Part shown: positions 1 through 64,000 of the stretch, one piece after another | Layout of the letters: each line of letters opens with the position of its first letter | Position numbering within the stretch: position 1 is the first letter of the stretch | NCBI RefSeq assembly: GCF_017565305.1 | Contig: NZ_JAGEKP010000007.1 | Location: 186,001-250,000, forward strand | DNA: 64,000 bases | Direction: 5' to 3' | From: Leifsonia sp. TF02-11 | Lineage (GTDB): Bacteria; Actinomycetota; Actinomycetes; Actinomycetales; Microbacteriaceae | Position numbers and translations under genes: made by a program | The notes under the pieces: generated by a model | Told to the model about the DNA's origin: nothing | Seen by the model: the letters and a program-made list of their open reading frames with translations, nothing else | The model's database searches: none

Positions 1-1
1 C

Positions 2-448
2 TTCGCGGGTGTCGGCGTCGACGCGCGTTCGGAGCTGGGCGACCCGGTGCCGTTGGAGGGCGCGACCGCCGAGACGGTGATCCTGCGCGACATCCGCTTC
101 CGCTCGGTCTGCGAGCACCACCTGCTGCCGTTCCTCGGCGTCGCGCACGTCGCCTACCTCCCCGGTGAGAGCGTGATCGGCCTCGGCCGCATCCCGCGCG
201 CGATCGAGACCCTGTCGGCGCGCCCGCAGCTTCAGGAGCGGCTCACCGAGCAGATCGCCGACACCATCGAGAGCGGGGCAGGCGCGCGCGGCGTCCTCGT
301 CGTCCTCGACGCCGCGCACGAGTGCGTGACGACGCGCGGCGCGCGCCAGACCGCTGCGACGACGGTCACGATCGCGGCGCGCGGCGCCTTCACGGAGCCG
401 GCGGCCCGCGCCGAGCTGATCGCCCTCATCGGCCGGGGCATCGCGTGA
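2..448 (+). CDS. folE: GTP cyclohydrolase I, 5'-truncated by window edge
   Basis: This is the C-terminal 148 residues of GTP cyclohydrolase I, which converts GTP to 7,8-dihydroneopterin triphosphate, the first step of folate synthesis. The frame is open from base 2, so the start lies upstream of the window. The zinc-site motif SVCEHHLLPF and the later ECVTTRGARQ segment, carrying the second zinc-binding Cys, are both present. It is the first gene of a folate operon (folE-folP-folB-folK). In this genome the folE stop is separated from folP by a 171-bp repeat array, whereas the later genes of the operon overlap each other. Confidence 0.95.
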   Translation, partial: FAGVGVDARSELGDPVPLEGATAETVILRDIRFRSVCEHHLLPFLGVAHVAYLPGESVIGLGRIPRAIETLSARPQLQERLTEQIADTIESGAGARGVLVVLDAAHECVTTRGARQTAATTVTIAARGAFTEPAARAELIALIGRGIA

Positions 449-518
449 CCCCGCTGCCGCGCCAGCTCCCCGCGACGCCCGCCGCCCGCCGGCGCCGCCC
501 CGCGCCCGCGCCCGCGAG

Positions 519-1084
519 ATTCGTGACGAATCACGACATTCGTGCCACGAATGCCGCGATTCGTCACGAATGTCGCGCGCTGCCGCGTCGGGTGGGTCGT
601 CGATTTGCGGCAAGTGCCGCGATGGGCGGCGCGTATCGCAACACTTGCGGCAAATGTGCGACCTCCTCTCGCCGGGGAGCGGTGGCGAGTTTCGTCACGA
701 ATGTCGACATTCGTGGCACGAATGCCGCGACTCGTCACGAATCTCGCGCGCTCTCGCGTCGGGTGGGGCGCCGATTTGCGGCACATGCCGCGATTGGCGC
801 CGCCCATCGCCACATTTGCGGCAAATGTGCGACCTCCTCCCGTCGGGGAGCGATGGCGAGTTTCGTGACGAATGTCGACATTCGTGCCACGAATCGTGGG
901 ATTCGTCACGAATCTCTCGCGTTCGCGCGTTGGGTGGGGCGCCAATTCTCGGTGAATGCCGCGATGGGCGGCGCGTATCGCAACGTTTGCGGCCACTGTG
1001 CGACCTCCTCCCGCCGGCGAGTGGGCTGGACATTCGTGACGAATGTCGACATTCGTGCCACGAATATCGAGATTCGTGACGAAT
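519..1084. repeat. 171-bp tandem palindromic repeat array between folE and folP
   Basis: About 3.3 copies of a 171-bp unit fill the folE-folP gap. Each unit opens with three short odd palindromes: ATTCGTGACGAAT (at 519, 690, 861 and 1032, exactly 171 bp apart), ATTCGTGCCACGAAT (538, 709, 880, 1051) and ATTCGTCACGAAT (559, 730, 901, 1072). The remaining ~115 bp carry two more palindromes around TTTGCGGCAAA. The unit is a multiple of three and GC-rich, so several frames stay open on both strands, but their translations mirror the palindromes and match no protein I know. I read it as a DNA element, not a gene. There is no gene between 449 and 1124. Confidence 0.85.
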
Positions 1085-1124
1085 GTGCCGACGCAGCGCG
1101 CGAGTTCATGAGGCGGGCCGGCGC

Positions 1125-1928
1125 GTGACGCTCATCATGGGCGTCCTCAACGTGACGCCCGACTCCTTCAGCGACGGAGGCCGGTGGCTCGAGCCGGACG
1201 CCGCCGTCGCGCACGCCCTCGAGCTCGTCGCCCAGGGCGCCGACCTGGTCGACGTCGGTGGCGAGTCCACGCGACCGGGCGCCGTCCGCGTCGACCCCGC
1301 GGAGGAGCGGGCGCGCGTCGTGCCCGTCATCCGCACGCTCGCCGGGCTCGGCGTCACCGTCAGCGTCGACACGCTCAACGCCTCCACCGCCCGGGCCGCC
1401 GCCGACGCCGGTGCCGCGATCATCAACGACGTTTCGGGAGGGCTCGGCGATCCCGCGATGCCCGACGCCGTCCTCCACACCGGCCTGCAGTACGTCGTCA
1501 TGCACTGGCGCGGCCGGCTCGACGCGGCGGACTCCCGGGCGGTCTACACCGACACCGTGGCGGAGGTGCGGTCGGAGCTGTCCGCCCGCGTCACCGACCT
1601 CCTCGACCGCGGGATCGACCCGGCCAAGCTCGTGCTCGATCCCGGGCTCGGGTTCTCCAAGAACGCCTCCCACAACTGGCAGGTGCTGGCCGGCCTGCGC
1701 GAGTTCGAGACCCTCGGCTACCCGGTGCTCATCGGCGCCTCGCGCAAGCGGTTCCTCGGTGCGCTGCTGCCGGAGGACGCCGCCGTGGAGGACCGCGACG
1801 CGCCGACGGCGGTCATCTCAGCCCTCGCCGCCCAGGCGGGCGTGTGGGCCGTGCGTGTGCACGACGTCGCGTCGACGCGGATCGCCCTGGATGTCGTGCG
1901 GGCGTGGCAAGCTGGACGCGATGACTGA
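1125..1928 (+). CDS. folP: Dihydropteroate synthase
   Basis: Condenses 6-hydroxymethyl-dihydropterin diphosphate with p-aminobenzoate to give dihydropteroate; it is the sulfonamide target. The protein is 267 residues from the GTG at 1125. Family signatures are clear: NVTPDSFSDGG at residues 9-19, DVGGESTRPGA at 43-53 and GASRKRFLG near the C-terminus. GTG 1125 is chosen because it gives the usual short N-terminus before the first motif; ATG 1137 in the same frame is an alternative. The stop overlaps the folB start by 8 nt. The 171-bp repeat array lies directly upstream and may affect its expression. Confidence 0.95.
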   Translation: MTLIMGVLNVTPDSFSDGGRWLEPDAAVAHALELVAQGADLVDVGGESTRPGAVRVDPAEERARVVPVIRTLAGLGVTVSVDTLNASTARAAADAGAAIINDVSGGLGDPAMPDAVLHTGLQYVVMHWRGRLDAADSRAVYTDTVAEVRSELSARVTDLLDRGIDPAKLVLDPGLGFSKNASHNWQVLAGLREFETLGYPVLIGASRKRFLGALLPEDAAVEDRDAPTAVISALAAQAGVWAVRVHDVASTRIALDVVRAWQAGRDD

Positions 1929-2319
1929 TTCCGATGCCGCGACCGCCTCGCTGCGGCCGACGGACGCGATCGTGCTGACAGGGTTGCGCGTGCGCGCCCA
2001 CCACGGGGTGTTCGATTTCGAGCGCGAGAACGGCCAAGACTTCGTGGTCGACGTGACCGCGCACCTCGACCTCTCGCCGTCCGCAGCGTCCGACGACCTG
2101 AGCCGCACCGTCCACTACGGCGAGCTCGCCGTCGAGGTCGCCGACGCGGTGCGCCGTGACCCGGTCGACCTGATCGAGACGGTCGCCGAGCGTGTCGCGG
2201 CCGTGGTGCTCGCGCACGAGCCGGTCCACTCGGTCGAGGTGACGGTCCACAAGCCAGACGCGCCGATCGAAGTCCCGTTCGGCGACGTCGCCGTGCGCAT
2301 CCTGCGGGGCCGGTCGTGA
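1921..2319 (+). CDS. folB: Dihydroneopterin aldolase
   Basis: Cleaves 7,8-dihydroneopterin to 6-hydroxymethyl-dihydropterin and glycolaldehyde in the folate pathway. It has 132 residues, the usual family size, with the typical opening LTGLRVRAHHGVFDFER, where the Glu and the HHGV segment are family hallmarks, and a closing VTVHKPDAPI segment. The ATG at 1921 overlaps the end of folP by 8 nt and its stop overlaps the GTG of folK by 3 nt, so the three genes are probably translationally coupled. Confidence 0.95.
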   Translation: MTDSDAATASLRPTDAIVLTGLRVRAHHGVFDFERENGQDFVVDVTAHLDLSPSAASDDLSRTVHYGELAVEVADAVRRDPVDLIETVAERVAAVVLAHEPVHSVEVTVHKPDAPIEVPFGDVAVRILRGRS

Positions 2320-2882
2320 ACGCCCCGCGCCCCGAGCGACTCCGGGTCGGCGCGCCGGCGGTGCTGGCGTTCGGCAGCAACCTGGGCGACCGGGCGGCGA
2401 CGATCCGGGAGGCCGTGCGGATGCTCGGAGACGACGCGGGCCTGCGCGTCGTGGCGGTCTCCCGACTCTTCGAGACCCCGGCGCTCAAGCCGGATGGCAT
2501 CTCGGAGGAGGCGCCCGCCTACCTCAACGCCGTCGCCCGAGTGCACACCATCCTCGACCCGCTGGCCCTTCTGGCTGCCGTCAACAGGGTGGAGGACGCG
2601 CTGGGCCGCGTGCGGCACGAACGCTGGGGCGACCGCACAATCGACATCGACATCGTGGACTACGACGGGATCGTCGCCGACGACGACCCCCGGATCGTCC
2701 TCCCGCACCCGCGGGCGCACGAGCGCGCGTTCGTGCTGGTCCCGTGGCTCGACGTCGACCCCGACGCTGTGCTCCCCGGCTACGGCCCCGTGGCTGCGCT
2801 CGCCGCCGAGGCGACCGATCCGGTGGTGCTCTTCGATGACGGGCACGAGGGCGGGCACAGTAGCGACGGGAGCGCCTCGTGA
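2316..2882 (+). CDS. folK: 6-hydroxymethyl-7,8-dihydropterin pyrophosphokinase
   Basis: Transfers pyrophosphate from ATP to hydroxymethyl-dihydropterin, making the FolP substrate. The 188-residue protein has GSNLGDR at 20-26 and the HPPK signature around ERWGDRTIDIDIVDYDG, with the Mg-binding Asp pair in DIDI. It starts at a GTG that overlaps the folB stop (GTGA) and its own stop overlaps the next GTG in the same way. Confidence 0.95.
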   Translation: MNAPRPERLRVGAPAVLAFGSNLGDRAATIREAVRMLGDDAGLRVVAVSRLFETPALKPDGISEEAPAYLNAVARVHTILDPLALLAAVNRVEDALGRVRHERWGDRTIDIDIVDYDGIVADDDPRIVLPHPRAHERAFVLVPWLDVDPDAVLPGYGPVAALAAEATDPVVLFDDGHEGGHSSDGSAS

Positions 2883-3355
2883 AGCGCACCCGGCCGACCT
2901 CCCTGATCGGGCTCGGCGTGCTCGGGGTGGTCATCGGCTTCCTGGCCGAGCTCGCCGCCTCGGGCATGGGCATTGCCGTCTTCGTGCCGCCGCTCACCCT
3001 CCCGATCACGCTCGTCGCCGTCGCGATCATCGTGGTCGCGTTCGCCATCCCGATCCGGAGGGCGGTGCGCGGGCGCAGTTCCCGGCGGATCGACCCGTTC
3101 CAGGCGATGCGCATCGTCGTGTTCGCCAAGGCGTGCAGCCTGAGTGGTGCACTGCTGACCGGTGCGGGCATCGGCATCCTGACCTACCTGCTGACGAGGG
3201 ACGTGCTCCCGGCCTCCAACGCTGTGCTGCTGACGGCGCTCGGCACGGCCGGCGCGATCATCCTGCTGATCGCCGGCCTGCTCGCCGAGTTCTTCTGCAC
3301 CCTGCCGCCCGACAACGACGACGACCCGGAGACCGCACGTGCCCGCTCGCATTGA
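2879..3355 (+). CDS. DUF3180 integral membrane protein
   Basis: A 158-residue membrane protein with four predicted transmembrane segments at roughly residues 8-26, 31-52, 85-105 and 115-137, and a short acidic tail. It matches the DUF3180 family, which in actinobacteria commonly sits directly after folK; the function is unknown. The GTG start overlaps the folK stop by 4 nt and the gene's end overlaps the next gene by 17 nt, so it is part of the same transcript. Confidence 0.85.
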   Translation: MKRTRPTSLIGLGVLGVVIGFLAELAASGMGIAVFVPPLTLPITLVAVAIIVVAFAIPIRRAVRGRSSRRIDPFQAMRIVVFAKACSLSGALLTGAGIGILTYLLTRDVLPASNAVLLTALGTAGAIILLIAGLLAEFFCTLPPDNDDDPETARARSH

Positions 3356-3824
3356 CCTCTCCGTCGGAGAGTGGAACCGCGTCTCGCCGAAGTACGTCGT
3401 GGTGGTGGTCGTCAGCACCCTGCTCAGCGGTCTCGTGCTGAGTGCCGCGGCGGTGTTCCTGTGGCTCGTCGCCGGTTGGTCCTGGGCGTGGATCGCGCTG
3501 ATCGCGATCGTGGTGATCACGCTCATCTCGCTGTTCGTCGCCAACCGGCGCACGCGGTCGATCGGCTACCGCCTGCGCGACGACGACCTGCTGTTCCGCC
3601 GCGGCATCATGTACCAGCGCTTCGTCTCGGTACCGTACGGGCGGATGCAGCTCATCGACATCACGCGCGGTCCGGTCGGCCGGATCCTCGGCCTGGCCGA
3701 CCTGAAGTTCGTGACGGCCGCGGCGGCGACGAGCGTCGTGGTCCCCGGCCTCCCGGAGGCCGAGGCGGCGGAGTTGCGCGACCGCCTCGTGGAGCTGGCG
3801 GAGAGCCGCCGGGCGGGGCTGTGA
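3339..3824 (+). CDS. Bacterial PH-domain membrane protein, short (YdbS-like)
   Basis: 161 residues from GTG 3339. Two transmembrane helices (about residues 22-46 and 51-67) are followed by a bacterial pleckstrin-homology (bPH_2) domain starting at YRLRDDDLLFRRGIMYQ. This short-plus-long pair of PH proteins, encoded side by side, is the arrangement of the Bacillus YdbS/YdbT pair; their molecular role is not well defined. It overlaps the genes on both sides (GTGA at the 3' end), so it probably forms a complex with the next gene product. Confidence 0.8.
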   Translation: MPARIDLSVGEWNRVSPKYVVVVVVSTLLSGLVLSAAAVFLWLVAGWSWAWIALIAIVVITLISLFVANRRTRSIGYRLRDDDLLFRRGIMYQRFVSVPYGRMQLIDITRGPVGRILGLADLKFVTAAAATSVVVPGLPEAEAAELRDRLVELAESRRAGL

Positions 3825-5815
3825 GCCCGCAAGAGCCGCCGGTGGGTGGCTCGGTTCCGAGCGATACGCCGCCGCAGTCGGGCGGGTCACAGCCGGCCGC
3901 TGCCCTCCCCGACGGGTCGCAGCCGGCCGCTGCCCTCCCCGACGGGTCGCAGCCGGCCGCCCTCCTCCCCGGCGGCCCACTCACCGCTGCCGAGCGCGCC
4001 GCCGAGCACCTCACCGACGGCGAGTGGCACCGCCTCCACCCGGCGACGCCCCTGCTGCGCGGCGGCATCGTCTTCATCGCTGTGCTCGGCTTCGTGCTGT
4101 CCAACCTGCGCGAGCGGCTCGTGAGCTTCTTCGTGGGCGCGCCCGATGTCGGCGGCGACCCGATCGACGCGATCTACAACCACGGCTGGGAGGGCTGGGC
4201 GCTGCTCGGGGTCGCCGTCGTGCTGCTCGGCTGTCTCGCGGCGTTCTACGTGTCGTGGCGGATGCACAGCTTCCGGATCACCGACGACGCCGTGGAGGTG
4301 CGCAGCGGGATCCTGTTCCGCACGCAGCGCAAGGCGCGCCTCGACCGCATCCAGGGCATCAACATCGTGCGACCCGTGCTGGCCCGCATCTTCGGCGCGG
4401 CGAAGCTCGACATCACGGTGGCCGGACACGACGCGAACGTGCAGCTCGCCTACCTCGGGTCCGTGCTGGCCGATGGGCTCCGGTCGGACGTGCTGCGACT
4501 CGCGTCCGGCGTGCGGGCCGTGGAGGCCGCGCAGACCGCGGGCGGGCCGGGCGTGACAGCGGGGTCCACCGACCCCGGTCAGGCCCCCGCGGCCTCCCGT
4601 GGCGCACAGGTGAGCGACTTCGTCGGCCGCCGGGTGAACGACTTCCTCGCCCCTGAGCTCGACCCGAACACGGCGCCGCCCGAGTCCGTGGTCAAGATCC
4701 CGCCGCTGCGTCTCGCCGGATCCCTGGTGCTGAGCGGCTTCTCGATCTTCGTGGTCGTCGTGATCGTGCTGCTGGTGATTGGATCGGCAGGAGGGGCGCC
4801 GTGGCTGCTCATCGTCGTGCTGCCCGGCCTGATCGGTTCCGCGAGCTTCTACATCAACCGCTTCACGAAGTCGCTGCGCTATTCGATCGCCGGCACCCCT
4901 GACGGCGTGCGCGTCGGTTTCGGCCTGCTGAGCACGAGCAACGAGACCCTCCCACCCGGCCGCGTGCACGCCGTGGAGGTGCAGCAGCCGCTGCTGTGGC
5001 GCCCGTTCGGCTGGTGGCAGATCCGGATCGACACGGCAGGCCATTCGCGTGAGAAGGGCGCGGCCGGTCAACCCAACACGACCATGCTGCCGGTCGGCGA
5101 CCAGGCCGACGTGGCGCGGGTGCTGGCGCTCGTGCTGCCGACGTTCACGGCCGAGCACAGCGACGCGATCCTCCAGGGGATGACCTCCCGCGGCCGGGAC
5201 GCGTTCACGGGCAGCCCGCGTCGCGCGGTGTGGCTGAGGCCGCTGTCGTGGCAGCGCACGGGCTTCCGACTGCTGGACGGCGTCGTGCTGCTGCGCCGCG
5301 GCTTCGTGTGGCGCAGCCTGGCGATCGTTCCGCTGGCCCGGCTGCAGAGCCTGGAGCTGCAGCAGGGACCCATCGACCGGCTGCTGGGGCTGGCGGAGAC
5401 CCGGTTCCACACCGTGTCGGGGCCGGTGCACCCGCGGCTCGGGGCGATGGACTCCGCCAGCGGCGTCGAGCTGTTCGAGACTGTCGCCGCGCGTGCGGTG
5501 GAGGCCGCGGCCGGCGACCGCAGCCACCGCTGGGGGGAACAGGGGATGGTCGCCGGGGTCGGGGTGCAGCCCGCGGTCGCGGTGCAGCCAGGATCTGTAG
5601 TGCAGCCTGCGCCCGGTGTGCAGTCTGCACCCGGTGCGCAGCGTGGACCCGCAGTGCAGCCTGGATCCGGTGCGCAACGTGGACCCGCAGCACGACCTGC
5701 ACCCGGCACACAGCCTGCCCCCGCCAGGCAGCAGCATGCTCCGACCACCCCGCCGCCTCCCGTGCCCGCGACCGCCGACGACACACCCCGCACCACGCCA
5801 GGGGAGGACGCATGA
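3821..5815 (+). CDS. Multi-PH-domain membrane protein, long (YdbT-like)
   Basis: 664 residues from a GTG that overlaps the previous stop (GTGA). After a Ser/Gln/Pro/Ala-rich, probably disordered N-terminus, there are transmembrane pairs near residues 82-98, 124-146 and 300-345, each followed by a bPH_2 domain. The repeated RxLxRxQGIxIVRP-like segments mark the domains. The last ~100 residues are low-complexity VQPAPG-type repeats. It is the partner of the short PH protein upstream. Both tails are encoded by short tandem DNA repeats, so their length is likely to vary between strains. The biochemical function is unknown. Confidence 0.8.
   Translation: MSPQEPPVGGSVPSDTPPQSGGSQPAAALPDGSQPAAALPDGSQPAALLPGGPLTAAERAAEHLTDGEWHRLHPATPLLRGGIVFIAVLGFVLSNLRERLVSFFVGAPDVGGDPIDAIYNHGWEGWALLGVAVVLLGCLAAFYVSWRMHSFRITDDAVEVRSGILFRTQRKARLDRIQGINIVRPVLARIFGAAKLDITVAGHDANVQLAYLGSVLADGLRSDVLRLASGVRAVEAAQTAGGPGVTAGSTDPGQAPAASRGAQVSDFVGRRVNDFLAPELDPNTAPPESVVKIPPLRLAGSLVLSGFSIFVVVVIVLLVIGSAGGAPWLLIVVLPGLIGSASFYINRFTKSLRYSIAGTPDGVRVGFGLLSTSNETLPPGRVHAVEVQQPLLWRPFGWWQIRIDTAGHSREKGAAGQPNTTMLPVGDQADVARVLALVLPTFTAEHSDAILQGMTSRGRDAFTGSPRRAVWLRPLSWQRTGFRLLDGVVLLRRGFVWRSLAIVPLARLQSLELQQGPIDRLLGLAETRFHTVSGPVHPRLGAMDSASGVELFETVAARAVEAAAGDRSHRWGEQGMVAGVGVQPAVAVQPGSVVQPAPGVQSAPGAQRGPAVQPGSGAQRGPAARPAPGTQPAPARQQHAPTTPPPPVPATADDTPRTTPGEDA
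3884..3973 (+). repeat. In-frame 30-bp minisatellite, 3 copies
   Basis: Three head-to-tail 30-bp units (3884-3913, 3914-3943, 3944-3973) inside the long PH-protein gene encode repeated GSQPAAALPD. The first two units are nearly identical and the third has diverged at its 3' half. Confidence 0.85.
5564..5725 (+). repeat. In-frame 18-bp minisatellite, 9 copies
   Basis: Nine degenerate 18-bp units begin at 5564, 5582, 5600, 5618, 5636, 5654, 5672, 5690 and 5708. They encode VQPAPG/AQRGPA-type hexapeptides in the cytoplasmic tail of the long PH protein. The phase is kept throughout, so copy-number changes would keep the frame. Confidence 0.8.
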
Positions 5816-6606
5816 ACGCCGCAGCACGGTCGGGCCGGCTGGGCCTCGGCATCGTCGGGGCGGGGAGGGTCGGGCCGGTGCTCGGTGCCGCGCTGGCCGG
5901 CGCCGGACACGCGGTCGTCGGCATCTCGGCGGTGTCGGCCGAGAGCCGGGAGCGCGCGCAGGCCATGCTGCCGCAGGCGCCGATCCTGGACGTGCCGACC
6001 CTCGTCGAGCGCAGCGAGCTCGTGATCCTCGCCGTGCCCGACAGCGAGCTCCCCGAGCTCGTGGCGGGACTCGCCGCGACCGGGACCTGGCAGCCCGGCC
6101 AGCTCGTCCTCCACACCGCACCCGGTCACGGGGTCGGTGTGCTGCGTCCGGCCGCCGAGGCCGGCGCCATCCCGCTCGCCGTGCACCCCGCGCTGGAGTT
6201 CACCGGCACGAGCCTCGACCTCGCCCGACTGGGCGAGAGCTGGTTCGCCGTTACCGCCCCCACCCCCGTGCTGCCGATCGCGCAGGCCCTCGTGGTCGAG
6301 ATGGGCGGCGAACCGGTCGTGATCGCCGAGCAGGACCGGCCGGCGTACGCGGAGGCGATCGCGACCGCCACGGCATTCTCGCGCTCGATCGTGGAGCAGT
6401 CCACCGGCATCCTCGCGGGGATCGGCGTGGAGAATCCCGGCTCGTTCCTCAGCTCGCTGCTGCGCTCGGCCGTCGACAACGCCCTCACCCGCGCCGGTGC
6501 GCCGAGCTCTCTCGACGTCGGCCTGCTCGACGAGCTCGGCGGCACCCGCCCCGGCGGCGGGCCGGCCGAGGACGACGGGCGCGGCTGGTACCTGCGCGGC
6601 GAGTAG
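5812..6606 (+). CDS. DUF2520 / Rossmann-like NAD(P)-binding protein
   Basis: 264 residues. The N-terminus has a dinucleotide-binding fold (GIVGAGRVGPVLGAALAGAGH, about residues 12-32), and the C-terminal half matches DUF2520, a 6-phosphogluconate-dehydrogenase-like helical domain. Such proteins resemble ketopantoate reductase (PanE). The position directly before panC makes a role in pantothenate synthesis attractive but unproven. The ATG overlaps the preceding stop by 4 nt, with a good Shine-Dalgarno (GGGGAGG) just upstream. Confidence 0.8.
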   Translation: MNAAARSGRLGLGIVGAGRVGPVLGAALAGAGHAVVGISAVSAESRERAQAMLPQAPILDVPTLVERSELVILAVPDSELPELVAGLAATGTWQPGQLVLHTAPGHGVGVLRPAAEAGAIPLAVHPALEFTGTSLDLARLGESWFAVTAPTPVLPIAQALVVEMGGEPVVIAEQDRPAYAEAIATATAFSRSIVEQSTGILAGIGVENPGSFLSSLLRSAVDNALTRAGAPSSLDVGLLDELGGTRPGGGPAEDDGRGWYLRGE

Positions 6607-6713
6607 CCTGGATGCGGCCTCCCGTAGCGGAGGTCGAGCCGCGGGAGTTCACCCCGGCGGCCGCGCGCACCCGCATCACCGCAACACACCGCACCACCTC
6701 GAGGAGACCCGCC

Positions 6714-7589
6714 ATGCCGGACGTCGTGACCACCATCGCCGAACTGCGCGAGCGCGTCGCGAAGGCCCGGAGGGAGGCCGCCCTCGACGGCCCGGCCGAC
6801 GCGCCGGTCGGCCGCGTGGTCCTCGTGCCCACGATGGGCGCGCTGCACCGCGGGCACTTGCGGCTGGTGAGCCGCGCGCGCGACCTCGGCGGTCTGGTGG
6901 TCGTCTCGATCTTCGTGAACCCGCTGCAGTTCGGACCGGGGGAGGACCTCGACCGCTACCCGCGCACGCTCGACGCCGACGTGGCGGCGCTCGACGGCCT
7001 CGCCGACCTGGTGTTCGCGCCGACCGCCGCCGAGATGTACCCGCAGGGGCCGACCTCCACCCGGGTCACCGCCGGCGATGTCGGCCGCACCTTCGAGGGG
7101 GCGTCTCGGCCGGGGCACTTCGACGGGATGTTGACGGTCGTCGCCAAGCTGCTCAACATCGTCCAACCGGACGTCGCGGTGTTCGGCCAGAAGGACGCCC
7201 AGCAGGTGCACCTGGTCGGCCGGATGGTCGACGACCTCGACCTCCCCGTCACCATCGCCGTGGTCGACACCGTGCGCGACGACGACGGGCTCGCGCTCTC
7301 CAGCCGCAACCGCTTCCTGGACGACGACCAGCGGCGTGCGGCGCTCGCGCTGTCGCAGGCGCTCGCCGCGGGCGCAGAGGCGGCCGCAGGGGGAGTGACG
7401 GCCGCGCTCGCCGCAGCGACCGCGCGCGTGGAGGCCGAGCCGGTCGTTAAACTGGACTATCTCGCGATCGTCGATCAGGACACGTTCCTGGAGGCGGGTG
7501 CCGGGCTGCAGGGCCCGGCTCTGCTGCTGATCGCCGCGCGGGTGGGCTCCACCCGCCTGATCGACAACGCCAAGATCACGCTGGGCTGA
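6714..7589 (+). CDS. panC: Pantothenate synthetase
   Basis: Joins pantoate and beta-alanine with ATP to form pantothenate, the vitamin B5 precursor of coenzyme A. The protein is 291 residues, normal for the family. Visible motifs are [12 protein letters not shown] (the HIGH-like ATP site), [21 protein letters not shown] and LSSRNRFL (KMSKS-like). An AGGAGA Shine-Dalgarno precedes the ATG. A ~107-bp gap separates it from the DUF2520 gene. Confidence 0.95.
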
Positions 7590-7731
7590 GCGAAGCGTTT
7601 CGAACCACACCGCACGACCTCCATGGCACGAAGCGCGGCCAGCGCGAACCGCGGCCAGTACCACCAGAGCCGCCAGCACCACCCACCACCACGAGACCGC
7701 CAGCACCGAACCGCCGGAACGGAAAGACACG

Positions 7732-9258
7732 ATGACCGAAGCGCCGCCCACCGACCGTCCCGAAGACGGTGACCTCACCGCCGACGAGATCTCCGAGCAG
7801 AAGGCCGTGCGCCTGGCCAAGCGCGAGCGCCTGATCGCCGAGGCCGGCGACGCGGGAGGCGGCGCCTACCCTGTGCAGGTGCCGGTGACGACGACCATCC
7901 CCGAGGTGCGCGCCGCGTGGGGCCATCTGGAGGCCGACCAGACCTCCGGCGAGACCGTCGGCGTCGCGGGTCGCGTCGTGCACCAGCGGAACACCGGCAA
8001 GCTGTGCTTCGCCGTGCTGCAGTCCGGCGACGGCTCCCGCATCCAGGCGATGCTGTCGCTCGCCGAGGTGGGGGAGGAGTCGCTCGCGCGCTGGAAGGAG
8101 CTCGTCGACCTCGGCGACCACGTCTTCGTCTCCGGCGAGGTGATCTCGAGCCGCCGCGGTGAGCTGTCGATCATGGTCCGCGGCTGGGAGATCGCGTCGA
8201 AGGCCATCCTGCCGCTGCCGAACCTCCACAACGAGCTCAGCGAGGAGACGCGCGTGCGCTCCCGCTACCTCGACCTGATCGCCCGCGAGCAGGCACGCCG
8301 CAACGTTCTCGACCGCGCCGCCGCCGTCGCGAGCCTCCGCAGCACCTTCGCCGCACAGGGCTTCGTGGAGGTCGAGACGCCGATGCTGCAGGTGATGCAC
8401 GGCGGCGCCTCCGCCCGCCCGTTCGTCACGCACTCCAACGCGTTCGACACCGAGCTGTACCTGCGGATCGCGCCGGAGCTCTACCTGAAGCGCGCCGTCG
8501 TCGGCGGTATCGACCGGGTGTTCGAGATCAACCGCAACTTCCGCAACGAGGGCGCGGACTCCACGCACTCGCCCGAGTTCGCGATGCTGGAGGCCTACCA
8601 GGCGTACGGCGACTACAACTCGATCGCCGACCTGACGCAGCAGCTCATCCAGGACGCGGCGGTCGCGATCTCCGGTTCGCACGTCGTCACCTGGGCCGAC
8701 GGCACCGAGTACGACCTGGGCGGTCAGTGGGACCGCATCCGCATGTACGACAGCCTCTCGGAGGCCATCGGCGAGGAGATCACCCCGGAGACCCCGATCT
8801 CGCGCCTGCGCGAGCTCGCCGCCGACGCGGAGATCGAGGTGCCGCACCCGCTGCCGGGCAAGTACGTCGAGGAGCTGTGGGAGCACCACGTGAAGTCGGG
8901 CCTGGTGCGCCCGACCTTCGTGATGGACTTCCCCGTCGACACGAGCCCGCTGGTGCGCGCGCACCGCTCGCGCGACGGCGTGGTCGAGAAGTGGGACCTC
9001 TACACCCGCGGCTTCGAGCTGGCGACGGGCTACTCCGAGCTGGTCGACCCCGTCGTGCAGCGCGAGCGCTTCGTGGAGCAGGCCCGCCTGGCCGCCGCGG
9101 GCGACGACGAGGCGATGCGCCTCGACGAGGAGTTCCTGCGCGCCCTCGAGTTCGGCATGCCGCCGACGGGCGGCATGGGCATGGGCATCGACCGCCTGCT
9201 GATGGCCCTCACAGGCCTCGGCATCCGCGAGACCATCCTCTTCCCGCTGGTGAAGTGA
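7732..9258 (+). CDS. lysS: Lysyl-tRNA synthetase, class II
   Basis: Charges tRNA-Lys. The 508-residue protein has an N-terminal OB-fold anticodon-binding domain (about residues 75-170) and a class II catalytic domain with motif 2 ([13 protein letters not shown]) and motif 3 ([16 protein letters not shown]). The start ATG at 7732 follows a 142-bp gap after panC. A strong hairpin follows the stop, marking the end of the operon. Confidence 0.97.
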
Positions 9259-9261
9259 GCC

Positions 9262-9318
9262 CGAAGGGCACGTTGTTGTCGCTTTTCGCGCTCGAAAGCG
9301 ACAACGGCGTGCCCTTCG
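9262..9318. terminator. Long hairpin terminator after lysS
   Basis: A two-tier inverted repeat: an outer stem CGAAGGGCACG/CGTGCCCTTCG (9262-9272 with 9308-9318) and an inner stem TTGTCGCTTT/AAAGCGACAA (9276-9285 with 9295-9304). It lies between convergent lysS and the ctaG-like gene, so it could stop transcription from both sides. Confidence 0.75.
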
Positions 9319-9341
9319 AGCGATGGGGAGGGAGTGCGCGC

Positions 9342-10271
9342 TCAGCCGTGCTGGCGCAGATGCGCCTGCGTGAGCGCCTCCATCTCCTCGTCGCTCAGCT
9401 CGTCGAGCTTCTTGCCCTCGCGGCGGTCGAGCCGCATCCAGCGCACGAACAGCAGCACCAGCACGGGCACGTCGGCGACCTCCGCGATGAACCACAGGAA
9501 GTCGCCGGACAGATGTTGGTCGTGTAGGGCGCTCGGGAACCAGGAGGGCACCGCGCCGACGACCGCCGGCGCGTGGTCCAGGACGGCGTCGTTCAGCCGC
9601 AGCAGGAGTCCGGGGATCGCGTCGAGGATCATCGCGACGAACGCGAGCAGGAACTCCACCGTGATGAAGAAGCTGGTGTGCAGCACGGAGTGCGCCGCGA
9701 TCGGCAGCACCATGAGCAGGCCGGCCAACGGCACCAGCACCGAGATCGTCCACTCCGACCACGGGTTGTCGCGCAGCACGGCGGCGACCGGCGTCAGGAA
9801 GATCAGGAAGGCGACGCACGCGAACACGGTCGCGAAGATCGCGTTGCCGAACAAACGCACCGGGCGCGACTGCAGGAAGCGGTCGGTGCGCCCCTGCCCG
9901 GCCGCCCCGAGCGCGGCGCGCGCGAGGGCGATCGGCCTCCCGAGGCTCACCAGCGCCGGCACGACGAAGAGCAACAGCGCGATCCGGGTGGTGAACGCCC
10001 AGCGCAGCTCGTGACTCTCGGCACCCAGGAAGCCGAACGAGATGAACGCGTACGACCCGAGGCCGAGCAGGAAGTACATCGCGGTCAGGCGAGCCGGCCA
10101 GTAGTGGCCGCGCCGCCGCAACGACCGAACCCCGCCGAGGTACAGCACGGCAGCGGCGACCAGCACGATCGCGGCCGCCGGATCGAACGACCAGGTGGTC
10201 AGGAAGACGAGGAAGGGAGGCGTGGCGCTGCTTTCGGGAGGATCGGCATTCACATGTACGGGAGGTACCAT
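9342..10271 (-). CDS. CtaG-like cytochrome c oxidase assembly membrane protein
   Basis: 309 residues with about seven hydrophobic segments. It matches the caa3_CtaG family, linked to copper insertion into cytochrome c oxidase: early WSFDP, then histidines in ESHELRWAF and IAAHSVLHTSFF, and a conserved LHDQHLSGDFLWFIAEVADVP region that could ligand copper. The tail is charged and cytoplasmic. It is encoded convergently to lysS and divergently from a small membrane protein gene only 9 bp away. Confidence 0.8.
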   Translation of the reverse strand: MVPPVHVNADPPESSATPPFLVFLTTWSFDPAAAIVLVAAAVLYLGGVRSLRRRGHYWPARLTAMYFLLGLGSYAFISFGFLGAESHELRWAFTTRIALLLFVVPALVSLGRPIALARAALGAAGQGRTDRFLQSRPVRLFGNAIFATVFACVAFLIFLTPVAAVLRDNPWSEWTISVLVPLAGLLMVLPIAAHSVLHTSFFITVEFLLAFVAMILDAIPGLLLRLNDAVLDHAPAVVGAVPSWFPSALHDQHLSGDFLWFIAEVADVPVLVLLFVRWMRLDRREGKKLDELSDEEMEALTQAHLRQHG

Positions 10272-10280
10272 TATCCCGCT

Positions 10281-10454
10281 ATGGGAGACATCATCGGTGG
10301 AATCGTCTGGTCGCTGGCCCCGACCGTGCTCGTGGGCCTGCTGTTCTGGATGATCATGCGCGCGATCGTGCGTGCCGACCGCACCGAGCGCAAGGTCTAC
10401 TCCCGCATGGAGGCCGAAGAGCGCGCCCGCCGCGGTCTCGCCCCGAAGGGCTGA
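10281..10454 (+). CDS. Small single-span membrane protein
   Basis: 57 residues: a hydrophobic helix at about residues 9-29, then a basic/acidic helix (RADRTERKVYSRMEAEERARRG). The ATG sits 6 nt after a -10-like CATTAT, suggesting a leaderless transcript, and the promoter region would be shared with the divergent ctaG-like gene. The function is unknown; similar short proteins are common in actinobacteria. Confidence 0.6.
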   Translation: MGDIIGGIVWSLAPTVLVGLLFWMIMRAIVRADRTERKVYSRMEAEERARRGLAPKG

Positions 10455-10515
10455 CGGCCGCTACGGTAGGGCAGAGGGCGTTTTCCCTCGACGCGTGACG
10501 CCGGAGGGGGCCTGG

Positions 10516-11994
10516 ATGGACGCAGGGTTTCTCACCACGGCGATCGTGGTGCTCCTGCTGCTGCTCGACTTCGTCATCCGTGTCATCGCGATCATCGTCG
10601 TCCCGCGCAACCGCAAGCCGACGTCGGCGACGGCCTGGTTGCTCGCGATCTTCCTCATCCCGTACATCGGAGTGCTGTTCTTCCTGTTGATCGGCAGCTA
10701 CAAGCTCCCCAAGAAGCGGCGCGAGAAGCAGGACGAGATCAACCGCTTCATCATCGACAGCACCGAGGGCATCGAGCGGGTGCGGCGCGACCACCCGTGG
10801 CCGCCGTGGCTGGAGTCGGTGGTCGAGCTCAACCGCAACCTGGGCGCCATGCCGCTCGTCGGCGGCAACCGTGCACGGCTCAACGGGCACTACGAGGAGT
10901 CGCTCGCGGCGATGACGGCCGCGATCGACGAGGCGAAGCGCTACGTGCACGTCGAGTTCTACATCCTCACGCTCGACAAGACGACGGCGCCGTTCTTCGA
11001 GGCGATGGAGGCCGCGGTGAAGCGCGGCGTCGTCGTGCGCGTGCTGCTCGACCACATCGCGTCGCTGCGCACCCCGGACTACAAGGCCACCATCGAGCGG
11101 CTCACCGCGATGGGAGCCACCTGGCACCTGATGCTTCCGGTGCAACCCTTCAAAGGCCGATACCAGCGGCCAGACCTGCGCAACCACCGCAAGCTGCTGA
11201 TCGTGGACGGCCGGGTGGGGTTCATGGGGTCGCAGAACGTGATCGACCGCAGCTACAACAAGAAGTCGAACATCAAGCGCGGGCTCAAATGGAAAGAGCT
11301 GATCGTGCGGCTCGAAGGCCCGATCGTCGCCGGTCTGAACGCCATCTTCATCACCGACTGGTACAGCGAGACCGACGAGCTGCTCCGCCGCGAGACCGAG
11401 CCGATCACCGAGGAGGACCTGCGGAACGCGGAAGACCCGGACGAGCTGGACGCCCAGGTCGTGCCGTCAGGGCCGGGATTCGCGGGTGAGAACAACCTCC
11501 GGCTGTTCCTCGCGTTGCTTTACTACGCGCAAGAGCGCATCGTCATCACGTCGCCGTACTTCGTCCCGGACGAGGCGATGCTCACCGCCATCACCACTGC
11601 GACGCAGCGCGGCATCGCGGTCGAGCTGTTCGTCTCCGAGATCGGCGACCAGGCGCTCGTGTACCACGCGCAGCGCTCCTACTACGAGGCGCTGCTGCGG
11701 GCCGGCGTGCGCATCTGGATGTACAAGGCGCCGTACATCCTCCACGCCAAGCACTTCACCATCGACGACGACGTCGCCGTGATCGGGTCGAGCAACATGG
11801 ACATGCGCTCGTTCCTGCTCAACATGGAGGTGTCGCTGATGGTGCGCGGCCGCTCCTTCGTGGAGGAGATGCGCGAGGTGGAGGACGGCTACCGCCGCGA
11901 CAGCCGCGAACTCACCCTCGAGGAGTGGATGAAGCAGCCGCTGCGCTCGACCGTGCTGGACAACCTCGCCCGCCTCACCTCGGCGCTGCAGTAG
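10516..11994 (+). CDS. cls: Cardiolipin synthase (phospholipase D family)
   Basis: 492 residues from ATG 10516. Two N-terminal transmembrane helices (about residues 5-24 and 38-58) form the PLDc_N module, followed by two HKD catalytic motifs: NHRKLLIVDGRVGFMGS in the first half and HAKHFTIDDDVAVIGSSN in the second. This layout is typical of bacterial ClsA, which makes cardiolipin from two phosphatidylglycerols at the membrane. The in-frame GTG at 10498 is a possible but less likely start. Confidence 0.92.
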   Translation: MDAGFLTTAIVVLLLLLDFVIRVIAIIVVPRNRKPTSATAWLLAIFLIPYIGVLFFLLIGSYKLPKKRREKQDEINRFIIDSTEGIERVRRDHPWPPWLESVVELNRNLGAMPLVGGNRARLNGHYEESLAAMTAAIDEAKRYVHVEFYILTLDKTTAPFFEAMEAAVKRGVVVRVLLDHIASLRTPDYKATIERLTAMGATWHLMLPVQPFKGRYQRPDLRNHRKLLIVDGRVGFMGSQNVIDRSYNKKSNIKRGLKWKELIVRLEGPIVAGLNAIFITDWYSETDELLRRETEPITEEDLRNAEDPDELDAQVVPSGPGFAGENNLRLFLALLYYAQERIVITSPYFVPDEAMLTAITTATQRGIAVELFVSEIGDQALVYHAQRSYYEALLRAGVRIWMYKAPYILHAKHFTIDDDVAVIGSSNMDMRSFLLNMEVSLMVRGRSFVEEMREVEDGYRRDSRELTLEEWMKQPLRSTVLDNLARLTSALQ

Positions 11995-11998
11995 CGCC

Positions 11999-12463
11999 TC
12001 ACCTCGGCCCGGCGGGAGGCGCGGAGGGCATCGGCAGGGATCCCTCGGCCGCCGACGGCGCGAGCTCGCTCAAGAGGCGAGCCTCGCACCATCGCCCGGC
12101 CGCAGCGGCGAGTCTCGCGTCGCTCGTGACGAGGGGCACGCGCAGCTCGTGCGCCAGTGCGACGTACATCGCGTCGTACGCGGAGAGCTCGTGGCGCCAG
12201 TCCCATGCCAGGCGGCGCAGGGGCCCGTGCTCGAATCGCGTGATCGGCACGGACGCGAATTCGTCAAGGAGCTGCTGGACCCATTCCAGCTGCTCCGGTC
12301 GGCTGCGCCCGAGCCGCCGGACGACGCTGACGAACTCCGGATCGATGAGGTGCGGCGCCGCCAGCAGGCAGTCGCCGAGCTCGTCGTGTTCGCGGACCCC
12401 GGCCGACCCGGCTGACGTCAGAAGGTCGGCCACCGCACTGCAGTCGATCACGGCGGCGATCAC
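11999..12463 (-). CDS. vapC: PIN-domain toxin (VapC family)
   Basis: 154 residues; a PIN-domain ribonuclease with the acidic pattern of VapC: D7 in AVIDCSAVADLL, a central Glu in DPEFVSVVRR, then SAYDAMYVALAHEL and VTSDARLAAAA. It is preceded by a small antitoxin gene overlapping it by 4 nt (ATGA), the standard VapBC order. The C-terminal ~20 residues are a Pro/Ala-rich extension. VapC toxins usually cleave tRNA or rRNA; the target here cannot be read from sequence. Confidence 0.88.
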   Translation of the reverse strand: MIAAVIDCSAVADLLTSAGSAGVREHDELGDCLLAAPHLIDPEFVSVVRRLGRSRPEQLEWVQQLLDEFASVPITRFEHGPLRRLAWDWRHELSAYDAMYVALAHELRVPLVTSDARLAAAAGRWCEARLLSELAPSAAEGSLPMPSAPPAGPR

Positions 12464-12741
12464 CTCTCGCTCCTGCCTTTGCGGACGATGGCCACGATGT
12501 CGTCCGACGCGATCTCGAGATCCGGAAACGGCCCGCGACGCGAGTCCGCCGCCGCCTGCGTCGCGGCCGCGTCGAGCGCGACGACCTCCGCCCAGCGCTC
12601 CTCCAGGCGCAATCGTTCTGCGATGCGGGTGAGTTCTCTGCGGAGGTACTCCGAATACGACAGGCCCTTGGCGGTCGCGGCGCCCTTCAGGCGGGCGTCG
12701 ACCGCCGGGTCGAGATCTCTGACTTGCACTGTGACTCCCAT
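12460..12741 (-). CDS. vapB: VapB-type antitoxin
   Basis: 93 residues from the ATG at 12741 (a longer frame to 12792 is open, but its upstream codons look non-coding). The N-terminus MGVTVQVRDLDPAVDARLKGAA is a ribbon-helix-helix (FitA/VapB-like) DNA-binding segment, and the C-terminal tail would bind VapC. The ATG lies 6 nt after TACGAT, a -10-like box, so transcription is probably leaderless and self-repressed. Confidence 0.82.
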   Translation of the reverse strand: MGVTVQVRDLDPAVDARLKGAATAKGLSYSEYLRRELTRIAERLRLEERWAEVVALDAAATQAAADSRRGPFPDLEIASDDIVAIVRKGRSER

Positions 12742-12888
12742 GGTTCGATCGTAGCGTGAATCTGCATGCGGATCTACCCTGTTTGCATGCACGCTCTCAT
12801 TCTGGCGTGCGGATGCGACTCAGGCCGACACCGCACCACAATCTGTGCAGAACCGGGCGATACCTCAGGCTGTGGAGGAGTCGGCGCG

Positions 12889-13872
12889 CTAGCCGCGCGG
12901 CTTGAGCCGCACCGTCGGGAGCTCCGGAGCCGGGAGGGCACCGCCGTCGAAGCCGCGCACGGTGCCGAACCGGCCGTCCGGGTCCTCGCCGTCGATCACG
13001 TCGCGCTGCCACTCGGCGCGGGCCGCGACCACGTCCTCGTGGCTGCGGCCGATGAAGTTCCACCACATCACGATCTCTTCGCCCAGCGGCTCGCCGCCGA
13101 GTAGGAGGAGGCGCGCCGCACCATCCGGGCCGACCACCACCTCCACCGCGTCGCGACCGGGGCACAGGTAGGCGAGGTGCGCGAGCGGCACCGGCGAACC
13201 GTCGACCGTCACGTCGCCCGCGTCGACGAGCACTCCGTGCTCGAACGATGGGTCCAGCGGGACCGTCACGCGCGCCCCCGCCGGCACGAGCAGCTCGGCG
13301 CCGAGAAGCGGCGAGAAGACGGTCGCCGCCGTTCCGCTGCCCGCGAGCGTGCCGACGAACGTCCGCACGCCGGCTTCCCCGAGCGCGGAGGCCGACGGGA
13401 CGTGGTGCTCGAAGAACGGCTCCACGTCCCGAGACGCGCTCGGCAGCGCCACCCACAGCTGCACACCGTGCAGGCGACGCGTGTCGGGCGTCGAGACCTC
13501 CGAGTGGCTGATCCCGCGTCCCGCGGTCATCAGGTTGAGCTGGCCCGGCCGCACCAGGGCGTGACTGCCCACGCTGTCGCGGTGATCGATCTCGCCCTCG
13601 AACAGCCAGCTCACCGTCTGCAGACCGGTGTGCGGGTGCGGCGGAACCTGCATCCCACCCGTCTCGGACACGTCGTCCGGGCCGTAGTGGTCGATGAAGC
13701 ACCAGCCGCCGATCAGTGAGCGTCGGCGCTGGGGGAGGGTTCGCCGCACGGTCATCGCGCGAGGCCCGCCGAGCGGCACCGCCCTCGGCTCGAGGATCTC
13801 CACCCTGGCGCCGTCGACGACCGCGTCGTCACCGACCAGGACCTCCACCGGGTCGCGTTCGAGGTTGCTCAT
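12889..13872 (-). CDS. Pirin family protein
   Basis: 327 residues with the two-cupin pirin fold. The metal-binding region has the pattern FIDHYGPD..HPHTGLQTVSWLFEGEIDHRDS and the ISHSE segment. Pirins are iron-binding proteins with regulatory or quercetinase activity; the actual role is unknown. The 147-bp gap to vapB has no convincing gene. Confidence 0.88.
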   Translation of the reverse strand: MSNLERDPVEVLVGDDAVVDGARVEILEPRAVPLGGPRAMTVRRTLPQRRRSLIGGWCFIDHYGPDDVSETGGMQVPPHPHTGLQTVSWLFEGEIDHRDSVGSHALVRPGQLNLMTAGRGISHSEVSTPDTRRLHGVQLWVALPSASRDVEPFFEHHVPSASALGEAGVRTFVGTLAGSGTAATVFSPLLGAELLVPAGARVTVPLDPSFEHGVLVDAGDVTVDGSPVPLAHLAYLCPGRDAVEVVVGPDGAARLLLLGGEPLGEEIVMWWNFIGRSHEDVVAARAEWQRDVIDGEDPDGRFGTVRGFDGGALPAPELPTVRLKPRG

Positions 13873-13959
13873 AGCGGCATCCTAGGCTGCACGAGACCCA
13901 CTGCGAACGCCGCTGCGAGTGCCCGGAATCCCCCAGGTCCCCGCACCTAGAATGAGCGC

Positions 13960-14382
13960 GTGAACCGAGCAGCGCGTCCCCTGACCTCCCTCGTCGCCGT
14001 CGCCGCCGCCGTGCTGCTGCTCGCGGGCTGCTCGAGTGCACAGGTCAAGCCCGTCAGCGATTACGCGGGTGAACCGAAGGGCGTCGACGCCCCCGCGAGC
14101 AGCGCGGGAGGCGCGTCCTGGGCGACCTGGATGCAGAGCGGCAAGCAGTTCGGGATCGTGCTCTACGGCAGCTCCACGTGCCCGCCGACCGTGCAGTCGG
14201 TGAAGGTGATCGCCTCCAATCAGCTGGAGGCCACGCTCTCGCCCGCCTCCGGAGGCGTCTGCACGCACGATCTCGTGCCCCACACCACCGTCTTCGCCAC
14301 GCCGAGCGAGGTCACCACGAGCTCCGACGTGACCGTCAAGCTGCCGGACACCACCCTCACCATCCCGGCCCTGCGCGGTTGA
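13960..14382 (+). CDS. Small secreted lipoprotein
   Basis: 140 residues from GTG 13960. A signal peptide ends in the lipobox LLAGC (Cys near residue 24), so the mature protein is lipid-anchored outside the membrane. The rest is a small beta-rich domain with two Cys (STCPP and GGVCTHD) that may pair. TAGAAT lies 6 nt before the GTG, indicating a leaderless start. The function is unknown. Confidence 0.75.
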   Translation: MNRAARPLTSLVAVAAAVLLLAGCSSAQVKPVSDYAGEPKGVDAPASSAGGASWATWMQSGKQFGIVLYGSSTCPPTVQSVKVIASNQLEATLSPASGGVCTHDLVPHTTVFATPSEVTTSSDVTVKLPDTTLTIPALRG

Positions 14383-14509
14383 CCGGGAGGCCGGGCGAAC
14401 CGGCGACGTACACGTCAGCCTCCAGCGAACAACCCCCCGCAGCCCGGGGGCCCGCGGTTACTCTCGATGTATCGATGCCGACCCTGCAACGGCGTCGAGA
14501 GGAGTAGAG

Positions 14510-17032
<2,523 letters not shown>

Positions 17033-17046
17033 CGCCTCCGCGTCCC

Positions 17047-17079
17047 AGGGCCGGCCTCCGCTCACGCGGGGCCGGCCCT
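17047..17079 (+). terminator. Rho-independent-type terminator after clpC
   Basis: A perfect 10-bp stem AGGGCCGGCC/GGCCGGCCCT (17047-17056 with 17070-17079) with a 13-nt loop, 15 nt after the clpC stop, followed by TCGTCG rather than a T-run, as is common in high-GC genomes. Confidence 0.75.
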
Positions 17080-17196
17080 TCGTCGTCCCCGGCGGGCTGG
17101 CCCGCCGTCGCTTCCTCAGTTTTTCCCGGCTGAGCCCGGCGTGTTGCGGGAGGAAGTGAGGAACGGATGGCCGGGCGGGGTCGGTAGGGTTGTGGG

Positions 17197-17712
17197 GTGA
17201 GTTCTGAGGGCAGTGCGTATGTGGTTCGGAGGGCGCGTACGAGTGACGTGCCCGGCATCCAGAAGCTCGTGGAGCCGCTCGTCCAGCGACGCATCCTGCT
17301 CGGCAAGGAGGCCGTCACCTTCTACGAATCGGTGCAGGAGTTCCGGGTCGCGGAGACCGCCGACGGCGAGCTGATCGGCTGCGGCGCCCTCCACGTGATG
17401 TGGAGCGACCTCGCCGAGGTGCGCACGCTCGCGGTCGCCGACCCGTGGCTCGGTCGCGGTGTCGGCCGTGCCCTGCTCGAGCGGCTGGAGGGCGATGCGC
17501 GCGAGCTGGGCCTCAGCCGGCTGTTCTGCCTGACGTTCGAGGTGGCGTTCTTCGAACGCAACGGCTTCGAGGACATGGGGACCGAGACGGTCGACCCCGT
17601 CCTGTACGCCGAGCTCGTCCGGTCGACAGACGAGGGCGTCGCCGAGTTCCTCGACCTCGCCCGCGTGAAGCCCAACACCCTGGGAAACACGCGCATGTTG
17701 AAGCGCCTCTGA
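17197..17712 (+). CDS. argA: Amino-acid N-acetyltransferase (ArgA-type GNAT)
   Basis: 171 residues from GTG 17197; TAGGGT lies 6 nt upstream, so the transcript is probably leaderless. It is a single GNAT domain with LIGCGALHVMWSDLAEVRTLAVADPWLGRGVGRALLE, where the last part is the acetyl-CoA loop, and FFERNGFEDMG. This matches the short actinobacterial glutamate N-acetyltransferases (mycobacterial Rv2747 type) that start arginine synthesis. No arginine genes are nearby, so the assignment rests on family similarity. Confidence 0.75.
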   Translation: MSSEGSAYVVRRARTSDVPGIQKLVEPLVQRRILLGKEAVTFYESVQEFRVAETADGELIGCGALHVMWSDLAEVRTLAVADPWLGRGVGRALLERLEGDARELGLSRLFCLTFEVAFFERNGFEDMGTETVDPVLYAELVRSTDEGVAEFLDLARVKPNTLGNTRMLKRL

Positions 17713-17757
17713 GCGCGCCTTCATCGGCGTGTCGCAGGTCGGCGCTAACCTTCGGGC

Positions 17758-18393
17758 ATGTCGACGTTCAAGCACCCTGTCGGCCCCCAGCCGAGCAGCG
17801 TCTACTGGCGCCGCAGGCTCATCGTCCTGATCGGCCTCGTCGCCGTCATCGTCGTGATCGTGCTCATCGTCGTCCGGCCCGGCTCGTCGAGCGGTGAACC
17901 GGCCAAGGCCCCCGTCAGCACGAACACGTCGACGCCGAAGCCGGCGGCGGCGACCAGTATCCCGACCTCCAGTGCAACGGCGAGCGGCCAGGAGTGCAAG
18001 CCGGCCGACGTCAAGGTGGAGGCCGTCACCGACGCCGCCCAGTACGCGGCGGGCCAACTCCCTCAGCTGTCGGTCGCGCTGACCAACACGGGGTCGGCGG
18101 CGTGCGTCATCGACGCGGGCACGTCGCAGCAGGTGTTCACGATCACCAGCGGCTCGGAGGTCTACTGGAAGTCGACGGACTGCCAGGCCTCCAAGGTCGA
18201 CGCGCAGGTGCTGCTGCAGCCCGGCAAGACGATCTCGTCGCAGGCCCCGATCACCTGGGATCGCACGCGGTCCGACCCGGCCACCTGCCAGGCGCAGCGT
18301 CAGCAGGTGCCGGCGGGCGGCGCGTCGTACCATCTGCAGGTGTCGGTCGCCGGCATCACCTCGGCGACGACCAAGCAGTTCATCCTGCAGTGA
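17758..18393 (+). CDS. Membrane-anchored extracytoplasmic protein of unknown function
   Basis: 211 residues. A short basic N-terminus is followed by one transmembrane helix (about residues 20-40), a Ser/Thr/Pro-rich linker (45-75) and an extracellular beta-sandwich-like domain with four Cys (QECKPAD, SAACVID, STDCQAS, PATCQAQ) that could form two disulfides. TAACCT lies 6 nt before the ATG, giving a leaderless start. The family is common in Microbacteriaceae but has no known role. Confidence 0.7.
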   Translation: MSTFKHPVGPQPSSVYWRRRLIVLIGLVAVIVVIVLIVVRPGSSSGEPAKAPVSTNTSTPKPAAATSIPTSSATASGQECKPADVKVEAVTDAAQYAAGQLPQLSVALTNTGSAACVIDAGTSQQVFTITSGSEVYWKSTDCQASKVDAQVLLQPGKTISSQAPITWDRTRSDPATCQAQRQQVPAGGASYHLQVSVAGITSATTKQFILQ

Positions 18394-18518
18394 CGTCCTC
18401 CTCCACCGCTCGGGTCGTGCGGGACGTGTCCACGGGTTCCACGCCCGTGGCGCGGAGTGACGGTGGCCGCCCGTAGTGTGGAACGCGCCGGGTCGTCCGG
18501 CCCGACCGAGGAGGTGCC

Positions 18519-19880
18519 GTGGCTAAAGCCGCTGTGACGTACCGCTGCACCGAGTGCGGCTGGACGACCGTCAAGTGGGTCGGGCGCTGCGGCGAGTGCC
18601 AGGAATGGGGCACGGTGGCCGAGGCGGCGGCGCGCACGGGCGTTCTGCGCACGCTGACGCCCGTGACGGTCGGTGCCGACAGGGCAGCCAGGGCGATCAC
18701 CGAGATCGGCGTCGAGTCGACGCAGCGGCGGCCGAGCGGCATCGGCGAGTTCGACCGCGTGCTCGGCGGCGGCATCGTTCCCGGCGCGGCCATCCTGCTG
18801 AGCGGCGAGCCGGGTGTCGGCAAGTCGACCCTGCTGCTGGAGGTCGCCTCCCGGGCGGCGCGCGAAGGGCGGCCGGTGCTCTATGTGAGCGCGGAGGAGT
18901 CGGTGAGCCAGGTTCGCATGCGTGCCGAGCGCACGGGCGCCCTCCACGATCAGCTGTTCCTCGCCTCCGAGACCGACCTGGCGACCATCGTCGGGCAGAT
19001 CGACGCCGTGCGGCCGTCGCTGGTGATCGTCGACTCGGTGCAGACGGTCTCGAGCGGCTCGGCCGAGGGCATCGCGGGAGGCCCGAGCCAGGTCCGCGAG
19101 GTGGCGAGCACGCTCATCCGGGTGGCCAAGGAGCGCGACCTCCCCGTGCTGATCGTCGGACACGTGACCAAAGACGGCTCGATCGCGGGCCCGCGGCTGC
19201 TCGAGCACCTCGTCGACGTCGTGTGCCAGTTCGAGGGCGACCGGCAGACGGCGCTGCGGTTCGTGCGGGCGCTGAAGAACAGGTTCGGGCCGACCGACGA
19301 GGTGGGCTGCTTCGAGATGGCCGGCGACGGCATCGCCGAGGTCCCCGACCCCAGCGGACTCTTCCTCAGCCGCACGACCACGCCGGTTTCCGGAACCTGC
19401 GTCACGGTGGCGATGGAGGGCAGGCGGCCTCTGCCGGTGGAGGTCCAGGCGCTGGTCGTCGCGACCACGGCGCCCAACCCGCGCCGCGTGACCAACGGCG
19501 TCGACTCGTCTCGCGTCGCGATGCTGCTCGCCGTGCTGGAGCGCCGCGCCGGCATCCGCCTCGGCGACAAAGACGTCTACGTCTCGACCGTCGGCGGCGT
19601 GCGGCTCGCCGAGCCCAGCGCCGACCTCGCCATCGCCCTCGCGGTGGCCTCCGCGGCCACCGACCGCGCCATCCCGCACACGCTCGCGGCCTTCGGCGAG
19701 ATCAGCCTCGCGGGCGAGATCCGTCCGGTCACCAGCGGCAAGCAGCGCGCCACCGAGGCCACCCGCCTCGGCTTCGCCACCCGCATCGACGACCGCAGCG
19801 CCACCATCCGCGAGGCCCTCCGCGTCGCCTTCTCGTCGGCGGCCACCCAGCGCGAGCGGGAGCTCGACGCGGCGTTCTGA
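18519..19880 (+). CDS. radA: DNA repair protein RadA
   Basis: 453 residues from GTG 18519 (Shine-Dalgarno GAGGAGG). It has an N-terminal C4 zinc finger (CTECG...CGECQEWG, residues 10-31), a RecA-like ATPase with Walker A GEPGVGKST near 97, the RadA-specific KNRFG motif, and a Lon-protease-like C-terminal domain. It promotes branch migration in recombination repair. The repeat array immediately downstream has no gene. Confidence 0.96.
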   Translation: MAKAAVTYRCTECGWTTVKWVGRCGECQEWGTVAEAAARTGVLRTLTPVTVGADRAARAITEIGVESTQRRPSGIGEFDRVLGGGIVPGAAILLSGEPGVGKSTLLLEVASRAAREGRPVLYVSAEESVSQVRMRAERTGALHDQLFLASETDLATIVGQIDAVRPSLVIVDSVQTVSSGSAEGIAGGPSQVREVASTLIRVAKERDLPVLIVGHVTKDGSIAGPRLLEHLVDVVCQFEGDRQTALRFVRALKNRFGPTDEVGCFEMAGDGIAEVPDPSGLFLSRTTTPVSGTCVTVAMEGRRPLPVEVQALVVATTAPNPRRVTNGVDSSRVAMLLAVLERRAGIRLGDKDVYVSTVGGVRLAEPSADLAIALAVASAATDRAIPHTLAAFGEISLAGEIRPVTSGKQRATEATRLGFATRIDDRSATIREALRVAFSSAATQRERELDAAF

Positions 19881-19887
19881 GGGGTGT

Positions 19888-20222
19888 CGCTAGCGGAGGA
19901 GATCACCGCTCGCCACGGCGCGGTTCTCCTCCGTTGGCTGCGCTGTCCCAGAGTGTCGGCGCGGTTCTCCTCCGTTGGCTACTGGATCGGCGGGTTTAGG
20001 TGTTGCTAGCGGAGGAGATCACGGCCCGCCACGCCGGCGGACTCCTCCGTTGGCTGCGCTGTCCCGGGGTGTCGGTGGGGTCCTCCTCCGTTGGCTGCTG
20101 ACTCGTCGGCTGGGTCGGTGGGTTGGGATGTCGCTAGCGGAGGAGATCACGGCCCGCCACGCCGGCGGACTCCTCCGTTGGCTGCGCTGTCCCGGAGTGT
20201 CGGTGCGGTTCTCCTCCGTTGC
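19888..20222. repeat. Hairpin repeat array downstream of radA, three imperfect units
   Basis: Three copies of CTAGCGGAGGAGATCAC (starting near 19890, 20006 and 20134) are each followed by CTCCTCCGTTGGCTGCGCTG and then TGTCGG with a second CTCCTCCGTTGGCT. CGGAGGAG and CTCCTCCG form a stem within each unit. Units are 116 and 128 bp apart. The reading frames through it are incidental. It fills the radA-hydrolase gap (19881-20289); no gene is seen there. Confidence 0.8.
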
Positions 20223-20289
20223 CCACGCGCGGGGCGCCGTGCGAGCATCCGGGGTTCTGCGCGTCGGTGCTCCGGAGCACAATGGCGGC

Positions 20290-21213
20290 ATGGCCAACCT
20301 GACCTTCGCTCTCCGTTCCGGCCGGCGCGTCGGCGTGACCACCCTGGGCGATCCGAGTGCTTCGCGGGTGGTGGTGTTCTGTCATCCCGCGCCCGGGTCG
20401 TCCGTGTTCGACCCCGATCCCGACGCGTCGGCCGATCATGACGTCCATATCGTCGCGCTCGACCGGCCCGGCTACGGCTCCAGCGACCCGTGGCCGTTCG
20501 GGACGTGGCCCAGCATCGCGCGCGCCGCGGACGACGTCGCCGAGTACCTGCGCGACCTGAAGCGGTTCGAGGCGCCGATCGGCGTGGTTCGGCCCGCGAC
20601 CGTCGGGATCGCCGGCTGGTCCGCGGGCGGGCGCGTGGCGCTCGCGTTCGCCGCGCGCTATCCCGACCTGGTCGATCGGGTCGCCGTGGTCGCGACGCCA
20701 GCACCCAATGACCAGGTGCCCTGGATCCCGCCTGAGCTCCAGAAGCTCTCCGACGAGCTCGGCCAGCAGCCTCCGGATGTCGCGTTGAGTCGCTTGTCAG
20801 AGATGATGCAGGGCCAGGCGGATGCGGTTCGCGCCGCTGACGGCGAGGGCGCGGTCCCGCTCGACCTGCTCGGCGCCGGGCCGGCCGACGCCGGCGCGTT
20901 GGAGCGGCGCGGCCTCCACGACAGGCTCGGCAGGATGCTGATCGACGCGTTCCGCCAAGGTTCGGCGGGCGTGGCAGGCGATGTGCTCAGTTACACCGCG
21001 CGGCCGTGGGGTTTCGATCCGGCGGACGTGAAGGCCGAGACGTTGATCATCGGCGGCCAGGCCGATCCGCTCGCCGGCCAGGCGCACGCCGCGTGGTACC
21101 AGAAGGCCATCCCCGGCGCGCAGCTGGAGATGGTTCCCGGTGTCGGCCACCTGGTGATCGCCCAGGCCTGGGGCCGGGTGCTTTCGCACCTCGCGCCCGC
21201 CACGGCGCCGTGA
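20290..21213 (+). CDS. Alpha/beta hydrolase
   Basis: 307 residues from ATG 20290. It has the alpha/beta-hydrolase fold with the oxyanion region FCHPAPGSS, the nucleophile elbow GWSAGG, a late Asp in GGQADPLAG and the catalytic His in GVGHLVI. The substrate is unknown. The longer open frame upstream runs through the repeat array, so ATG 20290, 6 nt after CACAAT, is preferred as a leaderless start. Confidence 0.88.
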   Translation: MANLTFALRSGRRVGVTTLGDPSASRVVVFCHPAPGSSVFDPDPDASADHDVHIVALDRPGYGSSDPWPFGTWPSIARAADDVAEYLRDLKRFEAPIGVVRPATVGIAGWSAGGRVALAFAARYPDLVDRVAVVATPAPNDQVPWIPPELQKLSDELGQQPPDVALSRLSEMMQGQADAVRAADGEGAVPLDLLGAGPADAGALERRGLHDRLGRMLIDAFRQGSAGVAGDVLSYTARPWGFDPADVKAETLIIGGQADPLAGQAHAAWYQKAIPGAQLEMVPGVGHLVIAQAWGRVLSHLAPATAP

Positions 21214-21223
21214 GTCGCAGCGC

Positions 21224-21997
21224 TCAGGCGTCGACCGCTGCTCGCCGCGGGAACTTGGCTGTCGCGCGCTCGAGGACGGCAGGCAGGAAGGCGGAAGCCC
21301 ACACCCGGTAGCCGTGGTCGTTGGGGTGAAACCAGTCCTCGGCGAACTGGGTGATCGCCCTGCGGATCCCTTCACGGCGCATCGCCTCGTGCAGGGGCAC
21401 CACCGTGAGCCCGCGCGCCTCAGCCTCCTCACGGAGGATGCGGTTGGCGACAGCGACCTTCCGTTCGTTCTTCGGGAAGTAGAAGTACGGAAGGTCCGCA
21501 ACGATGGCGTCGGAGGGGACGGCCTCCAGAACCCGGCGGATGCCTTCCCTGAACCGTTCGGCGTCGAAGTCGGCGATGTCGTTCGCGCCGATCGACACGG
21601 TGACCAGATCGGGCTCGTACCCGGCGAACCGCGGAAGCTGGTCGGCGACCGCCAGCGCGACGGTCGCCCCGGACACCGACAGGTTGACGACGCGCACGCT
21701 GCGCCCGGTCGCGGAGCGGACGTGGTCGGCGATGATGCCGACGTAGCTGTTCCGCGGCGCGGACGCGCCGATGCCCTGCGCGGCACTGTCTCCGATCGCG
21801 ACGTAGAGGATCTCTCCCTCGGTCTGCGCGTGCTCCCGCCACCACGCCGAATGGACGGGAAGAGTCTGATTGATGCGCTCACGCCCGGCCGCGAGCCGGA
21901 CGTTGTGCTGAGCCCACGCCGACCGCACGACCAGCGAGCTTGCAGTGACGACAGCGACGGCGCCGCTCACCCACACCGCCGGTCTCAGGAACCCCAT
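21224..21997 (-). CDS. SGNH/GDSL-family esterase, membrane-anchored or secreted
   Basis: 257 residues from the ATG at 21997. A signal-anchor helix (about residues 6-28) is followed by an SGNH hydrolase domain with block I GDSAAQGIG, the Gly in block II, GANDI in block III and the catalytic Asp/His in DWFHPNDHGY. It is probably a lipase/esterase or carbohydrate deacetylase outside the membrane. A longer frame reaching into tRNA-Ser is open but rejected; TACGCT lies 6 nt before the chosen ATG. Confidence 0.85.
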   Translation of the reverse strand: MGFLRPAVWVSGAVAVVTASSLVVRSAWAQHNVRLAAGRERINQTLPVHSAWWREHAQTEGEILYVAIGDSAAQGIGASAPRNSYVGIIADHVRSATGRSVRVVNLSVSGATVALAVADQLPRFAGYEPDLVTVSIGANDIADFDAERFREGIRRVLEAVPSDAIVADLPYFYFPKNERKVAVANRILREEAEARGLTVVPLHEAMRREGIRRAITQFAEDWFHPNDHGYRVWASAFLPAVLERATAKFPRRAAVDA

Positions 21998-22099
21998 CCC
22001 GGCAGCGTACCTCGCGGTTCGGGGCGGCAGCTGCGGATCACCCGCGAGCACGACCCCCTCGATTGGCGACCGCGCCGCGCTTCCAGTAAACTCGTCGGC

Positions 22100-22189
22100 G
22101 GTACCGTGTCCGAGCGGCCGAAGGTGCAACTCTCGAAAAGTTGTGTGGGTGAAAGCCCACCGTGGGTTCAAATCCCACCGGTACCGCCA
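22100..22189 (+). tRNA. tRNA-Ser (anticodon CGA)
   Basis: The acceptor stem GGTACCG pairs with CGGTACC. There is a D-arm TCC...GGT, an anticodon stem CAACT/AGTTG with loop CTCGAAA (anticodon CGA, reading UCG), a long class II variable arm (GTGGGTGAAAGCCCAC) and a T-arm GTGGG-TTCAAAT-CCCAC. The discriminator is G and CCA is encoded. The 3' end is the attachment site of the island that follows. Confidence 0.95.
22163..22189. other. attL: 27-bp 3' end of tRNA-Ser
   Basis: The last 27 bases of the tRNA gene, TGGGTTCAAATCCCACCGGT plus TACCGCCA, recur exactly at 54802-54828. Integration into the 3' end of a tRNA gene with regeneration of the gene is the usual pattern for tyrosine-recombinase elements. 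Confidence 0.85.
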
Positions 22190-22193
22190 TCGT

Positions 22194-22237
22194 AAAACCC
22201 CCGCGATCCCCGTGTTTACACGGGATCCGGGGGTTTT
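22194..22237. terminator. Bidirectional terminator after tRNA-Ser
   Basis: An A-run/C-run stem, AAAACCCCC...GGGGGTTTT, encloses a GATCCC/GGGATC inner stem. It lies immediately downstream of the tRNA, and a diverged copy follows the second att site. Confidence 0.85.
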
Positions 22238-22392
22238 CTCATGTCGCCCTTCGAAGGTGCAGTAACGCAGCGGTAACAGATCGTTCGGAAGGGCTCGCTG
22301 AGAAGCGGCCCCCGTCGACGCTGGGTCAGCGACGGTTCGCCGTGGCCTCTGCGGGTTGTGTTCTCTTTCGGGTTATGCAATCTTAATGATAG

Positions 22393-22419
22393 TCGATATT
22401 ATCGAAATTCGATATTATC
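22393..22419. promoter_or_regulatory. Direct-repeat operator upstream of the DUF2975/HTH pair
   Basis: Two copies of TCGATATTATC (22393-22403 and 22409-22419), 16 bp apart, lie in a markedly AT-rich stretch 18 bp before the DUF2975 start. The likely ligand is the HTH protein encoded by the second gene. Confidence 0.6.
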
Positions 22420-22437
22420 CAGTGGGGAGAACCAAGT

Positions 22438-23055
22438 ATGAGCACTATCCAGCAGACCAGGATGTCGACGGGCGACCGAGTGTCTATCGTCGCGTTCATC
22501 GCGGCCGGCATCGTCCTCGCCGGCTGGTCGGTCGTACAGGCGGTGACGGCCATCCTCGACGCGGTGGGCAATCGCGACGTCCGCGTGCTCGCTGCTTTCG
22601 ATGGCACGGTCGCGCTCGTGCCGATCGGCCCGGGAGGGGCGATGAAGGAGGTAGAGTTGGCGACCGCCTTCGTGACGGCACCGGAGCTGCCCGTCGCGTC
22701 GTTCGCCGCCCTCATCCTCCGTGAGGTGCTCGGTGCGCTCACCATCGTCGCCATCATCGCCTGCCTGACCTGGCTGGCGGTGAACGTGCTGCGCGGACGC
22801 ATCTTCTGCCGCACCAATACGGTCCTCGTGGCCACAGCGTCCATCGGTGGCGTGATCGCGTGGGCGTCGCTCGCCCTGTTCGAAACGATGGTCGCCAATG
22901 GAGCGATCGCGCGGATCAGCGATCGCGGCTTCGACAACCCCGTGATGTCCATCCCGGTGCAGACGCTGCTGCTGGTTGGCTTCGCCAGTGCGATCGTCGC
23001 GACGGCGTTCACGGTGGGAGACCGCCTGCGGCGCGACACCGAGGGCCTGGTCTGA
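22438..23055 (+). CDS. DUF2975 four-helix membrane protein
   Basis: 205 residues with four transmembrane helices (about 16-38, 88-112, 130-152 and 172-193). It matches the DUF2975 family, almost always encoded with a small Xre/YozG-type HTH regulator, as here. The stop and next start share one base (TGATG). The family's function is unknown; it is often found near bacteriocin or stress loci. GGGGAGA precedes the ATG as Shine-Dalgarno. Confidence 0.8.
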   Translation: MSTIQQTRMSTGDRVSIVAFIAAGIVLAGWSVVQAVTAILDAVGNRDVRVLAAFDGTVALVPIGPGGAMKEVELATAFVTAPELPVASFAALILREVLGALTIVAIIACLTWLAVNVLRGRIFCRTNTVLVATASIGGVIAWASLALFETMVANGAIARISDRGFDNPVMSIPVQTLLLVGFASAIVATAFTVGDRLRRDTEGLV

Positions 23056-23282
23056 TGGGTGACGAGGACTCGGGCGTCCACTGCCGGTTGGATGCACTGC
23101 TCGCCGAGCGCGGGATGACGGTGGTACGGCTCTCGGAACTGGTCGGCGTGAGCGTCGTGAACCTGTCCGTTCTCAAGAACGACCGGGCAAAGGCCATCCG
23201 CTTCTCGACGCTCGTAGCGATCTGTCGGGCGTTGGACTGCGAGGTCGGCGACCTCCTCGTGTTGGCGCAGCAGTCAGTGTGA
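23055..23282 (+). CDS. YozG-like HTH (Xre) transcriptional regulator
   Basis: 75 residues, nearly all helix-turn-helix: LAERGMTVVRLSELVGVSVVNLSVLKNDRAKAIRFSTL, followed by ICRALDCEVGDLL, the standard short Xre/YozG form. It is co-translated with the DUF2975 gene and probably binds the direct repeats upstream to control the pair. Confidence 0.85.
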   Translation: MGDEDSGVHCRLDALLAERGMTVVRLSELVGVSVVNLSVLKNDRAKAIRFSTLVAICRALDCEVGDLLVLAQQSV

Positions 23283-23676
23283 ACCGGGTTCTCGTGGCTG
23301 CGGCGCGCGGGCGAGTTCGGAGTCGGCCTCGTTGTGCTTCGGCGGCGATTGCCGAAAGAGAGCGGCGTCTACGCGTTTTACTGAAGCCCTGCCGTCGACG
23401 ACCTGAGACTGACGTCGCTGGGCGGCGAGCACTTCCGGTGAGCCCGCTTGTGCGGAGGCGCTCACGAGCGCGAGTTCCAGCACGCCCTCGGGGGCACGTC
23501 TGGCGACTTCGAGCGGCGACATATCCGCCCACGCTCGTACGCAGCAGCGCGAACTTCTCGGGTGCGTTCCGTGGCAAATGGTTCGTCGGAAAGGTTTTCG
23601 GGCTCTGATTGAGTGGCCGAATGGGACGACCGGCCCGCTTCCTGTGTCCCTGCTCAGGAGCGCCGTCTTCCGTCTA
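23283..23676. other. Intergenic stretch without a supported gene
   Basis: Open frames exist on both strands, but none shows a domain, start signal or codon pattern that I can support. No repeats or hairpins stand out. Confidence 0.5.
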
Positions 23677-24030
23677 TCACCCACGCGATACCGGCACCCG
23701 ATAGTTGCGGCGTGCGTTCGAAACCCGGTCTCGTCGCCAGACGACGACCGCGCCGGCTGCCGAGAGCAAGAACACAATACTGCCCGCCACTAACCATCCC
23801 GTTTGCGTGGCGTGGAGGTCATCGGAGACGACCGCCATCTCCTCATAGGAGCGGCCCTGGTCCTGGTAGGCCGAGAACGTGGTCTTCATGGGTGCGCACC
23901 TATCCGACGGGGTCATCACCTCATCGCCGCAACGGACGCCGCTGGTCTGCGCCAGGCCAACGGCGGCGAACACCGCGAACGCCGCAGCAACGACCGACAC
24001 AACGAGAAGGGCACGAAACATCCATCGCAT
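23677..24030 (-). CDS. Small two-helix membrane protein
   Basis: 117 residues from the ATG at 24030. A first hydrophobic helix (about 4-27) is followed by an external segment with RCGDEVMTPSDRC, two Cys flanking an acidic loop, then a second helix (about 82-103) and a basic tail (VVWRRDR). The layout suggests an extracytoplasmic loop with a disulfide. I do not recognise a family with a known function. The exact start is uncertain; ATG 24021 or 24066 could also serve. Confidence 0.5.
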   Translation of the reverse strand: MRWMFRALLVVSVVAAAFAVFAAVGLAQTSGVRCGDEVMTPSDRCAPMKTTFSAYQDQGRSYEEMAVVSDDLHATQTGWLVAGSIVFLLSAAGAVVVWRRDRVSNARRNYRVPVSRG

Positions 24031-24296
24031 GACAGAAGAACACCACAACCGGATGGCCCTCATCAAGGGGCCATCCGGTTGCGGCGCGCCCGCCTTGGCA
24101 TCGGCCGGGACGCAGCGTTAGGCGAGCAGGTGCGGAGTAGCGCCGGCATGTCCAGGTGAACATGTCGTGGGCATGTTGTCCGAGAATTGGACATCGCTCC
24201 GGAGAAACCTGCGGAACGAGCCATCGCGGTCGAGAATGACACGCGATTTGGGGGCCGCCGGCAGGGACCGTCCGGCGTCGGCGATCAGTACCCGCC

Positions 24297-24617
24297 GTGA
24301 TCGCTCTCAGCGGTGACACCCTGATCGGGCAGGCGCCGGCTCTGACCGGTCCGGAGCGACTGACGCTCACGCACCAGGTCGACACGATCGGTGCCGTGAT
24401 CGGCCGCCCCGTGGCGGTGATCGGGCAGATCGAGGCGGAGTCCACCGCGATGCTCTCGCAGTACGTCCCCGAAGTGTGGGTGCGGCAGGTCGTGAAGGAC
24501 TGGCGTGAAGCCGTCGGCGCGACCCCGGCGATCTCGACCGGGTACGAACGCATCACCGGGAAGCCGTCACGCTCTTTCAGCACCTGGGTCGAGGACAACG
24601 CGCACCTGTTCCGCTGA
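24297..24617 (+). pseudogene. NmrA/SDR-like NAD(P)H-binding protein, C-terminal fragment
   Basis: The ~106-residue frame reads as the C-terminal part of an NmrA-type reductase: ALTGPERLTLTHQVDTIGAVIGRPV and later STGYERITGKPSRSFSTWVEDN are typical of the end of these proteins. The Rossmann N-terminus is absent, and no fitting frame lies upstream, so the gene is truncated. It fits decay near the island boundary. Confidence 0.55.
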
Positions 24618-24708
24618 ACACCCTCCGACCGAGAACGGCACACGCGGCGATGTCGAGCTCGCTCATCACCCCGGGGGGCACGGGCTCTCCTCTCGCTAGG
24701 ATCTCTGG

Positions 24709-25197
24709 GTGCAGCAGAACACGTTTGGGGACGAGGATTTTGCCAGGGCAATGCGGAGTCCCGGGCGTGCCCGGAGGTGGCTGGTGGCCCGCTCTGACCG
24801 GCCCGACCTCATTCTGGTCGAGGAGCTGAACGCACTTGAGAGAGCCTTGGGCAGGAGTGCGTCGACCGGCCGGGGCATCTTTGACAGTGGGGTCGTGGTT
24901 GGGGGAATTCTGTTCTCTGTGCTGATCGGGATGCTGGCGCTGGCCTTCGCTCTACCGCGTCACGCCGAGGTCGTGCCAGCAATCCTGTTCACACTCATCA
25001 GTATGGGAACGCTTCTCCTGCTCCCGATGGCCCTCATCGTCTGGGGTGGGATCATGGAGGGAAGCGCGCTTAGAACCTTGCGCGAGATGGATCTCTTGCG
25101 GGTTCAGGCTGCCCGGCTGAGCCGCGGTCAGCGCTCGAACTCGAGTGGTCGTCGCTCGTCGAACCAGCTCCGTTGGGCCTCCCGGGCGCGTGGGTAG
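24709..25197 (+). CDS. Two-helix membrane protein of unknown function
   Basis: 162 residues from GTG 24709, which lies 6 nt after TAGGAT, a typical leaderless promoter. A soluble N-terminal ~60 residues is followed by two strong transmembrane helices (about 63-85 and 93-115) and a basic C-terminus rich in Ser/Arg. No family is recognised. Confidence 0.6.
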   Translation: MQQNTFGDEDFARAMRSPGRARRWLVARSDRPDLILVEELNALERALGRSASTGRGIFDSGVVVGGILFSVLIGMLALAFALPRHAEVVPAILFTLISMGTLLLLPMALIVWGGIMEGSALRTLREMDLLRVQAARLSRGQRSNSSGRRSSNQLRWASRARG

Positions 25198-25898
25198 GTT
25201 CGTGGCATGACCGCCTCGCCTCGACGACGCTGGTGCATGAACTCGCGGCGGACGCGTGGGTACGGAGGGATGCTCTTGCCGTTATCGCGATCGTCGTATC
25301 GGCCGTCGCGCTGATCGTGTCGGCGATCAACGTCTGGATCAACATTCAGAACCGTCGGGCTAGCGCGGCTGCGGGTTCCTGCTCTGAACGCCAGGTGCGG
25401 CCGCAAAGGAACTCTTCGGCGAGGATGCGGTTGCAGCACTCGCTCTTTCCATTTTGCCGCTTTGGCCGTGGCTTGCGACATCGTCACTTTGATGTAGGTT
25501 CCGAATTCGATCCCCCGAGGCCAGATGCCGCCGCTGCTCGACGGCGGCTTGGGCATTGTGACCAGTGACAGGCTCGGGCTGGCATCGACAGTCTGTTGGA
25601 TCTGTTCGTCCGTCCATCCCTCAGCGTTGAGCTGCTGGGCAGAATTGCTGCCGTCGCTTAGAGACAGGTCAGAACGGTGCCAGGGGCTCAGGCACATTTC
25701 CGGCCAAAAACGCATCTGCCAGGGCGACAGCCGATGGACCATGCATCCGGGGAACCTGCAACGGGATTGCGACTGCTTCGCCCGGCAGCGCACCAAACGC
25801 GGCAATGCCGCGCCGCCCGATCGCAATTCAACCCACGGCTGGTGTTTTTCCACTACTCCCGATCCCTATTCTGCAATCGACGACGGAGGTGGGTGCGC
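25198..25898. other. 700-bp stretch with only doubtful coding remnants
   Basis: On the plus strand, 25173-25568 includes one transmembrane-like segment (ALAVIAIVVSAVALIVSAIN) but only a TTG start and a frame that degenerates afterwards. On the minus strand around 25370-25690, LNAEGWTDEQIQQTVDASPS recalls the end region of CdiA/colicin-type RNase toxins, but no complete domain follows. Both may be decayed accessory genes. The ABC-transporter promoter probably lies at the right end. Confidence 0.4.
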
Positions 25899-26822
25899 AT
25901 GACGATCTCGATCGAGGGGCTGAGCAAGAGGTATGGCGGGCGGTACGCCATCCGAGACGTCTCATTCGAGGTCCATCCGGGGATAGTGACTGGTTTCCTC
26001 GGTCCGAACGGCGCGGGCAAATCGACCACCCTGCGCTCGATCGTCGGTCTCGATCGTCCGACGGCCGGACGGGCGTTGATCGATGGGACGCCGTATCGCA
26101 AACTGAGGGCACCACTCCTGGAAGTCGGCACGCTGCTTGACGGCGGGTCCGCACACAAGGCCCGAACGGCAGTCGACCATCTGCGTTGGATCGCGGCGAC
26201 CCACGGGATCGGACGACGACGGGTGGGCGAGGTGATGGAGCTGGCCGGGCTTGGCAGCGTCGCGCGTCGGCGCGTCGGCGGATTCTCGCTCGGGATGACC
26301 CAGCGCCTTGGCATCGCGGTCGCGCTTCTCGGAGACCCCCACACGCTCATCCTGGATGAACCGGTGAACGGGCTCGATCCCGACGGGGTGACCTGGTTGC
26401 GTGGACTGCTCGCGGGATTCGCCGCCTCCGGCGGTACGGTCTTCCTCTCGTCCCATCTTCTCGGCGAGCTATCGCTCATCGCCCAGCACATCGTGGTGAT
26501 CGGCCGGGGGCAGATCATCGCGGACAAGCCGCTCAGCGAGCTGGTCAGCCCGCGGCCGATCGTGCACGTGCGCACGCCGTCCCTCCCCGAACTGACACTG
26601 CTCCTGGCTGGTGAAGGGGTCACTGTCGCGAACGTCGCCGCGGGCACGGCGGAGTTGGAGGGGATCAGCGCAGAGGCGGTGGCCGAACGCGCCGCCTCTG
26701 CTGGGATCGTCCTCTATGAGCTGCGCAATGCGACCACGCAGCTCGAGGACGCGTACAACATGTTGACCCGCGACGCTGTTGAGTACGGGATGCCCGACCG
26801 GCCGGGACCTACAGAGGCATGA
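25899..26822 (+). CDS. ABC transporter ATP-binding protein (BcrA/antibiotic-export type)
   Basis: 307 residues from ATG 25899 (Shine-Dalgarno GGAGGT). It shows Walker A GPNGAGKST at 35-43, signature region FSLGMTQRLG, Walker B LILDEP and the switch His in FLSSHLL, followed by a C-terminal extension. The arrangement with two ABC-2-like permeases downstream matches DrrA/BcrA/LanF-type exporters that expel peptides or drugs. It overlaps the first permease by 4 nt. It lies ~5 kb from the lasso/SDP genes and could serve their export or immunity (inference). Confidence 0.9.
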   Translation: MTISIEGLSKRYGGRYAIRDVSFEVHPGIVTGFLGPNGAGKSTTLRSIVGLDRPTAGRALIDGTPYRKLRAPLLEVGTLLDGGSAHKARTAVDHLRWIAATHGIGRRRVGEVMELAGLGSVARRRVGGFSLGMTQRLGIAVALLGDPHTLILDEPVNGLDPDGVTWLRGLLAGFAASGGTVFLSSHLLGELSLIAQHIVVIGRGQIIADKPLSELVSPRPIVHVRTPSLPELTLLLAGEGVTVANVAAGTAELEGISAEAVAERAASAGIVLYELRNATTQLEDAYNMLTRDAVEYGMPDRPGPTEA

Positions 26823-27619
26823 TCGCGGACGTCTCTTCCCTCGGGCGCGTGCGCGGGGGCCGCGTCACTCTCGGGCGCGTCGTGATCGCGGAATGGATCA
26901 AGTTCCTGACCATCCCATCGAATCCGATCTGCCTCGGCGTTGCGTTTGTCGCCCTCGCCGGCTTCGGGCCTGCGGCGGCTTTGTCGCGGGCACTGTCCGG
27001 CGAAGGCGCGGCGCGCCCCTTCGGCACGGGCGACGCCCTCGTGTCCGTGCAGGGTGTACAGCTGCTCGTCGCCGTCGTCGGCGCGGTCTATTTCGCCTCC
27101 GAATTCCTCTACGGAGGCATCCGTCCTAGCGTGCTAGCGGTACCCGGACGTCTCCAGCTGGTGGTGGCCAAGGCGTTCGTCCTCGTAGCGGCGGTCTTCG
27201 TGATCGGAGCGGCAGGAGCGCTCGTGACCCTGTCGATCGTCCCGCTCGCGCTGGGCGCAGATGCGTCGTTCGATCTGCCGCCGCGTCTAGCGGCGCGCCT
27301 CGTGATCGGAACGGGACTCGAGCTCGCCGCCATCGGCATGCTCGCCCTCGGGATCGGCGGCCTGGTCCGGTCCGTCACCGGCTCCGTGGTGGCGGTGCTG
27401 GCACTGCTCGGATTCGCACCGTTCGCCCTCGCCGTCGTCCCGGTGGCCTGGCTGCAGAACCTGGCGGTCTGGCTCCCGAGCGCCGCCGGGCTGGCCGTGT
27501 TGCAAGGTGAAGGAGGCGCTAAGTCCGTCGGCCCCTGGGAGGGACTCGGGGTCTCGTTCTGCTGGGCGGTGGCGGCGCTGGTTCTGGCAGCGGTCACGCT
27601 GGTGCGCCGGGATGCGTGA
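26819..27619 (+). CDS. ABC-2 type permease subunit 1
   Basis: 266 residues with about six transmembrane helices, beginning after an IAEWIKFLTIPSNPI segment typical of ABC-2 permeases (EWxKxxxxxS). The ATG overlaps the ATPase stop (ATGA). It is the membrane partner of the upstream ATPase. Confidence 0.85.
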   Translation: MIADVSSLGRVRGGRVTLGRVVIAEWIKFLTIPSNPICLGVAFVALAGFGPAAALSRALSGEGAARPFGTGDALVSVQGVQLLVAVVGAVYFASEFLYGGIRPSVLAVPGRLQLVVAKAFVLVAAVFVIGAAGALVTLSIVPLALGADASFDLPPRLAARLVIGTGLELAAIGMLALGIGGLVRSVTGSVVAVLALLGFAPFALAVVPVAWLQNLAVWLPSAAGLAVLQGEGGAKSVGPWEGLGVSFCWAVAALVLAAVTLVRRDA

Positions 27620-27638
27620 GGAGCGCGAGGTGGCGGAG

Positions 27639-28439
27639 ATGACAGCAGCGCGGACGAACGCGTTGTCGCGGTCGACGGGACTGATCTCATCGGAGTGGCT
27701 CAAGTTCTGGACGATCCGCTCGAACATCGTCCTCGTGGCCGTGTGCACGGTCTGGGCGCCGGCGAGCGCGTCGCTGTCGTCGAGCGCGCTGGCCCAGCGC
27801 GCGACCGACAGCGATCTCGGTCGGCGCAGCGCCGTGGTCACCGCGTATACCTTTCTGGACTCCATCTTGTGGCTTCAGCTCTTGCTTGTGGTCGTCGCCG
27901 TCCTGTTCGCCACCTCGGAGTACTCCAGCAGGCAGATCCGCGTGACGCTCCTGGCGGTTCCGGCCCGCGCCCCGGTGCCGGTGGCGAAGGCGATCGTCAT
28001 CGGTGTTGTGGCCTTCCTCATCGGTGTCGTGGGCGCTGGATCCGCGCAGGCACTTCCCGCCGCGCTCCTCGTCGGTAGCACGGTCGAATACGATTCGAGC
28101 CTCGGCCAAGGGGTGGCGTTCGCACTCGCGGCAGGACTCTACCTCGCGGCGATCTCCATCGTGACGCTCTCCATAGGAGTCCTGGTGAAGAACGCCGTCG
28201 TGGGCATCCTCATCCCTCTCGCACTGTTCACGATCGTCCCGGCGATGCTCGGATCGACCGGAGTCGCCGCCCTCGACCGCGCTGCCGGATTCTTCCCCAC
28301 CATTGCAGGGCGGGTTCTCATCTCCACGTTCGCGAATCCGGCCGGCCTCAGTCACCTGGCCGGGATGGCGGTCCTCTGTGGATGGGCCGTGCTCGGTCTC
28401 GCCGGAGCCGCCCTCGTGTACAGATTCCGCGACGCCTGA
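27639..28439 (+). CDS. ABC-2 type permease subunit 2
   Basis: 266 residues from ATG 27639 (GAGGT 8 nt upstream); ATG 27612 in the same frame overlaps the previous stop and is an alternative. It has the same SSEWLKFWTIRSNI opening and six-helix layout as the first permease, so the two are paralogous halves of one exporter channel. Confidence 0.85.
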   Translation: MTAARTNALSRSTGLISSEWLKFWTIRSNIVLVAVCTVWAPASASLSSSALAQRATDSDLGRRSAVVTAYTFLDSILWLQLLLVVVAVLFATSEYSSRQIRVTLLAVPARAPVPVAKAIVIGVVAFLIGVVGAGSAQALPAALLVGSTVEYDSSLGQGVAFALAAGLYLAAISIVTLSIGVLVKNAVVGILIPLALFTIVPAMLGSTGVAALDRAAGFFPTIAGRVLISTFANPAGLSHLAGMAVLCGWAVLGLAGAALVYRFRDA

Positions 28440-28527
28440 CCTGACTATGCCTCCCAGCGCCGATCACGGAAGAATGGGGATCAGGCTCGGGGAAGAGCCG
28501 CAGACGTGGACGCAGGGAGGGGCGGAC

Positions 28528-29742
28528 ATGACCTCGCGCATCACCGCGGCGGACCTGAACGACCGGTGGCCGGCAGCGCGCCGCCTGCTTGCCGGGCACC
28601 GTCGTACGGTCGACGCATGCCTCGCCGTCCTGTTCGCCGGGGTGCCCATCGTGGCTGCGGCCGTACTCGCCTCCCCGGGATGGCCTGCCACACTCGCCGC
28701 CCTCGCACTCGCGGGCGGCGCGCTGTTCTGGCGCCGCGGGCACCCACTCGTCGTCGTGGCGGTCGTCGCGGCGCTCACCGTCGCACCCGCTCCGTCGTAT
28801 CTGGTCGTGCCCCTCGCGCTCGCTGTTTACACTGCGGCCGTCGAAACTCCGCCCTTGCGTGCCCTGCTCGGCTACGGGATGGCCGTCGTCGTTCCGATCG
28901 TGATCACAACCGGGAAGCACCTGCTCGGACTGCCGGCGAACACGGCACCGATTGCGCCGAATCCGATCACTCTTGGGGCGAATGTGGTGGAGCCCCTGCT
29001 CGTAGTCGCCCTGGTCGCCGGGCTCATCGTGCGGGCCGCGGCGGTGCACCGCTCCGATCTGGCCGCACTGCTCAACCAGCGGATCGACAACGCGACCGTT
29101 CTCGAGCGCAACCGCATCACCGGCGAGATGCACGACGTGGTGGGACACTCGCTGACCGTCATGATCGCGCTGGCGAATGGTGCTGCCGCGAGCTGGGAGA
29201 AGCACCCCGAGGAGTCAGCGGTCGCGGTGCGGCGCGTGGCAGAGGTCGGCCAGTCCGCCCTTCTCGACCTGCAGCGCACGCTCAGGATGCTCCGGGAAGC
29301 CGACCGGTCGCTGGACGAGACGCTCGACGATTCGGGAGTGGCCGCGCCACCACTCGAGCATCTCATCGAACTCTTCCGCGATGCTGGTCTGCCTGTCCGG
29401 CTCGTCCGCCGTGGTCCCGCGCTCCCCGACGATGCGCTGCTCTGCAACGCGGTCCATCGGATCGTCCGGGAGGCGCTGACCAACGCGCTCCGGTACGCGG
29501 CCGAGCCGACCCTTGTGGAAGTCTCGATCGAGCGTACCGGCGACGACGTCGTGATCCGCGTCGTCGACGACGGTGACGGACGCGCCACGCCGTCGCGCGG
29601 CACGGGGAGCGGCCTTCTGGGCATCCGGGAGCGTGCCAACGCCCTGTCCGGCACCTCCGGCGCGGGCCGCAGGGACGGAGGAGGCTGGGAGACGTGGGCG
29701 GTCCTCCCGGTCGGGAACGCAGCAGGCGGTGGACATGGCTGA
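28528..29742 (+). CDS. Sensor histidine kinase (NarL/LiaS-type, HisKA_3)
   Basis: 404 residues. Six short transmembrane segments occupy residues 30-175, with almost no extracellular domain, as in intramembrane-sensing kinases of antibiotic-response systems. The phospho-accepting His is H202 in EMHDVVGHSL (HisKA_3), followed by an N-box REALTNALRYA and a G-box (DDGDGRATPSRGTGSGLLGIRERA). GGGAGGGG precedes ATG 28528. The stop overlaps the response-regulator start. With the ABC exporter upstream it resembles a peptide-sensing/detoxification module. Confidence 0.9.
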   Translation: MTSRITAADLNDRWPAARRLLAGHRRTVDACLAVLFAGVPIVAAAVLASPGWPATLAALALAGGALFWRRGHPLVVVAVVAALTVAPAPSYLVVPLALAVYTAAVETPPLRALLGYGMAVVVPIVITTGKHLLGLPANTAPIAPNPITLGANVVEPLLVVALVAGLIVRAAAVHRSDLAALLNQRIDNATVLERNRITGEMHDVVGHSLTVMIALANGAAASWEKHPEESAVAVRRVAEVGQSALLDLQRTLRMLREADRSLDETLDDSGVAAPPLEHLIELFRDAGLPVRLVRRGPALPDDALLCNAVHRIVREALTNALRYAAEPTLVEVSIERTGDDVVIRVVDDGDGRATPSRGTGSGLLGIRERANALSGTSGAGRRDGGGWETWAVLPVGNAAGGGHG

Positions 29743-30412
29743 TCCGAGGATCATCCGCGTCCTGATCGTGGACGACCAGCAGCTGGCCCGATTCGGGCAC
29801 TCGCTCGTGTTGCGCAGCGCGGACGACATCGAGGTGGCCGGTGAGGCGGCTGACGGACCGTCAGCGGTGTCGCTGGCCCTCGAACTGCGACCGGATGTCG
29901 TCCTGATGGATGTCCGGATGCCCAGGATGAGCGGAATCGAGGCGACGGCGCAGATCACGCGCGGCTCTCCCGGTACGAGTGTGATCGTCATGACCTCGTT
30001 CGATCTTGACCGCTACGCGTTCGGCGCGCTGGATGCGGGCGCGTCGGCCTTCCTCCTTAAAAGCACCGGCCCCGATGAGTTGCTGGCCGCCGTGCGGACG
30101 GTCGCCGGCGGTGACGCGGTCGTCGAACCGCGGATCACCCGGAAGCTGATCGAGCACTACACGGCCGGCGAGCTCGGTCGTCCCGTGCGGGCGCCGCGTC
30201 CGTCTGAGCTGGAGTCGCTGAGTCCGCGAGAGTACGACGTCCTCCTCTCGATCGCGGAGGGGATGACCAACACGGAGATCGCCGCCCACCACCACCTTTC
30301 TCCGGCGACGGTCAAGAGCCACGTGAACCGGCTGTTCAGCAAGCTCGGCCTGCGCGATCGCGTCCAGGCGGTCATCCTGGCTCATCGGCTTGGGCTGACA
30401 CGAGACTCCTGA
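29735..30412 (+). CDS. LuxR-family response regulator
   Basis: 225 residues from ATG 29735, overlapping the kinase gene by 8 nt. It has a receiver domain with VDDQQ and phospho-acceptor D59 in VVLMDVRM, and a C-terminal LuxR HTH (LSPREYDVLLSIAEGMTNTEIAAHHHLSPATVKSHV). It is the cognate regulator of the kinase. Likely targets are the ABC exporter or the SdpI/AvrD transcript that begins 100 bp downstream. Confidence 0.92.
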   Translation: MADPRIIRVLIVDDQQLARFGHSLVLRSADDIEVAGEAADGPSAVSLALELRPDVVLMDVRMPRMSGIEATAQITRGSPGTSVIVMTSFDLDRYAFGALDAGASAFLLKSTGPDELLAAVRTVAGGDAVVEPRITRKLIEHYTAGELGRPVRAPRPSELESLSPREYDVLLSIAEGMTNTEIAAHHHLSPATVKSHVNRLFSKLGLRDRVQAVILAHRLGLTRDS

Positions 30413-30516
30413 CGCGACCCACGGAGAATCAACCTCGGGTTGGTGTTTTCGGCACGGGGTGAATCGTAGTTTGGTCCCGTCCGGATCGCAGCCGCGTGGG
30501 ACGGAAGGGGGTAGTC

Positions 30517-30891
30517 ATGGTCGGGGTCGTCGTGGGGTCGCTGCTCATCATCGTGGTGAGCGCACTGGTGCTATGGTGGGCCTCTGCAAGCAAGCGGGGC
30601 ACGCTGCGCCGGAATCACATCCTGGGCTACCGCACGCGGTTCACGCTGAGCGACGACGACGTGTGGGTGACGGTGAACCGGGCGATCGCCCCTTTCCTGT
30701 TCATCGCGGGCATCGGCGCGATCTTCGGGGCGGTCGTGGCGCTGGTGGTCGGCTTGATCGGCGCGCCCGAGGCGGGTGCGATCGTGATCGTGGTGAGCGT
30801 CGCCTGGATCTTCGTGTGGCTTGTCCTGACGCTCATCCCCGCCCACGCACGCGCTCGCGCCCTCAAACAGCGCACGGCGACGGCCCGCTGA
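30517..30891 (+). CDS. SdpI-family immunity-like membrane protein
   Basis: 124 residues from ATG 30517 (Shine-Dalgarno GGAAGGGGG). Three transmembrane helices lie near 1-20, 53-80 and 84-106. Between helix 1 and helix 2 is GYRTRFTLSDDDVWVTVNR, the hallmark of the SdpI domain (GYRT...S...W...N). In Bacillus, SdpI protects the producer from SDP toxin. An SdpC-SdpA-SdpB set lies 6 kb away in the same island, so an immunity role is a strong inference. The stop and the next start overlap (TGATG). Confidence 0.75.
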   Translation: MVGVVVGSLLIIVVSALVLWWASASKRGTLRRNHILGYRTRFTLSDDDVWVTVNRAIAPFLFIAGIGAIFGAVVALVVGLIGAPEAGAIVIVVSVAWIFVWLVLTLIPAHARARALKQRTATAR

Positions 30892-31880
30892 TGCGCACGC
30901 TCACGCTGCCTGCCCAGGAGGCCGGCACCAGCACGGACCGTGGTTTCGACCGCTACTTGGGACCTGCGTCGTCTCGGTACTTCGGGAGCGGATATCGCAA
31001 GGTGGCCTACGGGATCGATCGAATCGGCATCCACCCAGGACGGAGCGCTCTTTCGGCGGTGGGCTCCGTCGGCTATCCGGTGGACTGGTCCGTCAAAGAC
31101 GGGCGTCAGTCGCGAGCGCACCTGAGCACCATCGACGGGGTGACCCTCGCCCTCGTCCTCTCGCACATGCTCGACGCCGAAGCCAACGACGGGACGCGCT
31201 CACTCGCCCGGTCTATCGAGGTGAGGGCGGGGGCGAAGGCGATGACGGAGCTCCACGCCGTGCCGCTCTCCCTCCGACGGGCAGTGGGCGACTCCGCCGT
31301 CGAAACCCAGGACGGGCCGACCTTCACCAGCAGGATCGGCACCCTCTCGGTGACGATCGGGACGTGGGCGACGTCCGGCCCGCGCGTCGGCGTGCAGGCG
31401 CACGGCCCGGCACCCTCGCACCTGGCTTTCACCGGGGATCACGCGCACGCAACGGACTATGTGTCGGAGCTGGTCGCTCAGCCTTCCCACAGGTCGTCTG
31501 CGAGCTTCGACCATTGGGCTTCGGCACGCGCGGACACTGCAGGCGAACATCCCGTCGGCGAGTATGCGGCCCGGTTCGTCGACCCACTGGTCCTCGCCGG
31601 CCAGATGGCCGAAGTCCTGCTGTACTCCCGGGCAGGAGTTGACCGCGCGTCAACCGGCAACCTGTGGATGCGGAGGGCGGCCGTGCAGTTGTCCTCCCGG
31701 TCGGCGGAGTCGCCATCGTTCTGCCACGCCACCATCCGCGTGACCAAGGAACTCACGATCGAGCGAAACGGCCGGCGACTCCAGTGCGTCGATATCCTCG
31801 TCGATGATCTGTTCGGCACCCGGATCGCCGCATCCCTGGCGTACGAGGTCGCAACGACTCAGCCGCGGGTGGTCGGCTGA
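30891..31880 (+). CDS. AvrD-family protein (syringolide-type signal synthase)
   Basis: 329 residues. The N-terminal half carries the AvrD signature: DRYLGPASSRYFGSGYRKV, then GYPVDWSVKD and HLSTIDGVTLAL. In Pseudomonas syringae AvrD is needed for syringolides, small lactone-containing signals built from a beta-ketoacyl chain and a pentulose. The next genes encode a gamma-butyrolactone-receptor-like TetR protein and an epimerase, so it probably makes a diffusible autoregulator. It is translationally coupled to the SdpI gene. The 3' end overlaps the convergent TetR gene by 22 bp. Confidence 0.8.
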   Translation: MRTLTLPAQEAGTSTDRGFDRYLGPASSRYFGSGYRKVAYGIDRIGIHPGRSALSAVGSVGYPVDWSVKDGRQSRAHLSTIDGVTLALVLSHMLDAEANDGTRSLARSIEVRAGAKAMTELHAVPLSLRRAVGDSAVETQDGPTFTSRIGTLSVTIGTWATSGPRVGVQAHGPAPSHLAFTGDHAHATDYVSELVAQPSHRSSASFDHWASARADTAGEHPVGEYAARFVDPLVLAGQMAEVLLYSRAGVDRASTGNLWMRRAAVQLSSRSAESPSFCHATIRVTKELTIERNGRRLQCVDILVDDLFGTRIAASLAYEVATTQPRVVG

Positions 31881-32524
31881 GGCACCCGGAACACGGATTC
31901 GACGACGGAGAGGAGCCGCGGCTGGTGCTCGGGGACAACCGAAGCGGTGATGATCACCCGCCACATCACGTCGAGGACGGAGTAAAGGTCCTGCCGGCCG
32001 TTGAGCACGTTCGCGACGAGATGCACGCCCGAGAAGTAGGGGACGAGCGTCCGGCCCAGCTCCTGGGGTGTGAACGCGGAATTCAGAGTCCCATTCTCGT
32101 CCGCGCGGGCGAAGAGGGCGCTCACCGACCCGATCCACTCCTCGTAATAGCCGGCGGTGGGCGCCGAGAGCGTCCCCTCCTCCAGCGACAGGCGCATCCC
32201 GGCGCGCACCACCGGGTCCGTCAGGATGTGCGCCGCGATCGCCCGCGACCCTTCGATCAGTGCTTCGAGGGGACGCTCGTCGATAGCCTCCGGCGGGATG
32301 GCGTCGAATGTGCGGGCGTTTTGTTCAGCGATGATCGCGAGCGCAAGGTCGTCCTTGGAGGGAAAGTAGAAATACATCGAGCCGGAAGTGGAGCCGGACT
32401 CCCGCGAGATGTCGGAGAGCGACGCCTGGGCGAAGCCGACCCGGTCGAAGACCCTGGCCGCTCCTTCGAGGACCGCCAGGCGGCGGGCATAGCCGCGAGG
32501 CTGTTGTGGCTGGCGTGCAGGCAT
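31859..32524 (-). CDS. TetR-family regulator, gamma-butyrolactone-receptor (ScbR/ArpA) type
   Basis: 221 residues from ATG 32524 (GAGGAG about 10 nt upstream); ATG 32557 is a longer alternative. The HTH spans about residues 15-55: AARVFDRVGFAQASLSDISR...TSGSMYFYFPSKDDLALAII. The ligand domain has the ScbR-type PVVRAGMRLSLEEGT and FSGVHLVANVLNGRQDL segments. Such receptors repress antibiotic genes until a butyrolactone-like signal binds. Its location between an AvrD gene and an epimerase, next to the toxin operon, suggests it controls that operon. Confidence 0.82.
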   Translation of the reverse strand: MPARQPQQPRGYARRLAVLEGAARVFDRVGFAQASLSDISRESGSTSGSMYFYFPSKDDLALAIIAEQNARTFDAIPPEAIDERPLEALIEGSRAIAAHILTDPVVRAGMRLSLEEGTLSAPTAGYYEEWIGSVSALFARADENGTLNSAFTPQELGRTLVPYFSGVHLVANVLNGRQDLYSVLDVMWRVIITASVVPEHQPRLLSVVESVFRVPQPTTRG

Positions 32525-32586
32525 CGGGGGACACTCCTCGCGACGGGGGACGACCATCGTACCGTCAGCGCTCAGGAGCAGCCGAG

Positions 32587-33540
32587 ATGACGGGCGGGAA
32601 AGTCTTCCTCACGGGGGCGGACGGATTCATCGGCTCGGCGATCGCCCGGGCGCTGGGCGAACACAGAGTCGACATGGTCCGGCACGTGCGGCCGGGACGG
32701 AGGGAGCCCTCTTCGCCGCTGCCTGGGAGCAAGGCCCCGGCCGACCTGGCGCACGCGGGCGAGCTGGCGCAGGCGATGCGCGGCGCGCGCATCATCATCC
32801 ATGCCGCCGCTCACGTCGGCGTGGATCCGGTACTGCAGCGCGAGGTGAATGTCGAGGGGACGAGGAACATGGTGGCTGCCGCGCAGGCGGTCGGGGCGGG
32901 ACGGCTGATCTACCTGAGCACTACCGGCGTCTACGGCGGTCAGTCGCTGCACGGTGAGACGGAGGAACAGGCAGTGGCGCGTCCCGTCTCGACACTCAGT
33001 CGTAGCCGGTACGAAGCCGAGAGGATCGTTCTCGACGCCGGCGGCACAGTGGTGCGCCCGAACCTCGTTTTCGGCACAGGCGATCGATGGTTCCTGGGCC
33101 CCCTCATCCGGCTGATGATGTTCGTCGGTGGATGGATCGGCGATGGCGATGCGCGCGTGTCGACGATCGAACGCCTGGAGCTCGGGCGTCTGGTGGCGAG
33201 GCTGGCGCTCGCCGAACATCCCGCGGGCGTTTACCACGCAGCCGCTCCGGCACCCGTGCCCGTCCGCTCCCTGGTTGCACCGGTTCTTGCACGACTGGGG
33301 ATGCCCGCGCTTCGGACGACGGTCGCCGTCGAGCGGGCGATCTCCCAAGCTGCCCCGCTCGGTGTGAGCCCGCGTCAGATCGCGATGGTGGCCGTCGACA
33401 ACTGGCTGAACGTCACGAAGATCTGGCACGCAGCGGGTGGCGTCGCCCTCCCGGCGACCGTTAGCGACACGATCGCCGACTGGTATGCCGAGCAGCTCAC
33501 ACAGCCCGGGCCAGGCCGGCGGGAACCCGCATCGTCGTGA
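32587..33540 (+). CDS. NAD-dependent epimerase/dehydratase (extended SDR)
   Basis: 317 residues from ATG 32587, divergent from the TetR gene with a 62-bp shared regulatory gap. It has an N-terminal Rossmann motif TGADGFIGSAIARAL and the Ser/Thr and Tyr of the SDR site (YLSTTGVYGG and SRSRYEAER). The usual YxxxK is YEAER, with Arg in place of Lys, so catalysis may be altered. Placed beside AvrD and a butyrolactone-type receptor, it is likely a tailoring enzyme of the signal molecule. The 3' end overlaps lasso gene B2 by 44 bp on opposite strands. Confidence 0.78.
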   Translation: MTGGKVFLTGADGFIGSAIARALGEHRVDMVRHVRPGRREPSSPLPGSKAPADLAHAGELAQAMRGARIIIHAAAHVGVDPVLQREVNVEGTRNMVAAAQAVGAGRLIYLSTTGVYGGQSLHGETEEQAVARPVSTLSRSRYEAERIVLDAGGTVVRPNLVFGTGDRWFLGPLIRLMMFVGGWIGDGDARVSTIERLELGRLVARLALAEHPAGVYHAAAPAPVPVRSLVAPVLARLGMPALRTTVAVERAISQAAPLGVSPRQIAMVAVDNWLNVTKIWHAAGGVALPATVSDTIADWYAEQLTQPGPGRREPASS

Positions 33541-33931
33541 CGAAGCCGGCTGCCAGCCCGGACGGCTCACGTACCGGCACGCCGTCCACCTCCACCCAGG
33601 CGTGGGCGCGGAACGGATTCGTCGCGGCGCCCGCACACCAGTCCGGCCACGCACCGTGCAACCGGCAGACCAGTGCCACCGCGAGCGATCGCTGCAGACA
33701 GTAGCGTCCCGCGCAGCGAGAGCTCACCGTGACCACGGCGTCGAGCGAGTGCTCCACGAGCTCGCGACTTGCGGGGTGAGAGCGGCGCGCGAGTCGCGCG
33801 AGCAGGCCCTCGAGGTGGGCGGGGCGCAAGCGCGCGAGCCCGAAAGCGAACGGCACGATCAGCGATGCCAGGATGCGCGAGCGGGCCGGTACCGGGGCCG
33901 TTGCGCTCATCCCGATCAGTGCGTCGCTCAC
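33497..33931 (-). CDS. lasB2: Lasso peptide leader peptidase B2 (transglutaminase-like)
   Basis: 144 residues. The catalytic Cys (C78 in GRYCLQRSLAVAL) and His (H110 in FRAHAWVEVDG) of the lasso B2/transglutaminase-like protease family are present, with D116 as a candidate third residue. It removes the leader of the lasso precursor together with B1. The ATG overlaps the B1 stop (ATGA). It is the last gene of the reverse-strand operon. Confidence 0.92.
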   Translation of the reverse strand: MSDALIGMSATAPVPARSRILASLIVPFAFGLARLRPAHLEGLLARLARRSHPASRELVEHSLDAVVTVSSRCAGRYCLQRSLAVALVCRLHGAWPDWCAGAATNPFRAHAWVEVDGVPVREPSGLAAGFVTTMRVPAGLARAV

Positions 33932-34206
33932 CGTGCGACGATCCCTACCTCGCGGAGCTGCGCGACGAGGGCGTCGACGTCCGATCGGACGATCGCGAGG
34001 TCGGCCGCTTCGTATCGACCGGTGATCGCATGGGCGATCTCGTCCCGAGTGAGGCCGTCGATCAGGCCCTCGATGACATCCGCCGCGGAGGAGTTCACCT
34101 GGCTGTAGGCGCCGGAGCGCTTGTCGAGGACGATCCCGCCGTCGGGTGTGCGGCGGAAGACGACCCCCGCCCGGATACGGTCGGTCGTGGTCTCTGCGTC
34201 TGTCAT
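33928..34206 (-). CDS. lasB1: Lasso peptide RRE protein B1 (PqqD family)
   Basis: 92 residues. A PqqD-like RiPP recognition element binds the precursor leader (YxxPxIxxVGxF motif) and presents it to B2. The fold is visible as beta strands around GVVFRRTPDGGIVLDKRSGAYSQVN, followed by helices with SAADVIEGLIDGLTRDEIAHAI. It overlaps both neighbours by 4 nt, so B1, B2 and C are produced together. Confidence 0.9.
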   Translation of the reverse strand: MTDAETTTDRIRAGVVFRRTPDGGIVLDKRSGAYSQVNSSAADVIEGLIDGLTRDEIAHAITGRYEAADLAIVRSDVDALVAQLREVGIVAR

Positions 34207-36008
34207 GGTCTCTCCAGGAGGCTTTGCGCGGTCGCTGCTCGCAACCAGCGATCCGCGGCGAGGTGGAATTCGAAGGGATAGAACCGCGACGCGTCGGGTT
34301 GTATCCGGGTGAGGAAATCGGTGACGGCGTCTCCGCGCACGAGTCCGCGCGTCACAAGGGGCGAGTGGTCGACATCAGCGGCGATGTCCCTGCGGACCCG
34401 GTTGTAGCCGTCGTAGATGAGTGAGACGTAGTCGCCTTTGGACTTCCGTCCGAGCAATTCATCCGGAACGACGCCACGCGACGCAGCGGCGAGGACAGGT
34501 TTGAACGAGGTCGTGTTGAGACGATCGCTCAGCCGGACGCTGAGCGACAGTTCGACGATCCTGTCATCGAGGAAGGGCGCCTCGTACCTCACCCCCTCAG
34601 CGCGAAACTCCGCATCCAGTGCGCGGTGGATCTGCCCGTTGCGTCCGATCATCGCGAAAGACACCGCATCCGCCTCGGCGAGGGCGCGCGGGAGCGCGGA
34701 CACGTCGATTCCCTCGAGCAGCCCGTGCACCTGGAGGGAAGCCAAGGGTGTGGCCCACGGCGAGAGTGAGAACGGGACATCCCATCCTGCCGAAGGACGC
34801 GGAGGCTCTGGCAGGTGAACGTGCGCGACTCGGTCGCGGACCCACCGCGTGTGCGAGCGCCGGACCAGCGCTTGCCGGACGGTGCGAGCGCGGGGCCAGC
34901 GATGCACCGAGGCCATCCCCATCGCCGCGGGGATGGCAGTCGCCGGCTCCTCGCGCATGAGGCCGGGAAGGATTGATTCGTCCGGATAGTACAGCTCGTC
35001 GCCGCCGGAGCCCGCGATGTGCAGTCGGCTGCCCTCGCGGCGGAGCACTGTAGCCATCGCACGGTGCATGCCCTCGGTTCGGATGGACGGCGACGGCTCG
35101 TCGGCGAACTCAGGTGTCGCGCTGTCCCAGGTCGCGAACCAGTGGTCCAGAGACCCGGGGGCGAGTTCGATCAGGTCGGAGCCCATGAGGGCGCCGGCCT
35201 GCCTCGCCCAGCGGACATCCTCGTTCAGTGCGTCGTCGACCGTCAGATGCGTCGCGACCAATGTCTCGACGTGCTGCTTCGTGAAGAACGCGAGAGAGGT
35301 GGAGTCCATCCCTCCGGAGAGATCGGAGCTGACGCGTCCGTCCGCGGAGCGGGCGCGCGCGGCGACGGCGGCATGCAAGGCTTCCTTGAGGAGCGGGGCG
35401 ACGACATCGAGGGGCAGGCGCTCGGTCGGGAAGCGCCAGCGTTCGCCGCGTTCGGCGCGGTGACGTGAGGCCGGGAACGAGAGGTATTCGGTCGGCAGTA
35501 GATTCTCGAGGCCGTGCCAGTACGACGGCTCTGACAGCGGCCACGGCGGACGCGGCACCAGAAGTGACAGGGCGAGGGCGTCCTCACGGAGCGGAGCGGT
35601 CACCAGCTCGCGAAGCAGTCCGATGCTGTTGGACGCGCCCAAGGCCCGCTCGCCCGTCGAATAGGAGACGCGGCGGAAACTGGACAACGAACCCCAGATC
35701 CGCGTCTCCGAGGAATCGGAGTACACGACGAAGTAGGAGCCGCTGATCGTCGCATGGATCCCGTGCAGAGCGTCCGGCTGAGCCGCCCGCTCAAGGACGG
35801 CGCGGAGCTGACCGGAATCCGCGCCGAACGTCCCGATCAGGCTGAGGCGACGGTCGCCCGTGGTGACCGTCAGGAATTCCTCCGGGAGCCAGTCGCCCAC
35901 GATGTGCGGTCGCCCTGAAGGATGCAGGATCCGCTCGGCCACCGGCGACAGCGCCGTCTGGTCGAGCGGCAACGCGCCGGCATGGTCCGGCAGCACGATG
36001 AACCTCAT
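34203..36008 (-). CDS. lasC: Lasso cyclase C (asparagine-synthetase-like)
   Basis: 601 residues. It has an N-terminal glutaminase-like domain without the catalytic Cys, then an asparagine-synthase domain with the PP-loop SGGMDSTS near residue 231. Lasso cyclases adenylate the side chain of the ring Asp/Glu and close the macrolactam with the core N-terminus while threading the tail. It lies downstream of precursor 1 behind a strong hairpin, and overlaps B1 by 4 nt. Confidence 0.93.
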   Translation of the reverse strand: MRFIVLPDHAGALPLDQTALSPVAERILHPSGRPHIVGDWLPEEFLTVTTGDRRLSLIGTFGADSGQLRAVLERAAQPDALHGIHATISGSYFVVYSDSSETRIWGSLSSFRRVSYSTGERALGASNSIGLLRELVTAPLREDALALSLLVPRPPWPLSEPSYWHGLENLLPTEYLSFPASRHRAERGERWRFPTERLPLDVVAPLLKEALHAAVAARARSADGRVSSDLSGGMDSTSLAFFTKQHVETLVATHLTVDDALNEDVRWARQAGALMGSDLIELAPGSLDHWFATWDSATPEFADEPSPSIRTEGMHRAMATVLRREGSRLHIAGSGGDELYYPDESILPGLMREEPATAIPAAMGMASVHRWPRARTVRQALVRRSHTRWVRDRVAHVHLPEPPRPSAGWDVPFSLSPWATPLASLQVHGLLEGIDVSALPRALAEADAVSFAMIGRNGQIHRALDAEFRAEGVRYEAPFLDDRIVELSLSVRLSDRLNTTSFKPVLAAASRGVVPDELLGRKSKGDYVSLIYDGYNRVRRDIAADVDHSPLVTRGLVRGDAVTDFLTRIQPDASRFYPFEFHLAADRWLRAATAQSLLERP

Positions 36009-36034
36009 CGAAGTCGTTCCCTTCGTCGGGTCGC

Positions 36035-36071
36035 GGTGGGGCGCCGGCCTGCCTAGCCCGTGCGCCCCACC
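36035..36071 (-). terminator. Attenuator hairpin between lasso precursor 1 and cyclase
   Basis: A perfect 10-bp stem, GGTGGGGCGC/GCGCCCCACC (36035-36044 with 36062-36071), with a 17-nt loop. It sits 15 nt after the precursor stop and ahead of lasC. It would make the precursor message more abundant than the enzyme message, as in other lasso operons. Confidence 0.7.
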
Positions 36072-36086
36072 TCGAGCTCTTCTAGA

Positions 36087-36197
36087 TCAGAACCACCAGC
36101 CGAGCACGTCGGTCCAGTAACCCTTCGACGTGAACGCGGTGTCCTTGGCGAATGTCCCGACACTGATGATCTGCGGGGTCTCGTAAGCGGCGCTCAT
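36087..36197 (-). CDS. lasA1: Lasso peptide precursor 1
   Basis: 36 codons. A leader of 21 residues carries the RRE-binding motif YETPQIISVGTF and the conserved Thr at position -2 (DTA before the core). The predicted core is FTSKGYWTDVLGWWF: Phe1 to Asp9 gives a 9-residue ring, and the tail VLGWWF has bulky Trp13, Trp14 and Phe15 that can lock the thread. No Cys is present, so it is class II. A strong Shine-Dalgarno (AGGAGGT, 36204-36210) precedes the ATG. It lies directly after sdpB and before lasC. It is nearly a twin of precursor 2 and was found by reading the short gap. Confidence 0.92.
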   Translation of the reverse strand: MSAAYETPQIISVGTFAKDTAFTSKGYWTDVLGWWF

Positions 36198-36231
36198 GGT
36201 CTCACCTCCTCCCTAACCTTGACGGAGCTCC

Positions 36232-37164
36232 TCACGACGAGGAGGCTTCAAGCTCCGTGACGTCGTCGTCGACGGCGCCCGGAGAGTCGGGAGGCGGATC
36301 GGTTTCGCGGCGGGTCGGGGTGCCCGAACGGACCGTGGCGATGATCACGAGGCCGATCATGACGAGGCCGAAGCTCCACAGCCCGATCGTCACGATGATG
36401 CCGACATGCAGGAGGATCGAGAGGACGAGTGCGACAGAGCGCCCGCGGTCGCGGCCGACCATGATCAGCACGCCGATCGATATCTCGAGGGCCATCGCAC
36501 CCCACGTCGCGAGGGCCACGATGACCGGCGAGGAGGTGAAGAACAGGCCGATGCTCCGCACGACGCCGGAGGCGCCGAATGTCGAGTCCCGGAGCACGTA
36601 GTACTCCGCGGTTCCGGTCAGCCACTTGTCGCTGGCCACTTTCGCGATGCCGGAGTCGATGTAGATGATCGCCGCTTGGAGGCGGACCGCCCAGATGGTC
36701 GCGAAGGCGATGCCCTGACGGATCGGGCCGAGCGGGGCCTCGTGGCGCCAGGCCCAGAGCCGGCGGTCGGTGAGGCAGTACGGGATGAGCAGCAGCGTCA
36801 CGATCCGCGCGGCGATGTCGCCGCCGTCCGGTAGGGCGATGCTCACGCTGAGCGAGAAGGACACCCACGCGTGTACCATCCCGGATGGTCCGGGCAAGAA
36901 CCCGCTCGCTACGAGGATCAGGAGAGCGAACATGAGCCAGTGCGCCAGTGCGGGATTCCCCGAGAGCGCTGGGACGCAGTACAGCGAGATCGCCTTCACG
37001 CCGTCGCAGTATGGTGCGGGCTGCTGACCGATCACGGGAACGAGCAATGCCTGAGGCGTCGTGAAGAGGAGGTACGTCGCCTGACCGATGGCGATGACCG
37101 AGCGGCCGACGCCGATTCCGAGCTGTTGCGGGTCGAACCGTTGGACGTAGTCATTCAGCCGCAT
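36232..37164 (-). CDS. sdpB: SdpB-like membrane protein (HTTM family)
   Basis: 310 residues with about seven transmembrane helices; the APYCDGVKAISLYC segment and the RLQAAIIYIDSGIAKVASDKWLTGTAEYYVL region are characteristic of SdpB/HTTM proteins, which are related to vitamin-K-dependent gamma-carboxylases. In Bacillus, SdpA and SdpB are both needed to turn pro-SdpC into mature SDP toxin. The start overlaps the sdpA stop by 14 bp. It has an acidic, Pro-rich cytoplasmic tail. A possible extra role in modifying the lasso peptides is open. Confidence 0.82.
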   Translation of the reverse strand: MRLNDYVQRFDPQQLGIGVGRSVIAIGQATYLLFTTPQALLVPVIGQQPAPYCDGVKAISLYCVPALSGNPALAHWLMFALLILVASGFLPGPSGMVHAWVSFSLSVSIALPDGGDIAARIVTLLLIPYCLTDRRLWAWRHEAPLGPIRQGIAFATIWAVRLQAAIIYIDSGIAKVASDKWLTGTAEYYVLRDSTFGASGVVRSIGLFFTSSPVIVALATWGAMALEISIGVLIMVGRDRGRSVALVLSILLHVGIIVTIGLWSFGLVMIGLVIIATVRSGTPTRRETDPPPDSPGAVDDDVTELEASSS

Positions 37165-37756
37165 GGGTGCTCCCGCCTCCGTTCGCGCAGTGGACGTCGA
37201 GCAGCACGTACTTGTCGACGAGATAGGTGGGCACGTCAGAGAACCCGCGATAGCTCCACGGCGACTGGTGCTGCTGCGTGATCACGACCTCGCCGCACAC
37301 TGTCGGCACCGGGCTCTGGTTGCTGATGGCCAGGGCGCGGTGGGCGGTCGAGATGCACGCGCTCGTCTGGTCGGTGCAGTCGATCCAGTCGGACTCGGCG
37401 ACGCCGGCAGCGAGGAAGGCGAGTTCCGGGCCTTGGGCGCGCTGGGCGCGCGACAGACCCCAGAAGTTCTGCGCCTTCGTCTGAGGCGTGGCCACGATGT
37501 CCGTCAGCGATTCGTTGCCTTCAATCTGATACACGCCGAGCTGCGCCGACTGCGGGTCCTTGGTGAAGAAGTTCCAGCCCTGCTGGATGAAGGTCCCGTA
37601 CCCCTGGCGCACCGCGTTGGAGACATCCGCTGTCACAACCGTCGGCGGTATGGAGAGGAGCACCGAAACGAGCAGTGCTCCGCCCAGCACTGCCCCAGTC
37701 GTCGAGAATGCGATCGACGCGGCATGCCTGCGGATCCATCGCCACGCTTGTTCCAC
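37151..37756 (-). CDS. sdpA: SdpA-like toxin maturation protein
   Basis: 201 residues from GTG 37756 (Shine-Dalgarno GGAGGGGGG upstream). An N-terminal signal-anchor helix (about 14-36) precedes an extracytoplasmic domain with the SdpA feature QQGWNFFTKDPQSAQLGVYQ. Four Cys follow (DCTDQTSAC, TVCGE, VHCAN), possibly in two disulfides. Its position between sdpC and sdpB reproduces the Bacillus set, though the gene order here is C-A-B. Confidence 0.8.
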   Translation of the reverse strand: MEQAWRWIRRHAASIAFSTTGAVLGGALLVSVLLSIPPTVVTADVSNAVRQGYGTFIQQGWNFFTKDPQSAQLGVYQIEGNESLTDIVATPQTKAQNFWGLSRAQRAQGPELAFLAAGVAESDWIDCTDQTSACISTAHRALAISNQSPVPTVCGEVVITQQHQSPWSYRGFSDVPTYLVDKYVLLDVHCANGGGSTHAAE

Positions 37757-37778
37757 TGTTACCCCCCCTCCTGCGGCG

Positions 37779-37812
37779 CGTGGGACCGGGAGTCTCCGCT
37801 CCCGGTCCCACG
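37779..37812 (-). terminator. Strong hairpin between sdpC and sdpA
   Basis: A perfect 14-bp stem, CGTGGGACCGGGAG/CTCCCGGTCCCACG (37779-37792 with 37799-37812), with a 6-nt loop, starts 5 nt after the sdpC stop. It probably attenuates transcription into sdpAB or protects the sdpC message. Confidence 0.75.
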
Positions 37813-37817
37813 GCTCA

Positions 37818-38441
37818 TCAGAGCGCCGACGCGATCGACGCTGCAGCCTGCTGCTTCGTCAGATCGGTGGGTGCGCTCGCCCCGGCTGCGCGGGGGGTGT
37901 TGTGCACGTAGGTCACGTTGGTCGTCGAGACGACCACCACAACCAGCGCGGCGCCCGCCACCACGGCGGCACCGACCACGAAGACCACGCCGAGCACGAC
38001 GCAGTCCGTGTGCACACCGGTGTCCGGCGTGGACCCCGTGCTCTTGGCGAGCGTGAGGATGGTGCGGTTGTACGCGTCGATCGCACGCTCCACCTTCAGC
38101 GGGTTGCCGCTCTGAAGCGGAACCGTGACGTGATCATGGAATGCGGGATCGATCGCCGTGACTTTCGACAGGAGCTGTGCGACCTGCGCAGCGGTGTGTC
38201 TCTTCTCCGGGGCGTCGTAGCCGAGCGAGTGGATGAGGCCCGGGTGATCGGCCTCAATCCGCCCGGAGCCGAGTGCGAGGAATTCGACAGCATCGGTGTC
38301 GCTGTATGCGCGTGCCGACGCGGTCGCGTGCGAGGCATGCGACGAGTCAGTGGCGGCCATCGCGGGCGCTGCCGTGAGGCCGCCTCCCGCGAGTAGCAGG
38401 GCCGCCGCACTGACCAGGGCGATTGTGCGTTTATGAGCCAT
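37818..38441 (-). CDS. sdpC: SdpC-family secreted peptide toxin precursor
   Basis: 207 residues from ATG 38441 (AAGGA upstream). A Sec signal peptide ends near APAMA (residue 29). The pro-region has YSDTDAVEFLALGSGRIEADHPGL, matching the start of SdpC proteins, then a helical segment. A very hydrophobic stretch follows (about 147-172) in the place of the mature SDP toxin, which in Bacillus collapses the membrane potential. Here only one Cys (C147) is in that stretch, so the disulfide of Bacillus SDP is absent. It is the first gene of the sdpCAB set, right after lasso precursor 2. Confidence 0.8.
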   Translation of the reverse strand: MAHKRTIALVSAAALLLAGGGLTAAPAMAATDSSHASHATASARAYSDTDAVEFLALGSGRIEADHPGLIHSLGYDAPEKRHTAAQVAQLLSKVTAIDPAFHDHVTVPLQSGNPLKVERAIDAYNRTILTLAKSTGSTPDTGVHTDCVVLGVVFVVGAAVVAGAALVVVVVSTTNVTYVHNTPRAAGASAPTDLTKQQAAASIASAL

Positions 38442-38473
38442 TTCAGTCCTTCGTTCAGGGTGTTCTGGTGAAG

Positions 38474-38492
38474 GGCCGGGCACCGCCCGGCC
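38474..38492 (-). terminator. Hairpin between lasso precursor 2 and sdpC
   Basis: A perfect 8-bp GGCCGGGC/GCCCGGCC stem with a 3-nt loop (38474-38481 with 38485-38492), 18 nt after the precursor stop. It probably attenuates read-through from precursor 2 into sdpC. Confidence 0.65.
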
Positions 38493-38510
38493 GAGAAAGG
38501 TCGATTCTGA

Positions 38511-38621
38511 TCAGAACCACCAGCCGAGGACGTCGATCCAGTTGCCGTAGTGCGTGAACGCGGTGTCGCGTGCGAAATCGCCGACGGTGGCGATCTCGGG
38601 CTTCTCGTAAGCGCGGACCAT
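38511..38621 (-). CDS. lasA2: Lasso peptide precursor 2
   Basis: 36 codons, same length as precursor 1. The leader has YEKPEIATVGDF and Thr at -2 (DTA). The predicted core is FTHYGNWIDVLGWWF, again a Phe1-Asp9 nine-residue ring with a VLGWWF tail. It differs from core 1 at positions 3, 4, 6 and 8, all inside the ring. A GGAGGG Shine-Dalgarno precedes the ATG. It is the first gene of the operon, 2.3 kb from precursor 1. B1, B2 and C exist as single copies and must serve both. Confidence 0.92.
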   Translation of the reverse strand: MVRAYEKPEIATVGDFARDTAFTHYGNWIDVLGWWF

Positions 38622-38733
38622 TGAACTCACCCCCCTCCGAGTTCGGGGCAAGCGCGTTCTCGGTGGAAGAGGAGCCCTGATCGGGTGTCTCAGCCAAAGG
38701 TGCCGCCCCTCGGCACCGTGCTTGCGGGAACAA

Positions 38734-38761
38734 TGTATAGGGCGCTCAACTTAGTTTGCAA
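38734..38761 (-). promoter_or_regulatory. Candidate promoter of the lasso/SDP operon
   Basis: On the reverse strand a -35-like TTGCAA (38756-38761) and a -10-like TATACA (38734-38739) are 16 bp apart, ~113 bp before lasA2. The -35 region overlaps an imperfect palindrome, CAAACTAAGTTG (38747-38758), a possible operator for the TetR protein. The stretch is clearly AT-richer than its surroundings. Confidence 0.5.
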
Positions 38762-38856
38762 GCATCAATGTGTCGCAGTTCGGAGCAAACCGTCTCGGCC
38801 CCTTCGCTCTGACGAACCTTGTGCTGCCCTAACAGTGGTTCGACGAACCAGAGACG

Positions 38857-38985
38857 ATGGGCATGAAGACCCAGCGCACGTTCGACTACACACTCGGCGC
38901 CTACGGGGACTACTTCTTGATCTTCGGACTCCAAGGAGGCGGAAGGCTGGCGATCGACGACATCACCGTACAGCTCCTGCACTAG
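38857..38985 (+). pseudogene. C-terminal remnant of a beta-sandwich/carbohydrate-binding protein
   Basis: A 42-residue frame, FDYTLGAYGDYFLIFGLQGG then GRLAIDDITVQLLH, looks like the final strands of a CBM-like beta-sandwich. The frame is closed by a stop 24 bases upstream of the ATG, so it is a fragment. It lies in the 300-bp gap between the operon promoter and the beta-helix gene; nothing else is seen there. Confidence 0.4.
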
Positions 38986-39047
38986 CTCGATTGGAGACTC
39001 CTCGGCAGCGATGCTGCCGCTCGGCGTGGCCACACACCTACGTCCCC

Positions 39048-41126
39048 CTACCCCCGCACCACGACCTCGTCGACCAGCGCCGCCGAGGACGCCGTCCGCA
39101 CACCGACCGCGCCGGACGCCGGTTGCGATGCCGGGTTCGTCCAGCTGATCAGCTTCGTGCCGTTCAGCCAGCCGTCCACCGCGGCCCCGCGGACGTCGGC
39201 GCGCAGCGAGACGATCTGGCCCGTCGGGACGGCGGCCGGCTGGGACGCGACCAGCGTGAGCGTTCCGGCCACCTTCGTGTAGAGCTCGACTGCCGAGGTG
39301 GTGAGGTTGAGGCGCAGCATCAGGTAGTTGCCGGCGTCCTGGTACCGCACCAGGATGCCCGCGTTGCCCGCCGGTGTCGTCACCGCGAGCCGCGCGGTAA
39401 CGGTGTAATCGGTCCACGCGGCGGACCCGGTGGTCGCCACCGCCTCGCCGGTCACCGAGCCCTGCCGAAGCGCGCTCGGCCATCCTCCGACGCTCCACGA
39501 CCCGCTCACGGGAGTCCAACCGTCCAGGGCGCCGTCCTCGAAGGTGGCACTGGAGAGGACGGCGGCGACGCCGCCCTCCACCGCGCCGCGGTCGGGCCCC
39601 GCGCCCTGATAGAGCTGACGCCCGGCGAAGTCGAGGCCGCCGTTGGACGCGATCGGCGCTCCCGAATCGATGGAGGGCGAACCGGCACTCGGAGCGTAGG
39701 CGGCCGCCGCATCCGCGATCGACGTCGCACCTCCCGGGGCGGCGAGCTGCGGGTCGGTGGTGAGCTTGCCGGTGTGCGGCGCCGCCGACGAGTTGGTGCC
39801 GTAGAACGTGTTGTTCGCGTAGGACGCACCACCGCCGACCGCGTAGGTGCCAGAGGCCTGGTTGATGAAGATGTTGTCGGCGTACGTCGCGACGCCGGCC
39901 GAGTTGGACGTGGTGAGCAGGCCGGTCTGCCCCTGCGACCGGTAGACCACGTTGTTGTAGACGGCGAGGCTGCCGCCCCCGAACGGAATGCTGAAGGCGC
40001 CCTGCTGGTCGAGGTCGTTCTGAGAGATGTTGTAGCGGAAGACGTTGTTCGAGGTGTTGTTCATCATCAGCAGCGTGCCGCCCTCGTTGTCATGGCTGTA
40101 GTTGTACTGATAGACGCTGTTGCGCACCTCCACGTCGAAGTCCCAGGGCTGGCCGTCGCCGCCGATACGGCGCGTGCGCGATGCCTCGTTGTACTGGAAC
40201 ACGGCTCCGGAGGTGTAGTACGCCCACTGCGCAGCCACCACATCCACGGCGGGCAGGTACGTGACGACCGCGGTGTTCGCATCGGTGTACTTGCCGATCC
40301 GGTCGGTCGTGTTGTATTCGACGAGCGGGTTCACTCCTGCCCGGACGAGGATTCCGTCGCGGTGGATCCGCGTCACGGTGTTGCGGCGGATCACAAGGTT
40401 CGTGAACGCGTCGTGGGTGTGCGTCCAGGTGGACCCGGAGACGAAGGCGTCGGTCATGGTCTGGATGCCGGTGTCCGCGACGTTGTCGACGGTGTTTCCC
40501 TGGATGAGCACGTCGTCCCAGGTGCTCTCGGGGTCCCCGGACGCCAGGCGCCTGGCGTGGAAGTTGATGCCCCCGGTGCGCCGGTCGTTGCCGAAGACGT
40601 CGTGGATGTCGTTGTCGAGGATGCGGATGTCCGAGAACGCGCCGCCTCCCGCTCCGGCGCCCAGCACCAGGATGCCGTTGCGCCTCATCGACGTGCTGAA
40701 CTGTCCGCTGGTGATCTCGAGATCGCTGATCGTCCAGTGCGATCCATTGGTGATCCGCACCCCGAATCCCTCGCCGCCGACCGCGGTGTTCCCGAAGTCG
40801 ATGACCGGCTTGGCTCCCGTGCCGTACCGGCCGACCACGATCGGGTCGCCGGCGGAGCCGGAACCGGTGAGGTCCAGGTACTGGTTGGTCCAGGTGCTCC
40901 CCGCTTTGAGCAGGACCTGCGTGCCCGGCCCCAACGCCGTCGCGTTCACCTTGGCCAGCGACTTCCAGGGTGCGGACGCGGACGTTCCCGCGTTCGTGTC
41001 GGCGCCGGCCGCCGCGTCGACGTAGTAGGTCGTGCCGACCGCCTGCGCCGGTGTCGGCGCGGCCACGAGACCGGCAAGCACGGCGATCGCCGCGATTGCG
41101 GCCGGAAACAGCTCACGTGTTCTCAT
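39048..41126 (-). CDS. Secreted right-handed beta-helix protein (polysaccharide-lyase-like)
   Basis: 692 residues from ATG 41126 (AAGGAGG upstream). A signal peptide (to about residue 29, PAQA) is followed by a right-handed parallel beta-helix (about 30-500) with DUF1565/pectate-lyase-type repeats, then a C-terminal concanavalin-like GH16/3-keto-disaccharide-hydrolase-type domain (FEDGALDGWTPVSGSWSV...) that may bind sugar. It is the last gene of the carbohydrate operon and probably the extracellular polysaccharide-cleaving enzyme. The substrate is not evident. Confidence 0.78.
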   Translation of the reverse strand: MRTRELFPAAIAAIAVLAGLVAAPTPAQAVGTTYYVDAAAGADTNAGTSASAPWKSLAKVNATALGPGTQVLLKAGSTWTNQYLDLTGSGSAGDPIVVGRYGTGAKPVIDFGNTAVGGEGFGVRITNGSHWTISDLEITSGQFSTSMRRNGILVLGAGAGGGAFSDIRILDNDIHDVFGNDRRTGGINFHARRLASGDPESTWDDVLIQGNTVDNVADTGIQTMTDAFVSGSTWTHTHDAFTNLVIRRNTVTRIHRDGILVRAGVNPLVEYNTTDRIGKYTDANTAVVTYLPAVDVVAAQWAYYTSGAVFQYNEASRTRRIGGDGQPWDFDVEVRNSVYQYNYSHDNEGGTLLMMNNTSNNVFRYNISQNDLDQQGAFSIPFGGGSLAVYNNVVYRSQGQTGLLTTSNSAGVATYADNIFINQASGTYAVGGGASYANNTFYGTNSSAAPHTGKLTTDPQLAAPGGATSIADAAAAYAPSAGSPSIDSGAPIASNGGLDFAGRQLYQGAGPDRGAVEGGVAAVLSSATFEDGALDGWTPVSGSWSVGGWPSALRQGSVTGEAVATTGSAAWTDYTVTARLAVTTPAGNAGILVRYQDAGNYLMLRLNLTTSAVELYTKVAGTLTLVASQPAAVPTGQIVSLRADVRGAAVDGWLNGTKLISWTNPASQPASGAVGVRTASSAALVDEVVVRG

Positions 41127-41180
41127 TAGTTCCTCCTTGAACCGTTGGATGGTGCTCGTACTCGGGGGTGCCTGGTCAGG

Positions 41181-43457
41181 TCAGGCGGGGTAGCAACGCA
41201 GCTCGAACACGGCCGCCGATGCGTCGCCGTTCGCGGCGACGATCTCGATCGAGAGCTCGTCGACATCCAGCGGATGGTCCAGCACGATCGTGTTCCGCGT
41301 CTGGTGGTTGTCGGTGCGCTCGGCGACCACCGTGCCGCCGGCGCGGACGACGTAGTGGCGGACGCAGAACGGCACCGCGGCCTCCGCGTGGTCCCACAGC
41401 ACCGACTCCATGGCGTGGTCGAAGTCCGTGTCGAAGCCGAGCTCGACCCGTCCGATCCGCTGCGGCCGCTCCCAGCGTGCGGTGAGAACCGGACGCGTGT
41501 CGTCCTCCGCCGCGACCCAGGCGTTGGGCTGTGCGGTGGGGCGGGCGTGGCCGTTGCGCACCGCCGCGGCGGGCCAGGCCAGGAGCGGTCGGTCGAGGGT
41601 GACGGCGAGGTTGTGACCGCCGGGACGTCGCTCGGGCGTCCAGAACTCGACGCGGGGCCGGCCGAGTGAGGGATCAGCCTCCTGCGTGGACGTGTGCCGG
41701 ACGGAGAGGAGGCCGGTCACCCGCCGGGTGGAAGTCCGGACCGAGACGTGCTCGTTCTGCAGGAGCGCCACGAAGACGAAGCGCGGTTCGTCGATCGCCG
41801 CGTCGACCGCCACCTCGATCCGCTGTCTCTCGCCCGGCTCGAGCTCGAACGTCTTCGTGGCGAGCACGACGTCGGGTGTGTAGTCGTCGGGGCGGTTCCC
41901 GGTGCGGATCTCGACCTCGAGCGTCGTGGACGCCGAGACGTCCACGAGCAGGCTCACCGTGGGGACAGGTCCGGCACCGACGGGCAGCAGCTGTGCGCGC
42001 GAGTGGTCGAGGGGCACGACCGGTCCGTCGTCGGGCAGTGTTGCCACAGCGAGCTCGCTCGATGCGGTCAGGGTCGCGCGCCCGATCAGGTCCTCCGGGT
42101 CGTCCAACGCCATCCCGGGGATGTGCTGACCGGTGCGCAACAGCCTCCGCTGCAGCAACCGCAGGCGCGATGGCTCGAGCAGCTCCGCCGGGAGCACGCC
42201 GTCCTGCGCGCACAGCGCCGCCGCCATCCCGGCCGCCTGCCCGACCTGGCCTGCCGTGGCCATCACCCGGGTCGAGCCGAAGGCGACGTGCGACACGCTG
42301 ATGAGCCGGCCCGCGAGCAGCAGGTTGGGAACGTCACGGCTGACCAGGCAGCGATACGGGATCCCATAGACCCCGCGCGGGTGCAGGTGGCTGCTTCCGT
42401 CGCGTTCGCTGTAGACGCCGTCCGCCGGGTGCAGGTCGATGGACCACCCGCCGGAGGCGATGGCGTCATCGTGCGGGCGCTGCTCGACCACGTCCTGCTG
42501 ACGAAGCATGTAGAGGCCCTCGAAACGGCGGCTTTCGCGCTTCCCGGGGATCACGCCGGCCCACTCCAGCGTGAGCGTCTCCGCCTCGGGGAACTCGCCC
42601 GAGTTCTTCAGGTGGTTCCAGACCCCGTAGACCACCCTCCAGAGCTCCCACTTGATCTCCTCGGTGTCGTGGACGGTGTCCAGGCGGCCGCCGTACTCGA
42701 TCCACCACAACCGGCACCCCTGGATGCTCGTGTCGAAGCTGCGCCAGCGCGGGATCCGGGTGATGTCGTCCAGCGCGAAGCTCGGCGGAACGTAGCGGAC
42801 GGGCGTGCCCACGTCCTTGCTGTAGAAATAGATGGACTGGCCGAGCAACCGTCCGAACGACTCGTCCGGCGCGAACTGCTCGCCGAACTCCTCCTTCGCC
42901 TCGGCGCCCATGCGGTACGCCGCCCCCGCGAGGAAGCCGAGCACACCGTCGCCGGACGCATCGCAGAAGACCGGTGCGGACAGCTCGTACATCGTCGAGT
43001 TCTGACTGCAGAACGCGGTCACGGAGCGGATGCTTTTCCCGTCTTTCGACACGGCGATCGCCGCGGTGTTCAGGAGGAGCGTGAGGTTCGGCTCGGAAAC
43101 CGCCTTCTCCAGCAGGACGGTGTCGAAGACGACCGCATTGCCTTCGGGGTTGCGGTACAGGTTCTCCACGAGGATCTCGTCGATCACGCCGCCTTCGCGG
43201 GACCAGCGGTTGTTGTTGAACATGTGCGCCGTCGCGCCCAGCACCCACAGCCGCACCTCGCTCGAGGCGTTCCCGCCCAGCACCGGCCGATCCTGCACCA
43301 GGACGACGCGCGCTCCCTCCCTGGCGGCGGTGATCGCCGCGCAGGTGCCGGCGATGCCGCCGCCGACGACGACCAGCTCCGCGTCCTTCGTCTCCGTGCG
43401 GAAGCTCCGCTGCTCTCGTGCGGGCTCGGTGCTGAGCAGGTTCGTCGAGGTGGTCAT
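41181..43457 (-). CDS. FAD-dependent oxidoreductase (FAD_oxidored family) with C-terminal sandwich domain
   Basis: 758 residues from ATG 43457. The N-terminal FAD motif VVVGGGIAGTCAAITAARE is followed by EVRLWVLGATAHMF and a late AGMAAALCAQDG, as in PF12831 proteins encoded in sugar-utilisation loci. The C-terminal ~250 residues form beta-sandwich domains (discoidin-like). No signal peptide is seen, so it is cytoplasmic. The overlap with the esterase gene is 4 nt (ATGA). The reaction is unknown; oxidation or rearrangement of an unusual sugar is plausible. Confidence 0.8.
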   Translation of the reverse strand: MTTSTNLLSTEPAREQRSFRTETKDAELVVVGGGIAGTCAAITAAREGARVVLVQDRPVLGGNASSEVRLWVLGATAHMFNNNRWSREGGVIDEILVENLYRNPEGNAVVFDTVLLEKAVSEPNLTLLLNTAAIAVSKDGKSIRSVTAFCSQNSTMYELSAPVFCDASGDGVLGFLAGAAYRMGAEAKEEFGEQFAPDESFGRLLGQSIYFYSKDVGTPVRYVPPSFALDDITRIPRWRSFDTSIQGCRLWWIEYGGRLDTVHDTEEIKWELWRVVYGVWNHLKNSGEFPEAETLTLEWAGVIPGKRESRRFEGLYMLRQQDVVEQRPHDDAIASGGWSIDLHPADGVYSERDGSSHLHPRGVYGIPYRCLVSRDVPNLLLAGRLISVSHVAFGSTRVMATAGQVGQAAGMAAALCAQDGVLPAELLEPSRLRLLQRRLLRTGQHIPGMALDDPEDLIGRATLTASSELAVATLPDDGPVVPLDHSRAQLLPVGAGPVPTVSLLVDVSASTTLEVEIRTGNRPDDYTPDVVLATKTFELEPGERQRIEVAVDAAIDEPRFVFVALLQNEHVSVRTSTRRVTGLLSVRHTSTQEADPSLGRPRVEFWTPERRPGGHNLAVTLDRPLLAWPAAAVRNGHARPTAQPNAWVAAEDDTRPVLTARWERPQRIGRVELGFDTDFDHAMESVLWDHAEAAVPFCVRHYVVRAGGTVVAERTDNHQTRNTIVLDHPLDVDELSIEIVAANGDASAAVFELRCYPA

Positions 43458-44446
43458 GAGCGGATTTCTCCTTCGAGGCGTTCCAGGCGGTGCCGAAGCC
43501 AGGCGGCCTGAACGGGCCAGTGGGCAGCGCGCCCGCCTTCGTGCTGGTTGAACGGATAGTCGACGACGTCGGCGCCGTTCGGGTGGCGGTTCGCGGCGGC
43601 GTAGACGGTGGAGGGCGGGCAGGTCTGATCCATCAGCCCCACCGAGTACAGGGCGGGCGCGGTGATGCGGGTGGCGAAGTTCGCGCCGTCGAAGTACGAC
43701 AGCGTGGAGAAGACCCGCTCGGTCTGGTCGTGGTGGACGGCGAGGTACGTGACGATCTCGCCATAGGGGATGCTGGCGGTCATTCCGACAGCTCGTTCGA
43801 AGTGGCACAGGAAGGGCACGTCGGGCATCACGGCGACCAGCTCGTCGCTGAGCCCCGCGGAGGCGATGGCGATCCCGCCGCCCTGGCTGGTGCCGGTGAC
43901 GGCCACCCGGAGGGGGTCGACGAGGTCGAGCGAGCGGAGGGCGTCGATCAGGAGCACGGCATCCGTGAACACCCGCCGGTAGTAGTAGTCGTCCGGGTTC
44001 TGGATCCCGCGCGTGACGAAGCCGGGAGCCGAGGGGCCGGCACCGTGCGGATCGGGGGTGGCGCCGCCCGCTCCCCACGCGCTGCCCTGTCCGCGCGTGT
44101 CCATGACTGCCCAGACGTAACCGGCGTTCACCCAGGCGAGGCGTTCGTGCGGGAGCGAGCGGCCGCCCCCGTAGCCGACGTACTCGACGACCGCCGGCAG
44201 CGGTCCGGCGGCGCCCGCCGGAGCGAGGATCCAGGCGCGGATGGGGTCGCCGCCGAACCCGCTGAAGGTCACGTCGTACACCTCCACCAGCGTGAGGGAG
44301 GACTCCGTGCGCGTGAGCAGGGGCGGTCGCGCGGCGGAGCGCGCCTCGTCGAGGGTGCGCTGCCAGAACGCGTCGAAGTCCGCCGGCTCGGCGATGGCCG
44401 GGCGGTACTCGCGGAGCTCTGCGGGACTCAGGTCGAAGCGGGGCAC
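43454..44446 (-). CDS. Acetyl xylan esterase / cephalosporin-C-deacetylase-like hydrolase
   Basis: 330 residues from GTG 44446. It is an alpha/beta hydrolase of the AXE1 type: FDLSPAELREYRPAIAEPADFDAFWQRTL is the usual start, GTSQGGG the nucleophile elbow, the catalytic Asp in GLMDQTCPP, and His in FNQHEGG. No signal peptide, so it acts on imported, O-acetylated oligosaccharides. The gap to the GH42 gene is 9 nt. Confidence 0.88.
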   Translation of the reverse strand: MPRFDLSPAELREYRPAIAEPADFDAFWQRTLDEARSAARPPLLTRTESSLTLVEVYDVTFSGFGGDPIRAWILAPAGAAGPLPAVVEYVGYGGGRSLPHERLAWVNAGYVWAVMDTRGQGSAWGAGGATPDPHGAGPSAPGFVTRGIQNPDDYYYRRVFTDAVLLIDALRSLDLVDPLRVAVTGTSQGGGIAIASAGLSDELVAVMPDVPFLCHFERAVGMTASIPYGEIVTYLAVHHDQTERVFSTLSYFDGANFATRITAPALYSVGLMDQTCPPSTVYAAANRHPNGADVVDYPFNQHEGGRAAHWPVQAAWLRHRLERLEGEIRS

Positions 44447-44455
44447 GCCGATCCG

Positions 44456-46462
44456 TCACCCCTCTCGCGCGACGACGCGGACGCCGCCCGCTGCCAGCGG
44501 AGTCGAGGGAGTGACCGCGGTCTGTATGAGCAGATCGATGCCCTCCACGTCGACCCAGACCGGCGCGCCGGTGTGGTTGAGCACGAACAGGAACTCGCGG
44601 TCGGGGGAACGTCTGCGCACGATCTCCACTCCGGCCGGGGAGGCGGCGGGGGGCACCAGGCCGCGGGCGGCGCACAGCTGGTCGACCAGCCTGCCGAGCG
44701 CGGCCTCGTCCAGCTCGGTGGAGACGTACCACGCGGTGTCGCTGGCGCAGGTGACCGCGGGCAGACCTTCCAGGGGCCCGGCCGCGTAGCGGGAGTGCAC
44801 CTCTGCTGCGGTGACGGTCACGCGTTCCGCCCAGAGCGTCCCGTGCCCGCCGGCACTGAGCGCGACGGAGTCGCCGGGGAGCAGCGGGAAGAACTCGTCG
44901 ACGTGGACGCCGAGCAGTTCGCGGAAGGCGCCGGGGTAGCCGCCCAGACGCACCCGGTTGATCGGATCGACGATGCCGGACAACGCCGTCACCACCACGG
45001 TGCCGCCGCGGCGCGCGACAGCGGCGATGCGTTCTGCGTCCTCGTCGGACACGGCGTAGAGGCCGGGGACGATCACGAGGTCGTAGGTGTCGAGCTGCGC
45101 CGACGGAGGGACGACGTCGACGCGGATGTTGCGCTGCCAGAACGCATCGTGCCAGGTGCGGGCGGCGTCGCCGTACGTGATCGCGCCCGTGGGTTTCGGC
45201 CCTGCCTCGTACGCCCAGCCGGCCTTGTCGTCGAACAGGATGGCGACCCGGGCCGCCTCCAGGAGCGTGCCGCTCACGGGGCGGAGGTCATGGAGGTGCT
45301 GTCCGAGGACGACGATGTCACGCCAGGTCGCCGAGGCTGTTCCTGCATGCGGGAGCATCGCCGAATGGAACTGCTCCGGCCCGGCCGCCGAGGCCCGCCA
45401 CTGGAAGAACAGGGCTCCGTCCGAACCGCGGGCGATGTGCCCGAGACTGTGCCGGATCAGCTCGCCTGGCTGTTTCGCGAGGTTGACGGTCTCCCAGCTG
45501 ACGGCTCCGGCGGCGTGCTCCATCAGCAGCCACGGGCGCTCCCGGCCGGCCAGGCCCCGCACCCGGTCGCCGGAGAACGCGATGTCCTGGGCACGGCGGG
45601 GATCGCCCTGGCGCGTGTAGTGGTCGTTCGCGACGATGTCCAGCGACGGCGCCCAGGCGGCGTGGTCGACGACCCCTGCGCGTGCGTTGACCATGAGGTT
45701 CGTCGTCACCGGCTGACCGACGCCGGCCCGCACGAGGACGTCCCGCTCGCGCAGGAAGTACCGGTGCAGAGCCTCCGACGAGAAGAGGTCGAAGTCGAGG
45801 ACGAGCGAGGGGTTCTTGACCAGGCCGCTCCCGCGCGGCGGCTGGACCTGCTCGAAGCGGCGGTAAGTCTGCCCCCACACGGCGGTGCCCCAGGCGTCGT
45901 TCAGGGCCTGGATGGAGTCGTACTTCAGCGCGAGCCAGGTCTGGAAGGCGGCGGCGGACGCATCGCAGTAGCAGCGGGCGTTGTTGCCGCCCAGCTCGTT
46001 GCCGACGTGCCACATCGCCACCGCGGGGTGATCGCCGTAGCGACGCGCGATCGCGTCGACGATGCGGTCGGCGTGCGCAGCGAAGGCGGGTGAGCTCGCA
46101 CACCAGCCCTGCCGGGATCCGGGAGGACGGCGGTTCCCGTCCTCATCCACCACGAGGATCTCGGGATGCTGCTCGAGCAGCCACTGCGGGGGCGAGGCTG
46201 TGGGCGTGGCGAGGTCGACGGCGATGCCGTTCGCGTGGAGCAGGTCGATGATCGTGTCGAGCCACTCCCATTCGAACACGCCGTCGTCGACCTCGAGCAG
46301 CCCCCAGGAGAAGACGCCGAGGGTGACGAGGTTCACCCGGGCCTCCCTCATCAGCGCGACGTCTTCGAGCCACACCTCGCGCGGCCACTGCTCGGGGTTG
46401 TAGTCGCCGCCGAAGCTGAGCCCGTCGGTCGGCCAGGCGGCGCGCGACGCCGAACCGCTCAT
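44456..46462 (-). CDS. Beta-galactosidase, GH42 family
   Basis: 668 residues. A GH42 catalytic TIM barrel starts at FGGDYNPEQWPREVW; the acid/base Glu is in WHVGNELGG and the nucleophile Glu in LLMEHAAGAVSW. A trimerisation domain and a small C-terminal beta domain (GAPVWVDVEGIDLL) follow. It hydrolyses terminal beta-galactosides (or alpha-L-arabinopyranosides) inside the cell. It overlaps the upstream FAD-protein gene by 4 nt. Confidence 0.92.
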   Translation of the reverse strand: MSGSASRAAWPTDGLSFGGDYNPEQWPREVWLEDVALMREARVNLVTLGVFSWGLLEVDDGVFEWEWLDTIIDLLHANGIAVDLATPTASPPQWLLEQHPEILVVDEDGNRRPPGSRQGWCASSPAFAAHADRIVDAIARRYGDHPAVAMWHVGNELGGNNARCYCDASAAAFQTWLALKYDSIQALNDAWGTAVWGQTYRRFEQVQPPRGSGLVKNPSLVLDFDLFSSEALHRYFLRERDVLVRAGVGQPVTTNLMVNARAGVVDHAAWAPSLDIVANDHYTRQGDPRRAQDIAFSGDRVRGLAGRERPWLLMEHAAGAVSWETVNLAKQPGELIRHSLGHIARGSDGALFFQWRASAAGPEQFHSAMLPHAGTASATWRDIVVLGQHLHDLRPVSGTLLEAARVAILFDDKAGWAYEAGPKPTGAITYGDAARTWHDAFWQRNIRVDVVPPSAQLDTYDLVIVPGLYAVSDEDAERIAAVARRGGTVVVTALSGIVDPINRVRLGGYPGAFRELLGVHVDEFFPLLPGDSVALSAGGHGTLWAERVTVTAAEVHSRYAAGPLEGLPAVTCASDTAWYVSTELDEAALGRLVDQLCAARGLVPPAASPAGVEIVRRRSPDREFLFVLNHTGAPVWVDVEGIDLLIQTAVTPSTPLAAGGVRVVAREG

Positions 46463-48120
46463 GACGCCCTCACGATCGGCACCGCCTCGGATGCCGAGCC
46501 GGTGGTACGGATCTCGTCGCTCCAGGCGAGAGCGATCCCGAGGGTGTCGCCGAGCAGCCGCTGGTAGTCGGCGACCCGCTCCGGGTCGGCGTGGACGGCG
46601 CCCGGCACCGTCCGGTTGCGGAGGCAGTACGTGACCAGCGCACCCACGGCCTCGCCGATCGACCACTCGACGGGGTGGAGTCTGTACGCCCCGTTGGTGA
46701 TGTGGGTGGTGCCGATGTTCTTGTTGGACGCGAGGAGGTTGTCCATGGCCGCCGGAATCAGGGCACCGAGCGGGATCTGGAAGGGGTAGCAGTCGATGTC
46801 GACGTACGTCCTCCCTGCGGTGCTGGGGTGCAGGTCGATGCGGTAGTACCCGATTCCCACGCTGTCGGCGAAGATCTCCGACCCTGCGCCCGCGGGTCGC
46901 ATATCCCGGCCGATGTGCGCTTCGGTCACCGTGGACAGAGCCCGGATGCGGCGAGACTCCCGGACGTAGACGGCCTTGGCCAGTCCGTCGGTGGTGCCCA
47001 TCACGTCGCCGCGCAGCCGCAGCTCCGGGTAGCCCGTCCCTCCTCCGAAGCGCGGCGCCTCGGTCTGCATCCAGTGCACGAAGCTGAGGGTGAGATCGCG
47101 GGCACCCTCTGCAGCGAGCGCGGCCTCGGCGGCTGACACACCGACGAACGGCCGCTCCCAGTAGTCGGCCTGCGGCCAATTCAGGAGGGTCACCTCGCCG
47201 CCCGGCCAGCCGGGCGCGAGGTTCGAGCGGGCGACGATCCTGCGGTAGTGCCAGAGATCGCGGGCGCCGCTCCGCTCCGCGTCTGCGGGGTCGGTCTCGA
47301 AGATCGGACGGGTGCGGCGATCGAGCGTGATCGGCTCGATGTCGTCCCACGACAGCTGCGACCCGGGCCAGAACGGGGCCACCGTGGTCTTCCAGTGGTC
47401 GTAGCCGGCCGGACGTTCGATGGTGTGGTCCTCTCCCGGACGGCACTCGAGCGCCGCGCACCACGTGACCGCCTGCTGGTCGAAGGGGTTCGCGATGTCG
47501 GGGGCGTGCAGCTCGCCCGTCTGGGCGGACGACTCGGCACCGATGACGTAGTCCACGCCGCCGAGCTCGAGGAGGTCGCCCAGTTCGGTGGCGTCCGCCA
47601 CGAACCCGGCGTGCACGGCGAACTCGTCCCCGGTACGCAGGTCGCGGAACCGGACCGCTTCGATCCGGGCATCGTGGCGGGAGACCGCGATCGGCTCCAC
47701 CTCTTTCAGCACGGTCACCAGTCCGCTCGCGATGAGCGGCGACAGCAGCTCCTCGATCGCAAGCGCGGCGACCCGCGGTTCGTGGCACAGGCGCGACACG
47801 AACCCGAGGCCCGGGTTGAGAAGCGGGTCGTCTTTCGCGGAAGTCGTCAGGGGATAGTTGCGTCGATAGTGGTCCCTGATCCGTTCCCGCAGTTCCGAAT
47901 AGCTCGGCGAGATCTGCAACGTGTCGATCCACTCGTGCTCGTCCGGCGGGACGCCCTGGCTGGAGAGCTGTCCGCCGAGCCAGTCCGTCGGCTCGGTCAG
48001 GACCACCCGGACGCCGAGTCGGGCGGAGGTGAGCGCTGCGGCGACGCCGCCAACTCCCCCGCCGACGACGAGAAGCTGGGTGGAGAGATCCCGAGAGGGC
48101 ATGGAGGTGGTGCCTTTCAT
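46459..48120 (-). CDS. FAD-dependent oxidoreductase, second copy
   Basis: 553 residues. The FAD-binding start LLVVGGGVGGVAAALTSARLG is followed by WLGGQLSSQGVPPDEHEWID, typical of FAD_oxidored proteins from sugar loci. It is a distant paralogue of the 758-residue protein in the same operon but lacks its C-terminal domains. ATG 48120 is used; ATG 48102 with a weak AAAGG is an alternative. Confidence 0.8.
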   Translation of the reverse strand: MKGTTSMPSRDLSTQLLVVGGGVGGVAAALTSARLGVRVVLTEPTDWLGGQLSSQGVPPDEHEWIDTLQISPSYSELRERIRDHYRRNYPLTTSAKDDPLLNPGLGFVSRLCHEPRVAALAIEELLSPLIASGLVTVLKEVEPIAVSRHDARIEAVRFRDLRTGDEFAVHAGFVADATELGDLLELGGVDYVIGAESSAQTGELHAPDIANPFDQQAVTWCAALECRPGEDHTIERPAGYDHWKTTVAPFWPGSQLSWDDIEPITLDRRTRPIFETDPADAERSGARDLWHYRRIVARSNLAPGWPGGEVTLLNWPQADYWERPFVGVSAAEAALAAEGARDLTLSFVHWMQTEAPRFGGGTGYPELRLRGDVMGTTDGLAKAVYVRESRRIRALSTVTEAHIGRDMRPAGAGSEIFADSVGIGYYRIDLHPSTAGRTYVDIDCYPFQIPLGALIPAAMDNLLASNKNIGTTHITNGAYRLHPVEWSIGEAVGALVTYCLRNRTVPGAVHADPERVADYQRLLGDTLGIALAWSDEIRTTGSASEAVPIVRAS

Positions 48121-48148
48121 TTCGTGTGGATGCAGGACGCCGGCGAGT

Positions 48149-49072
48149 TCAGCCTTTGAGGCTGCCTTCGGAGAGCCCGGAGATGAAGCTGCGCTGGTTG
48201 AACAGGAAGACGATGAGCACGGGGACGGTGGCGATCACCGCTCCCGCCATCACCGGCCCGTATTGCACGTTGCCGCTGCTGAGGAAGCGGGCCAGCGCCA
48301 GCTGCACGGTCTGCGTCTGCGGCGAGCTCGTCACCACGAGCGGCCAGAGGAAGTCGTCCCACACTCCCGTGAACGAGAAGATGGCGACCACGGCAACGAG
48401 GGGGCGCGCGAGCGGCAGGTAGATCCTGCTGAAGATGCGCCATTCCCCTGCGCCGTCCACGCGGGCCGCCTCGGCGAGCTCGACGGGAGCGCTGAGGAAG
48501 AACTGCCGGGCCAGGAAGATGTTCATCGGCGCCACCAGGTACGGGAGCACGACCCCCGCCAAGGTGTCGAGCAGACCGCTGCCTCCGTGGCCGAGCAGAT
48601 CGTTGCCGCCGGCCAGGGGGAACCCCCGCGCCATGAGGAACAGCGGGATCAGCGTGACCGAGATCGGGATCGCCGTCGTGGCGATGAGCGCGTAGAAGAC
48701 GACCGAGCTCCCGGGGAAGGGCAGCATCGCGAACGCGTACCCGGCGAGGACCGCGATGACGCAGTTCGCGACCACCGCGACGACCGCGACGATGGCCGAG
48801 TTGGTCAGCGCCCTGCCGAGGTTCGCGTCCCTGAACGCCGTGACGAAGTTGTCCCAGGTCGCGTCTGCCGGGATCAGGGAGACCGAGCCAAAGGCGTGCT
48901 GCTCCGGTGTGAAGGCCAAGGAGATCACCCACACGAAGGGCGTGACGACCAGGAGTGTCACAACGAGGAGCACGAGGATGCTCGCCCCGTTCCGCATTCC
49001 GGGGATGAGTCTCCTGCCGCCTCGGCGGTGGGCGAGGACGGCGCCTCTGCGCCGGCTGGTGATGGAACTCAC
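48149..49072 (-). CDS. Carbohydrate ABC transporter permease (MalG type)
   Basis: 307 residues from GTG 49072, overlapping the MalF-type gene by 4 nt (GTGA). Six transmembrane helices; the cytoplasmic EAA loop is ELAEAARVDGAGEWRIFSRIYLP. It pairs with the next upstream permease. No ATPase gene is present in the locus, so a shared MsiK-like ATPase elsewhere is likely. Confidence 0.9.
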   Translation of the reverse strand: MSSITSRRRGAVLAHRRGGRRLIPGMRNGASILVLLVVTLLVVTPFVWVISLAFTPEQHAFGSVSLIPADATWDNFVTAFRDANLGRALTNSAIVAVVAVVANCVIAVLAGYAFAMLPFPGSSVVFYALIATTAIPISVTLIPLFLMARGFPLAGGNDLLGHGGSGLLDTLAGVVLPYLVAPMNIFLARQFFLSAPVELAEAARVDGAGEWRIFSRIYLPLARPLVAVVAIFSFTGVWDDFLWPLVVTSSPQTQTVQLALARFLSSGNVQYGPVMAGAVIATVPVLIVFLFNQRSFISGLSEGSLKG

Positions 49073-50016
49073 TTCTGTCTCCCCGTCATGCCGCGGATGG
49101 TCAGGAAAGAGAACCCGATGATGAAGGCGAAGAGGACGAAGGCCATCGCCGACGCCGTTCCCATCTGGTTGTACTGGAAGGCCTCGGTGTAGATGAGGTA
49201 GTTGACCGTCGTCGTGCTGCCCAGCGGGCCGCCCTTCGTCAGCACGTAGATCTCGGCGAAGCCCTGCGCCAGGAAGATGATGTCCATGGCGATGACATAC
49301 GTCAGCATGGGCTTCACGCCGGGGATAGTCACGTAGCGGAAGCAGGCCCAGCGGCCGGCGCCGTCGACGCGAGCAGCCTCGTAGAGCTCCTTCGGGATCG
49401 ACTGCAGGCCGGCCAGCAGCAGCACCATGTTGCTGCCGAGCGCCTTCCAGATCCGCATCGCGGACGCCGCCGTGAGCGCGGTGTTCTGATCCAGCAGCCA
49501 GGACTGGTCCGGCAGGCCCAGCGCGCCGAGGATCTCGTTGAACAGGCCGTGCTGCGAATACATCCAGAGCCAGACCAGGCTGACGGCGGTCAGCGAGACG
49601 ATGTGCGGCACGTAGAGAGCGCTGCGGAACAGGCCAACCCCGCGGAACGGCCGGTTGACCAGGAGCGCCAGCAGGAGGGCGAGCACGACCGTCGCCGGCA
49701 GGACCATCAGCACGTACCGGCCGGTCACCCAGAGCGCGTTGCCGAACTCCGGGTCGGTCACGATGCGCGCATAGTTCTCCACGCCGATCGGCTTGGGCCC
49801 CGACCTCCGGATCGGGTTGTAATCGGTGAACGAGAGGACGAATCCGTAGATCACCGGGACCATCTGGAAGATGAGCACATAGAGCGCCGCGGGCAGCACG
49901 AACAGCGCGCCGGTGATCCTCAGCCGGGTCCACCGGCGCGGGCGCCGTGCGGGGCCCGCGGGCGAGGCGGGCGCCGACGGTGCGGCACCCGCCTCGACGA
50001 TCTGGTCGACTGTCAT
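49069..50016 (-). CDS. Carbohydrate ABC transporter permease (MalF type)
   Basis: 315 residues. A Pro/Ala-rich N-terminus is followed by six transmembrane helices with the EAA loop ELYEAARVDGAGRWACFRYVTIPGV. It is partner of the MalG-type gene downstream and of the substrate-binding lipoprotein encoded 10 bp upstream. Confidence 0.9.
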   Translation of the reverse strand: MTVDQIVEAGAAPSAPASPAGPARRPRRWTRLRITGALFVLPAALYVLIFQMVPVIYGFVLSFTDYNPIRRSGPKPIGVENYARIVTDPEFGNALWVTGRYVLMVLPATVVLALLLALLVNRPFRGVGLFRSALYVPHIVSLTAVSLVWLWMYSQHGLFNEILGALGLPDQSWLLDQNTALTAASAMRIWKALGSNMVLLLAGLQSIPKELYEAARVDGAGRWACFRYVTIPGVKPMLTYVIAMDIIFLAQGFAEIYVLTKGGPLGSTTTVNYLIYTEAFQYNQMGTASAMAFVLFAFIIGFSFLTIRGMTGRQK

Positions 50017-50026
50017 CGGACGGCCG

Positions 50027-51349
50027 TCAACCGTTGGCCTTCAGGATGCGGTCGGCGTCGGCTTTCGCTGCGGCCAAGGCAGCCGCTGGTGTCACGGTCC
50101 GGTGGAGGGCCTGCTCGAGGTTCTTGTCGAGCACGTCCCGCACCTGCACCCAGCTGGGGACGTTGGGGTTGCCGCTGTAGTCGGGTGCGGCCTTCAGGAA
50201 CGCCTGGATGATGGGGCTGCCCTTGACATATGCGCTGTCGACGGCCGAGGCGCGGAGCGGGACGGCGCCGATGCCCTCGGTGTACTTCGCGTTCACCGCC
50301 GGATCGATCAGGTAGGTCATGAACTTCCAGGCGGCATCCTGCCGCTTGCTGTCCGCGTTGATCATCAGGTGCGTGCCGGCGCCACCCAGCGCGGCCGGGT
50401 GCTCGCCTTCGAAGCCGAGCGGCTGCATGATCCTGAGGTCCTTACCCGGTGCGGCCGCCTTGATCTGGGTGGCGGACGTCGGCTGGACCATCGTCATGGA
50501 GGCGGTGCCCTGCACCAGGGGCTGCTGAGCGGCCGGCGCGTTGGAGAAGTCCTCGCCGAGGTTGGCGGAGACGGCGTCGGGGCCGTCGTAGAGGCTGGCG
50601 AAGTACTCCAGCGCCTTCTTGCCTGCGGCCGAGTCCCAGACGGCCTCCGTCCCCGCCTTGTTGAGCGCGTCGCCTCCCGCGCCCTTGAGCAGCGTCTGGA
50701 ACGTCTGCTGACGCCCGATCGCCTGGGAGGGCAGCAGCAGCCCCGAGCGGGTGATGGTGCCAGAGCCGTCGCGCTGCGTCAGCTTCGCCGCATCGCTCTT
50801 GAGGGCCTCCCACGTCGTCGGCGGCTTGTCGGGGTCGAGTCCGGCGGCGGTGAAGTCGGCCGCGTTGTACATGATCAGGTTGCCGGTGCGGGACGTGGGG
50901 ATCGTGTAGTTCTTGCCGTGCACCACACCGCCGTCCAGCGCGCTGCCGAGGTCCTGCTGGTCCTTCTTCGGGAGGCCCTTGATGCGCGAGGTGAGGTCGA
51001 CGATACGGTCGTTCGCCACGAAGTCGGCGACGGCGGCCCCGCCGTGGCCGAACACGTCCGGCGCGGTCCCGGCGGCGAAGGCGGCGTTGAGCTTGGTGGA
51101 CATATCGCCCCAGTCGACGAAGGTGACCTGGACTTTCGTCCCGCTCTCCTTCTCGAATGCCGGCACGATCGTGTTGTTGACGAGGTCGATCTCGGTCTGG
51201 TTGTTGCCGGGGAACCAGACGGTCAGGGTCCCGCCTTCGTCCTTCGACGTCCCCTCGCTGGAGGCGCTGGTGCACCCGGCCAGGAGGAGGGCGGCGCTGG
51301 CGGCGGCGATGGCCGCGCCGAGCAGATGTCGTGGAGCGACGGTGCTCAT
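50027..51349 (-). CDS. Sugar ABC transporter substrate-binding lipoprotein
   Basis: 440 residues. A lipoprotein signal (LLLAGC, Cys26) is followed by a family 1 solute-binding domain starting TLTVWFPGNNQTEIDLV. AAGGAGAATAC precedes the ATG. It captures an oligosaccharide for the two permeases downstream and is the first gene of the catabolic operon, 61 bp after the LacI gene. Confidence 0.9.
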   Translation of the reverse strand: MSTVAPRHLLGAAIAAASAALLLAGCTSASSEGTSKDEGGTLTVWFPGNNQTEIDLVNNTIVPAFEKESGTKVQVTFVDWGDMSTKLNAAFAAGTAPDVFGHGGAAVADFVANDRIVDLTSRIKGLPKKDQQDLGSALDGGVVHGKNYTIPTSRTGNLIMYNAADFTAAGLDPDKPPTTWEALKSDAAKLTQRDGSGTITRSGLLLPSQAIGRQQTFQTLLKGAGGDALNKAGTEAVWDSAAGKKALEYFASLYDGPDAVSANLGEDFSNAPAAQQPLVQGTASMTMVQPTSATQIKAAAPGKDLRIMQPLGFEGEHPAALGGAGTHLMINADSKRQDAAWKFMTYLIDPAVNAKYTEGIGAVPLRASAVDSAYVKGSPIIQAFLKAAPDYSGNPNVPSWVQVRDVLDKNLEQALHRTVTPAAALAAAKADADRILKANG

Positions 51350-51410
51350 GTATTCTCCTTATTCGTATTAGCAGCCTATGGACTGCCGGGGTTTCATGGG
51401 AGGGGGAAAG

Positions 51411-52490
51411 CTAGACGCCGCGAGACGTGAGGGCCGGGTCCGCAACGAGGCCTGCCGCGGCTCTCGGCCGGCCGACGGAGACGTCGGAGGGAGCGCCGCA
51501 CGCGAGCACGGCGACGCGGTCAGCGCCGAGCGTGCCGTCGATGAGGTGGTTCAGCATCGTTACAGCGAGCCGCCCCATCTCCCGTCGAGGGATGTGGACG
51601 TGACTGATCGGGTCGTTGAGCTCGCCGATCGGGTCGGTGTCCAGACAGATGATCGAGACGTCGTCCGGCACGCTGAGCGACAGGCGCTTGACGACGGCGC
51701 CGAGAGCACGAGCGAGCTCGAACGATTCGGCGAGGATCGCCGTCACTCCGTCGTCGAGCTGCCGACGCACCCACGTCTCGTCGACATCGGCAGGCTCCAC
51801 GAACGTCTCGGTCGGCGCCGGGATGCCGTCGACGGCGAATGACTCGCGGATCCCGGCGAGCCTCTCCAGCTGAGAAGGTCCCCGGACGGTGATGCCGAGA
51901 TAGGCGACGCGGGCGTGCCCGAATGCGGCGAGCACGTCGGCGACGGGTCGCATCCCGCCGCGATAGTCCGCCGTCACGTGCGGGATGTCGACGCCGGGGA
52001 CGACCCGGTGACCGATGAAGACGAACGGGTACCCTTCGGCAGCCAGCCGTGCGAGCTCGTCGTCGTCCTTCTTGAAGCCGAGCATGATCGCACCGTCGGC
52101 GAGCCGGAGGCGATTGGCGCCGCTCCCGTAGATGGACCGGCTGCCGTCCGCGCGTTGTGTCGAGGCGAAGAGGACGAGGTCCAAACCTTCGTAGACCGCC
52201 TGCTCCTCGATGCCGTTCAGGAACTCCCGGTAGTAGTCGCTCGACGCGACCGGGAAGACGGGCTCGAAGGTGTGAACGCCGATCAGTCCGTTCCTGCCGC
52301 CCTTCAGAGACCGCGCGGCGACGTTCGGGACATAGCCGAGCTGGTCCATGGCGGCGCGGATCCGCGACTCGGTGGACTCCGGGATCCCATTCTCGGATGC
52401 CCGGCCGTTGAGGACCATCGACACGGCCGCCTGCGAGACACCGGCGATGCGCGCGATGTCGCTTTGCCGTGGAGCACGCGGGTTCGACAT
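51411..52490 (-). CDS. LacI-family regulator of the carbohydrate operon
   Basis: 359 residues. An N-terminal LacI HTH (QSDIARIAGVSQAAVSMVLNGRASENG) is followed by a periplasmic-binding-like sugar domain. It lies at the head of the operon, in the same direction, and probably represses it until the transported sugar or a degradation product binds. Confidence 0.9.
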   Translation of the reverse strand: MSNPRAPRQSDIARIAGVSQAAVSMVLNGRASENGIPESTESRIRAAMDQLGYVPNVAARSLKGGRNGLIGVHTFEPVFPVASSDYYREFLNGIEEQAVYEGLDLVLFASTQRADGSRSIYGSGANRLRLADGAIMLGFKKDDDELARLAAEGYPFVFIGHRVVPGVDIPHVTADYRGGMRPVADVLAAFGHARVAYLGITVRGPSQLERLAGIRESFAVDGIPAPTETFVEPADVDETWVRRQLDDGVTAILAESFELARALGAVVKRLSLSVPDDVSIICLDTDPIGELNDPISHVHIPRREMGRLAVTMLNHLIDGTLGADRVAVLACGAPSDVSVGRPRAAAGLVADPALTSRGV

Positions 52491-52932
52491 GCCTTCTCCT
52501 CATCGAGCGGCCGGGTGGGCTGATAGGTATAAGTGACTATTGCAGACGCCTGCAGGAGCTGTCAACCATAGCGACGGCACCACGGCGAAGTGAACCATCG
52601 CACGCGCCATTCTCACTGTTGTTGACCGTTCCTCCCGTGCGCGCACGAAGGCCGCTCCCGTGTTGGGCGGTGCTGCGCTCGTAGCGCCTTTCCCAACGAG
52701 GCCGTGGTAACTCGCAGCCCTCGTTACCCCTGGTGGAAGTCCGCGGGCATCACTTTACGAATCCGGTCTGGGCATGGAATCTTCATGGTCGTAAGGACGG
52801 GATGCGTCCTGCCGAGTGTCGCCTCTTCGGTGTAGTCGGAGAAGTCCGCGAGCCAGCCACCGGCTAGGAGATCCTGCGACGACCGAGCACTACCGGTAGT
52901 CCCGCCGCGATGCGATCGCAGACGCGGCGCCC
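52491..52932. other. Intergenic stretch upstream of the LacI gene
   Basis: Just before the LacI start lies an AT-rich segment with the weak palindrome ATAGGTATAAGTGACTAT, a possible operator. The rest, to 52932, has no supported gene, although a minus-strand frame ending at 52724 could be the displaced C-terminus of the gene upstream. Confidence 0.4.
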
Positions 52933-53376
52933 TCAGCGCCGCTCGATCGGTAGCAGCATGATGTCCGCCATCAGGTCCTCCGAACCACCGCGCGTCATCC
53001 TCGCCGGCGTCAGCGCCACGATGTCGCTGCGGAAGATGCGGCCGACGCCGCGGACCAGTGCATGGCTCGCGCGCGCACCACGGTGCTCCTCGGGGACCTC
53101 GACGTAGTCGATGATCACCAGGCTGTCGGCGAACAGCGACTCCTCGTCGACCACGCTGAGGCGCTCCCGGTCGAAGAAGGCGCCACCCACGGCCTCGAGC
53201 TCCGCGCTCTCGGCGTCCAGCGCATCCAGCCACGCGCAGTCCAGTCTGACCCGGGCCAGAGACGCTGTCGCGAGCACGGTCTCGCTGCGCGCGCCGTCGT
53301 CCTCGTCGAACTCCAGCGCCTTTAAAGTTGCGCTCCAGAGTTCGACCTCCAGCTGACCCTCACCGCTGCTAAGCAC
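52933..53376 (-). CDS. Putative GNAT-like protein, possibly frameshifted at the 3' end
   Basis: 147 residues. The segment IIDYVEVPEEHRGARASHALVRGVGRIFRSDIVALTPA resembles the acetyl-CoA-binding region of N-acetyltransferases, with an acidic N-terminal half. The frame stops soon after, and the expected final strand of a GNAT fold may lie in another frame at 52724-52930. It could be an intact small accessory gene or a decayed one. It is in the remnant-rich right end of the island. Confidence 0.45.
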   Translation of the reverse strand: MLSSGEGQLEVELWSATLKALEFDEDDGARSETVLATASLARVRLDCAWLDALDAESAELEAVGGAFFDRERLSVVDEESLFADSLVIIDYVEVPEEHRGARASHALVRGVGRIFRSDIVALTPARMTRGGSEDLMADIMLLPIERR

Positions 53377-53592
53377 AACTCCTACACCCGACCGGCGCCG
53401 ATGATTTCTCGGAGGTCCTCCACCGGCGTCCTCCTCGCGCTGTGATCCGTCGCTCAGTGAATCACACCGGTGGCGCGAAAGCCGCGCGAAATGCTCAGCC
53501 TCATCTCACTTCAAGGGGTCGGGATTTCGTCAACGACTTGTCCTGGAATCAGAACGATTCGGCACGTGAGGTGGGCGCCGTCGGACGATCAG

Positions 53593-53790
53593 TTACCCGA
53601 GAAAGCCGTCCTCTGCCATTGACGTCGCGGCTGCCTCCGCTTCCTCGAACCGGTCGCTGCGAATAGTGTCGACGGGGGAGTCGTGGCCCAAGAGAGGGTT
53701 CGAGCCGATGAACCACATCCGCGCTACCTCGTCACCCTGCGAGGCTCCAATCGCAAGCCAAGAGCTATAGGCGGACCGCAGTCGACGCAC
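53593..53790 (-). pseudogene. Fragment of an Xre/MbcA-ParS-type antitoxin (DUF2384-like)
   Basis: The frame (open back to about 53920 but without ATG) contains DEVARMWFIGSNPLLGHDSP then VDTIRSDRFEEAEAAATSM, the C-terminal toxin-binding pattern of these antitoxin-like proteins. The HTH N-terminus is missing and the only start is a GTG in mid-domain, so it appears truncated. Confidence 0.5.
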
Positions 53791-53943
53791 GGCGGGGTTC
53801 TCGGGCTCCGAGCCATCAATACTCGCCCATCCGTAGCTGGCGTTTGAGTCATGGGAGCCAGCTAGCGGTTCCTCGATAGAGGGGAAGCCGAGAAGGGCAG
53901 CCCCCGCAGCTGTCCCTTACATGCGGCTACCAACTGCCGATAG

Positions 53944-54396
53944 GTGCCTAGCGTGACTTCGAAATCAGCCGCAACCCAAGCCATCGACGTCCAGCAGCTG
54001 CTGGGCAAGCCCGCCGCAGCGAACGCCGCGATTAAGGCTGGATTGGACAAGATTACGATCGGAGACGAGTCGTACGGGGTTGCCCGTCGGTTCCTCGAAC
54101 GACGGATGGAGGTCGCTCGCTCCACGAGGACCGTTGGTCTCGCATCAACGGCGTTGCTCGTGGCTATGGGTGGGGCCTTCTATGCTTCTGCAACTCCCGC
54201 CGCTGTGGTTCTCTGGATAGCAGCAGCCGCATTGGCAGTCTTGTCGCTGTTTGCTTCGATGAGCGCGGCCGCTGATGAGCGGCGCATTACGGAGCTGGAA
54301 GTCCGAACGGCACTGAACCATGCACCCGCGCCGGTGGCTCAACCAGGACACGTCGGTCGAGTCATGCGAAGCCTCGCTGTACGGTTTCATCCGTGA
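53944..54396 (+). CDS. Small two-helix membrane protein
   Basis: 150 residues from GTG 53944 (or 53953). A charged N-terminal helical segment is followed by two adjacent transmembrane helices (about 66-84 and 87-106) and a short soluble tail. No family is recognised. Codon use is less GC-biased than in neighbouring core genes, consistent with acquired DNA. Confidence 0.5.
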   Translation: MPSVTSKSAATQAIDVQQLLGKPAAANAAIKAGLDKITIGDESYGVARRFLERRMEVARSTRTVGLASTALLVAMGGAFYASATPAAVVLWIAAAALAVLSLFASMSAAADERRITELEVRTALNHAPAPVAQPGHVGRVMRSLAVRFHP

Positions 54397-54801
54397 CCAC
54401 TAGTCCTAGTCGCGGTGTCTCCGCGGTGCTGCCAGCGGCCCGCGTGGTTAAGCGCGACGCCATCGGCAGTGCGGGGTCGCCGGTCACTCCCGCCTGAACC
54501 TCTCGCTTACGTACCGGAACGAGATAAAGGTGCTTCTTCTCGCCGGGAAGAGGGCGCCGTATCCAGAAGAGTGGGACGAGGACTCGGAGCTCGTCGTAGA
54601 TGGTACTGAAGCGCCGCGAGAGGTTGGAGCGTACGTTCTAGCGAAGCTGGAAGGCGTCGCAGGACACAACACCTCGGATAATCATTCCGGCTCCGCCTGA
54701 GATTCGGCGCATGGCCAGTTGCGGGACGGCGGCGCCTCGCGTCCGGCGTGGCTGGCTCCTCGCCGAGCGCTGTGTCGGGCGACAACTCCAATGCGGCTAT
54801 A
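54397..54801. other. Gene-free stretch before the right att site
   Basis: Short frames exist on both strands, but none has a recognisable domain or start signal. It is the expected place for an integrase gene; none is seen. Confidence 0.5.
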
Positions 54802-54828
54802 TGGGTTCAAATCCCACCGGTACCGCCA
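54802..54828. other. attR: duplicated 3' end of tRNA-Ser
   Basis: An exact 27-bp copy of the tRNA-Ser(CGA) 3' end, including T-loop, acceptor strand and CCA, with no tRNA body upstream. It marks the right end of the island. Confidence 0.85.
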
Positions 54829-54831
54829 CGA

Positions 54832-54875
54832 AAAACCCCCGCGATCCCTTTGTTTGCAAGGGATCCGGGGGTTTT
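54832..54875. terminator. Terminator following attR
   Basis: AAAACCCCC...GGGGGTTTT with an inner GATCCC/GGGATC stem, as after the true tRNA. The apical part differs (CCTTTG/CAAGG here versus CCGTG/CACGG there) but still pairs. Confidence 0.8.
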
Positions 54876-54996
54876 CGCTTTCTAAGGCACGGTCACTTGC
54901 CCACACTTCGCCCACGCGTGAATCGCTGCATCCCTCGACTTACTCGTTCGGACAAGCGTTCTCCGATGCGCGATTGCGTACCAGTACGCTCAGCAC

Positions 54997-55242
54997 GTGG
55001 ATTGGACTCTGGCGCCGCTGATTGTCGGCTTTCGGCTGGTGGGCCTCGCCGCGGGGGTCGCGGCGGTGTGGGCAGCGGTGAGAGGCCGTGGCCGCATGAT
55101 GGATTGGGCGAGAAACCGAGATAAGCGCCCATATCGTCCGTGGGAGCTCATTGTCACGGGGTTGGGTTCGGGTCTCGCGATCGCTCTTATCGTTATGGCG
55201 ATTTCGATGACCGTCTGGGTCTTGCAAGGAGAGCCGGCTTGA
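54997..55242 (+). CDS. Small two-helix membrane protein
   Basis: 81 residues from GTG 54997. Two transmembrane helices (about 5-27 and 50-75) flank a basic loop (RGRGRMMDWARNRDKRPYRPWE). It is the first gene outside the island. The family is not recognised. The ~300 bp after it (55243-55557) hold no supported gene. Confidence 0.55.
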   Translation: MDWTLAPLIVGFRLVGLAAGVAAVWAAVRGRGRMMDWARNRDKRPYRPWELIVTGLGSGLAIALIVMAISMTVWVLQGEPA

Positions 55243-55557
55243 CTGCAACTAATTCGGCGCGGGGAGCGCGTAGTACAGCGTCCGGATTTCACCGCGACCG
55301 CGGCGACACGCACATCGCAACGGTCGGCGTACCGTCCACGGTAGCTGTGCATGTCCATGAACTCGATCTCGATTCGCGCGTACTCGCTCTCGAGGTGATG
55401 GTGAGCGCCTCCGGTTCGTAGACGTGCCGCCCGAAGCCTTGTGGCTCTCCGCGGTGTGTCACCCTCACGAGATCGGGAGGGGCCGCTGGAGGCGGTATGC
55501 CTTGTGCGAACAGCCCCCCAGCACTAGCCTGCCTCACCGTAGGGGAAGTTTCGCGTG

Positions 55558-57084
55558 ATGGCGGCTGCAAATTCAGGGAACGATGCGATTTCAGCCCGGC
55601 ACCCGATCAGATCGGCGCGTGCCGGGTCGGTCGCGGCCGTCGGGGTGCCGGGCGCCCTCCTGCTCGGGATGCTCGGTGCGACCCTGAGCGCCGCGGGACC
55701 AGCCGCCGCCGCGACCGTCGATGTCCGGAGCGTCTGTACCGCGTCGCAGACCAGCGGCACCACCATCACCCTCACCGCCGACTGCGCCACGACCGACAAC
55801 CTGACCGTTCCCGACGGATTCACGCTGAACGGAGCGGGCCACACCATCACGGCCACCGACGCGTCGCTGGCCAGCCCGCTGCTCGGGGCGGTACTGAGCA
55901 ACGCCGCCGGCGCGACCTCGATGAACATCGAGAACCTCACCGTGCGGGGTGCCTACCTGCCGCGCGCCGCGAACGACGCCACCACCAACGCGCCGTTCTT
56001 CGGGATCCAGTTCCTGTCCGCGTCCGGATCGGTGACGAATGTGACCGTCACCGGGATCACCCGTCACCAGACCTACAACTTCGGGCAGGGCATCCAGATC
56101 GACGCCACCAACGGCACGCCGCAGACGCTCACCGTCACGAACGCGCAGGTCACCGACTTCCAGAAGAACGGCCTCACCGCCAACGGCGCCGCCACCATGA
56201 ACGTCACCGGTTCCACCCTCGGGCCGCCGGACACGACCATTCCACTGCCTCCGCCGCCGGTCCCCGGGAACATCGCGCAGAACTCCGTGCAGTACTTCAA
56301 CTCCAGCGGCGTGTTCGCGCACAACACCGTCGTCACCTACACCGCCGACAACTCGGTCAGCAGCTCGACCGGGATGCTGCTCTTCACCGCCGACAACGTC
56401 ACCGTCGACCACAACACCATCACCGGACCGAGCGGCGCCGACATCGGCATCAACGTCAGCGGCGGCACGAACATCACCATCTCGTACAACGCCATCGGAC
56501 GATCCCCGATCGGGCCGGGACTCCACGACTTCTGGGGGTTCGGCGCCGCCGGCTACTCCGGTGCCGGCGCGACGACGACCCTGATCTGCAACACGTTCTC
56601 GGGCTGGAATCTCAACCTGCGCTCGCTGACCCAGCCGCCGTGCATCATCACCACATCGCTGCCCGATGGGACGGTCGGGACGGGGTACTCGACGGTCTTG
56701 GAGGCAACGACAGAGAACCCGCAGCCCGAGCTGACCTGGAGCGTGGTCGGCGGCGGCCTCCCGCCCGGACTCACCCTGAACCCCGACGGGACGATCACCG
56801 GGACGCCGACCACCGCAGGAACCTACGCGTTCACCGCGCAGGTCTCCGACCCCGTCGACGGGATCGCGACGCGCGAGTTCACGATCACGATTCACCCGAC
56901 TCCGCCTCCGCCACCCCCGCCACCGCCGCCGCCCGCGCCGCCGGGGACGGCCGAGGTGGGCGGCACGACCGAACTCGCACCGACCGGCTCCGGCACCGAC
57001 GGCGCCCTCGCGCTGGCGATCGTGCTTCCGCTGGCCGGGGCCGCAGCGCTCGTCGTTCGCGGCCGGCGTCGCCGATCGGGCTGA
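55558..57084 (+). CDS. Sortase-anchored beta-helix surface protein
   Basis: 508 residues from ATG 55558 (AGGGGAAG 9 nt upstream; GTG 55555 also possible). A signal peptide ends near AAA (about residue 52). A right-handed beta-helix (about 55-360) with many NxTxxxN rungs is followed by a putative Ig-like domain (LPDGTVGTGYSTVLEA...) and a Pro-rich spacer. The C-terminal sorting signal has LAPTG, a hydrophobic helix and an RRRRR tail. LAxTG is recognised by class E sortases, so it is likely linked to peptidoglycan. Confidence 0.8.
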   Translation: MAAANSGNDAISARHPIRSARAGSVAAVGVPGALLLGMLGATLSAAGPAAAATVDVRSVCTASQTSGTTITLTADCATTDNLTVPDGFTLNGAGHTITATDASLASPLLGAVLSNAAGATSMNIENLTVRGAYLPRAANDATTNAPFFGIQFLSASGSVTNVTVTGITRHQTYNFGQGIQIDATNGTPQTLTVTNAQVTDFQKNGLTANGAATMNVTGSTLGPPDTTIPLPPPPVPGNIAQNSVQYFNSSGVFAHNTVVTYTADNSVSSSTGMLLFTADNVTVDHNTITGPSGADIGINVSGGTNITISYNAIGRSPIGPGLHDFWGFGAAGYSGAGATTTLICNTFSGWNLNLRSLTQPPCIITTSLPDGTVGTGYSTVLEATTENPQPELTWSVVGGGLPPGLTLNPDGTITGTPTTAGTYAFTAQVSDPVDGIATREFTITIHPTPPPPPPPPPPPAPPGTAEVGGTTELAPTGSGTDGALALAIVLPLAGAAALVVRGRRRRSG

Positions 57085-57130
57085 CGTCGGGGTGCGGAAG
57101 CCTCACGGCAGCACCACTAGAGTGACGCTC

Positions 57131-57691
57131 GTGAGTCATGCCGACAGCGCCAGCCCGCCCGTGGTCGTCTCAGCGCCGCATCGCAACGTCGTGGCGAACG
57201 TCGCCGGGGGGACCTTCATCGGCGTCGTGGGTCTCCTCGCCGGCGCGGGCATCTTCGTGCCATACCCCCCTGCGGAGAGCACCGTCCGGCTGCCGCTGAT
57301 CATCGGTGCGATCGTGCTGATCACCTTCGCGGTGTTCTGCGTCGTACGCGCCCCCAGGCTCGGGGTGACCCTCGACGCCGACCGCGCGGTCGTCACCGGT
57401 CAGTTCTGGTCGCGCACGGTGCCCCGCGACTCGATCGTGGACGTCGCACCGTTGCCCGCGTTCGTCTGGCGCGACGCGAACGGCCGAAAGCACCGCACTC
57501 CGATCAGCGCGCTCAACGTCTGGCGCGACGTCGATCGCGCCCCAGCGGAACTGCGCAACGAGATAGCAGGGAAGACCCGCGCCATCATCGATTGGGCGCG
57601 CTCCGGAGACAACGCCTTCGCACGGACGCCGGTTCCCGCCGACGACACCGCCGAAGAGACCGAGGATCCGTTCAGCACTCTTGGGCTGTAG
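57131..57691 (+). CDS. Membrane protein with PH-like C-terminal domain
   Basis: 186 residues from GTG 57131, which lies 7 nt after TAGAGT (leaderless). Two transmembrane helices (about 19-41 and 52-73) are followed by a soluble domain that resembles a bacterial PH domain (LGVTLDADRAVVTGQFWSRTVPRDSIVDV). The longer frame from GTG 57092 is less likely. The function is unknown. Confidence 0.6.
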   Translation: MSHADSASPPVVVSAPHRNVVANVAGGTFIGVVGLLAGAGIFVPYPPAESTVRLPLIIGAIVLITFAVFCVVRAPRLGVTLDADRAVVTGQFWSRTVPRDSIVDVAPLPAFVWRDANGRKHRTPISALNVWRDVDRAPAELRNEIAGKTRAIIDWARSGDNAFARTPVPADDTAEETEDPFSTLGL

Positions 57692-57761
57692 GCCGGACGT
57701 CGCGCACGGTCACGGTGCGGTCACCTCCCGCGGTGTGCTCCTGCTCGTCCACGCCCAACGG

Positions 57762-57798
57762 GGGACCGCGGGGCTCCAGGCGGATACCTCGCGGTCCC
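57762..57798. terminator. Hairpin between convergent genes
   Basis: A perfect 9-bp stem, GGGACCGCG/CGCGGTCCC (57762-57770 with 57790-57798), just beyond the end of the convergent GH43-like gene and about 70 bp after the membrane-protein stop. Confidence 0.6.
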
Positions 57799-57805
57799 GC
57801 GCAGG

Positions 57806-60469
57806 TCACTGCACCGTCAGGTCCACGGGCCACACCGTCGTGTCGTAGCTGCTGTCGCCGTTTCTGTCGACCACGAATCTCACCTTGTCGCCCGACGTGA
57901 TCGGGGTGGAGAACGAGGTGTCGAAGCCGAAGGCGTCGGTGGCGGAGAGGGTGGCCCAGCCCGATGCCGGCCAGACCTGGGTGTTGTTGACCATGACCTT
58001 CGCCCGTACCCCGTCTCCTCCCGTGACGTCGCCCTTCTGGATCCAGCCGGCGACGGAGAGCGTCCCCGTGGCCGAGGCCGTCCAGGTGCGCACCGACGCC
58101 GAATTGGTGTCCGGGTGCTGGTAGTCGGCCGCGACGAGCGTTCCGGTGCCCGGGCGCTCCCATCGCATCGTCGACGCGTTCCAGGTCAGGTTCGTGTAGT
58201 TCGTGCCGTCGAAGTACTCGTAGGAGAACCCGTTGGCGCCCTGCGTCGAGGAGAACGCGGAACTCGAGCTGGTCGTCGACTTGACCGTCGAGTACGCGAT
58301 CGTCGGGTTCCAGGCGGTGCTGTCCGCGGTGGTGTCGCCGTTCGCGTCCACGACGAAGAGGACCCTGTCGCCGGCGTTCACATGCTGATAGGTGTCGACG
58401 TTGTATCCGGTGCCGTCGTTGTACGCGATGGTCTGCCATCCCGATGCCGGCCACACTGTGGTCCTGTTGACCATGACCCGCACCCGCACGCCGTTTCCCG
58501 CGGAGGTGTCCTGCTTGGCGACGTTGCCCGTGATGTGCACGACGCCGTCCGCCGGCGCCCTCCAGACTCGCGCCGCCGCGCTCGCGTCCGGCTGCACCGT
58601 GCTCGAGCCGACGGCAGCGAGCGTACCGGCCTTCTGCCACTGCGATGCCGACGCGTTGTAGGTCATCGGCACCCACTGCCCGTAGGTTGCCGCCGGATCG
58701 AGGGGCGACTGGTACATGTACGTCCAGCCCGACTGGCCCTGCGTCGATGAGAAGCCGGTGGAGGCGGTGTACGTCGCATCGACGGCCGTCGGAGCGACGG
58801 GGTCGGTGGGGGCGGGCGCCGTGTTGTTGTAGACCTCGAACTCGGCCAGGTCGAAGTTGAATGGGACGAACGGCTCAGCATTGCCCGAGAGCCGGCTCCA
58901 CGACAGGCGCACGTAACGATAGTTCTGGCCGGCGAAGTCCAACGTCACGGTCGCGCCGTCGCGGGGCTTCTCGAATCCTGTCTTCGAGGTGATCGTCGTC
59001 CACGGTCCGCTCGCGCCCGACGATCCTGCGAGACTGAAGTCGGTCGGGAAGCCGTTCCCCCATTTGGCGGCCGGCTGCAGCCGGACCCGGTTGAACGCCT
59101 TGGTGGAGCCGAGGTCGACCTGGATCCAGCCGGTGTTGTCGGCGGTGTTGGTCCGCTTGTCGGAGATGAAGTCCGTGCCGAAGTCGCCGTCGACGAGGTT
59201 CTGGGCCGACCCGAAACCGAAGTTCGAGTCCGCGGTGGCCGTGACGCCTGCGGCGAGGTTGGTCTGGGTGTCGAAGGTGATGAGGCGGCGGTGGACCTCG
59301 TAGTTCTTATTGCCGAGCACGTAGAACATCCAGGCCGTCTGGCCGATCTGGTCCGATGTCGCGTTGGCACCCGTTCCCGCTCCGACGAGGTTCACGTACG
59401 CGATGAAGTTCGCGCTGTCGCCGTAGGTCGAGGACTTCGCCGTCTCCTGGTAGAGGAACTCCGGCTTGCTCCAGTCGACCAGGTTCGTGCTGTAGCTGAG
59501 GTAGACGCCCTCGCCGCTGGCAAAGCTGAGCACGTACTTGTTGAGGTAGGTGCTCCAGACGATCGAATGCTGTTCGTTCTTGGGTTGGCGCTGGTTCGCG
59601 GCTGAGAGCACGTAGGTCTCGTGGCCGCCCTGGCCGGGCTCGGTGAAGGCGCCGTTCCAGTACTTGTACCAGGTTCCGGGCGCTCCCTTGTCGGAGATGG
59701 CCGAACGCGCGACAGCCATGTTGCCGCGGTTGGTGGCGACGCCGGCGGGAACACCCGCCGGGTTGATGTAGGTGAACTGGTTGTAGATCATGTAGAGGTA
59801 GCCGTCGTTCCCGGGGATCACGTCCAGGTCGCCCGGCCCACCGACCTTTGGCCAGCCGGCCTGCGAGTTGCAGTCGTTCGCCGGCGGCTGGAAGTTCCGT
59901 GCGCCGTCGAGACTCAGCGCGACTCCCTGGTAGGTCCAGTTCGCGCCCTGGTCGCTCGACTTCCAGACGCCGATCGTGCGGAGGTCGGACCCGACGCCGG
60001 GATTGCCGGTGTTGCACTGCGAGCCGTCCTCCGTGTGCATGTAGCTGTACCAGTCTCCCGTCGCCGGGTCCTTCCAGAGGGTGAACGGCCACCAGCCCTC
60101 CGAGTCGTAGACGCGGCCGCGATCGGTGTGTCCCGTGGTGAGGCCGTTCATCTTCGTCGTCGGCACCAGATGGTTGACATCCGAGCCGCTGAACTGGAAC
60201 TGCTCGCACGCGCTGCTGTTCACGGGAGGGAGGGCGACGAGACCGCCGGTGCCCATGTCCTTCAGCGCGAACGCACCGTCGGTCCAGCAGTTGAACGGCT
60301 CGCTGAGGGTGTCGGCGCCCAGCGAGACGTTCACACCGCTCGGGGTCTGCGTCGGCAGGTTGAGCACGCCGGGGGAGGCGGCGAACGCCCAGGCTCCCCC
60401 GCCGAGGAGGAGTGCGGTGACACCGACCGTTGCAACGATTCGTGATCGCAGCGCTTTCTTCATGTGCAT
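57806..60469 (-). CDS. Secreted multi-module glycoside hydrolase (GH43-like) with CBM32-type domain
   Basis: 887 residues. A signal peptide (to about residue 31) is followed by a beta-propeller catalytic-like region (about 35-395) with repeated W/D/S blade motifs (GWWPFTLWKDPATGDWYSYM, VYLSYSTNLVDWSKPEF), then a discoidin/CBM32 domain (about 405-550). Two homologous C-terminal beta domains each start with FSSTQGxxG and contain the shared phrase TxVWPASGW. The exact hydrolase family is uncertain; BNR/sialidase-like propellers are possible. The divergent LacI gene lies 110 bp away with an operator between. Confidence 0.72.
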   Translation of the reverse strand: MHMKKALRSRIVATVGVTALLLGGGAWAFAASPGVLNLPTQTPSGVNVSLGADTLSEPFNCWTDGAFALKDMGTGGLVALPPVNSSACEQFQFSGSDVNHLVPTTKMNGLTTGHTDRGRVYDSEGWWPFTLWKDPATGDWYSYMHTEDGSQCNTGNPGVGSDLRTIGVWKSSDQGANWTYQGVALSLDGARNFQPPANDCNSQAGWPKVGGPGDLDVIPGNDGYLYMIYNQFTYINPAGVPAGVATNRGNMAVARSAISDKGAPGTWYKYWNGAFTEPGQGGHETYVLSAANQRQPKNEQHSIVWSTYLNKYVLSFASGEGVYLSYSTNLVDWSKPEFLYQETAKSSTYGDSANFIAYVNLVGAGTGANATSDQIGQTAWMFYVLGNKNYEVHRRLITFDTQTNLAAGVTATADSNFGFGSAQNLVDGDFGTDFISDKRTNTADNTGWIQVDLGSTKAFNRVRLQPAAKWGNGFPTDFSLAGSSGASGPWTTITSKTGFEKPRDGATVTLDFAGQNYRYVRLSWSRLSGNAEPFVPFNFDLAEFEVYNNTAPAPTDPVAPTAVDATYTASTGFSSTQGQSGWTYMYQSPLDPAATYGQWVPMTYNASASQWQKAGTLAAVGSSTVQPDASAAARVWRAPADGVVHITGNVAKQDTSAGNGVRVRVMVNRTTVWPASGWQTIAYNDGTGYNVDTYQHVNAGDRVLFVVDANGDTTADSTAWNPTIAYSTVKSTTSSSSAFSSTQGANGFSYEYFDGTNYTNLTWNASTMRWERPGTGTLVAADYQHPDTNSASVRTWTASATGTLSVAGWIQKGDVTGGDGVRAKVMVNNTQVWPASGWATLSATDAFGFDTSFSTPITSGDKVRFVVDRNGDSSYDTTVWPVDLTVQ

Positions 60470-60496
60470 CTCGTTTCTTCATTGAGAGATGGAAGC

Positions 60497-60512
60497 TTTG
60501 TATCGATGCAAA
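60497..60512. promoter_or_regulatory. LacI-type operator between GH43-like and LacI genes
   Basis: TTTGTATCGATGCAAA is an almost perfect 16-bp palindrome with a central ATCGAT, placed 28 bp before the GH43-like start and 67 bp before the LacI start. Confidence 0.6.
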
Positions 60513-60578
60513 AGGTAGAGTATCCACGCGAGGTCTGCAAGACTCGCGTTTCACGATCGACCGGGTTGGAGAGTGCCG

Positions 60579-61592
60579 ATGGGGGCAGTGCAGCAGTCAC
60601 CCAGGGTGGCGATCAGGGATGTGGCCGCTCGCGCCGCGGTCTCGCCGAGCAGCGTCTCGAACTACCTCAACCGGCGCGACCGGCTTTCCGCGCCCATGCA
60701 GGCCAGGATCGCCGCCGCGATCGCAGAGCTGGGATTCGTGCCGAACGACGCCGCGCGGCAGCTGCGGGTCGGCGAGAGTCCGCTCGTCGGCATCGTGGCG
60801 TTCGAGACCGCGAATCCCTTCTTCGTGCAGTTCGCCGAGGCTGTGGAGAGGGAGGTGGAGGCCCGCGGCCTGTTCGCGTTCTCCGCGCTGAGCAACGGCG
60901 ACCCCCGCCGGGAACGCGCGTACCTCGACCAACTCGAGCGTCAGCGCGTTCGCGGCATCCTGATCGCGCCGGCCGGGCACGTGGAGGAGCGTCTGCTGCA
61001 GCTGACCGGACGGGGGATCCCGTCCGTGATCTTCGGTCGTCGTTCCGAGGCGCCGGAGGTGTCCTCCGTCTCGTCGGACGACCACGCAGGCGGGTATGCG
61101 GCGGTACGGCATCTCGCCGAGCAGGGCCGGCATCGCGTCGCCGTCGTCGGCGCCGGGTTCGACGTCGCTCAGATCGGCGCCCGGCTCGGCGGCGCACTGC
61201 GCGCGGGGAGCGAGTTCGATGTCGCGATCGAGGTGATCGACGCCGGAACCCGGACGCTCGAGGGCGGCCGGACCGCCGGTGCCGTCCTCGCCGGGAACTC
61301 GGGACAGCGGAGCTTCGACGGGGTCTTCGCGATGAACGACCTCCTCGCCATCGGTGTCCTCGAACAGCTCCTCTCCGCGGGGGTCGCCGTCCCGGAGCAG
61401 CTCGCACTCGTCGGCTACGACGACATCCCGTTCGCGCGCTCGACCGCTGTGCCCGTGACGTCGGTCGCCCACGACCACGCGGAACTCGGTCGCCGGGCGG
61501 TGAGGATCCTTCTGGATGGCACGGGCTCACCCGAGCAGCTCGTCCTGCAGCCGGGTCTCCGGGTCCGTGCGTCCAGTGTCGGCGCGGCGTGA
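60579..61592 (+). CDS. LacI-family transcriptional regulator
   Basis: 337 residues from ATG 60579 (GTG 60573 also in frame). The HTH (VAIRDVAARAAVSPSSVSNYLNRRDRLSAPM) is followed by a sugar-binding-type effector domain. It is divergent from the GH43-like gene and probably controls it through the palindrome between them. Confidence 0.9.
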   Translation: MGAVQQSPRVAIRDVAARAAVSPSSVSNYLNRRDRLSAPMQARIAAAIAELGFVPNDAARQLRVGESPLVGIVAFETANPFFVQFAEAVEREVEARGLFAFSALSNGDPRRERAYLDQLERQRVRGILIAPAGHVEERLLQLTGRGIPSVIFGRRSEAPEVSSVSSDDHAGGYAAVRHLAEQGRHRVAVVGAGFDVAQIGARLGGALRAGSEFDVAIEVIDAGTRTLEGGRTAGAVLAGNSGQRSFDGVFAMNDLLAIGVLEQLLSAGVAVPEQLALVGYDDIPFARSTAVPVTSVAHDHAELGRRAVRILLDGTGSPEQLVLQPGLRVRASSVGAA

Positions 61593-61608
61593 CGGCCGGC
61601 GTCGCCCG

Positions 61609-62466
61609 CTAGAAGGGGATCTCGGTCACCGACGGGCTCGCGAAGCGCCGCCGATACTCGCGGGGAGACATCCCGTAGAGCGCGCGAAACCGCCGGCTCG
61701 CGTAGTTGGGATCCTCCCAGCCGACCGAGCGGCCCACCGCGGCCACGCTCGCGGTCGATGACGCGAGCTGTGTCGCAGCCGACTCGCCTCTGGCCTGCAT
61801 GAGCCACGCCATCGGCGGGAGACCGACGTGCGCCTTGAACAGCCGGTGGACGAGCGGTGCCGAGACGTTGAGGCGCTGCGCGAGCTCGGAGATCGTCCAG
61901 CCGTGGGCGAGATCCGACTGCATCAGCTGCATCATCCGGACGACGGTCTCCGCCGCGTCGTCGTCGTACTGCCGGGAGACGGACGGCACGTTCTCGGTGA
62001 GGATCTCGATGACAGCGCCCGTGAGCCCGATCGCCCGCGCGACGTGCTCGCCGGGGCGGAGGCCGGCCAGCTGACCGATGAGCGCCAATGCCGCCGTCAG
62101 CGACTCGGGACCGAGCACACCCAGGTTGGGCGTGCCCTGGAGCAGGGCGCGCGAGAGGGAGGGATAGCGCACGAGCCAGGAGAGGTCGCGGTGCAGAAGT
62201 TCGGGTCCGAGGTAGACATTGAACGTCCAGAGCTCGTCCGGCTCCCAGTAGGCGTGCCAGGTTCCCGGTCGGATCAGGATGACCGAACCCGGTTCGAGCC
62301 GTGTCGCATTCCCGCGGGTGCGATGGAGGCCGTACCCGCGGGACACGACGGCCAGCTCGAGGTATTCGTGCATGTGCTCGGGGATCCCGTCGAGGGCGGG
62401 AACCTCGTTCGCGGCGATGGGCAGCCTGCCGGGGGTGAACACTTCGTGTCGTTGGATCGAGCGCAT
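61609..62466 (-). CDS. AraC-family regulator
   Basis: 285 residues. An N-terminal cupin sensor (EVPALDGIPEHMHEYLELAVVSRG) is followed by a C-terminal double HTH (TISELAQRLNVSAPLVHRLFKAHVGLPPMAWLMQ ... GWEDPNYASRRFRALYGMSPREYRRR). It is convergent with the LacI gene and divergent from the sugar ABC operon that starts 163 bp upstream, its most likely target. Confidence 0.9.
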   Translation of the reverse strand: MRSIQRHEVFTPGRLPIAANEVPALDGIPEHMHEYLELAVVSRGYGLHRTRGNATRLEPGSVILIRPGTWHAYWEPDELWTFNVYLGPELLHRDLSWLVRYPSLSRALLQGTPNLGVLGPESLTAALALIGQLAGLRPGEHVARAIGLTGAVIEILTENVPSVSRQYDDDAAETVVRMMQLMQSDLAHGWTISELAQRLNVSAPLVHRLFKAHVGLPPMAWLMQARGESAATQLASSTASVAAVGRSVGWEDPNYASRRFRALYGMSPREYRRRFASPSVTEIPF

Positions 62467-62628
62467 CGCGGGCCTTTCTCGGGACTCGCTCCATGATGGG
62501 GCCGGCGGCGTCGTGAGGCCAGTTTCTGCAGGATCGTGCTAGTTCTCGATAGTCCAGTACTACTCCAGGCGTCGAACGCACGTGAAAATCGATCCTGCAT
62601 TCACCCCGAGCTCAAGGAGAGCGCAGCA

Positions 62629-63573
62629 ATGTCCACTGTCGTACACGCCCCCTCTCCGGCGGCCGACACCCGTGCGGCGGTCACGCCTCCGCGGCGCCGG
62701 CGGCCCTGGAGAGGAGTGCGCGTTTCCCTCTGGTTCGCCGGTCCGGCGCTGGCGCTCTACCTCTTCGTCTCGGTGTGGCCCGCCCTCCGCGGTGCCTTCT
62801 TCGCCTTCACGGACTGGGACGGCATCTCGTCCGGTTTCCGCTTCGTGGGCTTCGACAACTTCGCGCGGGTGCTGCAGGATCCCCTGGCGCTCGCCTCGCT
62901 GGTGAACACGTTCGTGCTGGCCGCTGTCGTCATGGTGCTACAAAATGCGATCGGCCTGGCTCTGGCTCTCGCCCTCAACACACGGCTGAAGACGAGCGGG
63001 GCGCTGCGGGTGGCCTTCTTCGCCCCCGTCGTGCTGACCCCGCTCGTCGCCGGGTACATCTGGAGCTATCTGCTGGCGCCGGACGGCGGGGTCAACAGCG
63101 TCTTCCGGGCGATCGGCCTCGGGGCGTTCGCGCAGGACTGGCTGGGCGATCCGAAGTTCGCGCTCGGCTCGATCTGCGTGGCGATCCTGTGGCAGTTCAG
63201 CGGCTACTCGATGGTCATCTACATGGCGGGGCTCAAGGGGATCCCCAGCGAGCTGATCGAGGCGGCGGTCGTCGACGGGGCCGGCCCCTGGACGCGGTTC
63301 CGCTCCATCGTCTTCCCGCTGATCAACGGCGCCTTCGTGATCAACCTTCTTCTGACGCTGATCGGAGGGCTCGGCCAGTTCGACCAGGTGTTCGCCATGA
63401 CTCAGGGCGGCCCGGGCACGTCGACGGTCACGATCTCGCTCGTCATCTACAAGAACGGCTTCCAGCTGGGCGACTACCCGTTCGCCACAGCTCTCGCGGT
63501 GCTGCTCTCCCTCGTCGTCGGGGTGCTCGCCCTCCTGCAGTACCGGCTCACGTCGCGGCAGGTCCAGCGATGA
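62629..63573 (+). CDS. Carbohydrate ABC transporter permease (MalF type)
   Basis: 314 residues with six transmembrane helices and the EAA loop ELIEAAVVDGAGPWTRFRSIVFPLI. AAGGAGAGCGCAGCA precedes the ATG. It starts a second sugar importer operon, separate from the island one, probably regulated by the divergent AraC gene. No substrate-binding gene precedes it in the window. Confidence 0.92.
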   Translation: MSTVVHAPSPAADTRAAVTPPRRRRPWRGVRVSLWFAGPALALYLFVSVWPALRGAFFAFTDWDGISSGFRFVGFDNFARVLQDPLALASLVNTFVLAAVVMVLQNAIGLALALALNTRLKTSGALRVAFFAPVVLTPLVAGYIWSYLLAPDGGVNSVFRAIGLGAFAQDWLGDPKFALGSICVAILWQFSGYSMVIYMAGLKGIPSELIEAAVVDGAGPWTRFRSIVFPLINGAFVINLLLTLIGGLGQFDQVFAMTQGGPGTSTVTISLVIYKNGFQLGDYPFATALAVLLSLVVGVLALLQYRLTSRQVQR

Positions 63574-64000
63574 TCAACCGGTACACCGGGCGCAGCCTGG
63601 CCCTCGAGATCACGATGTGGGCGATCGCGCTCCTCTTCCTGCTCCCCTTGGTGGGGCTCGTGAACCTCTCGCTCAAGGCCCCGCACAATCCGTCCGGCGC
63701 CTTCGAGTTCGACGGCGAGTACAGCTTCGTCAACTATGTGCGCGCCTGGAACGACGGGCACCTGGGCGCCGCGCTCGCGAACAGCGCGGTGATCGCGATC
63801 GTCAGCGTCGTCGCCGTCCTCCTCCTCGCGTCGCTCGCCGCCTACCCGCTGGCCCGGGTGGGCACACGCTGGCCGCGCTGGCTCTTCTACCTGTTCCTCG
63901 CGGGGCTGATCATCCCGGGGCAACTCGGCGTCCTCCCGCTCTACACGAGCATGCGGGACCTGGGACTGGTCGGGAACATCGCCGGTGTCATCGTCGCGAG
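63570..64000 (+). CDS. Carbohydrate ABC transporter permease (MalG type), 3'-truncated by window edge
   Basis: The first 143 residues of a MalG-type permease; the frame is open to the last base. The ATG overlaps the MalF-type stop (ATGA). Three transmembrane helices are visible, with PLYTSMRDLGLVGN typical of the region before the EAA loop. Confidence 0.88.
   Translation, partial: MINRYTGRSLALEITMWAIALLFLLPLVGLVNLSLKAPHNPSGAFEFDGEYSFVNYVRAWNDGHLGAALANSAVIAIVSVVAVLLLASLAAYPLARVGTRWPRWLFYLFLAGLIIPGQLGVLPLYTSMRDLGLVGNIAGVIVA

What the first reader, a model, noticed from the sequence alone, without database searches (positions are those of the whole stretch)
33497..38761. Composite operon: two lasso precursors around a complete SDP-toxin set
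On one strand the order is lasA2-sdpC-sdpA-sdpB-lasA1-lasC-lasB1-lasB2. Seen directly: two 36-codon precursors with lasso leader motifs, lasso enzymes B1, B2 and C, and proteins matching SdpC, SdpA and SdpB, all co-directional with short gaps or overlaps. Lasso clusters and sdp operons are each known, but I know of no description of one nested in the other. Possible meanings: co-regulated dual toxins, SdpA/B acting on the lasso peptides, or the lasso peptide helping SDP act.
Basis: partly seen in the sequence, partly recalled or inferred. Interest (0 to 1): 0.95.

Follow-up and report, generated by a model that had tools for sequence, protein, structure and literature searches.

The report
Lasso-peptide and SDP-toxin genes interleaved
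In at least three genera of actinobacteria, the genes for two unrelated kinds of antimicrobial peptide (an SDP-type toxin and two lasso peptides) are interleaved in one gene cluster that has evolved as a single unit, so these bacteria likely make and use both together.

Summary
On the minus strand lasA2-sdpC-sdpA-sdpB-lasA1-lasC-lasB1-lasB2 (38621 down to 33497) are co-directional, with gaps of at most 78 bases. Profiles confirm SdpA, SdpB, LasB1, LasB2 and both lasso leaders. SdpC and LasC match their families below the curated cut-offs. All 14 genes, in one order on one strand, lie in Plantibacter sp. VKM Ac-1784 and two Microbacterium genomes at 31-68% protein identity to the window. In trees, SdpB and LasC of the composites each form one group with compatible branching: the systems joined once and diversified together. 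It is rare: 2 of 25 sampled SdpA-bearing genomes, 1 of 28 genomes of the own genus. Most likely it is a dual-class antibiotic cluster under shared control, with SdpI and the ABC set for protection or export. Products, threading, synergy and regulation are untested. The lasA1 core is almost frozen, which suggests a fixed target or a signal. The paper searches found no description.

The parts
38511..38621 (-). lasA2, lasso precursor of 36 aa; predicted 15-residue core, ring residue 1 to Asp 9
   Evidence: (NF033521 22.0, cut-off 19)
37818..38441 (-). sdpC, secreted pro-toxin of the SDP family; signal-peptide-like start, hydrophobic C-terminal stretch, one Cys (position 147)
   Evidence: (TIGR04032 82.4 bits, cut-off 99.2)
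37151..37756 (-). sdpA, SDP maturation protein
   Evidence: PF17418 E 3e-37; TIGR04034
36232..37164 (-). sdpB, multi-pass SDP maturation protein (HTTM family)
   Evidence: TIGR04033 208 bits, cut-off 178; PF05090
36087..36197 (-). lasA1, lasso precursor of 36 aa; core almost invariant in the four composites read
   Evidence: (NF033521 24.5, cut-off 19)
36009..36086 (-). lasA1-lasC intergenic hairpin with 10-base-pair arms, present at the same place in all four composites read
34203..36008 (-). lasC, macrolactam synthetase of the asparagine-synthase family
   Evidence: PF00733; NF033561 205 bits, below its cut-off 300
33928..34206 (-). lasB1, leader-recognition protein (PqqD/RRE)
   Evidence: NF033530 70.2 bits, cut-off 70
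33497..33931 (-). lasB2, transglutaminase-like leader peptidase
   Evidence: NF033537 90.6 bits, cut-off 33
30517..30891 (+). sdpI, predicted immunity protein; only PF13630 match found in the genome
29573..30412 (+). response regulator, receiver plus LuxR-type helix-turn-helix (first codon uncertain)
   Evidence: 60-63% identical to the regulator before sdpI in the other three clusters
28303..29742 (+). histidine kinase, HisKA_3 and HATPase_c (first codon uncertain)
   Evidence: 44% identical to the Plantibacter kinase over 304 aa
27507..28439 (+). second transporter membrane protein (inferred from its Plantibacter counterpart and position; no Pfam match; first codon uncertain)
26819..27619 (+). 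first transporter membrane protein (inferred; no Pfam match)
25677..26822 (+). ABC transporter ATPase (first codon uncertain)
   Evidence: (PF00005 E 3.6e-24)

Best explanation
The window holds a 14-gene set, found in the same interleaved order in Plantibacter and two Microbacterium genomes, that is predicted to make an SDP-type membrane toxin and two 15-residue lasso peptides together, likely switched on by one histidine kinase and regulator and likely made safe for the producer by SdpI and an ABC transporter. Shown by sequence: the genes, their order, short gaps, recurrence, agreeing trees and purifying selection. Inferred: one transcript for the eight biosynthetic genes in the window; maturation of SdpC by SdpA and SdpB to a hydrophobic peptide that collapses the membrane potential (as recalled for Bacillus subtilis SDP); closure of a ring from residue 1 to Asp 9 of each lasso core by LasB1, LasB2 and LasC; different targets for the two classes, so that they back each other up; the lasA1-lasC hairpin setting precursor above enzyme by protecting or pausing the message.
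For: Gene content by profiles. Same 14 genes on one strand in L017 (Plantibacter), L046 and L047 (Microbacterium). The same lineages recur on contigs of identical length for LasC, LasA and SdpB: 6470, 13375, 17448 and 44254 bases. The composite SdpB and LasC each fall on one side of a supported branch, 95 and 100, with compatible inner branching. Interleaving of the two systems is hard to explain by one passive insertion. dN/dS is under 0.67 wherever it could be computed; for one lasA1 pair dS was zero. The hairpin pairs in 40 of 40 cells, with changes on both sides at 3 of 10 pairs. No terminator-like site above chance inside the operon. Other lasso clusters of the family also carry an ABC gene and mostly a related regulator (L048, L049, L053, L054), so those parts fit a peptide-antibiotic role.
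Against: No expression, product or activity data. SdpC of all four composites scores below the family cut-off (69-82 against 99 bits), LasC too (194 and 205 against 300, two tested). In the window the transporter, kinase, regulator and sdpI lie on the opposite strand from the biosynthetic operon, with three extra genes between, so shared control is less direct there than in the other three. No promoter-like site was found at consensus level (the scan suits high-GC actinobacteria poorly), and no 9-base word is shared between the regions before sdpI and lasA2. One Microbacterium copy (L046) has sdpA split over two frames. All tested composites share one ancestry, so their agreement is one event, not many. 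The near-invariant lasA1 core is unlike an arms-race toxin.
Confidence: 0.62

Rival explanations
1. One or both lasso peptides are not weapons but the signal or helper of the system: the lasA1 product would be sensed by the kinase or would guide or stabilise the SDP peptide.
For: The lasA1 core differs at only 5.6% of nonsynonymous sites between the window and the other three, against 37% for lasC and 38-41% for sdpC, and not at all between Plantibacter and Microbacterium. A kinase-regulator pair is part of the set in all four.
Against: Only 15 codons are compared, and synonymous change is also low in the core (pS 0.11 between Plantibacter and Microbacterium), so part of the conservation may lie at the DNA or RNA level. 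The N-terminal 80 residues of the Plantibacter kinase did not align to the window's, which does not fit a frozen ligand. Related regulators also stand beside lasso clusters with unrelated cores.
Confidence: 0.18
2. Neighbours only: two independent antibiotic systems collected in one defence island, each acting alone.
For: Each half occurs alone elsewhere: 23 of 25 sampled SdpA loci have no lasso gene within about 1.5 kb, and 5 of 5 inspected distant lasC loci have no sdp gene at E <= 1e-3.
Against: The two sets alternate instead of sitting side by side, share one small transcription-unit layout, and have kept this through divergence to about 48% LasC identity.
Confidence: 0.15
3. SdpA and SdpB also process or export the lasso peptides, or the lasso enzymes modify SdpC.
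For: Only the gene order: sdpA and sdpB lie between the two precursors.
Against: SdpA and SdpB occur with SdpC and no lasso genes in most loci; the lasso set B1, B2, C is complete; no lasso leader motif was found in SdpC by the motif scan of the loci.
Confidence: 0.05

Closest known systems
Bacillus subtilis sdpABC-sdpRI (SDP cannibalism toxin) and its paralogue yitPOM (abstract of PMC6818787 seen)
   Same: SdpA, SdpB, an SdpC-like secreted pro-peptide and an SdpI-type protein
   Different: Order C-A-B instead of A-B-C; lasso genes interleaved; kinase, regulator and ABC genes instead of the SdpR repressor (recalled); one Cys in the predicted mature region, where B. subtilis SDP has two (recalled); SdpC below the family cut-off
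Stand-alone actinobacterial sdpCAB-sdpI loci (for example L003, L012, L027)
   Same: Gene order sdpC-sdpA-sdpB; SdpI nearby in some
   Different: No lasso genes within about 1.5 kb, in four of them none within 20 kb; SdpB lies outside the composite group
Actinobacterial class II-type lasso clusters with split B1/B2 (LasC family NF033561; propeptin-like core in L054, resemblance recalled)
   Same: Leader motif, LasB1, LasB2, LasC; ABC and regulator genes nearby in several
   Different: Two related precursors placed on either side of sdpCAB; cores of 15 residues starting with Phe or Leu and ending Gly-Trp-Trp-aromatic or Leu; LasC below the NF033561 cut-off and at most 36% identical to the nearest outside hits

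Membership tests
Lasso peptide biosynthetic cluster | Precursor with lasso leader (Y-x-x-P, G-x-F, Thr before the core) | tested here: met
   NF033521 above cut-off for both window precursors and both Plantibacter ones; 17 invariant columns in 7 rows
Lasso peptide biosynthetic cluster | Asp or Glu at core position 7-9 for the ring | tested here: met
   Asp 9 invariant in 7 of 7 aligned precursors, if the core starts one residue after the Thr-Ala end of the leader (core start inferred)
Lasso peptide biosynthetic cluster | LasB1 (RRE) and LasB2 (leader peptidase) | tested here: met
   Window: NF033530 70.2 of 70, NF033537 90.6 of 33. Plantibacter B1 scores 54.9, below 70; its B2 77.4
Lasso peptide biosynthetic cluster | LasC macrolactam synthetase | tested here: met
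   PF00733 97.5 bits, SSDLSGGMDS motif (motif meaning recalled). The finer subfamily NF033561 is not reached: 205 of 300
Lasso peptide biosynthetic cluster | Threaded peptide product | not testable with these tools
   Needs mass spectrometry and NMR
SDP system | SdpA and SdpB | tested here: met
   TIGR04034 126 of 53; TIGR04033 208 of 178
SDP system | SdpC above the curated family cut-off | tested here: not met
   TIGR04032 82.4 of 99.2 in the window, 71.8, 70.9 and 69.0 in the other three. Full-length match in the window, so it is filed as SdpC-like
SDP system | SdpI-type immunity protein | tested here: met
   PF13630 41.1 of 28.2 and 37.1-41.0 in the other three
SDP system | Two Cys in the mature toxin (disulfide; recalled from B. 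subtilis) | tested here: not met
   One Cys in SdpC of each composite. Stand-alone actinobacterial SdpCs vary too: two in L028 and L030, one in L008, none in several
SDP system | Membrane-depolarising, secreted peptide | not testable with these tools
   Needs product and assay

The most novel reading that the evidence does not exclude
A bipartite antibiotic of a kind not described so far: a pore-type SDP peptide and lasso peptides that evolved into mutual dependence, the lasso peptide acting as docking partner, potentiator or signal of the SDP toxin, so that neither half is kept without the other in this lineage.
Probability: 0.27. Interest if true: 0.85.

Novelty: new variant of a known kind. 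Interest (0 to 1): 0.7.

Why it matters
Lasso peptides and SDP toxins are studied apart. A cluster that has kept both, interleaved, through long divergence is natural evidence for a useful pairing and names ready strains in which to test it. It also offers a family of very short lasso cores with a fixed Gly-Trp-Trp end, a divergent SdpC group, and a genome-mining rule: look for sdp genes between lasso precursors.

Tried and rejected
Rejected: chance neighbours (same order in four genomes); recent import marked by base composition (GC of the region 0.67-0.70 lies inside the window's range 0.64-0.74); SdpC cysteine count as a mark of the composites (stand-alone ones vary); a conserved hairpin after lasA2 (fold z-scores -2.7, -1.5, 0.4, -1.3; not kept in L046). 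Led nowhere: SdpC in viral contigs (no relative); LasC and SdpB in plasmids (only matches under 60% identity; surroundings not inspected); SdpB in phages (none); solved structures (only chance-level; weak match of SdpB to vitamin K-dependent carboxylase, E 0.0016; none at 1e-10); shared operator words before sdpI and lasA2. The genome-contig scan used two weak patterns and returned two loci only, so it is no census. Structure prediction was not run. Paper searches: SdpC + lasso peptide 0; SdpC + SdpI + biosynthetic gene cluster 0; SdpB + lasso 0; sporulation delay + lasso peptide 3 held, 2 listed, of which PMC8183687 was opened at its one passage, on B. subtilis; some searches were judged from listings and opening lines of abstracts only. 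The library lacks most subscription papers and preprints.

Rows left out: the SdpB tree used 22 of the 36 proteins or their locus equivalents and 21 of the 23 non-composite loci; P0038, P0040 and P0041 (near the composite group, partial, surroundings unknown) were left out, as were near-duplicates and several short-contig proteins. The 14 protein rows called 'alone' there, and all 14 in the LasC tree, have no inspected surroundings. The LasC tree left out P0002, P0004 and P0005 (96, 100 and 91% identical to rows used); it warned that a long branch (P0020) meets the composite group. Both trees are the quick kind, unrooted. Six weak lasC matches (L040-L045, at most 25 bits) were not examined.

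Full report
What is there. Profile searches confirm SdpA, SdpB, LasB1, LasB2 and both lasso leaders above curated cut-offs; SdpC matches its family over nearly the whole model but below the cut-off, and LasC matches the asparagine-synthase family well and its nearest lasso subfamily below the cut-off. Good ribosome-binding sequences precede both precursors (by eye).

On the plus strand, 30517-30891 encodes an SdpI-family protein, the only PF13630 match in this genome (99.99% complete). Before it lie an ABC ATPase, two presumed membrane partners without Pfam match, a HisKA_3 kinase and a LuxR-type regulator. Identity to the window runs from 31% (one membrane protein, LasB1) to 68% (ATPase). In the window the first six are on the other strand and three extra genes (AvrD family, ScbR-type TetR, epimerase) intervene.

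How widespread. SdpA was sought in 398 genomes of the family (15 with a match), 396 of the order (11, of which 9 new) and 396 of the phylum (3, of which 1 new): 25 genomes in all, one of them (L016) a broken weak match. Lasso genes lie within about 1.5 kb in 2 of the 25, the window and Plantibacter; four of the other 23 were read over 20 kb and have none. LasC was sought in 28 genomes of the own genus (1 match, itself), 7 of the Plantibacter genus (1, the known one), 366 of the Microbacterium genus (10 at E <= 1e-3; two at 993-1002 bits, both composites; two at 142-171 bits without sdp; six at 25 bits or less not examined) and 399 of the family (4 at E <= 1e-20: the two composites and two distant ones without sdp). 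Of five distant lasC loci inspected (L023, L048, L049, L053, L054) none has an sdp gene at E <= 1e-3; L053 is only 7.9 kb long. The cluster is thus rare and patchy within genera, and flanks differ between the three genera while both Microbacterium copies stand near a leucyl-tRNA synthetase gene. This suggests transfer as a block (inferred).

More relatives by protein. The LasC search gave seven proteins at 44-93% identity and then a drop to 36%. The precursor search gave eight clusters, the window's own among them. The SdpB profile search gave a top group that includes contigs of 6470, 13375, 17448 and 44254 bases, the same lengths as for LasC and LasA hits. I take these as four further composites; their DNA was not read. 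In the Microbacterium MAG the tags K0R81_139 (SdpB) and K0R81_142 (lasA2) are neighbours in number.

One origin, shared history. In a tree of 43 SdpB rows the eight composites fall on one side of a branch with support 95; in a tree of 22 LasC rows with support 100. Inner branching is compatible: window with the 17448-base contig; Plantibacter with the two Microbacterium; the 6470 and 13375 contigs next to these; the 44254 contig apart. So the two gene sets came together once, as far as the data go, and have travelled together. Two of the branches inside are weakly resolved and the trees are unrooted quick trees.

Selection. For the four composites read, Nei-Gojobori comparisons of lasA1, lasA2, sdpC, sdpB and lasC (all four) and of lasB1, lasB2 and sdpI (three genomes) give dN/dS under 0.67 wherever it could be computed (sdpA not compared; one lasA1 pair had no synonymous change). 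The 15-residue lasA1 core stands out: pN 0.056 between the window and each of the others (lasC 0.37-0.38, sdpC 0.38-0.41, lasA2 core 0.28-0.29) and zero between Plantibacter and Microbacterium. Synonymous change is low there too, so the constraint may be partly in the nucleic acid.

Predicted products. If the conserved Thr is the last but one residue of the leader, the cores are F/L-T-x-x-G-x-W-x-D-(V/L)-L-G-W-W-(F/L/Y), 15 residues, closing from residue 1 to Asp 9, with a tail of six (one metagenome variant has I at position 10). That is near the lower size limit of known lasso peptides (recalled). SdpC has a signal-peptide-like start and a hydrophobic C-terminal stretch with one Cys.

RNA. 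Between lasA1 and lasC all four composites have a hairpin with 10-pair arms starting 21-24 bases from the end of lasA1 and ending 26-30 bases before the lasC start; 40 of 40 cells pair (one G-U), and pairs 8, 9 and 10 of 10 change on both sides (arms picked by eye from the folds, z-scores -3.8, -2.3, -3.6, -1.7). No T-run follows. It may hold the message of lasA1 above that of the enzymes (inferred).

Reading. The most economical account is a dual-class peptide antibiotic cluster with common control and self-protection. What the sequence cannot say is whether the two classes act side by side, potentiate each other, or whether the frozen lasA1 peptide is a signal. Each half works alone elsewhere, which argues against SdpAB being needed for lasso peptides in general. 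The strongest argument for a real functional bond is the interleaving kept across deep divergence, with no near-clade member seen that has lost one half; that last point rests on four read loci and four inferred ones, and three SdpB relatives (P0038, P0040, P0041) have unknown surroundings.

Print. None of the searches listed in Tried and rejected found lasso and sdp genes described together; the library lacks most subscription papers, so this is weak evidence of novelty.

Noticed in passing
window 30891-31880 (+), 31859-32557 (-), 32575-33540 (+): An AvrD-family gene (PF05655 E 3e-37) overlapping sdpI by one base, an ScbR-type autoregulator-receptor TetR gene (NF041196 154.9 of 150) and an NAD epimerase gene: looks like a small-molecule (butyrolactone-like) signalling set placed between sdpI and lasB2; no match to these three was found beside the other three composites.
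   Followed up: partly
L046 9377-9950: sdpA of one Microbacterium composite matches in two overlapping frames, a possible frameshift or draft error.
   Followed up: no
L054 around 8279 (+): A Microbacteriaceae lasso precursor whose core resembles propeptin (resemblance recalled), with lasC, lasB2, ABC and regulator genes and no sdp.
   Followed up: partly
window 38640-38760 (-): Before lasA2 an inverted repeat TGCTTGC ... GCAAGCA flanks an AT-rich stretch with TATACAT: a possible promoter and operator, seen by eye only.
   Followed up: no
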